DNA of 64,000 bases from Pseudovibrio brasiliensis (lineage in GTDB: Bacteria; Pseudomonadota; Alphaproteobacteria; Rhizobiales; Stappiaceae): the NCBI RefSeq assembly GCF_018282095.1, contig NZ_CP074126.1, positions 2,552,501 through 2,616,500 on the forward strand. The letters run 5' to 3'. The notes beneath the pieces were generated by a model, which made no database searches, was not told the DNA's origin, and saw nothing but the letters and a program-made list of their open reading frames with translations. Position 1 is the first letter of the stretch, and each line of letters begins with the position of its first letter. Both the position numbers and the translations under genes were made by a program. This document shows positions 1-64,000 of this stretch, in pieces.

Positions 1-163
1 TACGGGTCTTGTTCACAAGACGACAGATCGCACCACCGGTTGGATAGTAAACACCGGTAACACCGCCGGTGCCGATGGATACGAAACGATTTTCTGCCGA
101 AGCTCCAGTTGCAACGCTAACCGCAATCAGCGCAGCTCCAACTGCAACATTGCTAAGTTTCAT
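1..163 (-). CDS. TAXI-family TRAP transporter solute-binding protein (5' part only)
   Basis: Only the first 54 codons lie in the window; the gene runs off the left edge. The product begins with a signal peptide ([20 protein letters not shown], cleavage probably after ASA). The mature part starts with a stretch containing [19 protein letters not shown], the hallmark N-terminus of TAXI (TRAP-associated extracytoplasmic immunogenic) periplasmic binding proteins. These deliver small acids such as glutamate or other carboxylates to a fused DctQM-type TRAP permease. The start is ATG at 163, preceded by a strong GGAGGT at 169-174. The permease gene would be expected beyond the left edge and is not visible. 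The substrate cannot be told from this fragment. Confidence 0.85.
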
Positions 164-189
164 ACGAACCTCCACTTAAGTTGTAATTG

Positions 190-216
190 CGCGATCCCGT
201 AACTCACGGTATCGCG
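190..216. promoter_or_regulatory. Inverted repeat upstream of the TAXI gene
   Basis: CGCGATCCCGT and ACGGTATCGCG form a nearly perfect dyad around AACTC, 27 bases before the TAXI start codon and so within its probable 5' leader. It could be an operator or a leader hairpin. No regulator can be named from the sequence. Confidence 0.35.
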
Positions 217-938
217 AATAGGAAATCTTGGCATTTTAACCATCAGACACGCCTATTTCCCACTGGCACAGAATGAATGATGCCAAAAGCGGTGAAATAC
301 GTACACATCTATTGCTTGGATTACCAGTAAACTCTCAAAACTGCCGGTGACGTCCAAGCCGCACGCCATTCCACTTAACAAACTGATTCAAAAATACTTT
401 TTCAGATATATGAGCATTTCGCACACGCGAAAGCCCCACAGATATTTCACGAAAAACTGCCAAAATTCAGGTGATACACCAGCAAACTGCCGATTGCTTC
501 CACAAAATAGTATACTAAGGTATTACAGATTTTGTGAAGTATCACGCTTCATTTAGTGCAGCGATCCTACGTTATTTCACCTAGAGAGCTAATAATACCC
601 CCAAAACCAATAGATGACTGAAATGATTGCAGCAGTCACCTCCTCTGGAGCAGATCGTAGCCCAACGCGCAATTTGTGCACCGCACCCTACACTCTGCCG
701 ACGTGAGAACAGAGGTTACTCATATGTCGTTCATATAGAGAGCGCCCAACCAAACATCATTTTACTCTCTACCTTCCCAGTTTAATGCATTTCAGCAATC
801 ACATCGCCCACTCAACATAAGAACGGTCAAAAAGCCTAAAAAACGCACTATGTGGAAAATAAAAAAAAGCGCTTGCGCTAAGCCCCTGCAATCCTTAGAA
901 GACCCCTCACAGGCAGCGACCCAGCGGTCACCGCCCAA
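217..938. other. Non-coding stretch between the TAXI gene and tRNA-Lys
   Basis: About 720 AT-rich bases without a convincing gene. The short open frames here lack a plausible ribosome site and family resemblance. It presumably holds the promoters of the TAXI gene (leftward) and of the tRNA (rightward). Confidence 0.5.
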
Positions 939-1014
939 GAGCCCGTAGCTCAGCTGGTAGAGCAACTGACTTTTAATCAGTAGGTCCACGGTTCGAACCC
1001 GTGCGGGCTCACCA
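939..1014 (+). tRNA. tRNA-Lys (anticodon TTT), CCA encoded
   Basis: The cloverleaf is complete. The acceptor GAGCCCG pairs with CGGGCTC, the D arm holds AGCTCAGCTGGTAGAG, the anticodon arm is CTGAC-TTTTAAT-CAG with anticodon TTT, and the T arm contains GGTTCGAACCC. The 3' end is A followed by an encoded CCA. The 3' half from the anticodon arm onward is repeated at 17644-17709, so this gene was very likely the attachment site of the integrated element to its right and was restored on integration. Confidence 0.95.
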
Positions 1015-1035
1015 TTTAACCTCATGGTATATAAA
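970..1035 (+). repeat. Attachment-site repeat at the tRNA-Lys 3' end (left copy)
   Basis: A 66-base stretch starts at the tRNA-Lys anticodon stem and runs through CCA into ATTTAACCTCATGGTATATAAA. It is repeated exactly at 17644-17709. Similarity continues beyond it at a lower level for about 350 bases on both sides. An exact tRNA 3'-end duplication with a tyrosine recombinase inside the right-hand copy is the usual mark of an integrative element. Confidence 0.85.
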
Positions 1036-1049
1036 GAGGTTTAGCAAAG

Positions 1050-1069
1050 CTCCCTCCCGGGAGTTTTTT
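1050..1069 (+). terminator. Rho-independent terminator after tRNA-Lys
   Basis: CTCCC and GGGAG pair around a four-base loop and are followed by TTTTTT, 35 bases after the tRNA. Confidence 0.7.
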
Positions 1070-1343
1070 GCATTTGGGCCTCGTGTCAGCACTATGTCAA
1101 CAAATGAGAGTGTTTCAGAAGCCGACTTTGCTCTCACAATGCCCTCAACATCTTCTCTAGTTTAGCTCTGGAAAAGCTGTGAATGTCGTCCTAGTTGTCA
1201 GCAAACGAGCAAGTCACTTGGGTTGACAGATTACAGAGTTGAAAACGAGCTGTCATAAGTCGTCAGAGCTTCAAGGCAAGCTTACCAAACCGAGCACTTG
1301 TCAAGCCTAGATATCATTAGACTAAAGCCCATTTTTATCGCCT

Positions 1344-1391
1344 TCTTGTAATCAGGGGGGGGTGCGGGTTCGATCCCTGCTGCCGACACCA
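1344..1391 (+). pseudogene. tRNA-Thr(TGT) 3' fragment, first copy
   Basis: CTTGTAATCAGG followed by GCGGGTTCGATCCCTGC and TGCCGACACCA matches the anticodon loop, T arm and acceptor 3' strand of a tRNA-Thr(TGT). There is no D arm or 5' acceptor upstream, so it cannot be a functional tRNA. The bases after it (ACCATTTAACCTCATGGT) are those that follow tRNA-Lys at 1011, so this is a hybrid junction of two tRNA-borne attachment regions. A related copy lies at 18008-18056. Confidence 0.7.
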
Positions 1392-1430
1392 CCATTTAAC
1401 CTCATGGTACATAAAGAGGTTTATCAAAGC

Positions 1431-1454
1431 AAAGCTCCCAATTGGGAGCTTTTT
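1431..1454 (+). terminator. Terminator after the tRNA-Thr fragment
   Basis: AAAGCTCCC, AATT and GGGAGCTTTTT make a symmetric hairpin ending in five Ts. It is related to the terminator after tRNA-Lys. Confidence 0.65.
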
Positions 1455-1901
1455 GCATTTAGACCTCGTGTCAGCGCTATGAAAGCAAATGAGAGCATTT
1501 GAAAAGCGCAATTTCACCCCTCTTTTAGCTCTAGTATTTGCCCTTTCAAATTATGAAAATCAACACTGCAAAGAGAACTTCGAAGTTTTAACTTCGATGG
1601 TCTGTTAGCTGATGCATTTTTAAATGCCAGTTGGCGCTTTGAAGTAACCCAGTAATTAAATTGGATTAGCTACAGAACTTAATTGAAACACCTAGAGTAG
1701 CCGACAAAATATTTTACAAAGAAATATACTAAACTATTATATCGACAAAACTCTAAAACCACGTATTTAAGTAAACTAAATTAATCTAACTCTGCTACTG
1801 CGGGATTTGCTAAATAGTATTCAGAAGTTGCTCTCCAAAATCTGCTCTCCCTATTGTCGGCATGCATATCAATTTCATGCATGCTGCGACAGGAGCGACA
1901 G
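1455..1901. promoter_or_regulatory. AT-rich upstream region of the MNIO cluster
   Basis: About 450 AT-rich bases without a gene lie before the rightward operon. A perfect 12-base palindrome AACTTCGAAGTT sits at 1577-1588, and its half AACTTCGA is repeated at 1590-1597, one base after it. This may be an operator for the rightward operon, but no regulator gene is nearby to support it. Confidence 0.35.
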
Positions 1902-3215
1902 ATGCCACAAGGACAGTTTCAATCTCATCATGAACACAGGCCTGGTGTGATTGCAGGTTTTCTCCCGCGGGACTCAAAGCTTCTGGGGAAGTGGCTGGAT
2001 CATATCAGTAGAAAATCCATATCAGCGTATGGAGAGCAAATTGAACAAGGCTACTCTTTTTTGGAGCCTTCAGTTCAAGCCCTAGCCTTTTTGCTGAATA
2101 AAGACGATCACCTTCATGGTCTTGTAAGCGAGATGATTGAGCAAGGCTGGCAAGTTCACCAAGAAGAACAACCAAAAGTGGCTTATGGAATTAAATCCAT
2201 CAACAATATGCTATGCGCGCTCAATTACATTATCAAACATGCACCAATCTTTGATCCGGACTTGCCGCATTCAGCATTTCCAATGTCAGGATTGTTTGTC
2301 TACATGATGTGGACACCCGCAGGGAACTTTGTCTTTAAAAACAAGCTTTTCAATGATGCCCTGAGAAACATCCTTGATGCCTGGTGTGAGTTTTTAGACT
2401 CTCCGGCCTCACTCAGTGTCGTTGTTACCTCAAAGGATGGTTGGCTTTCTGAAGCCTCATGGAAAGCGAACAGCCTGGATCAGTTCGTTACAAAAGAACA
2501 GATCGAGAAAGACCCTGTGCATTGGGGATACACGTCGTTTAATGACTTCTTCCATCGTCAAATCATTACGATCTGCCGACCAATTGATGGGCCGGACAAT
2601 GATGTAGTGATTACATCTGCTAATGATGGCACCGTTTATCGCATTGCACGTAATGTGAAACTGGACGACGATTTTGAGACGAAAGCCCAAAACTATTCTC
2701 TCAAGCAAATGCTTGACGACAGCCCTCTCACAACGCGCTTTGTTGGCGGAGATGTCGTTCAAACATTCCTGAGTGGCAACGACTATCACCGGTGGAGAGC
2801 TCCCATCACGGGAAAGGTTGTCGAAGCACGAGTCGTTAACGGATACATGTTCTCTGAGCTTTATTCGGAAGGGTTTGATCCATCAGCTGGAACTAAGTCT
2901 CAAGGATATGAGGCGATGGTAAACACCAGGGCACTTATCTTTATCGAGAGCGAAAATCCTGCAATCGGTTGCGTATGCGTTATGCCCATTGGGATCACAG
3001 AGATCTCATCGATCTCAATTCAGGTCAAACTAGGCGATAGTGTTCAAAAAGGACAAGAACTTGGGTGGTTCAGCTACGGGGGATCCTCAATGGCTCTTGT
3101 TTTTCAGCCCAAAGCTATCAAGCAGTTTACGATTGTAAATCCTCTTTCAGATAACAACTCCGACAACGGGCCATTTGTCAGAGTTGGGGCACAAATTGCG
3201 ATCTCAACTACTTAA
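1902..3215 (+). CDS. PsiD-like / phosphatidylserine decarboxylase-family enzyme
   Basis: Predicted 437-residue pyruvoyl-type decarboxylase. The C-terminal half has the core of phosphatidylserine decarboxylases: a VGGDVVQTFLSGNDYHRWRAP segment, a hydrophobic IGCVCVMPIGITEISSI segment, and a GGSS motif at about residues 393-396 in place of the LGST self-cleavage motif. The serine after the second Gly would become the pyruvoyl group. The N-terminal extension of about 150 residues is typical of the PsiD (tryptophan decarboxylase) branch rather than of housekeeping Psd. It lacks a membrane segment. I prefer ATG 1902, with AGGAG at 1891-1895, over an in-frame TTG at 1854. It is first in an operon with the ferritin-like and MNIO genes, so it may decarboxylate an amino acid or peptide C-terminus in that pathway. 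The substrate is unknown. Confidence 0.75.
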   Translation: MPQGQFQSHHEHRPGVIAGFLPRDSKLLGKWLDHISRKSISAYGEQIEQGYSFLEPSVQALAFLLNKDDHLHGLVSEMIEQGWQVHQEEQPKVAYGIKSINNMLCALNYIIKHAPIFDPDLPHSAFPMSGLFVYMMWTPAGNFVFKNKLFNDALRNILDAWCEFLDSPASLSVVVTSKDGWLSEASWKANSLDQFVTKEQIEKDPVHWGYTSFNDFFHRQIITICRPIDGPDNDVVITSANDGTVYRIARNVKLDDDFETKAQNYSLKQMLDDSPLTTRFVGGDVVQTFLSGNDYHRWRAPITGKVVEARVVNGYMFSELYSEGFDPSAGTKSQGYEAMVNTRALIFIESENPAIGCVCVMPIGITEISSISIQVKLGDSVQKGQELGWFSYGGSSMALVFQPKAIKQFTIVNPLSDNNSDNGPFVRVGAQIAISTT

Positions 3216-3299
3216 GTCAGTCGTTGTTTTTCTCTTCAGCGCCTGGCGATAATGAAAACCAACGCTAGGTGTGCTTTCGCCAAACCGAAGGACACAGCA

Positions 3300-5348
3300 A
3301 TGAAACACCCTCTCCTAGAACTGAGCGATAGCGCCTGCGCGGCTCTGGTCGATGCATGCACAGATCGCGACCCAAAGTACATAGATGACGATCTGTCCTG
3401 TGTTAAAGCGATAGCTCAAGCAGCTATCAATGTAGAGTTGTTTACAATCCCCCTCTACATGACGGCGCTGTATTCAGTCCAAGGTACACATCAAATCAAT
3501 AGTAAGGGTAGTAAGCTCTATGAAAGTCGCTGGTGGCCTGGCTCTGGTCCTGCCGCTGACCCTGACACAACAAACAAGCAAGTCTTCAATAAAGTCTACA
3601 GCGTGTTTATTGAAGAGATGCTGCACCTTCAACTCGCTTCAAACATGGCAACTTTGATTGGAGTGCAGCCATGCTTCACAAGTCCAGCCTTACAGAACAA
3701 AGAGTTTGGATGGACCTGCTATAAGCATGGCAACACCATGATTCCGCACATTTTGGATTTTAATAATTGGATAGATCACCCCGTCTTATGTTCATATGAT
3801 CCCGACCTAATGAACTTAAAAGGTATACAAGTGATCCTGCGCGCCATGAACAAAGATCAGGCAAAACTGTTCATGGCAATTGAAGAGACCGTTGAACTCG
3901 CCAAGCTCAATCTGGAGAATTCTGAAGTTCCCATACCTGATCCTCAGCCCGATGGTGATAAGACCCGACCAAAGTACTTTGAACCTGCACCATTTGATTG
4001 GTTCAAAGCCAACATGACGGAAGCAGATCTACCTCTGTTCGGCTCAATTGGGCATATGTACTTATGTTACTGGAGCTACTTTGAAATTACCTACTCAGAT
4101 GGAACCAGTTTGCTTGGGCGTCTCTTAGGCTTACAGCGAGACCGGTTCAATAAGCCTGAACAAACGGCTTCACAATATCCGATGATTGATATGAACCTGG
4201 AAGAGCTCGACAGCCTAAAGCTCAAGCTCATTAACAACATCAATGCAATCACTGATCAGGGTGAAGGCGGGGATGTTGTCAAAGACATTGTGAGGGTTTG
4301 GGGCTTTAAGTCATGGGCCAACACACTTGCAAAAGGCTCAGAAAATCCTCTTGGTTGCGTGAAGGAAAAATTCCAGCCTAACAAAGAAGCATTGATTGAA
4401 GATTATCCTCATTACGATGATCAGGGCAATCAGCTCCCAACGCTATCAGGTATAGCCCGCGCCAGATCTGATGCAGCGGATAAAGACCACTTCGAACTGT
4501 TTTCGGAAGTGCTTCAACTCGTACAAAAGCCTGACTACATGACATGGGAGAAATGGCACAACCAAAACCATACTTGGACACCAGATATGCTTGGTACCGA
4601 TGGAGCCCCCAACGTGCCATGTACTGAAGACATCGCGACAGCGCTCAATAAGTTAAAAACCAAGCGTGATACCCATCAAATATTAAGCCAAGCTGCGGTT
4701 GGGACGATTAAGGGCATCACTACAGTCTTGAACAGCTATTGGAATAATAGCGATAACACCGAATTCCCCTCTCCTGCCATGGATGGGTCTGGCGATCGGG
4801 TTTCTATATGCTGGGCTGTTACCGGAAAAGCGCCAGATCTTGTGACAGGTATTGCTTCACAAAAGGAGCACGTTCTTTACCATGCTTGTCAGGGTATGGC
4901 CTTAAACGGTTCAGATACCGAGACTTGTGCCAGTGTTTTAGCTTACCATAGCTGCAAAGGTTCAAACGAATGTAAGACTCAGGGTGGGTGCGGGTTTGTC
5001 CAAAGTGCCAGCGGTGGAGGTAGCTGTGGGGGTTCCGTTGCCAAAGGTCTAAAGAGCGCACCAGCCGACAATAAATGCGGAGGTTTTGGAGGATGTGCAG
5101 TACCAATTTCAGCCTCTCAGCTTTACCCAAAACAAGACGATGATTGCTATGAGATGCAACTCTATAAGTTTGGACCTGCTCCTGAACATAACTCTGAGCC
5201 GTTGAAGCAACATCTCCCTTACTCTGAAGGGGATGCCGTTTACGACATAGCATGGAAAGCTTACTGTCATGCGAAAGGGCTCGATCCTGAAGCTCATAAA
5301 GCGCCAAAGGCCAATGATTTGCGCCTAGCAATGCCACCAAGCACCTGA
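3300..5348 (+). CDS. Ferritin-like (VioB-type) protein with Cys/Gly-rich C-terminal region; possible MNIO substrate
   Basis: Predicted 682 residues from ATG 3300 (AAGGA at 3288-3292); an in-frame ATG at 3252 has no good ribosome site. Residues ~30-300 are a ferritin-like domain of the type found in VioB, with candidate diiron ligands E46 and an EExxH motif (E105, E106, H109). A middle region of unknown fold follows. Residues 530-616 are Cys/Gly-rich, with Cys at 530, 543, 552, 558, 564, 576, 593, 599 and 616. They include the spaced motif CKGSNECKTQGGC and glycine runs. The next gene, 10 bases away, is an MNIO, and enzymes of that family modify Cys (or Asp) in Cys-rich peptides. I infer that this C-terminal region may be the modified substrate, fused to a metalloprotein rather than to a short leader. 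No leader or signal peptide is visible. Confidence 0.75.
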   Translation: MKHPLLELSDSACAALVDACTDRDPKYIDDDLSCVKAIAQAAINVELFTIPLYMTALYSVQGTHQINSKGSKLYESRWWPGSGPAADPDTTNKQVFNKVYSVFIEEMLHLQLASNMATLIGVQPCFTSPALQNKEFGWTCYKHGNTMIPHILDFNNWIDHPVLCSYDPDLMNLKGIQVILRAMNKDQAKLFMAIEETVELAKLNLENSEVPIPDPQPDGDKTRPKYFEPAPFDWFKANMTEADLPLFGSIGHMYLCYWSYFEITYSDGTSLLGRLLGLQRDRFNKPEQTASQYPMIDMNLEELDSLKLKLINNINAITDQGEGGDVVKDIVRVWGFKSWANTLAKGSENPLGCVKEKFQPNKEALIEDYPHYDDQGNQLPTLSGIARARSDAADKDHFELFSEVLQLVQKPDYMTWEKWHNQNHTWTPDMLGTDGAPNVPCTEDIATALNKLKTKRDTHQILSQAAVGTIKGITTVLNSYWNNSDNTEFPSPAMDGSGDRVSICWAVTGKAPDLVTGIASQKEHVLYHACQGMALNGSDTETCASVLAYHSCKGSNECKTQGGCGFVQSASGGGSCGGSVAKGLKSAPADNKCGGFGGCAVPISASQLYPKQDDDCYEMQLYKFGPAPEHNSEPLKQHLPYSEGDAVYDIAWKAYCHAKGLDPEAHKAPKANDLRLAMPPST

Positions 5349-5358
5349 ACGGGATCAA

Positions 5359-6306
5359 ATGAGTTCATTGACTACATCAGAACACGAGGCCGCAGATTCA
5401 GCGGCTTCCAAATTGAACGAAAATACTAACTATTTAGGATTTGGGGTTGGTCTGCGTTCTCAGCACTTCCCTGAGATTATGGCTTGCGAGAGTTTACCTG
5501 TCGACTGGTTTGAGATCATAAGTGAAAACTTCATCGACAACCACGGATATGGACGGCATGTTCTCAAGGAACTTCGCAGCCGATGCCCGATCGTGATGCA
5601 TGGTGTCTCTCTTAATCTGGGTTCATCAGATCCTCTCAATTGGGAGTACCTTCAAAAACTCAAAGAGCTTGCTGAGTTTGTCCAACCGTCATGGATCTCT
5701 GATCACCTGTGCTGGACAGGCGTGTTTGGGCACAACACTCATGATCTCCTGCCAATGCCACTAACGGAAGAGAGCCTCAACCATGTCGCTGAAAGGGTAT
5801 CACGAGTCCAAGAGTTCCTCGGTCGAACAATCCTGCTTGAGAACCCATCCACCTATCTTGAGTTTCGTCAAAATGAACTGAGTGAGTGGGAATTTTTGTC
5901 GTTGCTCGTCAAAAAAACAGACTGCCTTTTGTTGCTTGATGTAAACAATGTCTTCGTCTCTTCCTTCAATCATGGCTATGATCCTCTGGTGTATCTGAAG
6001 AACATTCCTCACAGCAGCATCCAACAAGTGCATTTAGCTGGTCCTACACGGGCTGGTAACTGTCTGGTGGATACCCATGATCAACCTGTCCCAGATCAAG
6101 TCTGGGAGCTTTACAAAGTACTCCTAGAGAAAACCGGCCCTGTCTCCACGCTACTGGAATGGGATGCAAACATCCCGGGCTTTTCTGAGGTTGTCGCTGA
6201 GTTGAACAAGGCACGGCTCATTTTTGAAGGAAAGCCTTACCAGCAACTGGAAAGTGTCGACATCAATCAAGTACCTAGTGCATTCTCAAGCCCGGTTGTT
6301 CGATAA
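5359..6306 (+). CDS. DUF692 multinuclear non-heme iron oxidase (MNIO; MbnB/TglH family)
   Basis: A 315-residue TIM-barrel enzyme of the DUF692 family, whose characterised members MbnB and TglH use two or three iron atoms to oxidise cysteines in ribosomal peptides. The metal-ligand set is complete: H36, E56 (ISEN), H81 (MHGVSLN), D115 and H116 (SDH), E161 (LEN), D194 and N196 (DVNN), H205, H225 (VHLAG), H240, then E267 and D269 (LEWD). About 25 residues precede the barrel. The gene starts 10 bases after the ferritin-like gene, and its stop overlaps the next start by one base (TAATG), so the three are probably translationally coupled. The family assignment is firm. The reaction on this substrate (oxazolone/thioamide, carbon excision, thiooxazole or other) cannot be predicted. 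Confidence 0.92.
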   Translation: MSSLTTSEHEAADSAASKLNENTNYLGFGVGLRSQHFPEIMACESLPVDWFEIISENFIDNHGYGRHVLKELRSRCPIVMHGVSLNLGSSDPLNWEYLQKLKELAEFVQPSWISDHLCWTGVFGHNTHDLLPMPLTEESLNHVAERVSRVQEFLGRTILLENPSTYLEFRQNELSEWEFLSLLVKKTDCLLLLDVNNVFVSSFNHGYDPLVYLKNIPHSSIQQVHLAGPTRAGNCLVDTHDQPVPDQVWELYKVLLEKTGPVSTLLEWDANIPGFSEVVAELNKARLIFEGKPYQQLESVDINQVPSAFSSPVVR

Positions 6307-7157
6307 TGAAGGAAAGTTGTCTAAAGAAAGATATCCAACTAAGGCAACTACAAAACTGGCTACAGGAGGTATTGATAAACCGTGGTGACCTCTTTCAAAA
6401 ACTCTTAGGAGCTCAGCACCAAACAAACCTTACCCTCGAAGAGACCATAAAAGAGACGGAACAGTTTCCTGCAATTGAGCGCATCAACATTTATGCGTCA
6501 GGATACATTATGCGCTTGGTCGAAGCGTTAAAGACAGAGTATCCGCTGCTATGTAAGTTCACGGGAGAGGAAGTCTTTGAAGGTTTCGCAAAGGCATACA
6601 TTGTCACCCACCCTTCGCGTTACACCAGCCTATATCAGTTAGGAGCGAAACTCCCTGAATTTCTTGAGGAAACTCAACCGAAGGGAGCAAACTGCCCTGA
6701 TCAAGTCGCCCTATTTAAAATCCCAGCTGAGTTGGCGCGATATGAGAGAACGCAGGCCGAGATACTGCTCCATTACGGTCTTGAAGAGTATATTTATTCC
6801 ACTTCAGAAACGTCCATCGCCTTTCTGACATCAATCCACTCTGAGCTATTACAAGCATCGCCATGCCTAAGAATTCTCAAGCTAGAGTACCCGATCCGTT
6901 CACTGGCCGTGTCACTTCATTTGAACGAAACCGTGATAACGCCACAGCGAACTGAGAACTGGATAGCTCTCACGCGAAAAGACTACAAGATCGTTTCGTT
7001 GCAAATTAATGATTGGCAGGCTGAGTTGTTGGAAGCTTTGAAGTCTCCAACGCCCCTTTATCGAGCGCTGGAAAATGTTAAATCTGCCAATATGGCTGAA
7101 GTTTTGCTTTGGCTTCCAACTGCACTGGATTTTGGATTGGTCTATTACCCAAAATAG
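6306..7157 (+). CDS. DUF2063-domain partner protein of the MNIO
   Basis: A 283-residue protein with an N-terminal helical DUF2063 domain (residues ~10-110: LQNWLQEVL, an IYASGYIMRLVEALKTEYP segment and HPSRYTSLYQLG). The domain was first annotated as DNA-binding. The same partner type stands beside many DUF692 genes, where it binds the peptide and presents it to the MNIO (MbnC/TglI role). It overlaps the MNIO stop by one base. The C-terminal ~150 residues are less recognisable. I infer substrate recognition for the MNIO rather than DNA binding. Confidence 0.8.
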   Translation: MKESCLKKDIQLRQLQNWLQEVLINRGDLFQKLLGAQHQTNLTLEETIKETEQFPAIERINIYASGYIMRLVEALKTEYPLLCKFTGEEVFEGFAKAYIVTHPSRYTSLYQLGAKLPEFLEETQPKGANCPDQVALFKIPAELARYERTQAEILLHYGLEEYIYSTSETSIAFLTSIHSELLQASPCLRILKLEYPIRSLAVSLHLNETVITPQRTENWIALTRKDYKIVSLQINDWQAELLEALKSPTPLYRALENVKSANMAEVLLWLPTALDFGLVYYPK

Positions 7158-7162
7158 ACCAA
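7137..7162. terminator. Hairpin between the two converging operons
   Basis: TTGGTCTATT and AATAGACCAA pair around six bases and span the stop codon of the DUF2063 gene. The left-going and right-going operons end 11 bases apart here. There is no T run, so this is a weak or bidirectional stop at best. Confidence 0.4.
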
Positions 7163-7168
7163 TCTCAA

Positions 7169-8089
7169 CTACATAAACAAAGCATAGTTTTGCTCGCCCA
7201 GTCTGTATGGAATAATTTGCGATACACCTGTTGCCGCGGTAACAGTTGCTTCTGTTGTCCATCCCATGCAATCGCCGTGGACGCGATTTAGAGTCACCTC
7301 ACCATTACTTGCCATATACGTTATAAAGTAAGGGTCACCCGGCCCAACCATAAATGGATGTACAATATCCAACTCCTGATCATCCTTCAGATGTAAGTGT
7401 GATCCGACCTCATTGGTTCCTTCGCTTAAATCATCCGAGAAATGATCAATATTGACGTTCGGTTTCCATGTATTTGTTTTCAGGAAGAAATTTTCTTTGC
7501 CCCAGGTAAAGAAGGCAAAACGTGTCCATCCTTTTGCCCATTGGTGAGCCCAGACATTTTCTACGACAAGCGGAGGGCTTTTCCCACCGGACTTTGCCGT
7601 GGCTGATATCGTCCAAGTATTAACAGAACCATCTGTATGGTTGTAGCCAAACACAAAATTCTGCCCCAGATCGACAGCACATTTTACTTCACTCAGGTTC
7701 GTCGTATAGGGATAGCGTGTATGATAGAAATGCAAAGGATACTCGGATTTTAGATCCTTCGTTAAGGGGAAGAAATACATGTGCCCGTTTTTAGCCTGAT
7801 AGGCGAGCAAATGAGGCTTATTCATCATGTAAAACGGCTGAATTGAATCCCAGTCTTTGCCAAGCTCAAGTGTATTAGGCACTTGCTTGATCCAAGGTTC
7901 TGCTTCAAGAAGCTCGAATGTGTCACAATTTCCGCTGCCCTTATGGTATCCGACGAGGATCATGGTGCCATAATTGTCGTAGGTTGTCAGAGCGTCATAG
8001 GATTGACTAAATGCTGGCTGTCCGACCTCAGACCATTCCATTACGCCAGCTTGTTGAGTTGGCGTCATCGTGTAAAGAGTTGCAGTCAT
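7169..8089 (-). CDS. Probable beta-propeller protein of unknown function
   Basis: 306 residues, rich in aromatic and beta-forming residues, with no signal peptide or membrane segment. Short repeated blades of the pattern hydrophobic-hydrophobic-x-Y/A-x-x-x-(D/N)-G-x-hydrophobic-x-hydrophobic can be seen: LVGYHKGSGNCDTFEL, LLAYQAKNGHMYFFPL, VFGYNHTDGSVNTWTI and ITYMASNGEVTLNRV. This suits a lectin- or tectonin-like propeller. It is the last gene of the leftward operon, 12 bases after the phosphoesterase stop. I do not recognise the family. A binding role, for example for a glycan or the cluster product, is only a guess. Confidence 0.5.
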   Translation of the reverse strand: MTATLYTMTPTQQAGVMEWSEVGQPAFSQSYDALTTYDNYGTMILVGYHKGSGNCDTFELLEAEPWIKQVPNTLELGKDWDSIQPFYMMNKPHLLAYQAKNGHMYFFPLTKDLKSEYPLHFYHTRYPYTTNLSEVKCAVDLGQNFVFGYNHTDGSVNTWTISATAKSGGKSPPLVVENVWAHQWAKGWTRFAFFTWGKENFFLKTNTWKPNVNIDHFSDDLSEGTNEVGSHLHLKDDQELDIVHPFMVGPGDPYFITYMASNGEVTLNRVHGDCMGWTTEATVTAATGVSQIIPYRLGEQNYALFM

Positions 8090-8101
8090 TATTCCCGTCT
8101 C

Positions 8102-9613
8102 CTAGCGTATCTCTTCGCTGTAAATTTTGAGGGGAGCCGGATCAGCGCCGGCGACTTGATAATAAGTGCAGTGGGCAGGCTGCCCTGCTCCGTTCAACTT
8201 CAAAATCTCAAATCCGCGATTGTACCACTGCTCAACCAACTGGAGTTGCGTGCCCGGTATTATGGGAACCGGGTTCACTTCTGCATAAGGCATTTCCTTC
8301 TCCTGTACCGGAATCGCTGAATGACCGATGCAGCGCCCCTTTGCGAGTGTCTTCAAAGGATTGTCAGGTTCTGAGCTATTGAGAGGCCAGCCAGTGGGTC
8401 TGAAGTTATCTTCAAAGATACAAAGGTTATGCTCATGCCCCCAAAACCATGCTGCAACCTTATCAAAATATGGTCCGAAGGCTTGCCATAGCGCAGTGTT
8501 CACTCCGGGCCGATTGATGTCGCCGTCATAGTCTGGGGCCACACCTACAGTAAAGCGGCCAGAGTAAAGCTGATGGTGGCCGAACAAGAGCGTACGGCCA
8601 GAGAACTGGCTGAGGTGGTGACGGTGCCAATCTACTTCATCAGAGCGCACATACACCATAGGTGGTGGGTTCTGAGGGTCATATGCATCACGAGGGTTAA
8701 CGTGGAGATCTCCCAGAGCCTCATCCAACTTGTCACCAGCCACTTTCAGATAGTGTCCATGATACCCAGTATCCATGCCAAGGATTTGCCAGGCTTCATC
8801 CTCGCTGGTGAGACGGAAATAGCTTGCTTGTTGTTGCTGATGGGGATGGTTTACGAGCCGGCCTTCATCAAGACACCTGAAATAGGGAAATGCACCACAA
8901 AAGTACTCATGATTGCCTGGAAGCGTATAGACGGGCGGGCGGTGTCCAGTGGCTGTAAATGCTGCATTAAGGAGACCAAGGAAGTAGGTATCAAACTCAT
9001 GTTCTGTTCCAGAATAATAGACGTCGCCTACGTGTAGGATGGCATCTGGTTTGAATGAGAGTGCAGAAGTTAGAACAGCAGCAGCCACATCTGTTCCTGT
9101 TCCGATATCACCAATCAGGGCAATGGTGGCATCCGAAGGAAGTTGCCAGCTCACGCAACCATAATCATAGCTCCCTCCTCCATACTCAGGATCTCGCCAA
9201 CTCCGGTAATCTAACTTGCCGCCTGAGTGTCCCGGATAGGTCCAGAAGTATTTGACATACTCATCAAACATCTGTTGCCAGGCCGGATTGCCAAAGGTGA
9301 AATCATCAAGCTGCACCTGCATCTGCGCTTCAATTTGCTTATTACCGCTAAAAACTGCGTGTGCTTTATGATGCATCAGATATGCAAGATATGCTGCTGC
9401 TTCCGGGTCATTCGCATTTCGAGTGGTCGGAACCGAAGGTGCCTTTCCTGCCAAAGCCTTATGTGCATATGCATCCACCCCATCCAGCATCGGGTGAGCA
9501 ACTGGAACCCCTTGGCGAGGATCATGATCCGTCATTCTTGAAACAACATTAGCTGCAGCTGATTTCAACCGAGCCAGATCCGCATTCTCATAATTGACAA
9601 TGGGCTGCATCAT
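8102..9613 (-). CDS. Calcineurin-like metallophosphoesterase
   Basis: 503 residues. The C-terminal two thirds hold every metallophosphatase motif in order: GDIG (D169), GDVYYSG (D197), PGNHEY (N234, H235), FGHHQ (H346) and GHEH (H393, H395), all needed for a dinuclear metal centre. About 160 residues of unknown function precede them. No signal peptide is visible, so it is probably cytoplasmic. Its start overlaps the stop of the upstream gene by four bases (ATGA). The substrate could be a phosphodiester or monoester such as a nucleotide. Its neighbours, a nucleoside-phosphorylase-like and a possible glycosylase-like protein, hint at nucleotides, but this is inference. Confidence 0.8.
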   Translation of the reverse strand: MMQPIVNYENADLARLKSAAANVVSRMTDHDPRQGVPVAHPMLDGVDAYAHKALAGKAPSVPTTRNANDPEAAAYLAYLMHHKAHAVFSGNKQIEAQMQVQLDDFTFGNPAWQQMFDEYVKYFWTYPGHSGGKLDYRSWRDPEYGGGSYDYGCVSWQLPSDATIALIGDIGTGTDVAAAVLTSALSFKPDAILHVGDVYYSGTEHEFDTYFLGLLNAAFTATGHRPPVYTLPGNHEYFCGAFPYFRCLDEGRLVNHPHQQQQASYFRLTSEDEAWQILGMDTGYHGHYLKVAGDKLDEALGDLHVNPRDAYDPQNPPPMVYVRSDEVDWHRHHLSQFSGRTLLFGHHQLYSGRFTVGVAPDYDGDINRPGVNTALWQAFGPYFDKVAAWFWGHEHNLCIFEDNFRPTGWPLNSSEPDNPLKTLAKGRCIGHSAIPVQEKEMPYAEVNPVPIIPGTQLQLVEQWYNRGFEILKLNGAGQPAHCTYYQVAGADPAPLKIYSEEIR

Positions 9614-10359
9614 ATGTCCACGGTCCTATAAAGCTGAATATTGAGGCTGTTTGGTGCTGTCATCGGTATCCCGCTCCAGTCCCCCCAAAGTCCATGCCCA
9701 AGTTCATAATGCTTAGAGACCTGATCCAGCCACGTTGTGGTGATGCTCTTCAAAGGAGCAAAGCAATTTGGATTACCCTCTCCTTTGCCCCAAAGCGCCC
9801 AAGCAACAATGTAGCTTTCCCCTACACACAACAATCCGCCTTCTAAACCGCTTACTGACTGCAAGCTCTTTGCCCATTGAAGCGTTTGAGTTCGAAACAA
9901 CTCGGGAGAGATGTTGTGGTTGCGAGCGCCAATATAGTGCACCACATCACCGGACATCCAATCAGCTGGAGCATCGATCAGGAAGTAAGGTGTTTCGGGC
10001 TGCAGATCCTTCTCAGGGAGTTGGATTGGAAACTCAGCAGCACTGCGCGATATATCGTAAAGATCACCGTGCAAATTCGTATAGCAGCGCACAGCAACAC
10101 ATTTGAAAGCGTCGTGATAAGTTTGCTGCGAAGTCCAGAACATCAACGCGCTTTGATCGGGCACTGTTGGTGGTTTGCCCTCATGTTTCGGCAACGAAGG
10201 TATGTATGCATGTAACCCTGCATTGGGCTGTAACAATGAGCAGCCCGGTACAAATACAGATCCCAGAAACTCTTCAAACTGTTGCTGAGTTTTATCTTCG
10301 CTCCGAAATCCGCGCCAGACATGCACAGCATCGGGAGGAACTTTACGAATTTCATTCAT
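9610..10359 (-). CDS. Unknown protein, tandem paralogue B
   Basis: About 249 residues from ATG 10359 (an in-frame TTG lies at 10365). It is clearly related to the next gene upstream: both begin with PPDAV-(H/R)-(V/I)-WRGFR, followed by F..RLG..F(I/V)P-like text, an FW(T/N)SQQTY segment, a FPI segment and YLID. They look like a gene duplication. The N-terminal half might form an alpha/beta (ABM- or ferredoxin-like) fold, but I cannot name the family. There is no signal peptide, membrane segment or obvious metal motif. The gene sits mid-operon, overlapping both neighbours (4 and 8 bases). Confidence 0.6.
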   Translation of the reverse strand: MNEIRKVPPDAVHVWRGFRSEDKTQQQFEEFLGSVFVPGCSLLQPNAGLHAYIPSLPKHEGKPPTVPDQSALMFWTSQQTYHDAFKCVAVRCYTNLHGDLYDISRSAAEFPIQLPEKDLQPETPYFLIDAPADWMSGDVVHYIGARNHNISPELFRTQTLQWAKSLQSVSGLEGGLLCVGESYIVAWALWGKGEGNPNCFAPLKSITTTWLDQVSKHYELGHGLWGDWSGIPMTAPNSLNIQLYRTVDI

Positions 10360-11092
10360 TCTCAAAAGCCCTCGTGAACTTCATATTGTAAGTGTCACCG
10401 GGCTTTACTTTCATGCCTGGCCAGTCGTCCCAAAGGGCTGCTTGCGGTGGCAGTGTTGTCGGAACTGGTTCAAAGACGTGAGACCAGTCACAATGTGATT
10501 GCAACTGATCAAGTCCAGGATCAGTGCCATCTCCCAGCTCCCAATACGTGATGTAGTCCGCGCCGACGCAGATGATGCCACCTTGTATTTTCCCGCGCAC
10601 TTGCGTTTCAACAAGGATACTTTGCAGGTTCTGAAACAACTCTGCTGTATTAGCACCAGCTGGTAAACCGCCCACCAGATGCCTTATCTTGCCCTTCATC
10701 CAGTCCTGAGACTTGTCGATAAGGTAGTAGCACTGGTCCAACACCAAATCTCCGTCAAACAAGATTGGGAAGTCAGCACCACTTTCCGGGGTGTAGCAAC
10801 CACCGTGGGTCAGTGTGTAAGTACGGCCTGCCAGTGTCTTGAAACCATCCCAATAGGTCTGCTGGGAGTTCCAAAACAAAATTGCAGTTTCATCAGGGAC
10901 AGTCGCAGGCTTTTGGGCCATGCCACATGGAATGGTGGGAACATATGTGTCCAGCCCATTCTTGATCTGCATCTGTACAGTTGAGGGAATGAATGTTTCT
11001 CCAAGTCTTTGAAAAAACTCTTCTTGTGGAAGTGTGGACTGGCGAAAACCTCGCCATATCCGGACAGCATCAGGAGGTATCTGGTAGGACAT
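10352..11092 (-). CDS. Unknown protein, tandem paralogue A
   Basis: 246 residues starting MSYQIPPDAVRIWRGFR. It is a paralogue of the downstream gene, sharing about a third of residues by eye, including TVPDE/QxA(I/L)(L/M)FW.SQQTY, FPI and YYLID-x-x-x-DWM. A good ribosome site (GGAGGAG) lies before ATG 11092, which is 3 bases after the upstream stop. The family is not recognised. Keeping two copies side by side suggests a heterodimer or two related substrates. That is speculation. Confidence 0.6.
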   Translation of the reverse strand: MSYQIPPDAVRIWRGFRQSTLPQEEFFQRLGETFIPSTVQMQIKNGLDTYVPTIPCGMAQKPATVPDETAILFWNSQQTYWDGFKTLAGRTYTLTHGGCYTPESGADFPILFDGDLVLDQCYYLIDKSQDWMKGKIRHLVGGLPAGANTAELFQNLQSILVETQVRGKIQGGIICVGADYITYWELGDGTDPGLDQLQSHCDWSHVFEPVPTTLPPQAALWDDWPGMKVKPGDTYNMKFTRAFENE

Positions 11093-11095
11093 GGA

Positions 11096-12817
11096 TCACA
11101 CTCCTCCCGACAGGATCTGGTCAGTCACCTGATTTAGGAAACCAATTGGGAGTGGCTTTTCCTCTGGTTTGCCATAGGGGCAACCGAGAGGAAATTTCCA
11201 ATGTTCATTGACACAGAACTGGCATGGACCAGCTGAACGGGACAGGTAGTCTCCTGCGTCATTCCATGTCAACTTGCCTTCTCGATACATATATCCAAGC
11301 ACATCAGCCATGGTGGCGTGAGCATCGTAGAAGCTCTTTTTCAGATCTGGCCACACATCAGGCCAACTGGTCTTTATAACCTTCAGAATTTGCGGTGCAT
11401 TTTCTGAAGAGAACTGAAAGGCATCATATCCATCACCATTCCCGGGAACATATGTAATTTCGGGATTGGTCTTCAAGTAACGCACGCATTCAGGAGACTT
11501 TTCATCCAGTTCAGAGAGCCATTCAGGTCTCAACCGGAACTGCGGTAGGAAGTTCGTGTCGTAAGAAAAATGCGGCGTTACAACGATACGGGTGTTGATC
11601 GTATAAGATTCACCATCGATCTCAGTAGAGAACTCAAACATGGTCGGATTGTCATTCTCAGTGGTGAGCGAAAACAGTGTAAATGCGTTGTCATAAGGAT
11701 CTGTCGGTAGTTCAGGTGAGCGCTTTATGTGTTCCTTGAAGGCATCTCGGAACATATCCCAAGAACTTTCCCCCACGAGAAACAGAACAGCTGGATTTGT
11801 CATAACCAACTGCTTGAGCGCCCATGCATTTTTAGTCACGCAGTTGGAGATGATTGTGTCTTCACTCTCCTCGGATCCCCCCAAGAAGGCAGGTTTCCAA
11901 TGAGGAGATGCACAAGCCACCATATCTAACTGGCAGACATCTTCACCGATCTTCAGGTCTGCGCCCCTATGACCTTTAGCCCGTAAATAGTCTGAGAACT
12001 CATTGAGACTTGGAACAAACTGCTCATAGTAAGTCTGTAGTTCCTGATAAACCTCGAGCTTAACACCAGCAGGCATTTGCATCTTGGAGATGATTATGTC
12101 GCCTTTTTCGAACTTATTATCCGGGCTATCGTGATTGAAAAGCAGCACATAACGAGGAGTTCCGGTAGGACGCTCTAATGTAAGTGTAACTTCAGTGCCA
12201 TTCTCATATTCAATGATCACGTCATAAGGAGAACCAGCGTGATCCCGCTCAGCAGATTTAATTATTCCATCTTCTGCTGCGAAAACCTGGTCTGCTACAA
12301 CTGTTGTATCTACTGTCGGGGTAACGGAACTTCCTAAAATTAGGTACTTTTTGACCTCTTCAAAGGCGAAGCGTTCTTGATAAACATTACGATAGCGATA
12401 GTAATAGGCATACTTGTCATAGCCATCAGTTCCATCATCACTGGTAAAATCAGGGTAAGCCCAGGACGTCCCAGTAATTCCAGGACTAAACGCAGTCAGG
12501 TTTGGGTTAATCCCAAGAGTCATGATTGGCGCTTTTCGGCAACCATCCATAATCTCGCCATTCGGGAAACCAGAGTTGCGTGTAATTCCTTTCACCCATG
12601 GATACATCTCTGGTGTACCGACAGGATCTGCTGTTTTGGGGAAGTCTGACAAAAAATCATAGGTTGGATATGGGCCGTAAACTTGATCCTTGGGGTTTGA
12701 AGGCCAGAAGAATGAACAAGTGCCGCAAGGACGTACATTAAAGACCAGCTCAATCTCCATGGGGTTCTTTGGCTGGCGCGGACTGGTTTGCCGCGGTGGC
12801 GTATAAGAACTGGTCAT
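11096..12817 (-). CDS. Cys-rich protein with faint uracil-DNA-glycosylase-like features
   Basis: About 573 residues from ATG 12817; the start shares one base with the upstream stop (TGATG). Near the N-terminus is CGTCSFFWP, then LGINPNLTAFSPG, later CQLDMVACASPHW, PAVLFLVGESSWDMF, TPHFSY, and near the C-terminus PCQFC and GCPYGKP. The order G-I-N-P / V-x-C-A-S / hydrophobic-LVGESS / TPHFS is reminiscent of Fe-S uracil-DNA glycosylases (catalytic GxxPG-like loop, strand with V-G, and HPS loop). The paired cysteines could hold a cluster. A central insertion of about 130 residues (roughly 12,100-12,350) looks like a beta-rich module. This is a weak motif match by eye, and the family may be new. 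Confidence 0.4.
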   Translation of the reverse strand: MTSSYTPPRQTSPRQPKNPMEIELVFNVRPCGTCSFFWPSNPKDQVYGPYPTYDFLSDFPKTADPVGTPEMYPWVKGITRNSGFPNGEIMDGCRKAPIMTLGINPNLTAFSPGITGTSWAYPDFTSDDGTDGYDKYAYYYRYRNVYQERFAFEEVKKYLILGSSVTPTVDTTVVADQVFAAEDGIIKSAERDHAGSPYDVIIEYENGTEVTLTLERPTGTPRYVLLFNHDSPDNKFEKGDIIISKMQMPAGVKLEVYQELQTYYEQFVPSLNEFSDYLRAKGHRGADLKIGEDVCQLDMVACASPHWKPAFLGGSEESEDTIISNCVTKNAWALKQLVMTNPAVLFLVGESSWDMFRDAFKEHIKRSPELPTDPYDNAFTLFSLTTENDNPTMFEFSTEIDGESYTINTRIVVTPHFSYDTNFLPQFRLRPEWLSELDEKSPECVRYLKTNPEITYVPGNGDGYDAFQFSSENAPQILKVIKTSWPDVWPDLKKSFYDAHATMADVLGYMYREGKLTWNDAGDYLSRSAGPCQFCVNEHWKFPLGCPYGKPEEKPLPIGFLNQVTDQILSGGV

Positions 12818-13980
12818 CACTTGCCCTTTCCAGTGCCTGTTTGTCCCTTCAAATCACTATCAGCTACTATGGTTCCCCAGGTGAGCAGAGCACCATTCAT
12901 GGAAGTATAGAAGCCATAGTGCTCATAGATCTCACTGGACCAGTTCTCGCGCAGCTCTTGCGGGATTGGCTTGCCTGAAGGTGTTTGTGTGGGAATTACA
13001 GTGTCAGACATATTGCGGACGAATACATAATCAACGTGATACTCTCCGGCAGCATAACCAACGACAGCATCATCCATCTCCAGCGCACTATACTGCTCGG
13101 TATCCTCCCCATCTGAGATGAAGTAATAGTCAGTCGTGAGGAGCGGAATGCCTTTCTTATCAAGACCTTTAGGTGCCCCTAGATCTTCAAGTGCCGGATT
13201 CATCATGTCTGCAACAGTGAACTGCCCTGCCCAGTCAGGATTACCTTTGTCTGAATCGTAAATTGCCTGGCACAGAAGGTACTCCAGATAAGGCTGCGTT
13301 ACGACGGAACTCAACTTAAAGAGCAGATTTTTCTCAATAATTGAGTTCATTGAAAGGTCTGGATACCAGCTGGTGCAAGCTACTGTTTTGTCATTCAGTC
13401 CAGAGCTTGTGTTCTCTGGCAGTTTCAGTTTGATTTTGCCGGTGTTCGTGATTGCTGCATCGCCCAGTTTTTCACTTATAGTTGCTCCGCCAGCAGTACC
13501 AATTGAGTAGAGACGTTCAGGAGTTGCTTCCTTGAGTACGAAGTGCACCATGGCAATCAAGCCATCAGCATAGGGTGGATGTGAAAGATGTGCGTCTGAT
13601 TTCCAAAGCAGTATCTTCAAATCAATTCCAGCGGCATTTTTGACAGTGACGACCCGATAGAAGCCCCAAAGGTTGTACGCTCCTTTCACATACTCATCGC
13701 TGGACCGTAAAAACCAACCTTTTCGGAACTCATCAGATGAGACATAAGCCTCCTTGTCAGAAGACACGAACACGTGGTCCAACGCATTCCACTCAGTGTC
13801 TGTCCAAGTCATCACAACAATGTCCACCTTTGGGAGTGGCGCGTCCTTGTCTGGATTGCCGATATCTACGTTTACGGGAGCACTTTGCCTAACCTTCGCC
13901 CAGTTGATAACCGGCAGCGGAGGCAAAGCTCCAGGGCTGGTGCAAGCTACACTCCGAGAGTCCGTGTAACGGTTTTTCAT
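12817..13980 (-). CDS. Nucleoside-phosphorylase-superfamily-like protein
   Basis: 387 residues. Elements of the PNP/MTAN fold appear in order: VDIVVMTWTDTEWNAL (an N-terminal strand with D/E as in nucleosidases), LYSIGTAGG, LGDAAITNTGKI, an LEMDDAVVGYAA segment (E-M-D/E ribose-binding motif) and FVRNMSD (R-x-x-S-D base-binding motif). Such enzymes split or phosphorolyse nucleosides or S-adenosyl-homocysteine-like compounds. The first ~50 residues are an extension of unknown role. A strong AGGAGAGG precedes ATG 13980. It is the second gene of the leftward operon. The exact substrate is not predictable. Confidence 0.6.
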   Translation of the reverse strand: MKNRYTDSRSVACTSPGALPPLPVINWAKVRQSAPVNVDIGNPDKDAPLPKVDIVVMTWTDTEWNALDHVFVSSDKEAYVSSDEFRKGWFLRSSDEYVKGAYNLWGFYRVVTVKNAAGIDLKILLWKSDAHLSHPPYADGLIAMVHFVLKEATPERLYSIGTAGGATISEKLGDAAITNTGKIKLKLPENTSSGLNDKTVACTSWYPDLSMNSIIEKNLLFKLSSVVTQPYLEYLLCQAIYDSDKGNPDWAGQFTVADMMNPALEDLGAPKGLDKKGIPLLTTDYYFISDGEDTEQYSALEMDDAVVGYAAGEYHVDYVFVRNMSDTVIPTQTPSGKPIPQELRENWSSEIYEHYGFYTSMNGALLTWGTIVADSDLKGQTGTGKGK

Positions 13981-13993
13981 AGCTAGGCCTCTC

Positions 13994-15157
13994 CTAAGCG
14001 TTTTGATTTATGAAACGGGGACCGTAAAAGACTGGTTCTGATAAGTCCGTGTAGTGCGCCATGATCTTGGCTTCATCACCGTAGAGTTCTGGTAGTCTTG
14101 CAATCAGATTTGCTGGGATCTGCGAGCGCATGATGTTAAAGCAGGAAAGCACACGTAAGTCCGTCATTGCTGCTACGGCCTTGCCAAATGTTGGCCAGGA
14201 TTCTTCTGCTGGGCCGTTCCACATCAGATTCAGATCTGTCATGATCTCAGTGTATTTAGTATCAAATGCGTCCAGGTTGCGTTTGACTGCCTCTCCCTCT
14301 GAATCAAGCTCGAGAAGTTTCTCGTAACCATCACGTGGAACAGCGAGTACATTGGTCACGTTTGGCCACGGTATTTTGTGACCTTTGAAAAACTCTGTTT
14401 CTGTCTCAGGTGTTAGTTTGGGTTCCGGAGTTGGAACGAGAAGCTGCGCGCCATAGTAGATCTCCGCAAAACGTGCGTAATGGCTGCCCTCCCCATCAAA
14501 GTTCTGCGCATAAAGATCCTGAGCATTGCTTCCTTCACCCTGCTCAATGATCTCGTCAATACCATCAAGGAACTGCTGAACAGGTGTTCGTTTATCCTCA
14601 ATGGAAAAGACAGTGAAGCCAATATTGTCTCCAACCTGATTGGGATAGGTATTGGCCGGAGTTGAGAGAACTTTTTTCGCGGTGGCATTTATCTCATCTG
14701 CATTCGCCGAGATTGCAGTTTTGATTTTCGAGTAGAATGCACCAATCGAAGGGTACTTCTCATCTTTGTATTTTGCAGCTAACAGACTGATTGGAGTTTC
14801 AAGTCGTAAGAAATTCTGCAGCTGGTTCTTGCTAAGCTGCGCAAAAACAACCGGGAGATCTGGCTCCACACCACCTGGCAATCCTTCAGATGGAGAAAGT
14901 GGATCCAACTTCTTAATCGAAGGCTTTTCTCCGAGTGCAGCCAGTATATTACACCCGATGGCCATATGAACCATCTCTTCCATCACGACAGAGCGAATCA
15001 GGTTGTAAGTTGTGTAGTTTTGAACCTCTAAGGAAAACATCGCCGCCAGATAAAGCGGCAATGTTGCATGTTCCAAAGCAACGGCTGACTGAAGCGATGC
15101 CTTAATCCATTCTAGGTCTCGATCTTGCGGGGGAACTGATAGCAGCTGTTGGTCCAT
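13994..15157 (-). CDS. Ferritin-like protein (VioB-type domain)
   Basis: 387 residues. The N-terminal ~240 form a ferritin-like domain: LEHATLPLYLAAM gives ligand E29, and VVMEEMVHMA gives the EExxH motif (E60, E61, H64). Later glutamates (around EIIEQGEG) could complete a diiron site. It is distantly related to the ferritin-like half of the gene at 3300 but lacks the Cys-rich tail. It is first in the leftward operon, with AGGGAGG just before ATG 15157. It may be a diiron oxidase acting on the cluster product, as the VioB family joins oxidised amino acid units. That is inference. Confidence 0.8.
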   Translation of the reverse strand: MDQQLLSVPPQDRDLEWIKASLQSAVALEHATLPLYLAAMFSLEVQNYTTYNLIRSVVMEEMVHMAIGCNILAALGEKPSIKKLDPLSPSEGLPGGVEPDLPVVFAQLSKNQLQNFLRLETPISLLAAKYKDEKYPSIGAFYSKIKTAISANADEINATAKKVLSTPANTYPNQVGDNIGFTVFSIEDKRTPVQQFLDGIDEIIEQGEGSNAQDLYAQNFDGEGSHYARFAEIYYGAQLLVPTPEPKLTPETETEFFKGHKIPWPNVTNVLAVPRDGYEKLLELDSEGEAVKRNLDAFDTKYTEIMTDLNLMWNGPAEESWPTFGKAVAAMTDLRVLSCFNIMRSQIPANLIARLPELYGDEAKIMAHYTDLSEPVFYGPRFINQNA

Positions 15158-16061
15158 AGGTGGCCTCCCTCTGATAGCAAAAGTAATGCATACGAGAAAA
15201 GCCGCACCGTTCTTCTTCGAGGATGACTAGTCATCCTTGAACAAAGCAAATTTCCTTGAGCTGGGTGCATTCTTTTCACGTAGCCGGAAATTGTGCTTGC
15301 AAAATACGTGACTTCAAAAATATAAATCAATCATGCAATTGGAATGTGATAGTTATGACAGTTTTTACATTGTGTTAATTTCAAATAATTCACCCTTAAG
15401 AGCTTACACGCTTCTATTAATTGGCTAATTTATTTTAGGTCACCTTGGATCTTTAAGAAAACTATCTTGTGGCGCTAAAAAAGATTAAATGTGTTCAACT
15501 GTAAGATTCAAAAATTCGTGAAAGCATTATGGTTTGCTCGGAAACGCACTTGGTATTTTGAAGAAGCAGAGCCAACAGAAGAACTTTGAAGACTGCAATC
15601 ATGGCTCGAAGTCTAACTACACTACATTACTTCCACTTGATGGAACAGGCCATGCTCGGTACTGGACGCTTCGGACCTCAGCTGGTTTTAGCAACCGGGT
15701 GCATAGCGTTGAGAGCCTCGAGTGCGCGGTTTGTTGGATCATTGAAACATAGGCACGGCCAACCTCTTGAGTATCATCCACCAAATACGAGAATTCAAAG
15801 CCAGTCTCTTAGGCTGCACCACCTCAGCGCATGGAAAAGATCACTAAAGAGCCGCAGTTGGCTCCAAGGGGATTGCTGGTTCCTCGTCTAACTAACTTTG
15901 ATTGAACTTATCCTACAAAATAGCATGTACTTAAAATCGGTATTTGAAGCTAACATGTCCTCCAAATTCGCTCGTTTTCGATTATCAGGTTTTGGTCAAA
16001 AGCCTCATACGGTGCTCGCAAATACCCAAATAGATACCTTAAAACGCCTGTTGCCGATTTT
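15158..16061. other. Non-coding region between the leftward operon and the integrase
   Basis: About 900 bases. The first ~350 are AT-rich and presumably hold the promoter of the leftward operon. The open frames around 15534-15891 have no recognisable family or ribosome site and may be decayed sequence. I see no clear RNA gene or repeat here. Confidence 0.45.
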
Positions 16062-17312
16062 TCACTCCTCTCCTTGCAATCCTGCTTCAATCCGTTCACC
16101 AATCGCCTCTGACAGCACCCGGATTGGATGGGCATCATGGTTCACATAGCGATTGGTGATGGTCACGTTGCGGTGGCGCAGGAGGTGACTGATGAGGAAG
16201 GCGTTGCTGCCTGCTTGAGCTGCGAAGGTGCCAACCGTGTGGCGAAGATCGTGAATACGAACATCAGGAATATTGGCATGGATGCGGATGCGCTGCCATG
16301 CATTCTCAATGACTTCAATCGAAATAGGTTGTGTCGGATCTTTACAGCCGGGCAACACATAAGGTGAACCATCCACTCGTGGGAATTCAGAGAGGATTTC
16401 GATGGCACTGCTACTTACCGGATGAGGTTTACGTTCATCTCCTTTTCTTGAAGGCAGTGCAAACGTGGCCAATTCAAAATCAATATGCTTCCATTTCAGG
16501 GTTGCAATTTCACTCAAACGCGCACCGGTGTAAAACAGCAGGCGTAAGCAACAAAGAGCTCTTGGATTCACAGGTGTCTTCCGCTTTGCAGCATCCTTGG
16601 GCAAGTGCTTGGCTGTTCTCTTCCCGGCTTTTATGATCCAGGGAAGACCTTCCTGATCTGCCAGCTCAAGGGTACGCCCCAGTCTTTGCAGCTCTTCCTC
16701 TGACAGGAAACGATCACGCTCGTTTTCCTTGTACCGCTTGACCAACCGAACCGGGTTGCTGTGCTCTGGCCTTAGGCCCCATACTTCAGCGAGATTGAAC
16801 GCCTTAGATAAGACCGCCAGAACTTGATTAGCTTGACGAGGTGTTGCTCTCAACGCGTGGTGCAGCTTTGCAATATCCTGCCGCCTGACAGAGCTGAGTT
16901 TCATATGCCCCAGCCTTGAACGAACACACCGTCTTAAGAGGCGTTCAATGTCTTTCATTGTCTTGGGCTTATTGTGCACCTGCACATGTTTGCTCATGTA
17001 AACATCAAGAAGAACATTCACCGTGGGAGCAATTCGTTTGTTTTCCCGCTTTAGCAAGGGATCATCTCCGTTACGGACTGTTGCTAGCACGTTGGTCGCC
17101 AGGCCTCTGGCTTGATCAGGTGTCAACTCACCATATTTACCAAGGCTCATACGACGAGAGCGGCCTTCATGTGTGCGATATTGCACAACGAGTGTTTTTG
17201 CACCGCTTGGCATCACTTGAAGGCCAAACCCTTTAAGCTTGCTATCCCAGAGGAAATGTTTTTTGCTGGTTGGCTTGGCAGCATCCACCGTTCGCTTCGT
17301 TAAGTTCGGCAC
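16062..17312 (-). CDS. Tyrosine recombinase (integrase) of the integrated element
   Basis: About 416 residues. The N-terminal arm-binding domain (DUF4102-like: LTKRTVDAAKP, FLWDSKLKGFGLQV, RSRRMSLGKYGELTPDQAR) precedes a SAM-like core-binding region and a catalytic domain with TGARLSEIATLKW (Arg), HDLRH (His-x-x-Arg), a LLRHRNVTITNRYV segment and the nucleophile Tyr. This is the P4-type architecture common to tRNA-targeting islands. The most likely start is GTG 17312, seven bases after GGGAGAGG; an open frame extends to GTG 17357. The gene reads away from the right attachment copy at 17644. All key catalytic residues are present, so the enzyme may be active. Confidence 0.92.
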   Translation of the reverse strand: MPNLTKRTVDAAKPTSKKHFLWDSKLKGFGLQVMPSGAKTLVVQYRTHEGRSRRMSLGKYGELTPDQARGLATNVLATVRNGDDPLLKRENKRIAPTVNVLLDVYMSKHVQVHNKPKTMKDIERLLRRCVRSRLGHMKLSSVRRQDIAKLHHALRATPRQANQVLAVLSKAFNLAEVWGLRPEHSNPVRLVKRYKENERDRFLSEEELQRLGRTLELADQEGLPWIIKAGKRTAKHLPKDAAKRKTPVNPRALCCLRLLFYTGARLSEIATLKWKHIDFELATFALPSRKGDERKPHPVSSSAIEILSEFPRVDGSPYVLPGCKDPTQPISIEVIENAWQRIRIHANIPDVRIHDLRHTVGTFAAQAGSNAFLISHLLRHRNVTITNRYVNHDAHPIRVLSEAIGERIEAGLQGEE

Positions 17313-17357
17313 AGGCACACCTCTCCCGCTGACGGCTCGTGACAAGAGCCACCACAC

Positions 17358-17643
17358 ATATGAAAATGTCAGTTGAAATCCGTTCCCGTTTGCCGCTGTT
17401 TCTGACGGCCTGACAGCTTGTGACGACCTTTAGGGCTTTCTTTTAGGACCTGTGTAAAACACCACCCAAACCGTCATAGGTCAAAAACGAACTGCTTGCC
17501 GTTCTGTGTCAGCACTATGTAAGCAAATGTATGAGATTGAGGACGAAAAGTAAGGTAAGCAAACGCAAATAATTTTCTACAACTATTTGATTCATAGTAA
17601 TGAATCGCTCTTTATCGTAAATGAGCGTTCTATGCTGAAGCGC
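17358..17643. promoter_or_regulatory. Integrase upstream region with a copy of a recurring 25-base motif
   Basis: The 17507-17531 copy of TGTCAGCACTATGTAAGCAA-ATG lies upstream of the integrase start. The same motif follows each tRNA or tRNA fragment nearby (1084, 1469, 17751 and 18125). Its place beside the recombinase gene and attachment sites suggests a recombinase or directionality-factor binding site, or a regulatory leader. Confidence 0.4.
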
Positions 17644-27341: not shown

Positions 27342-29399
27342 ATGATGTTTTCAAGATTCTCAAGGCACTTTTTGCTTATTATGTCGGTTGCAATGTCGCT
27401 GGCAGCATTTTTAAGTGTTGTTGTTACTCTGGCCGAGTTTAATTCTGGTCTAAACCCATTCTTGCTCGCCAAGGCACGTAGCCTAAGCGAAACCGTCAAG
27501 CAAAATCTGGAGTATGCTCATGAGATTGGTATTCCGTTCTCTGAAATTAGAGGCGTGAACAAGTATCTCACTGATCTTACTGCAGAGCACAACGAGATAA
27601 GTAGCATTGCAATTGTTGCTGCCAGTTCTTCCGGGCGTTTGGGGGAGAGTAAAACAGTTCACCCGGAGCTAATGAGTAACGAGAGTAGTACTTTTTTGCT
27701 TGCTCAACAAACACTCGACTCCCTGTCAAAGTTAGGAACTTTCATTTTTAGCTCAAATTATGGGAAACAGACGGTATCGACAGATGTAGTTGTAAACGGC
27801 GCGACTGTTGCTCGAGTGCAAACAACTCTGGATGAGGACTACGTCAACAGCCAGCTCACCAGTATCTTTCTTGATACGTTTGTTCTTCTCTTGGCAGCAT
27901 GTCTGATTGCCGTTGAAGTTGTGATTGTTTGTGTCAACTCAACCATAACAGTGCCACTTCGTCTTGTTGAGACGGCCATAGTGAAGTGTGCTGGGGGGCA
28001 TTTGGGCACATACCATGGGTCTGATCGCAAAGATTGGGCCGGTCGGTTCATTGCTGCGATGAACCGGCAAAATGCCAAAATTCGCAAAAAACTTGAGCAG
28101 CTACAGCAGGCAAAAAACATAACACACGAGGAGTTGCGCACTTTCGCTAAGAAATACAAGTTGTATCGTGTCGAAGAAGGCAACAAGGCATCTATTGCGG
28201 ATGCACGCATACCACTTTTTGTATTTTGCTTAGCTGATGAGCTTCAAAAGTCGTTTCTGCCGTTTTTTTCCATGGAGTATTACGGCGAAAACGCTTGGTT
28301 CGAAAAAGACATCATGATGGGATTGCCGATTTCGGCCTTCATGCTCGTCGTCGCTATTACATCACCGTTTTCAGGACAGCTTATTGAGCGCTTCAGCAAC
28401 AAGACGCTTTATCTTGCAGGTTTAGTCCCGGCAATTGGTGGTTACATCTTCTGCATTTTGGCCCAGGACGCTAACGACATTGTTATTGCTCGTTCGATTA
28501 CGGCAATCGGTTATGGGATTATTACAATCAGTTGTCAGAGTTATATTGCTGCTGTTTCAGAAGAAGGAAGCCGTGCGAAGGCAATGGCAACCTATGTTGG
28601 CGTCACCATGACAGCCACTATGTGTGGAACGGCGATTGGTGCAATTTTGGCTGATTGGGTTGGTTATAAGCCAGTTTTCGTTATCGCTATCACTCTTATG
28701 ATCCTCGCAGGTATTCTGGGATGGCGAATGCTGCAAAATGAGTTACCAAGCCCTAAATCCGATGCGAGTTCAACAGTATCAAAAGCAAGCAAACCATTGA
28801 TAACGCTCATAGGAAACACCCAGTTTGTGGCAATCCTAATGTTTTGCGCAATCCCGACCAAAATCGTCCTCACTGGGTTCCTTTATTTCTTTGTTCCAAT
28901 CTATCTAGCCAGCTTGGATGCCAGCCAATCTGAGATTGGTCGGATTATGATGGCCTATTCCTTGATTATTATTCCAATTAGCCCGCTAGCCTCTCGTCTT
29001 TCTGATCAGCTTGGGAAAAATCTTTCGGTGATCACCTATGCAACAATTGCATCAGGAGTGGCTCTGATGGCTCTCTACCAAAACACGAACATTGTCGCTG
29101 TGTTTTTAGTGGTCGCGTTGGTAGGTCTGGCCCACGCCTTTATCAAGGCTCCTATCATGGTTGCAGTCATGGAAGCAGTCGAGAAGGACCAGCACATTAG
29201 CAGAACCGGCGCGCTGAGTTACCTTCGTATGTTTGAGCGCGTCGGCAGTGCTGCTGGTCCGTTGATCGTGGCAGCGCTGCTTGTACAGCAAGAGTTTACC
29301 ACCGTCGCTGTACTTCTTGGGGCTGCGGTTATTGGCTCGGGCCTCATAATGCTTCTGGTCTCACGCTCCTCAAAACAGGAGGTCCAAGCTCATGCCTAA
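27342..29399 (+). CDS. Fusion protein: periplasmic sensor, HAMP and MFS transporter
   Basis: 685 residues from ATG 27342 (or ATG 27345). Residues ~5-30 are a membrane helix, ~35-180 a periplasmic sensor-like part, ~180-205 a second helix, then a HAMP-like linker (NSTITVPLRLVETAIVKCAG) and a coiled stretch (IRKKLEQLQQAKNITHEEL). From about residue 285 to the end it is a 12-helix major facilitator: DELQKSFLPFFSMEYYGENA, the SGQLIERFSNKTLYLAGL loop between helices 2 and 3, and repeated G-rich helices. Sensor-HAMP modules normally feed kinases or chemoreceptors, so joining one to a transporter is unusual. The next gene overlaps by eight bases and encodes a binding protein. Confidence 0.8.
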   Translation: MMFSRFSRHFLLIMSVAMSLAAFLSVVVTLAEFNSGLNPFLLAKARSLSETVKQNLEYAHEIGIPFSEIRGVNKYLTDLTAEHNEISSIAIVAASSSGRLGESKTVHPELMSNESSTFLLAQQTLDSLSKLGTFIFSSNYGKQTVSTDVVVNGATVARVQTTLDEDYVNSQLTSIFLDTFVLLLAACLIAVEVVIVCVNSTITVPLRLVETAIVKCAGGHLGTYHGSDRKDWAGRFIAAMNRQNAKIRKKLEQLQQAKNITHEELRTFAKKYKLYRVEEGNKASIADARIPLFVFCLADELQKSFLPFFSMEYYGENAWFEKDIMMGLPISAFMLVVAITSPFSGQLIERFSNKTLYLAGLVPAIGGYIFCILAQDANDIVIARSITAIGYGIITISCQSYIAAVSEEGSRAKAMATYVGVTMTATMCGTAIGAILADWVGYKPVFVIAITLMILAGILGWRMLQNELPSPKSDASSTVSKASKPLITLIGNTQFVAILMFCAIPTKIVLTGFLYFFVPIYLASLDASQSEIGRIMMAYSLIIIPISPLASRLSDQLGKNLSVITYATIASGVALMALYQNTNIVAVFLVVALVGLAHAFIKAPIMVAVMEAVEKDQHISRTGALSYLRMFERVGSAAGPLIVAALLVQQEFTTVAVLLGAAVIGSGLIMLLVSRSSKQEVQAHA

Positions 29400-30393
29400 G
29401 GTGATGCTCATCCTTATTACCCTTGTTATGATGACAGGAGCAACAAACGCCGAAGAGGACACAACGGAATCTTATCAGGTACATATGGTTGTCTGGCGTG
29501 GCTGTGAAGAGGCTTGCAAAAGCTTTATTCATTTCTTCAAAAGCAGAAAACTACCTGTGAACGTGACTGTGACTGATGTGGCGAAAGACAAAAGTCTCTT
29601 GCCCAAAGTGAAGCAACAGCTCATTGAAGAGCGACCTGATCTTGTTGTCACTTGGGGAACCACAGTCACGCGATCTCTCATTGGTACGATTGCCGACTAC
29701 GGGACCGCCTCAGGTTTGGGTCACATCCCATCCCTTTTCATGATCGTTGCTGATCCGGTTCGTGCGGGCATTATAGTAGACCACGAAACCTCAGGGCGGC
29801 CCTTGGTAACTGGCGTGCATAATCGCGTAAATGAGACAGTACAGCTCAAGCACATTTTCGAGTACCACCCCATAAAGCGCCTCGCCGTCATTAACGAGCC
29901 GAACGCAGTTAACTCTCGCCAGAACACTCAGAAATTGGAAGTTCTTTCAGATCAGCTGGGTTTTGACGTCATTTCTCTTGAATACAGTCTTGGTGCAGAC
30001 GAACGGGCAGATCCAGCAGGAATACCGATCAAGATCGCTGAAGCTAAAGCTCTGGGCGCAGACGCGCTATATGTGGGGTCCAGCTCTTTTAACCTCGAAA
30101 ACCGACGAAGTTTCACCGAAGCTGCAATATCTGAAAACCTCCCGGTTTTCAGCGCCTATGAGCAAATGGTTCGTGATGGTCTAGCCCTTATGTCAGTTTC
30201 TAACAGTTACAAAAATGTAGGCAAACTGGCAGCAACTCAGGCCTACGAAATTCTATTCAAAGCACAGTCACCTGGGACACGTTCAATCAAGGCTCTCGAG
30301 CGTTTCTCAGTGCTCATAAACATGCAAGCCGCAAAGCGACTAAGCCTCTACCCTCCCTTATCAATCATCAGCATAGCGAAGATTGTTCGATGA
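29392..30393 (+). CDS. ABC-type substrate-binding protein (PF04392-like)
   Basis: 333 residues with a signal peptide (VMLILITLVMMTGATNA). The mature protein has the features of the ABC_sub_bind (TrpX-like) family: VTVTDVAKDKS, RPDLVVTWGTTVTRSLI, SLFMIVADPVRAGII, a VTGV-HNRV segment, and ADALYVGSSSFNLENRRSF. Such proteins usually bind amino acids or aromatic compounds for an ABC importer. No ABC permease or ATPase is adjacent; the only transporter is the HAMP-MFS fusion whose gene it overlaps. It may present ligand to the sensor parts of the two upstream proteins. Confidence 0.8.
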   Translation: MPKVMLILITLVMMTGATNAEEDTTESYQVHMVVWRGCEEACKSFIHFFKSRKLPVNVTVTDVAKDKSLLPKVKQQLIEERPDLVVTWGTTVTRSLIGTIADYGTASGLGHIPSLFMIVADPVRAGIIVDHETSGRPLVTGVHNRVNETVQLKHIFEYHPIKRLAVINEPNAVNSRQNTQKLEVLSDQLGFDVISLEYSLGADERADPAGIPIKIAEAKALGADALYVGSSSFNLENRRSFTEAAISENLPVFSAYEQMVRDGLALMSVSNSYKNVGKLAATQAYEILFKAQSPGTRSIKALERFSVLINMQAAKRLSLYPPLSIISIAKIVR

Positions 30394-31362
30394 TAATTCT
30401 ATTTGCCTATTGGCTTTCATAGCTCAGACAGGCTGCAGATATCGACGCGGCTGGCTACACGCATTTCCATGCATTTTGGGGTATGGGCCTCTTAATTGTC
30501 GTACTCGGAAAGCTCATCCCACTTTACTTTTTGAACAAGTGCAGACTTCTCAACAAATCGCACCATTAGTTCGTACGCCTATCAATCACAGTGCTATTTG
30601 CTCTCCATTTTGGTTTACCTCTCGTTGGCGGAATGAAATTGTTGGCAAATGAAGGACTTAGTAGCTATTGGGGACTTCCTTTGGTTAGTTGAGTGCGTGC
30701 AGATAGCGTGTAATTACTAGCAGAATTGCACACTACACTAGCCTATGCGCTTGGCAATACCACGATTGTCTACAGCCTGAGTTGGGTGGTAAAATACATT
30801 TACTCTGTGAACAGAGAACTATCCTACATTATTATAGATGATCCATATGCTTAGAGGTGGAGCTCCGCACTAGAACTAGGCCGGAAACTTTATCAAATTT
30901 CATTCAGCGAGGGACAACTGTTCGTTCATTCGGAAGACATCATGCTTGTGATCCATTTCTCAGTCGAGTTTCTGGTTGCCCCAGTATTTTGCCAGCTGCT
31001 CACTCCTGCTCAAATAGCTGATCTGTTCACTGGATGTTGATGATAATCATCGTCGCCTGTAGCGCGTAATGCGGCTCGCACAGTCTCATGTTCACGGTTT
31101 ACACTCCATTTTAGCCAGTGAAGTATTTTGCAAAAGCGCCCACATTCATCATCATCCGCCTCACAGCTTGTAGCAATTAAGCCATCAATTTCTTTCTGTT
31201 GTGAAAGTCCAGGGGTCTAAGTATTTCTGCCCATGAAGTAGTTGGAAAGCCTAGCAAAGATGGTTTGAGCCGGATGAAATGAACGATAGCAAAAAGCCAC
31301 CTTTTCATCTGATCTGATTGTTCACTTTTATTCTCCATCACTTCAACCCGTATGAGTGGTAA
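30394..31362. other. Non-coding, possibly decayed region left of the IS3 copy
   Basis: Nearly 970 bases with no convincing gene. The segment 31158-31190 (CCGCCTCACAGCTT ... ATCAATTTCTTTCTGTTG) is loosely similar to 25932-25975 upstream of the LysR gene. It may be a remnant of a duplication, or chance. Confidence 0.4.
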
Positions 31363-31396
31363 TGAGCAGCCCCGATTGAGTGATCCGACTTGAAAG

Positions 31397-32248
31397 TTAG
31401 TGCATGGTTGGCCTCTGGTCCACCGCAATGATGGTTTCTGGGGCCGGTGGGCGGTAGCCCAGTGCACTATGGGGGCGTTTTGTATTGTAGTGGTTCCTCC
31501 AGCTTTCGATAATCACCTGAGCTTCACGAAGCGAATAGAAAATCTCTCCGTTCAAAAGCTCGTCACGCATTCTTCCATTGAAGCTCTCGCAATATCCGTT
31601 TTCCCAAGGTGCCCCCGGTTCTATGTAGGCTGTTTGCGCTTCAACTGCCTGTATCCATTTTCTGACAGCGTCAGCTACGAACTCAGGCCCGTTGTCTGAG
31701 CGAATATAGGCAGGTGGACCTCGCAGGATGAACAGGTCCGTCAGCATGTCGATGACATCGCTTGAGTTCAGCTTTCGCTCAACGCGGATGGCGAGACACT
31801 CACGGCTGTATTCATCCAGTATATTCAATGCTCTGAAAGCCCGACCATCCTCTGTGCGATGATGTACAAAGTCGTAGGACCATACATGATTGCGATACTG
31901 AGGTCGCAGTCGGACGCATGACCCATCATTAAGCCAGAGCCTACCCTTCTTTGGTTGCTTCATTGGAACCTTCAGCCCCTCCCGCCGCCACAGGCGTTCA
32001 ACACGTTTGTCATTCGCCTGCCAGCCTGCCTGTCTCAAGAGTGCAGCAATCCGTCGGTAGCCGTATCGTCCATACTGACGGGCCAACTCAATCATATCCG
32101 CCACCAGGCGATCTTCATCCGCGCGCCCTTTGGGTATGCGGCGCTGCGTTGAGCGATGTTGGCCCAGAACGCGGCAAACACGACGTTCAGAAACTTTTAT
32201 TTCGCTGCGTATGTGATTGATGTAGGCCCGGCGACGGGACGGGCTTAA
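31397..32248 (-). CDS. IS3-family transposase OrfB (rve/DDE integrase)
   Basis: The frame opens at 32248 ([16 protein letters not shown]), -1 relative to orfA, and contains all catalytic residues: Asp in WSYDFVHH, Asp in RSDNGPEF, and Glu in [19 protein letters not shown]. The end ([20 protein letters not shown]) is typical. It is probably made as an OrfAB frameshift product; the first internal ATG is at 32104. Confidence 0.92.
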
Positions 32249-32523
32249 AAGTTTCCCTTGGCAGCCTGGGTAAGGATCAGCTTATCCAATGTCAGATCAG
32301 AAACCGCTCGGTGCAATCGCTCATTTTCTTTCTGCAGACGTTTCAGCTCTTTGAGTTGTTCTGTGCCCATACCACCGTATTTCTTCTTCCACCGGTAATA
32401 GGTTTGTTCAGTCACCCCGATCTGACGGATTGCGTCAATGCGTGACACTCCTTGCCCCGTCAGGACTTCAACCTGCCGTAGCTTAACAACTATTTCCTCT
32501 GGCTTAGGTCGCTTGGTTCTCAT
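32245..32523 (-). CDS. IS3-family transposase OrfA
   Basis: 92 residues, identical to the protein at 20956-21234. It has an N-terminal helix-turn-helix and a C-terminal coiled coil. It overlaps orfB by four bases in the -1 frame. The start follows GGAGGATCAGAT. Confidence 0.92.
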
Positions 32524-32580
32524 ATCTGATCCTCCGTTCTCCTAATCATAAACGTGGATCACTTCTTTGGGGGAGGCTCA

Positions 32581-33244
32581 TGACAATTAAGTCTAACTAA
32601 TGCAATTTGCTTCAAGAAAACCTTAAACAATATGCAGAAAATGTCGGAGTAGATACCGGCTCAAACCTTCCGAACACAGCAATGCTTTCTCATCTGAATG
32701 GAAAGGCCTACTGCCTTCTCTTCTGGCGCAATTCAATATTGACCTCTGTTAAAAAACAGTGCGATTGCGCAGCGGCGAAAAATTTTAAGATGAAAAAACT
32801 ATTGAGTTGCTTTCAGAGGCTAGCGATACAGATATTCCGAAAAGGTATCGCTTACGTCCGGTGATGGAAATCAAAGACCTCCACCAGAGGTGGAGGTTTA
32901 TTGTGATTACAATAAGCCTGTCTGCTCCAGGAAGTACAGGAACTGATTTCAAATCAAATGCCAGATCAAATATTGAAAATGCACGCTATCCTCATTTTCA
33001 AGAACGGCAACAATTTATAGTCCGCTGGTTGGCAGCAATTCCATTTTCTTCATTTGGATGGTTCACAGTTAAATCTATTCTCCATTTTGACAGAAACAGC
33101 AAATTTAACATCATATGATTATCAGAATGTTATCCAATGTTGTTCTAAGGTCTCTGATATTCCAGCCCAGGCAGGCTCATCATTTAGCTTCATGGTGCAA
33201 AACAAAATTCGATAATAGCTCCCAGTTGGGATATTTTTTTGTAC
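32581..33244. other. Non-coding stretch right of the IS3 copy
   Basis: About 660 AT-rich bases. The open frames (32607-32864, 32807-33118) have no recognisable family. A perfect hairpin lies at 32877-32899 and a short T-tailed hairpin at 33220-33240. Confidence 0.45.
32877..32899 (+). terminator. Perfect 9-base hairpin, terminator-like
   Basis: ACCTCCACC, AGA and GGTGGAGGT are followed by TTATTG. It looks like the end of a lost rightward transcript. Confidence 0.5.
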
Positions 33245-34585
33245 TTATGAGGATACTCGAGAACCACCAAAAATTCTCTCAATAAGTTGGCGTTTTGCGC
33301 AACCTAACTGAACATGCAAGTCTCTCTCTCCAGATGTTCTACCTCGAACGGAATGAGTAGTTTCACACCATATTTCATTTTTGAATGATCCTGTCACTCG
33401 CCAACTTGGGTTGCTTACTGGATGAGATCGTCGCTCTTCATCACCAATGTAATAAGCATCTTTAATTTGATGTTTGGGTAAAAGATCTCGCAGATAGTAA
33501 ACTCCGCGATTTGTAACCAACAAACCGTTCGGTTGTTGCTCTAGATATTCTAAAATCCGATCTAACGGTGATGTAACAGGAGAACAAAAAATAAACTGAA
33601 ACCACAAGCTCAGCTGCAATGTCACACTAAAAAACAGCACATAACTCACATATTTCACCCCCAAAGTTGCCAACCAAATAACCAGTAAAATAGACGATAG
33701 CAATACGTGGCGCAGGTTCTCGGGGTTTTGGGCTAATGCTGTCCAAAGGAGAGCAGATAGAGCGGCGATTGTGAGTGGAGAGAGTTGGGGTTTTCTGAAA
33801 AATCCATAAGCTGCGGTGCAGATGAGCAGGGATAAGGTGATGAAAGCGAGTGGTTCGCGGGTTGCTGCGTCGAGCCAGGTGTCGCGTTTTGTTGCTTGCT
33901 CGAAAGAGGTGTTTCCCCAGACTGTGAAGTGGCCTTCTGTGAACCGTAGCGCTTCCAGGAAGTAGCTTTCGCCCTCTAGCAGAACAACAGCGCCGAAAAA
34001 CAAGAGGAGTGTTCCTGTCGTCGTAAGGAACAAGGTGACACGCACCTCTTTCTTCAAACACCATTCGGTGAAAAGAGACAGTCCGATCGGGATGAAGAAG
34101 GAGGGCCTGCAGGCGAGTGCTATTCCTGCGAAAGCACCGGCAAAGCCGTGTTTCCCTCTGCCCATGCTTGCCAAAGCAGCGAGGAAGAAGGCGATACCAG
34201 TGGCATCGCTCATCATGCTGAGGCTGACGAGTGGCAGAAACGGGAGAGTTAAAACGCCGGAAAACGCGAGTAATATGCCTGCTGGTGTGGCTCCAAGTGC
34301 TCTTGCCACCAATGCAGAAAGTGGTGGCAATGAAAGCGCAGAGAAGAGCGTGAGGTAAAAGACTGCTTGCTTAGCGGTTAGTCCCGCAAAATATAGAAGT
34401 TTGCTGAGAGCGATGAAACCAGGGTAACCGGGGAAGTGAGGCCTGAATTCTAGAACACTAAAGAGGATCGTGCCATTGACGAAAAAGAACGCATCGTCAG
34501 TTGGAATGCTTGGAGGGTGGCGGAGCAGCCAGATGGACAGCACCGCATAACAGCAAAGAGCAAGGCCCCACCCTACCCGCAGCAT
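33245..34585 (-). CDS. Polytopic membrane protein, GT-C glycosyltransferase-like
   Basis: 446 residues. About ten membrane helices fill the first ~340 residues, beginning with VGWGLALCCYAVLSIWLL. A TDDAFFF motif after the first helix has acidic residues at the position where ArnT/PMT-type GT-C enzymes hold their catalytic Asp, and FPGYPGFIALSKLL follows. The last ~110 residues are soluble (RILEYLEQQPNGLLVTNRGV), facing the periplasm as in GT-C proteins. It is the last gene of the iron-permease operon, starting two bases after the preceding stop. Acceptor and donor are unknown. The role in an iron operon is puzzling. Confidence 0.6.
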   Translation of the reverse strand: MLRVGWGLALCCYAVLSIWLLRHPPSIPTDDAFFFVNGTILFSVLEFRPHFPGYPGFIALSKLLYFAGLTAKQAVFYLTLFSALSLPPLSALVARALGATPAGILLAFSGVLTLPFLPLVSLSMMSDATGIAFFLAALASMGRGKHGFAGAFAGIALACRPSFFIPIGLSLFTEWCLKKEVRVTLFLTTTGTLLLFFGAVVLLEGESYFLEALRFTEGHFTVWGNTSFEQATKRDTWLDAATREPLAFITLSLLICTAAYGFFRKPQLSPLTIAALSALLWTALAQNPENLRHVLLSSILLVIWLATLGVKYVSYVLFFSVTLQLSLWFQFIFCSPVTSPLDRILEYLEQQPNGLLVTNRGVYYLRDLLPKHQIKDAYYIGDEERRSHPVSNPSWRVTGSFKNEIWCETTHSVRGRTSGERDLHVQLGCAKRQLIERIFGGSRVSS

Positions 34586-34586
34586 C

Positions 34587-35144
34587 TTAATTTGCCAAAG
34601 CGTTGAGAGTGGCTTCGACGGCAGTGTTGTAGGCAGCTAGATCAGGCTCCCGCTTACCCACACCGAACACGCCCGGATTACCAATCGCCTCCAGTGCCTG
34701 ACGCAGGGCTTCATCAGCTGCCTGACGTTTTTCTCCAGGTAGCTCCCCAGCCATTGAATCGAAGAAACGCTTAGATTTAACCACCAGAACCTTTGCTGTT
34801 TGATAGTCGTTCAGGTTCTTAGCCCCGGCCTGAAGGCGCCGCGTAATTTCCGCGATGAATGCACGGTTGATAGCAGCTGAAAGCGCAGGTGTATCCTGCG
34901 ATGCAAGTGCATTCTCGAAGGCTTCTGAAAGACCGCTATCATAATCTTTCGTTAGATACGTCAGCTCCTCAGAGATCTCACCCGCAGCGTTTTGTGCAGC
35001 CTCAAAATTGCCTTCAAGCGCGGCCTTCAACATTGCTTCACGTGCATCAATCAGCGGTTCTTTGCCCGCAGCAGCATAAGAATAAGCATGTGCCTGCCCT
35101 GCTACGAACAGGGAAATCAGCAATGCATAAAACACTCTCATCAT
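34587..35144 (-). CDS. Small exported helical protein of the iron-permease operon
   Basis: About 185 residues from ATG 35144 or 35141, 10 bases after the upstream stop. A signal peptide (MMRVFYALLISLFVAGQAHA) precedes a mostly helical mature protein with alanine-rich repeats (DAREAMLKAALEGNFEAAQ; ALRQALEAIG). It has no cysteines and no metal-binding pattern I recognise. It might be the periplasmic partner of the FTR1 permease, comparable in position to the helical EfeO or imelysin-type proteins, but no sequence motif proves it. Confidence 0.65.
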   Translation of the reverse strand: MMRVFYALLISLFVAGQAHAYSYAAAGKEPLIDAREAMLKAALEGNFEAAQNAAGEISEELTYLTKDYDSGLSEAFENALASQDTPALSAAINRAFIAEITRRLQAGAKNLNDYQTAKVLVVKSKRFFDSMAGELPGEKRQAADEALRQALEAIGNPGVFGVGKREPDLAAYNTAVEATLNALAN

Positions 35145-35154
35145 GGCAAATCTC

Positions 35155-36546
35155 CTAGGCGACGCTTTCCGTTTCAATCACGGTTCGCTCGCTGCGGTGT
35201 TCATAAATCGTTGTACGGTTGTTCTCACAGTCAATCAGCGCATTTGCAGCCATCTGACCCATCTCCATAGAGGTGTCCGTGAAGATGTAACGGAAGGTGC
35301 CTTGCCGACCACATTGGATCAGATTGTTGAACTGATTGAGGTGAGCAATTGCTCTGGCTCTTTTTGCTTCATAACCAACAGACATCAAAGGATAGGCTTG
35401 GCTCTGATAAGTCGAAAAGTACTCATCTGTCGCCGCTGTGCTATCAATGCCAAGCTTGTTCAGAACTTCGCACGCCTTGGCGAACATCTGCTCATTGTCC
35501 ATTTCCCAGAGCGGACTACCCGGATCACATGGAATTTCAAGCATAGCCGAGGTATGTCCTTCAGGCGCCATAAAGGGAGAGCGTCTCTTCGGCTCCTGCA
35601 GACGGGTGGCCATGATATCAGGATCAGAAAGGTACTGCCATGTGCAATCAGACAGGTCGTCCATCTCCAATGGCATATTGAAGAACCTCAGGCCTCTGAA
35701 GGAAAGATCGCATTCACCACCCGTGAGGTTGACCATGTAAGGTAAAGAGAGTGTCGAGAGCACAGCATCCGCGGCATAGGAGTTTCCACCTGCTTTTACA
35801 GACTTGATGCACCCATTCTCATAGTCAAAACCATCGACAGGTGCGTCATAGATGATTTTGCCGCCGAGAGCTTCGACCTTTTGCGCCATTCGTTCGAAGA
35901 TCACGCCAAACCCGTACTTGGGATAGCGATAGCTTCTGGCGTAGGTTCGTGGTGTGTCCTTACCAACGGGCAACAGACGTTTTGCGACATCTTTTAGATC
36001 CAGCAGACTGATCCGCTGCCCTGCCCAATCAGCCGAAAGCTCTGTTGGATCGATCCCCCAAAGTTTGGCCGTATATCCTTCAAAGAAGTTCTTATAGAGC
36101 GTCTTGCCAAACCTGCTGGTGATCCAGGTTGCAAAGTTGTCGTCATTCGGCTTGGTGAACGGCAAAACCGCCAGATCCTTTAGGGCACCGGCCAGCAAGG
36201 ATGTCGGAGCCGTTTTGAGGATGTTGCCCATCGCCAATGGATATTCATAGGTACGGCCCTGAAAGCGGATAACGCTTTTACGGCGGCTGGTGAGCAACTC
36301 ATCACCGACGAGGTCCTCCACCAACTGCAACAGTCCTGCATTGTGGGTGATGAAGCGGTGACCGCCGTAATCAAAGCGATAAGTTCCGTGGCGCCCTTCA
36401 AAAGTGGTTGTCCCACTCTGACCGCCCTCTTTGACAGCCTTTTCAAGCACGGTGACCTGAATACCTGCTTCCAGCAGGCGCAGAGCCGCTGTCAGACCTG
36501 CCGGGCCTGCGCCCAGCACCAAAACATGATCAGGCCTTTTGAGCAT
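35155..36546 (-). CDS. FAD-dependent oxidoreductase (amine-oxidase / UDP-galactopyranose-mutase-like fold)
   Basis: 463 residues. The N-terminus carries the dinucleotide-binding motif VLGAGPAGLTAALRLLEAG ending in E (VTVLEKA), then GGQSGTT and FDYGGHRF. The middle has WGIDPTELSADWAGQRIS and YPKYGFGVIFERMAQKV, as in protoporphyrinogen-oxidase/desaturase-like enzymes that act with glycosyl transferases. There is no signal peptide. It overlaps the FTR1 gene by 17 bases, so it is translationally coupled to it. It may supply or accept electrons, or modify a sugar with the GT-C protein. The substrate is unknown. Confidence 0.75.
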   Translation of the reverse strand: MLKRPDHVLVLGAGPAGLTAALRLLEAGIQVTVLEKAVKEGGQSGTTTFEGRHGTYRFDYGGHRFITHNAGLLQLVEDLVGDELLTSRRKSVIRFQGRTYEYPLAMGNILKTAPTSLLAGALKDLAVLPFTKPNDDNFATWITSRFGKTLYKNFFEGYTAKLWGIDPTELSADWAGQRISLLDLKDVAKRLLPVGKDTPRTYARSYRYPKYGFGVIFERMAQKVEALGGKIIYDAPVDGFDYENGCIKSVKAGGNSYAADAVLSTLSLPYMVNLTGGECDLSFRGLRFFNMPLEMDDLSDCTWQYLSDPDIMATRLQEPKRRSPFMAPEGHTSAMLEIPCDPGSPLWEMDNEQMFAKACEVLNKLGIDSTAATDEYFSTYQSQAYPLMSVGYEAKRARAIAHLNQFNNLIQCGRQGTFRYIFTDTSMEMGQMAANALIDCENNRTTIYEHRSERTVIETESVA

Positions 36547-37348
36547 AGCCGCGGCTCCAGAAACTCAGGAATAGTCCAAGATAAAGCGCCCAGCTTGTAA
36601 ACTGGATCAGCGTAGGAGATGCGTTATAGCCGAACAAGGCACGCATGAAAGTGCCAAAGGCGCCCTGATCATCAAGAATGAACGAGATATTGAAGATCTG
36701 CTCTACCACAATCGGAACCACATCAATCGCCTGCAGCATATTGATTGCGGAAGAGAACAAACCGGCCGCGATAATGATGATCAGCAGGCTGGTGTATTTA
36801 AAGAACGGAGCGATTGGAACCTGACGTGTACCACGCATCATAGCCCAGACCAGAACAATCGACGCAATCAGACCGATGGAGGCACCTATCAGACCGTTCT
36901 CCAGCGTAACGCCCTGCCCTGAATACATAAGAGCGGAGAAAAACAGAACTGTCTCAAAGCCTTCGCGCAGCACAGCGATGAACGCCAGAAACACCATGCC
37001 CCATAGGTTGCCGGAGGAGATATGAAACTCCAGTTGCTTTTTAACATGATCAACCTGAGCTTTGGCCTGTCTGTGCATCCAGATGGCCATGTAGCTGAGC
37101 ACCAGTGTGGCGAACAGCAGGATGAAGATCATCAGAAGGTGCTGATAGTGTTCGTTGGAGAACTGATCGATCACCACCTGGAAGACAAATGCAAGGCCAA
37201 GAGAAACGATGAGGCCCAACACGACACCCAGATAAACGTACTTATTGAAGTGCCGAACACCCAGTTTATGCATATATGACAGGATGATACCGACCAGCAG
37301 GAATGCTTCCAGCCCCTCGCGGAAAGTGATCAGAAAACTAGCAAACAT
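36530..37348 (-). CDS. FTR1-family high-affinity iron permease
   Basis: 272 residues, seven membrane helices. The two REGLE-type iron-binding motifs are present: REGLEA in helix 1 (residues ~10-15) and REGFET in helix 4 (about residue 125). These glutamates pass ferric iron in yeast Ftr1 and bacterial EfeU. FTR1 permeases need an oxidase partner (a multicopper oxidase in yeast, EfeO/EfeB in E. coli). None of those is here. Instead the gene overlaps by one base (TAATG) a six-heme cytochrome gene. Confidence 0.93.
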   Translation of the reverse strand: MFASFLITFREGLEAFLLVGIILSYMHKLGVRHFNKYVYLGVVLGLIVSLGLAFVFQVVIDQFSNEHYQHLLMIFILLFATLVLSYMAIWMHRQAKAQVDHVKKQLEFHISSGNLWGMVFLAFIAVLREGFETVLFFSALMYSGQGVTLENGLIGASIGLIASIVLVWAMMRGTRQVPIAPFFKYTSLLIIIIAAGLFSSAINMLQAIDVVPIVVEQIFNISFILDDQGAFGTFMRALFGYNASPTLIQFTSWALYLGLFLSFWSRGYAQKA

Positions 37349-40300
37349 TATGGCCGCTCCAGTGTTTCGTTTAGTTCAGCCATAACAACAGCTTCAGGGT
37401 TTGGCAGGTCTGGGTAGGATTGACGAACGGCATCCGTCACCCATTGTGGGTAGATACGGAACATCATCTTCGCATCAATGCTGAGTGGATAAGCAACACC
37501 TTCTGGCAGAGCAAAGGCTTCATCCCGATAGCCATCCGCTGGAATCTTGGTGTCCTTAATCATTTTTTCGTAGCGCCAGAACAGCAGACCAACAGGATTG
37601 CCCTCCTTGTCACCAAAGACCTTCTGGAACATGCGGGCATCGGCTGGCACAACGCCTTTGTCATCCATTTTCCCGTCTTCCAGAATGATGGTTCCATTGG
37701 CGTCTTTGACCGTCACATCCAGCCAGAGTTGACGGAAATCAGCCACACCGGTTGGCAAAGCATGCCCTGCCCCAACATTCTTGACGCGAACAACCAACTG
37801 ACCATCGTCATCGATACGGCTTTCCAACTCAGCAGCAGTTCGCAGCAACTCGATGCTCATGTCTGCGAGTTTTTTGTTGCGCAGGCCAACAAGGTGATGA
37901 TTGGCACCCGTGAACTGGTGGGTCACCACATTGTCTTTAACTTTGCCACCATCCGTAGAGATGCCAGGAACGTTCTCACCTATCTTCTGAACGTCTGCCA
38001 TCATGTGGCAACTGATGCAGGTTCGGTTTTTGGACGGATCATCCGGATTGTTGTAGGAGGACTTCTCCCACTCACCATAGGTGTTCACAATCACACTGCC
38101 CGTGCCCGGTGCAACCTCATTGTGGCACGTGCTGCACAGCGCAGAATCCTTGTAAAACGGCTGAGAGTATGACTTGGCATGCACTTCCGGCTTGGCGTTG
38201 ATTTGGCGGTTTCCAACCCAATGCAGCAGCGCATTGTCGTTATCTTCGAAAATGTACTTCTCTCTGTCCTTCACATTCACAGTGAAGCTAGCGTTGGTAC
38301 CTGCTGTTTTGCCCATGGCCGCTTCAATGCGTGTGATGCGATGACAGAACAGACAACCGGTGCCTTCATCGGAATCCGGAGTACCCTCTTCGAGCGCTTC
38401 GAAAAGGCTTGCCCCGCCTTTTTCAAACATATGACCTTCCTGTGGGATAGCCTTTAGTTCCGTGAACTGCTCTTGCGGTTCATGGCAACCAAGGCACCAT
38501 TTGCCGAACTCCTTGCCTTCGGTCTGTTCAGCAACAGACTTCACGACCATGAAATACGGATTGGATTCCCCCATCAGGCGGTGATTTGAGTCAGCCCATT
38601 GCTCGAACATATCTGAGTGACAGGAGGCACATGCGGCGGAGTTCACCCAGTCCTTTTCGTGTAAAAGCTTACGATCATCATCCAGCCGGACCCAGCTTGC
38701 ACCCAGAGGAAGGTTGCCACGAGACGTTATAAAGGCCTGTAGCGCTTCCATGTCTCGTTTAACGGGTTCGGTAGGTTCATCCGGATTAATCTGCAGCGCA
38801 CCATCGCGATCATCATGCCCCATCCCGCCCTGCGTATTTTGCATGATGCGCAGATAATCGCCGACAAAATCGCCCGAAATCATATGTTTCAGATTGTCGT
38901 GACCAATAACAGATCTATCGAACTTTTTGGTCGGCGTGGAACGGTAGAGATAGCCGTTGGTGAAGTTAAAACCATCCACATGACAACTCTGACAACTCAT
39001 CCAGAAATCACCTGTGGTCGGCGTTAGTTTGGCATCATCTGTGTTACCGCTGTTAAAGAGCGTCTTGCCACGGCGAAGCTTGGGCTCAACCGGATCATTC
39101 TGGACAAGGCGAACAGACGGTTTATCGCTCAACGCAACTCTGGCAAAGGGACCATCACCACCACGCTTCAGCTCAACCAGATCAAGCGTCATCGCATTTT
39201 GCACAAAGATGTCTTGGCCTGAGACCACCAGACCACGCGGATTATCTCCCGGGATATGGCGGAAAATCTGCGTAACCTTTGCCCCACCCTGATTGAGTTT
39301 GCCTTTCCGGCGTGCACGGCGTTTTTTCTTGCTGGTCAGTGCAGTTCTGCGTGTCAGATCGAAAACCATCAGGTCTTCACTGCCCGCCAGTGTTATGTAG
39401 ACCTTTTTTCCATCTTCAGAGAACGCTGCATCATGAGGATTGGAAACAATGCGTGTGCGATTGTTGGTGTCGATGATGTTGATCTGCTTGAACAGATGCT
39501 TGCGGCGCTCAGCAACTTCTTTTTCCTGCCCTCGCTCAAGGCTCAGCAGAGACATACTCGGGAACACCGTAGACTGAAATTGAAACGGATGATCGAAGTT
39601 CCAAAGAACGTGTGGCAGCCACGCTTCTTTCTCATCTGGGCTCACCGCGATATCATCCAGAATGCGCGGAATACCTTGAGAAACGACTTCATCTTTGTCT
39701 TGCGTTTCATCAAGAGTAATGGTCTTGAGCAGTTTCAGTTTTGCACCAGCAGTGTCCCAAATGGATACCTTACCAACCATGGCATGAGTAACAATCAGGC
39801 GCCCATCATTCAGCAGTGCAAGACCGCGTGGCGTTTCTTCACTCTCAACTTCCTGAAGAACACCATGGTTGGGATCAATCGCAATTAGCTTGTGTGCTTC
39901 GAATAGAGACACCCAATAAACGTCGTTTGCCTTATCATAGACGATACCAAACGGTCGGTAATCTGTTTTGAACTCGGAAAGCACCTTGTTGGTCTTCAGA
40001 TCAACAAAGACCACACGATCACCTGTGTAATCAGTCAGGCCAACAACATTACGCTGACCATCCAGCGCAACACGGCGAACTTCTCCACCAACTGTGATTT
40101 CGTGGAGCAAACGGTTAGTGCTGCGATCAAGAACAGATACGCTGCCTGCATCAAAATTGGCAGAAATCAGCTTTGTACCGTCCTTGTTGAGGACAAGGGA
40201 GCCACTTTCGACGGCAGCATAAGCTGGCACCATGAGTGCCACCAGCGCCAGCAGAAATGGAAAGATCCAGGCTGCAACCTTGACCATGGAATAGCGTTTA

Positions 40301-40758
40301 GCGTGATGGAACACCAAAATGGATACAGGAAGTGCTGGCAACAGGTGCAGCCAATAGGCCAGCTGCCCTAAAACGTTGCCTCTATTACCAAAAAAAGCGA
40401 GATATATGCCGCTCAGCATCAGTAAGGCCAGCGCAATCTCAATCATCTGCCCTGTTCTGCGCAAAAACGGACGACCGTTGCGCTTGATAAGATCACGATG
40501 AGAAAACCAGAATAGAAGAACGAACAAGGGAAAGAGGATGAGAGAAACAACAAAGTGGGCGGCAAGCGTGGGCTGAATGAGTTGCCACGGGAGACCAACC
40601 ACATCCCACAGCATCAATCCGCTGACAGTGAGGAAGTAAAGCACGAACTCAGCATGTTTGCTTTTGTAACCAAGACGCTTCCAAAACACTGCGATTGCGC
40701 CGGGTTGTGCTGGCTTAGGTCCGCTTGCAGGTATACTATTTTTGCTTGCATCATCCAT
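37348..40758 (-). CDS. Giant membrane-anchored YncE-like propeller / six-heme cytochrome c
   Basis: 1136 residues. Residues ~30-190 hold about five membrane helices, some with His residues that could bind heme b. Residues ~190-560 are a YncE-like beta-propeller (repeats such as NKDGTKLISANFDAGSVSVL and VYWVSLFEAHKLIAID). Residues ~589-914 carry six CxxCH heme c motifs: CQSCH (C589), CASCH (C710), CLGCH, CLFCH, CSTCH and CISCH (C914). The C-terminal ~200 residues are beta-rich. The order fits a periplasmic electron-transfer protein anchored in the inner membrane. Being coupled to FTR1, it may oxidise ferrous iron or take electrons from that step. I know no standard name. Confidence 0.85.
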   Translation of the reverse strand: MDDASKNSIPASGPKPAQPGAIAVFWKRLGYKSKHAEFVLYFLTVSGLMLWDVVGLPWQLIQPTLAAHFVVSLILFPLFVLLFWFSHRDLIKRNGRPFLRRTGQMIEIALALLMLSGIYLAFFGNRGNVLGQLAYWLHLLPALPVSILVFHHAKRYSMVKVAAWIFPFLLALVALMVPAYAAVESGSLVLNKDGTKLISANFDAGSVSVLDRSTNRLLHEITVGGEVRRVALDGQRNVVGLTDYTGDRVVFVDLKTNKVLSEFKTDYRPFGIVYDKANDVYWVSLFEAHKLIAIDPNHGVLQEVESEETPRGLALLNDGRLIVTHAMVGKVSIWDTAGAKLKLLKTITLDETQDKDEVVSQGIPRILDDIAVSPDEKEAWLPHVLWNFDHPFQFQSTVFPSMSLLSLERGQEKEVAERRKHLFKQINIIDTNNRTRIVSNPHDAAFSEDGKKVYITLAGSEDLMVFDLTRRTALTSKKKRRARRKGKLNQGGAKVTQIFRHIPGDNPRGLVVSGQDIFVQNAMTLDLVELKRGGDGPFARVALSDKPSVRLVQNDPVEPKLRRGKTLFNSGNTDDAKLTPTTGDFWMSCQSCHVDGFNFTNGYLYRSTPTKKFDRSVIGHDNLKHMISGDFVGDYLRIMQNTQGGMGHDDRDGALQINPDEPTEPVKRDMEALQAFITSRGNLPLGASWVRLDDDRKLLHEKDWVNSAACASCHSDMFEQWADSNHRLMGESNPYFMVVKSVAEQTEGKEFGKWCLGCHEPQEQFTELKAIPQEGHMFEKGGASLFEALEEGTPDSDEGTGCLFCHRITRIEAAMGKTAGTNASFTVNVKDREKYIFEDNDNALLHWVGNRQINAKPEVHAKSYSQPFYKDSALCSTCHNEVAPGTGSVIVNTYGEWEKSSYNNPDDPSKNRTCISCHMMADVQKIGENVPGISTDGGKVKDNVVTHQFTGANHHLVGLRNKKLADMSIELLRTAAELESRIDDDGQLVVRVKNVGAGHALPTGVADFRQLWLDVTVKDANGTIILEDGKMDDKGVVPADARMFQKVFGDKEGNPVGLLFWRYEKMIKDTKIPADGYRDEAFALPEGVAYPLSIDAKMMFRIYPQWVTDAVRQSYPDLPNPEAVVMAELNETLERP

Positions 40759-40810
40759 GAGTACGGATCGATTCTTTTGTAGGATTATTGGTTTTGTTGT
40801 CTCTATAGCT

Positions 40811-40831
40811 AAATGCGAATGCCTCGCATTT
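40811..40831. promoter_or_regulatory. Operator-like palindrome upstream of the cytochrome gene
   Basis: AAATGCGA and TCGCATTT form a perfect dyad around ATGCC, 53 bases before the cytochrome start codon. Its core TGCGAATGCCTCGCA matches TGAGAATGATTTGCA at 43046-43060 at 11 of 15 positions. Both resemble Fur-type boxes of proteobacteria, so iron control of this operon is likely. Confidence 0.6.
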
Positions 40832-40854
40832 GACTTAAGTTAACAAGCAGAAGA

Positions 40855-40879
40855 AGCCGGGATGTTTTACACCCCGGCT
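40855..40879 (-). terminator. Hairpin after the exported-protein gene
   Basis: AGCCGGG and CCCGGCT pair around 11 bases, 23 bases past the stop of the 40902 gene. The following T run on the minus strand is poor (TCTTCTGCTT), so termination is probably partial. Confidence 0.5.
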
Positions 40880-40901
40880 GTCGTAATTTTCGGTAAACTA
40901 C

Positions 40902-42935
40902 TTATTTTACAGCGGAAACCTTGACCTTACCGGCCATCACCATAGCTGTGCCAGCCTGCACAACCTGAGGAACGCCATCTGCATCAGTGTCGATATCTTC
41001 ACTGCCTGCAACAACGTTCTCACCACTGTCGCCGAGCCACTCCGCCAGCTGCATGCCTTCGTTCACATTGCGGCCATTGATGACAGTTCGGAACCAGTTC
41101 TCATAGCGTTCAGTCAGGCTTGCCAGATCCAGCAGTGGTTCGCTTTCACCTTCACTGTTGCGCAGGATTAGCATTGCACTGCGCAGGCCCGCACTGATTG
41201 CAGCGGCAGTGTATGGTGTATGCTCAGTTGGCTGACCCGGAACAGCAGCATAGGTGCCAATCGCCTTGTCATACATCTTCGTTTCAATGGTCAGGAACAG
41301 CTTGCGCGCTGCCTCTTTGTAGGCGTCATCCTTGGTTGCAAGGAATGCTGAAGTCAGGCCATGAACAACTGCAAACTGAGTGCCGAGGCTCTGCCCGGCT
41401 TGTGCACCTTTTCCGATCTCAAAGCCATCAACGGCCAGACCGTTGTCAACAATCAGGTTCTTCAGGATGAAGTCTGCCTGCGCTTTGATCAGCTCCAGAG
41501 CGCGCTTACCACGTGCAGTATCAAGGCTTTCACCGGCATCAGCTGAAGCGTAACCAACCGCCAGAGCATCCTGAGAACGCTGGAAGATGTTCAGTGCCTG
41601 CAAAGCGTATGCTGCATCATAGGTGGTTATGGTAGCGCCCTGCTTGCCGTCATAAAGATCAACCAGCGTGCCTGCTTCTTTGTTGAAGTGAAGCGCATCA
41701 AGGTTTTTGAAGGTTGCGTTGGTCAGAACACTGGCCGCAGAGAAGACATCGTCAGAAGCAACGTCATTCATAGGATCGCTGTCTTTGTTCAGATCAGCAG
41801 CAGCAGCAAACGGTGCACCATCGAACACAGCGAGGAACGCAGGGTTCTGGTTGGTGTTCACTGTACGCTGATCACTGTACGCATAGATCTCAGCAAGTGG
41901 CCACAGCATCAACCATGTATCACGCAGTGTGGACGCACCGTCGATCACTTTCAAAGAACCGATTGCTTTTACAGAGTTCTCGGTCTTCTCGGTTACCGCC
42001 ACTTTTCGTGGGAACCAGATTGGTCCATTTGTAGGATCATAGGAGGCGGTTAGTTTCGCACCCAGCATCTTGCCATCATAACCAAACTGATCACGCAGTG
42101 TGACTAGACGATCATTGATCATTTCAGTCAGAATAACGCCGTTAAAGCCATCTGCAGTGGAAACGCCAAGTGCATGTACGCCGTCCTGATCCATGACAGA
42201 GCTTTCAGCTTCAACTTCCAGATCATCAGCAATGGTGTGCATGCCGCCCATAAAGTCCTGCGCCCACATCACATCCTTCAGCATGATACCGGCAGCAGCC
42301 CCCGGGTTGAATGATTTGTCCATGCCGTCTTCCTTCCACGCAAGCGATGCATAGTCGCGGAAGTAAGCAGGAATATCGACCTTCACGATCTTGGATTTTC
42401 CATGCGCGTTCAGGATCTCAGCTTCATCACCGGACACAACAGATGTGTCGACTGCCTGCCCGAACTCAGGAAGAGCTGAAATGTATGGGAAGGTGATCGG
42501 ATACATGTTGAGCGGGATTTCTTCTGCCGGGAAAGCAACGGAGCCAGCCAGCTCTATCACGCGCTTGCCCAGACTTTCCAGAGAACCACCACGTGACTTA
42601 TTCAAAGGACCGTTGACGATATGCGGGCCCATTTTGGACTGGTAGTTTACCGCATACATTGCCTCTTCAGAGTACTCGTAGCTTTCGATGCCGGCTGCAT
42701 AGTCAAAAGCCGTTGGCTGGTTGACGAGATTTGGATCCAGAACATCAAGATCCAGACCTAGGCCTTCAGCCAAAGGTTCACCGGAAAGCTCGAACTCGGT
42801 GTATGCCAAGAAGCCACCTGCCGGATCAAAGACCTTGTCAAGAACCTCGACTTTTACCTCAGGAGAACCAGCTAGTGCTGCGGAGCTGATTGCCACTGCG
42901 GACGCGAATGATAGAAGTGCTGTTTTGTTCAACAT
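40902..42935 (-). CDS. Large exported protein of the iron locus, family not recognised
   Basis: 677 residues with a signal peptide (LLSFASAVAISSAALA, cleavage before GSPEV). The first half is mixed, with many acidic stretches. The second half has helical pairs that look like an alpha/alpha toroid (TYDAAYALQALNIFQRSQDA; TQFAVVHGLTSAFLATKDDA; YTAAAISAGLRSAMLIL). There are no heme motifs and no cysteines that I can see. It starts about 110 bases downstream of a Fur-like box and precedes the cytochrome gene on the same strand. It is probably a periplasmic or surface component of iron uptake, perhaps binding iron through acidic residues. That is inference. Confidence 0.6.
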   Translation of the reverse strand: MLNKTALLSFASAVAISSAALAGSPEVKVEVLDKVFDPAGGFLAYTEFELSGEPLAEGLGLDLDVLDPNLVNQPTAFDYAAGIESYEYSEEAMYAVNYQSKMGPHIVNGPLNKSRGGSLESLGKRVIELAGSVAFPAEEIPLNMYPITFPYISALPEFGQAVDTSVVSGDEAEILNAHGKSKIVKVDIPAYFRDYASLAWKEDGMDKSFNPGAAAGIMLKDVMWAQDFMGGMHTIADDLEVEAESSVMDQDGVHALGVSTADGFNGVILTEMINDRLVTLRDQFGYDGKMLGAKLTASYDPTNGPIWFPRKVAVTEKTENSVKAIGSLKVIDGASTLRDTWLMLWPLAEIYAYSDQRTVNTNQNPAFLAVFDGAPFAAAADLNKDSDPMNDVASDDVFSAASVLTNATFKNLDALHFNKEAGTLVDLYDGKQGATITTYDAAYALQALNIFQRSQDALAVGYASADAGESLDTARGKRALELIKAQADFILKNLIVDNGLAVDGFEIGKGAQAGQSLGTQFAVVHGLTSAFLATKDDAYKEAARKLFLTIETKMYDKAIGTYAAVPGQPTEHTPYTAAAISAGLRSAMLILRNSEGESEPLLDLASLTERYENWFRTVINGRNVNEGMQLAEWLGDSGENVVAGSEDIDTDADGVPQVVQAGTAMVMAGKVKVSAVK

Positions 42936-43044
42936 GCTTTAACTCGGAATCTCTTTATGAGGATATGGCCCAACATGAGCAAATCTCCCCTATCCCCCTC
43001 CAATGCGCCGAACCAACCAGGGCAAAGCTGATCGCCTCCCGCAA

Positions 43045-43061
43045 TTGAGAATGATTTGCAA
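43045..43061. promoter_or_regulatory. Fur-like box upstream of the exported-protein gene
   Basis: TTGAGAATGATTTGCAA is an imperfect palindrome that closely resembles Fur boxes and shares the pattern TG-x-GAATG-x-x-T-x-GCA with the site at 40811-40831. It lies about 110 bases before ATG 42935. Confidence 0.6.
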
Positions 43062-43365
43062 TCCGAGAAATATGGAAGAGAGTTCCAGTCGCAAATGACA
43101 AAAGTCAAATATGAGTTAAATAATCATGATTTGGAATTACTCAAAAAAACAACAAGTTATACGAATTAGTGACTAGATTACACATTTTCAAGATCACTGC
43201 ATTTCACCGTTCCCAAAATCAAATCAGCACCTTAAATCCTGACAGGGTTATCACCTAGCACTCTACAAATGATGCAGCGCGATGAGCTGGCCTTGGTGTA
43301 GAACCTACTCCCCCTCATCAAACACTCGCCTTTCAGAAAACATATCCTCACCCAATCATCCATTT

Positions 43366-43384
43366 AAGTGAATTAGTTTCACTT
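43366..43384. promoter_or_regulatory. Perfect palindrome upstream of yqhD
   Basis: AAGTGAA, TTAGT and TTCACTT form a perfect 7-base dyad 67 bases before the yqhD start codon. It is a good candidate operator for a dimeric repressor or activator; none is encoded next to it. Confidence 0.5.
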
Positions 43385-43451
43385 CGGCTCTTCAAACTCG
43401 GCAAATGTGCATTAAATTCAGGCTGCACAATTTAATTGTCCGGGCAATCAA

Positions 43452-44600
43452 ATGAAATTTAATTATCAAAACCCGACCAAGCTGTTGTTTGGTCAGGGAC
43501 AAATCTCTGAAGTTCGCGGTCAAATCCCAGCAGGTAGCCGTGTGTTGTTGGCTTATGGTGGTGGGTCCATCAAAGCCAATGGCGTCTACGATCAGGTGAT
43601 GAGCGCACTGCAAGGCTTCACTGTGGTGGAGTTCTCCGGCATTGAACCAAATCCGCATTTTGAGACGCTGGAAAAGGCTGTTGATCTGGTAAAGGAACAC
43701 GACCTTAACTTCATTCTCGCTGTTGGAGGCGGGTCTGTCGTTGATGGGTGCAAGTTCGTTGCTGCGGCAGCTCATTATGATGGCGACCATTGGGATATCC
43801 CAAGCGGCAAGCACCGCATTCAAAAAGCCATTCCATTGGCGTCTGTGTTGACATTGCCAGCAACCGGTTCTGAGACCAACGGCAACTCCGTCATCACGCG
43901 CAAGTCTACAGGTGAAAAGCTGGCCTTTGGCTCACCGCATGTTTATCCGGTTTTCTCAGTGTTGGATCCAGACACAATGAAAACGCTACCTGAGCGCCAG
44001 ATTAAGAATGGCCTGGTCGATGCCTTCGTTCATGTATGTGAACAATATCTGACCTTCCCGACAGGCACACTGGTTCAGGATGGTTACGCAGAAGCACTCC
44101 TGCGTACGCTCATTCAACTGGGGCAAACATACTCAGAGCGAGACACTGACGAGTGGCGCGCAAATCTGATGTATGCAGCCAATCAGGGTTTAAATGGATT
44201 GATCTCCTGTGGCGTACCGCAAGACTGGGCAACTCACCAGATCGGTCACGAGTTGACCGCGTGTTATGGGATCGACCATGCTCAGACACTCTCCATTATC
44301 CAGCCGAGCCTTCTGCGTAGCCAGATTGAGTTGAAGCGGGAAAAACTGGAGCAGATGGGCGTTACGGTTTTTGCCTTGCCGAAAACTGAAGACCTTGCGG
44401 AAAAGACAATCGATGCTATCGAAGATTTTTATCAGGAGCTGGCAATGCCAATCCGCCTCTCTGACGCAAAAATCACGGAGCAGAATGACATCGACACGCT
44501 AATGCAGATCATCGAGGGTCGAGACTTCTTGCAGGCCATTGGTGAACACGGCAAGATCACCCCTGATGTGATCAAAGAAATCGTATACGCAGCACGATAA
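43452..44600 (+). CDS. yqhD: NADPH-dependent aldehyde reductase / iron-type alcohol dehydrogenase
   Basis: 382 residues, full length. The N-terminus NYQNPTKLLFGQGQI, the nucleotide motif GGGSVVDGCKF, the PATGSETNGNSVIT segment and the metal-binding region (VDAFVHVCEQY; DWATHQIGHELTACYGIDHA) are those of YqhD, which reduces short toxic aldehydes with NADPH. The metal ligands Asp, His, His, His are all present. It is probably a single-gene unit: a palindromic operator-like site precedes it and a terminator follows. Confidence 0.92.
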   Translation: MKFNYQNPTKLLFGQGQISEVRGQIPAGSRVLLAYGGGSIKANGVYDQVMSALQGFTVVEFSGIEPNPHFETLEKAVDLVKEHDLNFILAVGGGSVVDGCKFVAAAAHYDGDHWDIPSGKHRIQKAIPLASVLTLPATGSETNGNSVITRKSTGEKLAFGSPHVYPVFSVLDPDTMKTLPERQIKNGLVDAFVHVCEQYLTFPTGTLVQDGYAEALLRTLIQLGQTYSERDTDEWRANLMYAANQGLNGLISCGVPQDWATHQIGHELTACYGIDHAQTLSIIQPSLLRSQIELKREKLEQMGVTVFALPKTEDLAEKTIDAIEDFYQELAMPIRLSDAKITEQNDIDTLMQIIEGRDFLQAIGEHGKITPDVIKEIVYAAR

Positions 44601-44608
44601 GCTGATCA

Positions 44609-44636
44609 GCCCGCCGGTCAATCGGCGGGCTTTTTT
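44609..44636 (+). terminator. Terminator after yqhD
   Basis: GCCCGCCG and CGGCGGGC pair around six bases and are followed by TTTTTT. Confidence 0.85.
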
Positions 44637-44745
44637 GTGGGTACAGCGCGCTCCCTATGAAATCTCAAGTGACATACCCATCTCTTCACCAGTAATCCTG
44701 TGAGATATCAGAGTACTCTTTGTAGATTATGAGGGAGCAACGGGT

Positions 44746-45702
44746 ATGTTGCAGCTGTCCGACACTCAAACAAAAAACGCCCTGCCCTTCCAGCCACTGG
44801 TGGAAGCCTTGAGAACCATGTTCAGGGAAGGCTGCGAAATGCCAGTTCGGCACCATCACACCATGGGTGTACCGGACAAAGCAGATGCCACTCTCCTTCT
44901 CATGCCTGCCTGGCAATCAGGTGCCTATTTCGGTGTGAAGCTGGCAAGCGTTTTCCCAAGCAATGCGGACCTGGGCATTCCTGCAGTTTCAGCTACTTAT
45001 CTACTATCCGATGGAACAACAGGTGCTCCGCTTGCCTTGGTTGACGGTGGAGAACTGACAGCCCGCCGCACCGCAGCTGCCTCAGCTCTGGCTGCAGATT
45101 ACCTTGCGCGCAAAGATGCAAAGACACTGACCATGGTCGGAACTGGTCGTCTGTCCGCCAACCTCATCGAAGCACATTGCGCAACCAGACAGGTCGAAAC
45201 CGTCTATCTCTGGGGCAGAAACTTCGAAAAGGCACAGCAAAATGCACGAGAGTTGAGTGCAACGCTCAGCCTCAACGTGATTGCCGAACAGTCATTGCAA
45301 AAGGCCGTTGGGCAAGCAGACATTGTTTCAGTGGCAACACTCTCCAACGCACCGTTAGTCAAAGGCGAATGGCTGCCAGAAGGATGCCATCTTGATCTCG
45401 TAGGCGGGTTCACTCCAAATATGCGCGAAGCAGATGATATTGCGATCACCCGCTCCAGAGTGTTTGTCGACACGCGCGCCGGTGCCATGAAAGAAGCAGG
45501 TGATCTGACCATTCCGCTCGCAAACGGCACTCTGAAGCCTGAGGACATAATCGCAGACCTATACGACCTGACACGAGGCGAAAATCCGGGCAGAACAAGT
45601 AATCAAGAGATCACCTTCTTCAAGTCCGTCGGAGCTGCGCTGGAAGATCTGGCCGGTGCAATCCTAGCCTACGAAAACTCAAAGGAACTCCAAAGCGCCT
45701 AA
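44746..45702 (+). CDS. Ornithine cyclodeaminase / mu-crystallin family protein
   Basis: 318 residues. The family features are a RHHHTMG-like substrate loop, KLASVFPSN, ALVDGGELTARRTAAASALA, the NAD(P)-binding TMVGTGRLSANLI, the VSVATLSNAPLVKGEWL segment and a GAMKEAGDL stretch. Family members are ornithine cyclodeaminases, alanine dehydrogenases or, in many proteobacteria, delta1-pyrroline-2-carboxylate reductases used for trans-3-hydroxyproline. The last is the commonest role for a protein of this length in alphaproteobacteria, but no hydroxyproline genes are adjacent. It is probably a monocistronic unit. Confidence 0.85.
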   Translation: MLQLSDTQTKNALPFQPLVEALRTMFREGCEMPVRHHHTMGVPDKADATLLLMPAWQSGAYFGVKLASVFPSNADLGIPAVSATYLLSDGTTGAPLALVDGGELTARRTAAASALAADYLARKDAKTLTMVGTGRLSANLIEAHCATRQVETVYLWGRNFEKAQQNARELSATLSLNVIAEQSLQKAVGQADIVSVATLSNAPLVKGEWLPEGCHLDLVGGFTPNMREADDIAITRSRVFVDTRAGAMKEAGDLTIPLANGTLKPEDIIADLYDLTRGENPGRTSNQEITFFKSVGAALEDLAGAILAYENSKELQSA

Positions 45703-45721
45703 ATGCAACGGCTCAGCACAG

Positions 45722-46558
45722 CTACCCATTACGGTGCTGAGCCCAGAACCTTTGCCGCATCTCTGCAGTTCTGAAGTGTGTGAAGTGCGCATCACGCTGC
45801 ATGGAGACCAGAGGCTGGTAATGGAGAAGGTCAATTTCGCTAGTTGCCACCGGACGCAGACTGTCGAGCACATACCGCTCGCCCTGAAACTGCACTGAAG
45901 TCACAGCATGGATAACCTGCCTGCGACTGTCTTTTACCACTATGAAGCGTAGATCCTCTTCCGCGTAGCCCAGCGCAAGCAGGCTGAAGTACTTGGCGAT
46001 AGCATAATCCTCGCAATCCCCCCGATACCCGAGAAACTGCAAGGGAGCACGCCAGACATCCGCCTGCCCTGCGGCGACAGCTTGCGGGTCATAACCCGCA
46101 CTTTCATTTATGTAGGAGTTCAGTAAAGAAAGCTGACGCAAAGACTGTGTCTGCCCTACCCCACGCACAATACGAGACCAATAGTCAACCGAGCCTGCAC
46201 AACGCACATTACCAGCAATGCACTCTTTCAGCGAAGCCAGCTGCTGATCACATTCCGGCAGCACGGCCACCCACTTCTTGAAAGCCCGACTGTCTCCACC
46301 AGAAATCTCGACAGACCCAAACAACCCAAAGCTCTCATGTGACTTTCGGTTTGACGGATTGTTGAAGCGGATAAACGAAAACAGACGGCGACGGCGTATT
46401 TTGCAGGGATAATCAAGCTTTAAAGTATGCGCCTGCCCTCTGGACATGCTCGACAAAATTCCGGAAAGAAAGGCAGCTTTCACCACCATCCCTATAAAGC
46501 TTCGTCGCAGCAAACCGCGTTTTCTACGATGTTTGCCCCGGTATTCCGGAAGAGCCAT
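45722..46558 (-). CDS. LapG-like periplasmic transglutaminase-fold cysteine protease
   Basis: 278 residues. An N-terminal basic stretch and hydrophobic segment (FIGMVVKAAFLSGIL) serve as signal. The BTLCP/DUF920 domain has the catalytic triad C182 (GDCEDYA), H217 (VIHAVTS) and D232 (VLDSLRP). In Pseudomonas, LapG cuts the N-terminus of the adhesin LapA and frees the cell, under control of LapD and cyclic di-GMP. The gene is coupled to a HlyD-type adaptor gene (6 bases apart) and lies near an RTX adhesin, which fits. No LapD-like gene is in the window. Confidence 0.82.
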   Translation of the reverse strand: MALPEYRGKHRRKRGLLRRSFIGMVVKAAFLSGILSSMSRGQAHTLKLDYPCKIRRRRLFSFIRFNNPSNRKSHESFGLFGSVEISGGDSRAFKKWVAVLPECDQQLASLKECIAGNVRCAGSVDYWSRIVRGVGQTQSLRQLSLLNSYINESAGYDPQAVAAGQADVWRAPLQFLGYRGDCEDYAIAKYFSLLALGYAEEDLRFIVVKDSRRQVIHAVTSVQFQGERYVLDSLRPVATSEIDLLHYQPLVSMQRDAHFTHFRTAEMRQRFWAQHRNG

Positions 46559-46564
46559 AACGCA

Positions 46565-47920
46565 TTACCGTTCTCTTAGCGCCTCCTCACGTGCACGATT
46601 AACCGGCTTGAGAATGTAAGAAAGTACACTCTTCTCTCCGGTAAGAATATCGACGGAGGCGACCATCCCCGGCAGGATGGGAAGACTCTTGTTGCGACTT
46701 TCTAACTCCGTTTGCTTGGTTTTGATAATTACGGAGTAAAACTGCTCACGGGTCACTTCATCGTAAACAGTATCTGCAGAAATTCCCTCAACTTCTCCAT
46801 CAAGCCCACCGTAGATGGAAAAATCATAGGCGCTCAATTTTACAAGTGCCTGCTGGCCCTGATGGATAAAGGCAATATCCTGTGGCTTAACTTTGGCTTC
46901 CACCAGTAGAATATCTTCAACGGGCACGATGGTCATCAATTGCTGCGAAGGTGATGCGACGCCGCCAATCGTGCTCACATCAATCGTATTCACAATGCCA
47001 TCCATGGGAGCACGAATTTCAGCCCGCTTGACCTTGTCGCCAGCACCTTTTGAGGTTTCCGTTATGATATCCAGCTGTGCCTGTACCTCACTCATCTCAG
47101 CTCGGGCAGCTTGACGGAACTTGATGTATAGGCTCTCAATCTCCTGCTCAGCCTCATCAACGGCGGCTTGCAGCCGACCTTCAGTCACCTGAAGCGTGTT
47201 GATCTGCCCTTCCAGATCCCCAATCTCCCGCTGCAACTTGAGCATATCAGTGCGCGGAATGATCTGCTTTTCAGCAAGGGGCGCTTTCAACTCACGTTCT
47301 TCGTTCGCAAGACGCAGCAACTCCATCAGTTTGCGCTTCTGGTTCTCAGAGGCTTCCAGCTCTGCCATACGCTGCGAAACACGAGACCGATTGATGGCGA
47401 CCTGCCCTTTCAGCCCTTCTATATTCGCCTGAAACAGAGAAAGCTCTGAGGCAACAATCTGAGGGGATTTCTCCTGATGGTAGTCAGTATAAGACAACTC
47501 CTCGCCCCGTTGCGGCCAGACTGATTGAAACTCCAACCGCTCCCGCGCGATCTCCAAAGCAAGTTGCTTCGCCACAAGTTCTCCGAGATTGGAAGAAAAG
47601 CCAGTATCATCCAACCGGATCAGCACATCCCCTTTGCTGACGAGATCTCCGGCCTTAACCAGCACCTCCTTAACGATCCCCCCCTCAAGGCTTTGGATCA
47701 CCTGTATCTTTGCCGAAGGAATGATCCGCCCATCACCACGTGTCACTTCCTCCAGTTGAGCCCAACTGGCCCAAACAGCAAATGCAACAAGAAGAAGACC
47801 GATGAGCAGGAGCAACAAACGTGTTCTGGCAAACACAGCATGCTCCAGTCCAACGGAAACCTGAGCAGCTCCTTTGGGAAGCTGGGCAGTTTCAGAGCCT
47901 GAGCCAATCCACTTTCTCAT
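46565..47920 (-). CDS. HlyD-family adaptor of a type I secretion system
   Basis: About 451 residues from ATG 47920, five bases after AAGGA. One membrane helix (residues ~33-54, TRLLLLLIGLLLVAFAVWA) is followed by a biotinyl-lipoyl half (GDGRIIPSAKIQVIQSLEGG), long coiled coils (REIGDLEGQINTLQVTEG) and a C-terminal beta part with RAPMDGIVNTIDVSTIGGV. This is the membrane fusion protein that links the ABC exporter to TolC. It is divergent from the ABC gene and co-directional with the LapG-like gene downstream. Confidence 0.93.
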   Translation of the reverse strand: MRKWIGSGSETAQLPKGAAQVSVGLEHAVFARTRLLLLLIGLLLVAFAVWASWAQLEEVTRGDGRIIPSAKIQVIQSLEGGIVKEVLVKAGDLVSKGDVLIRLDDTGFSSNLGELVAKQLALEIARERLEFQSVWPQRGEELSYTDYHQEKSPQIVASELSLFQANIEGLKGQVAINRSRVSQRMAELEASENQKRKLMELLRLANEERELKAPLAEKQIIPRTDMLKLQREIGDLEGQINTLQVTEGRLQAAVDEAEQEIESLYIKFRQAARAEMSEVQAQLDIITETSKGAGDKVKRAEIRAPMDGIVNTIDVSTIGGVASPSQQLMTIVPVEDILLVEAKVKPQDIAFIHQGQQALVKLSAYDFSIYGGLDGEVEGISADTVYDEVTREQFYSVIIKTKQTELESRNKSLPILPGMVASVDILTGEKSVLSYILKPVNRAREEALRER

Positions 47921-48079
47921 CAGTTCCTTTAGATTTAACAGGCGCAAAGATGATCCCCCTAGAAACTCCCCAACAAGTTCCAGAGGCACGCAGCCAACCG
48001 GAATCAAGCTATCCTAACCAAGGGTAACTCTCCTTGTTTTTTCTGAATACTACGGGGATCTATTGCGGAGAATTGCAGG

Positions 48080-50407
48080 TTGGAACTGACAGAAACGGCC
48101 AAGCCAAAAACCAAAAAAGAAAAGACACAGGTTTCTGGAAAAGAGGCCAAACCAGACTTGCCCAAAGCGTCTTCTGACAATGACGATGCATTGGTGATTG
48201 AAGGACATGCTTCGGAAGTCGCACCTGAAACTGATAAGCCCCAAGAAAAGAAGTCACCAAAAACACAGCCCAAGGAAGATACGGCAGAACCTCATATCTT
48301 AACCGAGATTGATCCTCTCAGAGGATGTCTTGAAATCCTGCTTGTTCAGCACAATATGCCTGCCAACTCAGAGAACCTGATCGCAGGACTTCCTTTGGAA
48401 GATGGCAAGCTAACTGAAGACTTGTTGCAAAGAGCCTTGCAACGCGCTGGCTTCTCCACAAAGGCATTCCATCAAAAGATCACCGACCTGTCTTCTCTTT
48501 TGTTCCCTGCTGTGCTCATGCTGAAATCGGGTGGGGCTCTGGTGGTTCTGGAAAAATACGATGAGCACTCCTATGCCGTTGCATTACCCCATGCAGATGG
48601 TGGAGCAGTCCTTGCGAAACTGGAAGAACTTCAGGCCCTTTGCAGCGGCACTGTGATTGTCGCCAAGCCTTTTTACAAACCAGAACGCGCTGAAGACGAA
48701 GTAAAGGACCAGGAACAGTCTCACTGGTTCTTTGGCGGCATCAAAGCAGTTGTACGCGATTATGTCTTTGTCGCACTCGCCGCAGCCTTCATCAATTTAC
48801 TGGCTTTGGCTTCACCTCTGTTCACAATGAACGTTTATGACCGGGTATTGCCCAACTCAGCATTCCCTACACTCTGGGTTCTTACGCTCGGCGTAACCGG
48901 CGCTTTGCTCTTTGACCTGCTTTTGAAGTCATTACGCGCATCCCTTATTTTCTTTGCTGGTAAACGCGCTGATCTGATCATCTCATCCCGACTGTTCGAT
49001 CAGGCCATGCACCTGAAGATGTCTCACAGACCTAGCAGCACCGCTGGCTTTCTGAACGAAATGCGCGAGTTTGAGACCATCCGCGAGTTCATGACATCAG
49101 CAACAATCGCTGCGATTACGGATCTTGCCTTTCTAGGAATGTTCCTCGGGCTAATCTGGTACATCGGTGGACCGATGGTCTACCCCCTTTTCGCTGCCAT
49201 AATCGGTGTGGTCGCAGTTGGTTTGATCATGCAGTTCCCAATTAAGAAAGCCGTTAAAACCACTGTCGTGGATGCCTCACTCCGAAACTCCTTACTGGTT
49301 GAAAGCCTATATGGACTGGAGACAATCAAACTCCAGCGAGCCGAGGGCCAACTGCTGGGCAAATGGGAAAGTGCCAGCGCAGCAGCTGCTGCAGCCCAAA
49401 ACAAGGTCAGATCCCTCTCCACGTGGGCGCTGAACATGACAGGCTTCCTGCAGCAGCTCACCACCGTCGCTTTACTGGTAACAGGAGCCTATCTCTTCTC
49501 AGAAAAGCTCATTTCTATGGGTGGCATTGTGGCTTGCGTCATTTTGGGCGGTAGAGCCGTTGCTCCGCTCGCTACACTCTCCAGCTTCCTTGCTCGTTTC
49601 CAGCAAGTCAAAGCCGCATACAAACGCCTTGACGCCATCAATCAATTGCCAAGAGAAAAGCCCTGGGCTTCCAGACATCTGACTAAAACCATTGATGAAG
49701 GCCAGCTTGCTCTGAAGAACCTAAGTTTCACATACCCTCAGTCGGAAGAGCCGTCTCTCAGAAACCTCAATCTTTCAATCAAGGCAGGCGAACGCATCGC
49801 GATCCTCGGTCCTGTTGGTTCCGGAAAGTCGACACTGGGCCGCCTCCTGAGCGGTCTTTATGCCCCAGAAGCAGGCAGTTATTCCGTCGACAATCTGGAC
49901 CATCAACAATTCGCTCCCACTGAACTAAGAAGGTCCATTAGCTACATAGGACAGGATGCCAGTCTGTTTTCAGGCTCAATCAGGGACAACATCAAGTTGG
50001 GACGCCCAGAAGCCTCTGATGCTGATCTGGTCAAAGCCTGCGAGCATTCCGGCGCTTTAGAGTTCATCGACGCGCACCCACATGGCTTCGCCAGACTGAT
50101 CGAGGAAGGCGGAAGAGACTTATCTTCAGGACAGAGACAAAAACTGATCCTTGCAAGAGCGTTTATGGGCAATCCAAATGTGCTCTACCTGGATGAACCG
50201 ACTGGCATGATGGACGGGCAAACAGAGCAGCAGTTTATCAACGCACTGTCATCTGCCATAAAACCAGAGCAAACACTGATAATCGCGACACACCGAACCG
50301 CGCCGCTCTCACTGGTCGACAGACTGATCATACTGGATAAAGGCCGCATCCTGGCAGATGGTCCAAAAGAGAAAGTCATTCATATCCTCTCAAAGGGAAA
50401 TGGATGA
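48080..50407 (+). CDS. Type I secretion ABC transporter (LapB-like)
   Basis: 775 residues from TTG 48080. An unusually long charged N-terminal tail (~70 residues, rich in Lys, Glu and Pro) precedes a C39-peptidase-like domain (DPLRGCLEILLVQHNMP ... GGALVVLEKYDEHSY) that lacks a full peptidase motif. Then come a six-helix exporter domain and the ATPase (Walker A GPVGSGKST, signature LSSGQRQKL, Walker B VLYLDEPTG). The domain order is that of LapB/LssB exporters of giant RTX adhesins, whose cargo is not cut at a double glycine. Its cargo is probably the protein at 52560. Confidence 0.92.
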   Translation: MELTETAKPKTKKEKTQVSGKEAKPDLPKASSDNDDALVIEGHASEVAPETDKPQEKKSPKTQPKEDTAEPHILTEIDPLRGCLEILLVQHNMPANSENLIAGLPLEDGKLTEDLLQRALQRAGFSTKAFHQKITDLSSLLFPAVLMLKSGGALVVLEKYDEHSYAVALPHADGGAVLAKLEELQALCSGTVIVAKPFYKPERAEDEVKDQEQSHWFFGGIKAVVRDYVFVALAAAFINLLALASPLFTMNVYDRVLPNSAFPTLWVLTLGVTGALLFDLLLKSLRASLIFFAGKRADLIISSRLFDQAMHLKMSHRPSSTAGFLNEMREFETIREFMTSATIAAITDLAFLGMFLGLIWYIGGPMVYPLFAAIIGVVAVGLIMQFPIKKAVKTTVVDASLRNSLLVESLYGLETIKLQRAEGQLLGKWESASAAAAAAQNKVRSLSTWALNMTGFLQQLTTVALLVTGAYLFSEKLISMGGIVACVILGGRAVAPLATLSSFLARFQQVKAAYKRLDAINQLPREKPWASRHLTKTIDEGQLALKNLSFTYPQSEEPSLRNLNLSIKAGERIAILGPVGSGKSTLGRLLSGLYAPEAGSYSVDNLDHQQFAPTELRRSISYIGQDASLFSGSIRDNIKLGRPEASDADLVKACEHSGALEFIDAHPHGFARLIEEGGRDLSSGQRQKLILARAFMGNPNVLYLDEPTGMMDGQTEQQFINALSSAIKPEQTLIIATHRTAPLSLVDRLIILDKGRILADGPKEKVIHILSKGNG

Positions 50408-50416
50408 CCAAGTGGC

Positions 50417-50815
50417 CTAGTACTCTCTCATGTACTCATGAAAGCAAAGGCAGCGGTTGACGGCCTCATCATCCCAAACCGCCTCTTTCATGTACCCAAT
50501 GGCCACGCCGCACCAATCCCGTGTCTCCAAGGCCCAGTCAAACCGCAATTGCACAATGGTCGCCTCCTGAGCAGCCACAACGATTGTATTGGCCTCCTCA
50601 AAGTAATCACGCACCCGAATGGAGATCTCGTTGTGCAGCTCTTCTGGATGCTGCAGATTGAAGTTGTAGCAAACGCCACCACGGTAATAGTCAGAGGTCG
50701 CCACTGAAAGGTCCGCACTTGTAACTTCATTCGCCCAAATGCTGAGCGAAGCCGCTGCGCCCCAAAACAAGAGCGTGGGGCCACTCACCAGCTTTAACAG
50801 CTTATGCATGTCCAT
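50417..50815 (-). CDS. Small secreted protein beside the TolC gene
   Basis: 132 residues from ATG 50815, preceded by AGGGAGGGGATT. A signal peptide (LLKLVSGPTLLFWGAAASLS) leads to a mature part with four cysteines (YRGGVCYNF, DWCGVAIGY, NRCLCFHEYMREY). I do not recognise the family. It starts 12 bases after the TolC stop, so it is in the same operon and could be a periplasmic accessory of adhesin secretion or anchoring. Confidence 0.65.
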   Translation of the reverse strand: MDMHKLLKLVSGPTLLFWGAAASLSIWANEVTSADLSVATSDYYRGGVCYNFNLQHPEELHNEISIRVRDYFEEANTIVVAAQEATIVQLRFDWALETRDWCGVAIGYMKEAVWDDEAVNRCLCFHEYMREY

Positions 50816-50826
50816 AATCCCCTCCC

Positions 50827-52254
50827 TCACTGTTTTGGCTTAGGCATAGCAACAGGCGTGCCTCGCACCCATTGAGCAGTAACTCCTGGTAAAGCTTTAC
50901 CCGGCAACCAGCTCTCTGTCTCTTCATCATCACGTACTTTGCGATAACCGGCTTCCGCTTGTGCCGGAGGCTGAACGTCAAACGCCTCCAGCAATCCGCC
51001 CATAGCAGCAAGTAGCCGGTAATTTGCGAAGGTCTGCGCATACCGCGCAGAAATCTCAGAAACCTCAGTGAAGAACACCGTGTTCTGCGTATCCAAAACA
51101 TCCAGCAGAGTGCGTTGACCAACTGTGAACTGTCCTTCATAGGAAATCAGCAGCTGCTGTGAAGCTGACAGCTGCTTTTTGATGATCGCAAGCTGTTTGG
51201 AAAGCTCCACCCGCCGGATCCAGGAAGCCCGCGTCTCCCGTTCCACTTCACGATACGCTCGCGCCGTCCGCATGCGTGCTTCCCCAGCCCGCTCCACCTG
51301 CTCTGCGCGCCGGTTCTTTGTGATATTGCCGTTAAACAGATTCCAACGCATCACAACCAGCGCAGTCGCCTGATTGTTCACGCCGGGAAAACCGTTGAGG
51401 TTCTCTCCCACACGAGACGACAGTTCCAGATCAAATCTAGGATAGTAGTCCGCTTCCGCAATCTTAATCTGAGCGTTTGCAGCATCCACATCCGCTTTGC
51501 GCAAGGCAATCAGCGGGTTGTTGCGACGCGCCACATTCAGGACTGCTGGAAGCGTACCCGGAATGCGGCGCGTCACACTTGGCACGCCCCCCAAGCGTCC
51601 CACTGGCTTGCCAACCACCTCGATAAACGTCGCCTCGGCCAGTTCCAGCTCTTCAACGACTTCTTCCAGCGCCAGCGTTGCAGCAAACACTCTCTCGCTG
51701 GCCTGCTGAACATCAGCCACCGACACAACACCGCGCGATAAGCCAGCACGCATATCCGAAGCAACCTTGCTGTGATAAGCAATATTGCGCTGCGCCGCCT
51801 GCTTGACCTCAGAAAGGCGGGAAACTTCCACATAGGCCCGCACAGCACTCAAGCCAATGAACTCAGAGCGCTCCCATACGCGGAAGGAGGTCGCATCCAA
51901 TCGCGCCCGTTGACGTTCAATCTCATAGGTCGTCGCAAAGCCGTCAAACAGCTTTTGCCGCCCCGTAGCTCGAACCTCATAAGGACCATAGAAGAACTGA
52001 TCGCGTTGGCGGGTAAAGCTTCGATCCGCCCATTCCGCACCTCCACGAAACTCCAGATCAAGACGCGGCAGCCATTCGCCTTTGGCCTGCTTCAGCTCAA
52101 AGCCGATCGCATTGCGATCAAATACTGCTTCACCAATTTCGGGATTGCTGTAAACGGTCAGATTCACTGCGTCTCTAAGAGACATCGCGTGACCAGCTCC
52201 GCTCAACAGGCCAACTGCAGCAACGCCAAGGAAAAAAGGCGCAAACAACTTCAT
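50827..52254 (-). CDS. TolC-family outer-membrane secretion channel (LapE-like)
   Basis: 475 residues from ATG 52254 (the frame extends to 52293), with signal peptide LFAPFFLGVAAVGLLSG and cleavage near GHA. Two TolC repeats start with SLRDAVNLTVYSNPEIGEA and NPLIALRKADVDAANAQI. The long helices contain the usual Q/A-rich heptads, and QLLISYEGQFTVGQRTLLDVL near the end is a family signature. It should complete the type I secretion channel with the HlyD and ABC proteins encoded nearby. It is divergent from the adhesin gene, 305 bases apart. Confidence 0.92.
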   Translation of the reverse strand: MKLFAPFFLGVAAVGLLSGAGHAMSLRDAVNLTVYSNPEIGEAVFDRNAIGFELKQAKGEWLPRLDLEFRGGAEWADRSFTRQRDQFFYGPYEVRATGRQKLFDGFATTYEIERQRARLDATSFRVWERSEFIGLSAVRAYVEVSRLSEVKQAAQRNIAYHSKVASDMRAGLSRGVVSVADVQQASERVFAATLALEEVVEELELAEATFIEVVGKPVGRLGGVPSVTRRIPGTLPAVLNVARRNNPLIALRKADVDAANAQIKIAEADYYPRFDLELSSRVGENLNGFPGVNNQATALVVMRWNLFNGNITKNRRAEQVERAGEARMRTARAYREVERETRASWIRRVELSKQLAIIKKQLSASQQLLISYEGQFTVGQRTLLDVLDTQNTVFFTEVSEISARYAQTFANYRLLAAMGGLLEAFDVQPPAQAEAGYRKVRDDEETESWLPGKALPGVTAQWVRGTPVAMPKPKQ

Positions 52255-52293
52255 ACACACGCCCTCTACGCAATACTTAAGACAACCGGGCAA

Positions 52294-52559
52294 CTGAAGC
52301 TTTAATTTACTTTATTTTAATATAATGTCATTCCTCAACCAATTAAGTGTAATAAATATCGATACCTCAAAAATTAATAACAATATCACTTTGCAAATCT
52401 GACCACGAATACATGTCATTTATACGTATTGCATAATGTATATATAAATTTGAACCCTATTTGATTTAGAATTTGGCAACACAATTTCATACTTGCAACA
52501 TTTTCCTCCTAGGAGAATGCTCGCCAACGTCTTGTTCCTGCTTGCAAAGGAAGACCTGT
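52294..52559. promoter_or_regulatory. AT-rich divergent region before the adhesin gene
   Basis: About 270 very AT-rich bases between the TolC and adhesin genes. It is likely to hold both promoters, with room for regulator binding. I see no clear dyad. Confidence 0.45.
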
Positions 52560-55500
52560 ATGCCGACGATCAAAGCTGATGAAACGCAAGTCCCTTCAGT
52601 CCAGGACACTTCCTCAGAACAAGTTGTTGAGCAGCAACCTAATGAGGGTCAATCCGCTCCCCCTCAAAGCCGCCTTATCATTGAACTTCCGCCAGATATT
52701 GCAACAGATCTGGAGAACCAGCCGGATGCCCCGCCACGCGGAATAAACCTGCTGCTGAATGAGGTTGAATGGGACCCGGTCAGAGAGGTTTTGCTGCTTC
52801 CATCAGGCTTGGAACTCGCAGGCATCCAAACAGCCAATGGCATCACACAGATCACACTTTCAGATGGCACGCTGCTGATCATTGAGGGACACAGCGAAAA
52901 TCCTCCCTCCATTGAGATTGAAAATCAGATCCTCACTGCACAGGAGATTCAAACAGCGTTTGCTGCTGCAAGAAACGCGGAACCAAGCGCTGGCCCGGAG
53001 GCCTCATCAGGTCCATCCAGTGGGTCAGAACCCTCCAGCGGCAACAACGAGCCACAGTCTCCATTACCAGCAAACGAGGACTTGACTGGAAGCGGTAATG
53101 ATTTTGAGCCTATTCCGATCGCCGTTCAGCCTTCCTTTCCAATCACACCGCTCCTGCTCCCTTCAGAACGCAGCGAAGAGTTTCTGGAAAGAGACTTCGG
53201 GGATGGAGCCTTTGAAAGCAACGAACCAGTCATCTCCAGCGCAGATCCAACTGATCCAACAGTGCGCCCCGCTTTCTTCGAAGGCAACACCGATAATGTG
53301 TATGAGGCAGGCCTGGCATCCGGCAGCGATGCTGGTCAGGCTGTGACGCAAACAGCAGGCCCAATGAACATCCAGAGCGGATCATCGCCGCTCCAGACAC
53401 TAGAAGTCTGTGATCCGACACAGGATATTTGGATTGATGTGACCAATGGCGGCCAAATCATCACACCTCATGGCACCTACACCATCACAGCTCATCCAGA
53501 CGGAACTTACAGCTGGACGTACACCCTCAATGCAGCGGGTGATCACAGCAACAACGCCCAACAAGACATTTTGAAAGTTCGTGTTACGAACGAAGAAGGC
53601 AATCAGGCAACTGGTGACATCACCATAAACATCGTCGACGATGAGCCACTCATCGATATCACAGATAATCCGGCTCAAGTGGCTGAAGGCGACACACTCA
53701 CAAGCACATGGTCTCTCACCCCCGGAGCTGATGGCGTCACGCACATAACCGTGTCAGTGCCCGGCGAAGCGAACCAGACAATCGCCCTGTCTAGCAACAC
53801 ATCCGCCACTTTCACGCTGCCCAAAGGCACACTCACCGTCAATACAGACGGTACTTACTCCTTTGAAGCGACAACCAATCTGGATAACAACGCCCCACAA
53901 GAGCAAAAGTTCACCATCACGGCAACAGACGCAGATGGAGACTCGACAACAGACACCCAGACCATCAAAATCACAGACGGTACATCGCCAACACCACCGG
54001 ACAATCTCCCCGGAGAAGCTGTTGATCTGATCCTCACAGTCAACGAAGCTGCGCTTGATACAACGCAGGATCAGGACGATCTGGCGGCTGGAAACATCAC
54101 CGGATCCGATCCAACAAGCACTGCTGAAACGGAGATCTCCAGCACCCTCACCTTCACAGCGGGCTCTGACAACCTCTCAACCTTTGCCTTTGGTGATCCC
54201 TCCGGCATCACAATCACTAACGGCGATGCGGCTCTCAATGTGAGTTGGACAGTTACCAACGGACAGCTCATCGGCTCCATAAACGGTACACCGGCCATCA
54301 TTCTGGCACTCAACGCATCTGAGATCCCCGCAGGCCAACAAGGCTCCGTAAAAGTCACAGCAACACTCACAGACGCTTTCCCACATGATGCAAGCGGAGA
54401 GCCAATCAAGATCAACGGCATCACCATCAATGCCTCAGACCACGATGGCGACACCATCACAGCCGACATACAGGTCAACATTATCGACGATGCACCTCAG
54501 CTGGACATCGCTGATGCGCCTGCATCAGTTGCAGAGGGCAACACGCTTAACGGTACGTGGATACTCAACCCGGGAGCAGATGGCGTAACGCACATAACCG
54601 TGTCTGTCCCCGGTGAAGCGGACCAGACAATCGCCCTTTCCGGCAACACACCCGCCACCTTCACGCTGACGAAGGGAACCTTAACCGTCAATCCAGACGG
54701 TACTTACTCCTTTGAAGCGACAACCAATCTGGATAACGACGCCCCACAAGAGCAAAACTTCACCATCACGGCAACAGACGCAGATGGAGACACGACAACA
54801 GACACCCAGACCATCACAATCACAGACGGCACATCGCCAACACCACCGGACAACCTACCTGGAGAAGCCGTTGATCTGATCCTGACAGTCAACGAAGCTG
54901 CCCTTGATACAACGCAGGATCAAGATGATCTGGCCACCGGAAACATCACCGGATCCGATCCAACAAGCACTGCTGAGACAGAGATCTCCAGCACCCTCAC
55001 CTTCACGGCTGGCTCTGACAACCTCTCCACATTTGCCTTTGGTGATCCTTCAGGCATCACCATCACCAACGGTGATGCCGCACTCAATGTGAGCTGGGCT
55101 GTTAGCAACGGACAGCTCATCGGCTCCATAAACGGCACACCGACCATCATTCTGGCACTCAACGCATCTGAGATCCCCGAAGGCCAACAAGGCTCCGTAA
55201 AAGTCACAGCAACGCTCACAGACGCTTTCCCGCATGATGCAAGCGGAGAGCCAATCAAGATCAACGGCATCACCATCAATGCCTCAGACCACGATGGCGA
55301 CACGGTCACAGCAGACATTCAGGTCAACATTATGGACGATGCACCTCAGTTGGACATCGCTGATACACCTGCCTCTGTCGCTGAAGGCAACACGCTTAAC
55401 GGAACATGGTCTCTCAACCCGGGAGCAGATGGCGTCACACACATAACCGTCTCTGTCCCCGGTGAAGCGGATCAGACAATCACCCTGTCCGGCAACACAC

Positions 55501-57824
55501 CCGCTACCTTCACGCTGCCGAAGGGAACCCTAACCGTCAATCCAGACGGCACCTACTCCTTTGAAGCCGCAACCAATCTGGATAATGACAACCCGCAAGA
55601 GCAAAGCTTCACCATCACCGCAACGGACGCAGATGGTGACACGACAACAGACACTCAGACCATCACCATCACCGATGGCACATCGCCAACACCGCCAGAC
55701 AATCTGCCCGGTGAAGCCGTCGATCTGATCCTTACCGTCAACGAAGCAGCCCTTGATACAACGCAGGACCAGGATGATCTGGCCGCCGGAAACATCACCG
55801 GTTCCGACCCAACAAGCACTGCTGAGACAGAGGTCTCCAGCTCTCTCGCGTTCACAGCCGGCTCAGACAACCTCTCCACCTTTGCCTTTGGTGATCCATC
55901 CGGCATCACCATCACCAACGGCAATGCAGCTCTCAGTGTCAGCTGGACAGTTAGCAACGGCCAGCTCATCGGCTCGATAAACGGCACGCCAGCAATCATT
56001 CTGGCACTCAATGCATCTGAGATCCCCGCAGGCCAGCAAGGCTCCGTTCAAGTCACAGCAACACTCACAGACGCCTTCCCGCATGATGCAAGTGGAGAGC
56101 CAATCAAGATCAACGGCATCACCATCGACGCTTCAGATCACGATGGCGACACGGTCACAGCAGACATTCAGGTCAACATAATCGACGACGCACCACAACT
56201 GGACATCGCCGATACGCCTGTATCAGTCGCTGAAGGAAACACGCTTAATGGAACATGGACTCTCAATCCCGGAGCTGATGGCGTAACGCATATAACCGTG
56301 TCAGTGCCCGGCGAAGCTAACCAGACAATCGCCCTGTCCGGCAACACATCCGCCACCTTCACGCTGCCCAAAGGCATACTCACCGTTAATCCAGATGGTA
56401 CCTACTCCTTTGAAGCGGTAGGCAATCTGGATAATGACAATCCGCAAGAGCAAAGCTTCACCATCACCGCAACGGATGCGGATGGAGATACAACAACAGA
56501 CACTCAAATCATCAGCATCACAGATGGCCCTAATCCATTTGGGGGTGACATCATTGCGCTGAGCCTAGATGAAAGCGCGCTTGGTGAGCAGATTGGCAAC
56601 AATGACCCTACCGGGGATGTCATCGGCTCCAACCCGGCAAGCACAGCAGAAACTCAAAGCGATACACTCAGCTTCACTGCCGGTTCTGACAATATCGTCA
56701 GCTTCACTGTAGGAGATACCTCCAGCATAGAAGTTCGGGACGACAGCGGTGCTGTTGTGACTTCTATGAACTGGACACTGTCCGCTGACAAGCAAACCCT
56801 AACTGGGTCAATCAACGGTCAAAATGTCATCCAGCTGTCTCTAACCGGATCAACCATCCCTGCAGGCACCACGGGCACAGCTCAGGTCACAGCCACACTT
56901 CTTGCAGAATTTCCTCACATCACCAACGGAACCAGCGATTTCACTATTTTGGGCGTACCCATCATCGCGACTGATACAGATGGCAGTACAGCTCTTGGTT
57001 TCACAAACATCTCAATCAAGGATGATGGTCCCGACATCGATATTACAGACGCCCAGGACATCGTCTCTGAAGGCGAAACCATCACCGATACGTTCTCCCT
57101 CAGTTCAGGAGCGGATGGGTATAAACAGGTGACAGTCTATACAGACGTCAACGACCAACACATCGTCAGCTTAGCTCCCAACACACAAACTACGCTCTAC
57201 ACGAAACAAGGTGAGCTAACCATCCATTCAGATGGTACCTGGGAGTTCACAGCCAGCACAGGGCTGGACTTCAACCAACCTCAAACTCTGCAGTTCTTCA
57301 TATCCGTTGAAGATGGGGATGGTGATACAGATACGGACAGTCATCTCATTTCTATCAAACCAGCAGCATCACCTATTCTCGACACCTCAGGCAACGATGT
57401 CCTCACTGGTACCCAGACAAGCGAACTCATCAAAGGCCTTGATGGTGATGACACAATCAACGGTGGCGGTGGACGCGATAAAATCGCAGGTATGGGGGGT
57501 AAAGATACGCTCACTGGCGGAGAGGACAGCGACACGTTTGTACTCGATCTCTCCAACCTCACCGTGGCAGATCTGATTACAGACTACGAGTCCACCGGAG
57601 AAGATGCAGACAAACTAGATGTAACGGAACTGATTGGCACAGAAGAGATCACACAGCAAAATGTCGGAGACTATTTCCAACTCTCTGGCGGTATCCTGAG
57701 CTTTGATCAGGATGGAGCGGGCACCAATCATAACATGGTACAGGTTATGGAGTTTTCATCACCACCAGCACAGCTCGAGCTGATCGTGGATGAAAATCAA
57801 GCACCAGTGGTCGTAACAGCTTAA
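52560..57824 (+). CDS. Giant RTX adhesin (LapA/BapA-like) with long tandem repeats
   Basis: 1754 residues from ATG 52560 (AAGGAAG at 52547-52553). The first ~130 residues (LIIELPPDIATDLE; ITLSDGTLLIIEGHSE) resemble the outer-membrane retention module of LapA-type adhesins. A linker rich in Ala, Gly, Ser and Pro follows. From 53655 three near-identical 283-residue repeats and a partial fourth make VCBS/Ig-like beta domains with Asp-rich calcium loops (ATDADGDTTTDTQ). The end carries RTX nonapeptides (GNDVLTG, GLDGDDTINGGGGRDKIAG, GGKDTLTGGEDSDTF) and an acidic secretion signal. A textbook LapG site (T/P/A-A-A-G) is missing. The closest text is FAAAR at residues 134-138. Confidence 0.9.
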   Translation: MPTIKADETQVPSVQDTSSEQVVEQQPNEGQSAPPQSRLIIELPPDIATDLENQPDAPPRGINLLLNEVEWDPVREVLLLPSGLELAGIQTANGITQITLSDGTLLIIEGHSENPPSIEIENQILTAQEIQTAFAAARNAEPSAGPEASSGPSSGSEPSSGNNEPQSPLPANEDLTGSGNDFEPIPIAVQPSFPITPLLLPSERSEEFLERDFGDGAFESNEPVISSADPTDPTVRPAFFEGNTDNVYEAGLASGSDAGQAVTQTAGPMNIQSGSSPLQTLEVCDPTQDIWIDVTNGGQIITPHGTYTITAHPDGTYSWTYTLNAAGDHSNNAQQDILKVRVTNEEGNQATGDITINIVDDEPLIDITDNPAQVAEGDTLTSTWSLTPGADGVTHITVSVPGEANQTIALSSNTSATFTLPKGTLTVNTDGTYSFEATTNLDNNAPQEQKFTITATDADGDSTTDTQTIKITDGTSPTPPDNLPGEAVDLILTVNEAALDTTQDQDDLAAGNITGSDPTSTAETEISSTLTFTAGSDNLSTFAFGDPSGITITNGDAALNVSWTVTNGQLIGSINGTPAIILALNASEIPAGQQGSVKVTATLTDAFPHDASGEPIKINGITINASDHDGDTITADIQVNIIDDAPQLDIADAPASVAEGNTLNGTWILNPGADGVTHITVSVPGEADQTIALSGNTPATFTLTKGTLTVNPDGTYSFEATTNLDNDAPQEQNFTITATDADGDTTTDTQTITITDGTSPTPPDNLPGEAVDLILTVNEAALDTTQDQDDLATGNITGSDPTSTAETEISSTLTFTAGSDNLSTFAFGDPSGITITNGDAALNVSWAVSNGQLIGSINGTPTIILALNASEIPEGQQGSVKVTATLTDAFPHDASGEPIKINGITINASDHDGDTVTADIQVNIMDDAPQLDIADTPASVAEGNTLNGTWSLNPGADGVTHITVSVPGEADQTITLSGNTPATFTLPKGTLTVNPDGTYSFEAATNLDNDNPQEQSFTITATDADGDTTTDTQTITITDGTSPTPPDNLPGEAVDLILTVNEAALDTTQDQDDLAAGNITGSDPTSTAETEVSSSLAFTAGSDNLSTFAFGDPSGITITNGNAALSVSWTVSNGQLIGSINGTPAIILALNASEIPAGQQGSVQVTATLTDAFPHDASGEPIKINGITIDASDHDGDTVTADIQVNIIDDAPQLDIADTPVSVAEGNTLNGTWTLNPGADGVTHITVSVPGEANQTIALSGNTSATFTLPKGILTVNPDGTYSFEAVGNLDNDNPQEQSFTITATDADGDTTTDTQIISITDGPNPFGGDIIALSLDESALGEQIGNNDPTGDVIGSNPASTAETQSDTLSFTAGSDNIVSFTVGDTSSIEVRDDSGAVVTSMNWTLSADKQTLTGSINGQNVIQLSLTGSTIPAGTTGTAQVTATLLAEFPHITNGTSDFTILGVPIIATDTDGSTALGFTNISIKDDGPDIDITDAQDIVSEGETITDTFSLSSGADGYKQVTVYTDVNDQHIVSLAPNTQTTLYTKQGELTIHSDGTWEFTASTGLDFNQPQTLQFFISVEDGDGDTDTDSHLISIKPAASPILDTSGNDVLTGTQTSELIKGLDGDDTINGGGGRDKIAGMGGKDTLTGGEDSDTFVLDLSNLTVADLITDYESTGEDADKLDVTELIGTEEITQQNVGDYFQLSGGILSFDQDGAGTNHNMVQVMEFSSPPAQLELIVDENQAPVVVTA
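53655..56526 (+). repeat. 849-bp tandem repeats inside the adhesin gene
   Basis: Units begin near 53655, 54504, 55353 and 56202; the fourth is only the first ~325 bases. The period is exactly 849 bases (283 codons), shown by corresponding positions 54055, 54904 and 55753. The copies differ at a few percent of bases. Such repeats expand and shrink by recombination and set adhesin length. Confidence 0.92.
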
Positions 57825-57841
57825 GAACTCGGGCAACGAAA

Positions 57842-57868
57842 AACCCCGGAAGCAACGCTACCGGGGTT
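57842..57868 (-). terminator. Terminator between the adhesin and glyoxalase-like genes
   Basis: AACCCCGG and CCGGGGTT pair around 11 bases. On the minus strand TTTTTC follows, so it serves the glyoxalase-like gene; it may also stop the adhesin transcript. Confidence 0.75.
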
Positions 57869-57878
57869 CAAAACACGA

Positions 57879-58733
57879 TCAGCTGCAGAAAACAGCCACA
57901 CCGGCCATTCGCTCAGGACCTATAACCCAGAAATCACCTTGCTTGCGTCCACCAAGAGCCTTGGCATAGGTAGCAAAGCTCTCCAGATCTTCTGCAGCTA
58001 AGCCCAATCCCGCCAACTTCAGACCTTTGCGGTCAGCGGGAGCCTTTACACCGTAAAGGCTTTCATAAGCGCTGGGTGACAGCACCTTCACACTCCCACG
58101 AGCAGTCTCAATCTCAACGCCGAGACTGGAAAGTCGTGCAGTACGCTCCCCAATAAATGCCTTGAGGAACTCATGATGATCTGCCGGATCATCAGCCACG
58201 AAAACCACCTCAGTCAGATCGCGAACAGTGTTCGGATGCAACTGGTAGTCAGCCTTCCAGAAGTTCTCAGGAAACTTGTTGTGGCACGTGAAAAAACCCA
58301 TTTCCGCACTAAGCGGATCAGTGGTGAACGTCAGATCAAACGCAACCTGGCGTTCTTCACCTTCTGGCGTCACTGCAATTCGCTCAAAGGAAAATGGCGC
58401 GTACTCAGCAAGACCAGCAGCATTGTAGGCAGTGCGATCTTGCGCAGCACTGGTGCTGTCCATCACAAACATGGAAGCACCCTCGCCCTTCAGCAGAAAG
58501 TCACGGTTGAATGCACCAAAAGAGAAAACGCCTTCACTTGGCTCTGTCAGCTCAGCACCTTCGCCGATCGCCAGAACCTCAAGGAAATTGCCATTCAGCT
58601 GGACGAGACGGTTCTCAGTCCCCCAGGGATGACGCGCAGTTGGCGTCACCTTGAAACCCAGCTGTTCCCAATGTCCTGCTGCATCCTGCAAAGAGTTTAC
58701 AGCAAGCACAATGTGATCAATTCCCTTGGTCAA
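57879..58733 (-). CDS. Glyoxalase-like (VOC superfamily) protein
   Basis: About 284 residues. The N-terminus GIDHIVLAVNSLQDAAGHWE, then GFKVTPTARHPWGTENRL and NFLEVLAI, match the Glyoxalase_3-like branch of VOC proteins, with His and Glu metal ligands in the first module. The start is most likely TTG 58733, six bases after GGGGGGA; the frame also opens at TTG 58748 inside that ribosome site. It lies 10 bases from the pyrG stop, in the same direction, and could be read through from it. The substrate is unknown. Confidence 0.8.
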   Translation of the reverse strand: MTKGIDHIVLAVNSLQDAAGHWEQLGFKVTPTARHPWGTENRLVQLNGNFLEVLAIGEGAELTEPSEGVFSFGAFNRDFLLKGEGASMFVMDSTSAAQDRTAYNAAGLAEYAPFSFERIAVTPEGEERQVAFDLTFTTDPLSAEMGFFTCHNKFPENFWKADYQLHPNTVRDLTEVVFVADDPADHHEFLKAFIGERTARLSSLGVEIETARGSVKVLSPSAYESLYGVKAPADRKGLKLAGLGLAAEDLESFATYAKALGGRKQGDFWVIGPERMAGVAVFCS

Positions 58734-58757
58734 AGCGTTTCCCCCCAAAACAGCAGA

Positions 58758-60392
<1,635 letters not shown>

Positions 60393-60563
60393 CTACCACG
60401 TTAGAAAGGGCGGAATTTATCAGTAGGGAAGCACACTTAGCGTGGTGCCTGATAATCCAATACCCTGGATATTTGAGTTATGTCTGAACGCACGAATGAC
60501 GGACACTGCACAAGGTGCGGTGCCGTCAAACGTATATTTCAACTGTTTCTGCTTTACAGCAGA

Positions 60564-60929
60564 TTACTGTGCAGGTGGAACCTGCGGGCCAGTTGGCTGA
60601 CTTTGCTGCTGAAGCTGGTCAAGAAGACCATTGCCGCCGCCCTGCTCTGTGCCCTGAGTTGCGGAACCAGCTGGAACCTGATCAAGCAGAGAACCTGGAC
60701 GCTCGTCGTAGCGTGCCAGCAGAGAAAGAGCGAGTGAAGTTGCAAAGAAGCAGACAGCAAGAATAGCAGTACCGCGTGTCAGCACATTTGCTGTACCACG
60801 GCTGCTCATCACACCACCGCCGCCACCGCCGCCAATACCCAATGCGCCGCCTTCGGAGCGCTGCAGTAGAACCATTGCTACCAGCGCAACGACGACCATC
60901 AGGTGGATAACAATCAGAACGGTTTCCAT
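60564..60929 (-). CDS. secG: Preprotein translocase subunit SecG
   Basis: 121 residues. Two membrane helices (VLIVIHLMVVVALVAMVLLQ and ILAVCFFATSLALSLLA) flank the Gly-rich loop GGALGIGGGGGGGVMSSRG and the RGTANVLTRGTAIL segment, the SecG signature. The tail is Gln- and Pro-rich. SecG assists SecYE in protein export. Confidence 0.93.
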   Translation of the reverse strand: METVLIVIHLMVVVALVAMVLLQRSEGGALGIGGGGGGGVMSSRGTANVLTRGTAILAVCFFATSLALSLLARYDERPGSLLDQVPAGSATQGTEQGGGNGLLDQLQQQSQPTGPQVPPAQ

Positions 60930-60974
60930 AGGTATCCGTAGGTTTAATGAATTCGTTAGTCGGCCTTCTAACCG

Positions 60975-61013
60975 AATTTGCTGCGCCTTTCTACCCTAAA
61001 GGCGCAGCAAATT
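60975..61013. terminator. Perfect 16-base hairpin between tpiA and secG
   Basis: AATTTGCTGCGCCTTT and its exact complement AAAGGCGCAGCAAATT are separated by seven bases. It stands after the tpiA stop on the minus strand, just before secG, and looks like a terminator or attenuator. The T runs are short. Confidence 0.6.
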
Positions 61014-61051
61014 GGTGGACTGCTAAGAATATTATTATAATCCGACTAATA

Positions 61052-61801
61052 TTAGCCGCGATAAGCCTCAGCGATTCCAAGGAAATCCGCCGCTTTCAGG
61101 CTTGCACCGCCAACCAGTGCACCGTCAACGTTTTCAACCGCAAGCAGTTCTTTTGCGTTGGTAGGCTTAACAGAGCCACCATAAAGGACGCGCATTTTAC
61201 CGCCAATCTCATCGCCGAACTGTTTGATCAGAGTTGCGCGGATAGACGCATGAACTTCAGCCACATCTGCAGGTGTTGGTGTCAGGCCGGTACCGATTGC
61301 CCAGACTGGCTCATAAGCGATCACAGTATTCTCAGCAGTTGCGCCCGCTGGTACAGAACCAAGAACCTGCTTGGTCACAACATCAAGAGTGGTGCCAGCG
61401 CGGCGCTCGCTCTCAACTTCACCAACACAAACGATCGCAACCAAACCAGCACGGTAAGCAGCTTCAGCCTTTTCGCAAACATCTGCGTCAGATTCGCCAT
61501 GGTCTTCACGGCGCTCGGAGTGACCAACAATAACGAACTTGCCGCCAGCATCACGGATCATCTCAGCGGAGATGTCGCCAGTATGCGCGCCGCTTTCTTT
61601 AGCGTGGCAGTTCTGGGCACCAATCGCGATTTTGTCCTGAGAAGCAAGCTGTGCAACCAGCAATGCAGGAGGGCAAATCAGAAGCTCTACTTTTTCGGCA
61701 AGTGCTGAGTCGTATCCCGCACCCATAGCTTCCAGCTCTGCAGCAGAAGCTTTGGTGCCATTCATTTTCCAGTTACCAGCAACAAGTGGCCGATTAGTCA
61801 T
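61052..61801 (-). CDS. tpiA: Triose-phosphate isomerase
   Basis: 249 residues from ATG 61801 (GGGGAACGGATCAA upstream; a longer open frame lacks a ribosome site). Key features are [11 protein letters not shown] (Lys), VIVGHSERR (catalytic His), [11 protein letters not shown] (catalytic Glu) and the phosphate-binding [12 protein letters not shown] and GALVGGASL. It interconverts dihydroxyacetone phosphate and glyceraldehyde 3-phosphate in glycolysis. Confidence 0.97.
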
Positions 61802-62046
61802 TTGATCCGTTCCCCAAATATGAATTCTAGATTCCCATATGGAATGTGTGCTCACTAGCAGAAAAAACACTTAAGTCCCATAGTGGATTACCGCTAGTGC
61901 GATGAACTTCGTATCTCACGGCGAATCTCACAGGCTTTATGTTGTGTAAACTTGCCCCACGGCGAAAGGAACACTATTATCCGGCGGCCTTGCATGTGTG
62001 CGCGGGGAGACTGTCCCTCGCCTTCAACAAGAGAACGGATAAAATT

Positions 62047-63933
62047 ATGCTCGACGCGCTACGTAATAGCGTAGGTTCCTGGTTTGCAAAGATCCTGATC
62101 GGCCTTCTGGTGCTCAGCTTTGCAGTTTGGGGGATCGCTGACGTCTTTACTGGAATCGGCTCCACATCTGTTGCCTCAGTGGGTGACAAAGAAATTTCAG
62201 CTCAGGATTTCCAACGAGCTTATTCACGCGAGCTCGACCAGCTGTCACGCCGCGTCGGCCAACCTGTCACACAGGAACAGGCCGCTGCATTTGGCGTACC
62301 AGCTCAGGTTCTGGGCCGCTTAGTCGCTGAAGCTGCGCTTGATAATGAAGCATCAAAGCTGCGCATCGGCGTTTCAGATGAAGCAATCATCAAAACCATT
62401 CAGGAAACCCCTGCCTTTCAGGGTGTGAATGGATATGACCGCAATCGCCTCGGTCAAGTTCTTTACAATCTCGGCATGAGCGAAGACGAATTCGTCATGC
62501 AGCAGCAGCTCGTCGCAGAGCGCCAGCAGCTCGCTGAAGCCGTCATTGGTGGCATTGTAGTGCCAGAAACCATGCTCGAAGCTTTCGACAAGTACGCAAT
62601 GGAAGAACGCACTGTTGAATACCTCGTACTGCCAAAAAGCTCTCTGACCGACGTTCCTGCGCCGACTGACGAAGAACTCAACGCGTTCTTCGAAGATAAC
62701 AAAGGCAACTATAAAGCGCTTGAATACCGCAGCGCGACCATCATCGAGCTGACATCAGACAAAATCGCAAAGCCTGAAAACGTAACGGATGAAGAGATCG
62801 CTCAGGAATATGAGCGCACCAAAAACCGTTACCAGTCTCAGGAACAGCGCCGCATCTATCAGATCTCCTTCCCAACCAAACAGGAAGCAGAAGCTGCTGT
62901 GGTTGAGATGGATTCCGGCAAGACCTTTGAAGACCTGATGAATGAGCGCGATCTGACAGAAAAAGACGTCGATCTCGGCCTCATGAATAAGGCGGGCTTC
63001 CTTGATCAGAAGATCGCAGATGCTGCATTTGCTCTGAAAGAAGGTCAGGCAAGTAACGTGGTCGAAGGCCAGTTCACCAACGCCATCCTTTTCGCAAAAG
63101 AAGTCAAACCAGCTGCTGTTCAGCCACTTGAAGACGTAAAGAACGAACTGCGCACCGTTGTTGCTCAGGCAAACGCTGCTGATGAAGTAGAAGACCTGTT
63201 CAACGAAGTGGAAGATGCACGCGCAGGCGGCAGCACCTTTGAAGAGATCGCAGAACGCTTCGACCTGGAACTGATCAACACCCCTGCTTTCGACGCCTCC
63301 GGCAATAACGAAGCAGGCGAAACCGTTGAACTGCCAGTCGCAAACGAGCTGACCTCCGCTGTCTTCTCAACCGATGTTGGCGTTGAAAACGATCCGCTGG
63401 AGATCGGTCGCACCGGCCACCTCTGGTACGAAGTCAAAGAGGTCACACCTTCCCGCGACAGAGAACTCTCTGAAGTCAAGGAGGCTGTGATCGCTGACTG
63501 GACAGCAAACCGCACCGGTGAACTGCTGGAAGAAAAAGCCAAAGCTCTGATTGCGGAAGTGGAAGCAGGAAAGTCGCTTTCCGAGATCGCGACAGCTGAA
63601 GGCCTGACAACAACGACCTCTCAGCCATTCACCCGCAACGGCGGCGTACAAGGCCTTTCCGGCTCAGCTGTTACAGCAGCCTTCTCCGGACCTAAAGGCA
63701 CCGCAGCACAGGTTCCTGGCAACAATGAAGATCGGATCCTTCTGGTTCTGACGGACACAACAGCTCCGGCCTTCATGACAGAGTCAGAGAACGTTCAGCG
63801 CATCAATACCCAGCTGACAGGCGCACTGGAGAGCTCATTGCTCAACCAGTTCATCAACCAGCTGGAACAGACTGAAGGCGTCCTCGTAAATCAGGCAGTC
63901 TTCAATCAGTTGACCGGCCTGGATCGCCAGTAG
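62047..63933 (+). CDS. Membrane-anchored peptidyl-prolyl isomerase (SurA_N / PpiD-like)
   Basis: 628 residues from ATG 62047; the open frame extends upstream to 61939 but without a ribosome site. A short cytoplasmic end (MLDALRNSVGSW) leads to one membrane helix (FAKILIGLLVLSFAVWGIAD). The SurA_N domain (VGDKEISAQDFQRAYSREL), a central parvulin-like region (RRIYQISFPTKQEAEAAV; FEDLMNERDLTEKDVDLGLM) and the C-terminal chaperone part follow. It is the periplasmic foldase of the PpiD type, divergent from tpiA as in many alphaproteobacteria. Confidence 0.9.
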   Translation: MLDALRNSVGSWFAKILIGLLVLSFAVWGIADVFTGIGSTSVASVGDKEISAQDFQRAYSRELDQLSRRVGQPVTQEQAAAFGVPAQVLGRLVAEAALDNEASKLRIGVSDEAIIKTIQETPAFQGVNGYDRNRLGQVLYNLGMSEDEFVMQQQLVAERQQLAEAVIGGIVVPETMLEAFDKYAMEERTVEYLVLPKSSLTDVPAPTDEELNAFFEDNKGNYKALEYRSATIIELTSDKIAKPENVTDEEIAQEYERTKNRYQSQEQRRIYQISFPTKQEAEAAVVEMDSGKTFEDLMNERDLTEKDVDLGLMNKAGFLDQKIADAAFALKEGQASNVVEGQFTNAILFAKEVKPAAVQPLEDVKNELRTVVAQANAADEVEDLFNEVEDARAGGSTFEEIAERFDLELINTPAFDASGNNEAGETVELPVANELTSAVFSTDVGVENDPLEIGRTGHLWYEVKEVTPSRDRELSEVKEAVIADWTANRTGELLEEKAKALIAEVEAGKSLSEIATAEGLTTTTSQPFTRNGGVQGLSGSAVTAAFSGPKGTAAQVPGNNEDRILLVLTDTTAPAFMTESENVQRINTQLTGALESSLLNQFINQLEQTEGVLVNQAVFNQLTGLDRQ

Positions 63934-63954
63934 ACAAAACCTTGTCGAAAACAA

Positions 63955-63987
63955 GCCCGCCACACTTTTAAGTGTGGCGGGCTTTTG
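63955..63987 (+). terminator. Terminator after the foldase gene
   Basis: GCCCGCCACACTT and AGTGTGGCGGGC pair around a small loop and are followed by TTTTG. Confidence 0.85.
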
Positions 63988-64000
63988 TTTATCTCCTAGA

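Follow-up and report, generated by a model that had tools for sequence, protein, structure and literature searches.

A cysteine-rich loop within a ferritin-like protein as the probable substrate of a bufferin-maturase-type MNIO in Pseudovibrio brasiliensis

Published MNIO-DUF2063 pairs convert cysteine residues to 5-thiooxazoles, yielding products that bind copper (PMC13097082; PMC12452194), and the described pairs with known products act on peptides or small proteins. The locus analysed here raises the question of what such an enzyme acts on when the gene directly before it encodes a ferritin-like protein of 682 residues. In the window (the whole stretch of Pseudovibrio brasiliensis DNA analysed, 64,000 nucleotides), three genes follow one another on the plus strand: the ferritin-like gene (3300-5348; 682 aa from ATG 3300, or 698 aa from ATG 3252, the start of the longest frame in the ORF listing); an MNIO (DUF692) gene of the bufferin-maturase type (5359-6306), separated from the ferritin-like stop by ten bases; and the gene of a DUF2063 partner (6306-7157), which overlaps the MNIO gene by one base, 6306. 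The ferritin-like protein matches PF12902 (66.4 bits; cut-off 22.3), an assignment that its fold bears out; the MNIO matches PF05114 (351 bits; cut-off 25) and the NCBIfam model NF050167, MNIO_BufB (354.1 bits; cut-off 310); and the product of the gene directly after it matches PF09836 (59.6 bits; cut-off 27.2) and scores 37.2 bits against the NCBIfam HvfC equivalog model, under the cut-off of 142. The open reading frames and family scores confirm the originally predicted layout of ferritin-like, MNIO and DUF2063 genes with a one-base overlap.

The layout recurs widely. We scanned a genome collection with two patterns, both drawn from the ferritin domain, the Cys segment contributing none, and kept the best 80 of 119 relatives, which, together with the window, L011 (Pseudoalteromonas), L016 and L017, make up 84 loci, including one duplicate (L016 and L084 are one contig). 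The best 80 span Pseudomonadota, Bacteroidota, Acidobacteriota and Actinomycetota, two of the lineages having been looked up. At 83 of the 84 loci the ferritin-like gene is followed, on its own strand, by MNIO and DUF2063 genes, with scores of at least 359 bits for the MNIO and at least 69 for the DUF2063 protein against search profiles built from 3 and 4 seeds, and at the sole exception, L075, the sequence stops at a contig end. A gene-family comparison finds the three genes in 75, 51 and 61 loci, figures that are low because a basic gene caller masked some genes behind overlapping frames, and the next commonest family in 14 of 84. A PSD-like gene upstream in the window (ATG 1902, listed from TTG 1854, to 3215) was rejected as a member of the unit: it accompanies the unit at six of the 84 loci (the window, L018, L019 and L026, all Pseudovibrio; L020, an alphaproteobacterial MAG; and L030, Aureivirga). 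The original prediction of an operon spanning 1902-7157 thus holds for the three genes at 3300-7157, and the PSD-like gene falls outside the conserved unit. The occurrence of this gene beside the unit in both L030, a member of the Bacteroidota, and L020 suggests transfer of a four-gene block.

The ferritin-like protein is present in 4 of 61 genomes comprising the organism's own and its relatives, all of one genus, and in 3 of 385 genomes of the class; its identity to the proteins of three Pseudovibrio relatives is 97, 94 and 79%. Two plasmid records, both from Pseudoalteromonas, encode it, and the phage records searched gave no match. In the window the unit sits in a tRNA-Lys island (939-17709) with the tRNA-Lys itself at 939-1014, a 66-base direct repeat from the tRNA end at 970-1035 and 17644-17709, and an integrase-like gene, named by eye, at 16062-17357 (minus strand), a setting that fits the finding that 4 of 16 searched genomes of this genus carry the unit. 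Blocks of the island are common to the three other Pseudovibrio carriers, and in one of these (L008/L019) tRNA-Lys adjoins the unit. A second cluster, on the minus strand at 7169-15157, adjoins the unit and is in large part common to other Pseudovibrio carriers; it includes a metallophosphoesterase gene (8102-9613, minus strand), genes for two similar proteins of 251 and 246 aa and for proteins without a Pfam match, and a gene for another PF12902 protein (13994-15157, minus strand) with 3 Cys in its frame and no MNIO of its own.

The ferritin-like protein has three parts, all encoded on the plus strand: a ferritin-like body that matches 3hl1 (residues 16-515; 3345-4844); a Cys-rich segment predicted to be disordered (residues 530-600; 4887-5099), recognised by conservation, model and motif; and a folded C-terminal part of a hairpin and helices that ends in PPST (residues 605-682; 5112-5345), recognised by model and conservation. 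The nine Cys predicted between residues 530 and 616 are present, at 530, 543, 552, 558, 564, 576, 593, 599 and 616. Six of them (C530, C552, C558, C564, C593 and C599) are invariant in 84 of 84 loci, so that the case of a homologue without the core Cys, which would have told against the proposal, does not arise among them; C576 is kept in 81, C543 in 72 and C616 in fewer than 15, and, outside the nine, C140 is kept in 83 and C504 in 73. Because six of nine Cys are invariant and the Cys share is 4.9% from residue 516 on vs. 1.15% before, the enrichment is more than chance. The first two exact patterns that we tried occur in 70 and 83 of the 84 loci. In the body, E46, E106, H109, E195 and H397 are kept in 84 of 84, and the terminal PPST is invariant in 83 of 83 proteins (L075, cut off, left out). 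The AlphaFold model places the segment, disordered, between the 3hl1-like body and the folded C-terminal hairpin, and the loop is disordered both in the model of the whole protein and in that of residues 489-682 alone, the latter having a mean pLDDT of 50.6, too poor for a fold search. Thus, the Cys-rich "end" of the original prediction is a real Cys-rich segment, but it is not the terminus: the hairpin, a helix and PPST follow it. Foldseek returned no convincing match besides 3hl1. A named domain for the segment was rejected, the whole protein being without an NCBIfam match, the BufA2 model included, and residues 500-682 having none at E <= 10 and a best Pfam E of 0.24. A stand-alone Cys domain was likewise rejected: a search of 398 phylum genomes gave three matches, two of them full ferritin-like genes and the third (G781; 24.8 bits) a frame with an internal stop and no MNIO match within its 3.3 kb.

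Because selection of the 80 best full-length matches is biased towards genes with the Cys end, control draws of PF12902 genes matter. In draws from 289 class genomes and 398 phylum genomes, MNIO and DUF2063 genes adjoin the PF12902 gene in four of four cases with a Cys segment (the window, L016, L168 and the divergent L166), and the other 19 PF12902 genes, among them three weak, partial matches (L169-L171), lack any MNIO match at E <= 1 within flanks of 0.8 to 12.3 kb a side. Two of these 19 PF12902 proteins, L135:6560-8560 and L164:4686-7070, carry fused Cys-rich tails with no MNIO nearby; Cys-richness alone therefore does not bring an MNIO. By their motif, these tails resemble CDGSH iron-sulfur domains. 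The divergent protein of L166 (2062-6040, minus strand; a 744-aa frame with 21 Cys, before MNIO and DUF2063 genes) has a Cys-rich end of its own kind, a second form of the same idea. A search of 78 genomes of the order met this form in none of the other 77, where the one further match (G496) is a plain PF12902 protein, and the Cys part of the L166 protein has no match in plasmids.

The MNIO has the metal-site motif residues H81, D115, H116, E161, N162, D194, N197, H225, D238, H240 and E267, and all 83 of the 83 linked MNIOs keep every one of them; these are presumably the metal ligands, the motifs aligning to those of solved MNIOs (3bww), and the full ligand set that had been predicted is, on that reading, in place. 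In a midpoint-rooted tree of 67 MNIOs, for which 36 were selected among the 84 loci and the comparison sequences only among relatives of this genome, the 36 ferritin-linked enzymes form one clade (97/89), the L166 enzyme joins next (98/94), and then a group of four (93/86), three with BufA2 adjoining and the fourth (L099) beginning at a contig end. A 100/100 branch divides the ferritin-linked clade from the 26 BufA1-linked MNIOs; the genome of the window encodes a second MNIO, which adjoins a BufA1-type precursor. Three genes upstream of MNIOs at other loci encode true BufA2 (NF050166; 81-92 bits, cut-off 60). The motif C-x-G-x-N-x-C-x3-G occurs in 82 of the 84 ferritin loci (L016 and L084, which are the same contig, lack it) and, elsewhere in 21,743 frames (2.35 million residues, duplicates included), only in the three BufA2 and in 14 further ferritin-like copies or homologues; a comparison of profiles links the Cys segment to BufA2 weakly (probability 49%, 25 columns). 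The residue that follows the putative catalytic Asp, which by comparison with 3bww and the description in PMC13097082 would be position 250 of FonB, is Ala in 81 and Gly in 2 of 83 linked MNIOs vs. Asp in 4 of 4 of the BufA2 group (BufA1-linked MNIOs: Asn in 17, Ala in 8 and Ser in 1 of 26), and substrate recognition is therefore not simply that of BufA2. Only C552 and C558 among the invariant Cys commonly precede a basic residue, and such a scarcity would suit an MNIO site without Asp. The results on co-occurrence, Cys invariance, the BufA2 motif and MNIO kinship support the proposal that the Cys-rich part of the ferritin-like protein is the MNIO substrate.

A separate short precursor co-occurring with the MNIO would have told against this proposal. 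Profiles of 5 and 3 sequences found no BufA1- or BufA2-type precursor gene at E <= 0.01 in the 84 loci. The 21 small Cys-containing ORFs near the operon were rejected as precursors: most of them overlap longer genes, in a different frame or on the other strand, and a comparison limited to ORFs of at least 70 aa shows no family of small Cys-containing ORFs that recurs across the loci. These results bear on an alternative that we consider unlikely, namely that the ferritin-like protein works alongside the MNIO as an oxidase, a source of iron or a tailoring enzyme, that the MNIO precursor is unlinked, and that the Cys have a structural role, as ligands of zinc or an iron-sulfur cluster or as disulfides. 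Some genes before MNIOs are indeed regarded as enzymes, not as precursors, in PMC12452194, and E46, E106, H109 and E195 are kept in 84 of 84, so the ferritin-like body is probably an active metal site; however, the Cys contexts fit BufA2 spacing, the Cys region is predicted to be disordered, PF12902 genes without the Cys segment are also without an MNIO, and within the 84 loci, to which this last point is confined, there is no BufA-type precursor. Less likely still, to the point of being improbable, is that the body is a large leader from which the modified segment is cut out as a free bufferin-like peptide: the segment resembles the free BufA2 core in spacing and is predicted to be disordered, hence accessible, but it lies between two folded stretches that are both conserved (the ferritin-type residues are kept in 84 of 84 and the final four residues in 83 of 83), and since no further gene family occurs in more than 14 of the 84 loci, there is no sign of a dedicated protease or exporter.

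We conclude that, as judged from sequence, the three genes probably make a post-translationally modified metalloprotein, in which the MNIO would oxidise Cys within the chain and no peptide would be freed. In the ferritin-like protein, a flexible Cys loop resembling that of BufA2 would join the helical body to the folded C-terminal hairpin; the DUF2063 protein would present it to the MNIO; the MNIO would oxidise several of the invariant Cys of the loop, with 5-thiooxazole the likeliest product, as in characterised MNIO-DUF2063 pairs; and the modified loop, remaining in the chain, would bind a soft metal, copper or another, close to the di-metal centre of the ferritin-like body. We infer 5-thiooxazole chemistry on the intact ferritin-like protein from kinship with published MNIO-DUF2063 pairs, for which products other than 5-thiooxazole are still conceivable (PMC13097082), and the metal and function of the modified loop are suggested on the same conditional footing. 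More tentatively, at somewhat less than even odds, the protein would define a widespread class of intact ferritin-like metalloproteins, each bearing within its chain a cofactor loop of MNIO-made thiooxazole (or a related group), and this loop would act together with the di-metal site to exchange metal or to catalyse redox reactions. If the proposal is true, the outcome of MNIO chemistry would be a permanent cofactor of the protein and no released peptide; this cofactor would be a new one, genetically encoded and protein-borne. A unit kept across four phyla suggests the same MNIO chemistry inside a folded metalloprotein. With only three genes, the unit is also a compact, cloneable system for the question, posed in PMC12452194, of whether MNIOs modify bona fide proteins.

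The original picture of MNIO substrates as short peptides or small Cys-rich proteins needs one correction: long or fused substrates have already been proposed (PMC12452194). According to the same source, DUF2063-type partners go with signal-peptide precursors; the ferritin-like family has a DUF2063 partner and, judged by eye, no hydrophobic N-terminal stretch and hence no apparent signal peptide, and would therefore be an exception to that pattern. Signal-less, long proteins encoded before MNIOs have been collected there, so the ferritin-like family may figure, unnamed, among its tables; the word "ferritin" is absent from its main text, supplements aside. PF12902 genes are described near lodA-like genes in fungi (PMC4417212). 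The ferritin-like/MNIO pairing appears in no paper among the matches listed, the scope being that of literature other than subscription journals, preprint servers and supplements.

Among known systems, captophorins (PMC13097082) share with the present unit an MNIO with a DUF2063 partner and several Cys in small-residue contexts; however, they are described as peptides with MNIO-made 5-thiooxazoles, whereas the ferritin-like protein has 682 aa and its modification is proposed. The TIGR04222 proteins and the MerC-bufferin, Buf1-cytochrome-FGE and Buf_EGKCG-EF-hand proteins described in PMC12452194 are likewise large, with a Cys-rich part, beside an MNIO, that is suspected of being modified, but none of those described is ferritin-like. 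The Caulobacter ferritin-like protein CC_0557 (3hl1) corresponds to the body, and the match stops at residue 515, leaving the Cys loop and hairpin outside. BufA2 is small (about 100 aa) and has a signal peptide (PMC12452194), in contrast to the ferritin-like protein, and its MNIO differs at the selectivity site; yet the BufA2/BufB/BufC system (NF050166) has the same gene order of precursor, MNIO and DUF2063 as the ferritin unit, BufA2 and the ferritin-like Cys loop have C-x-G-x-N-x-C-x3-G and C-x5-C-x5-C spacing in common, and the BufA2-linked MNIOs form the clade neighbouring that of the ferritin-linked enzymes.
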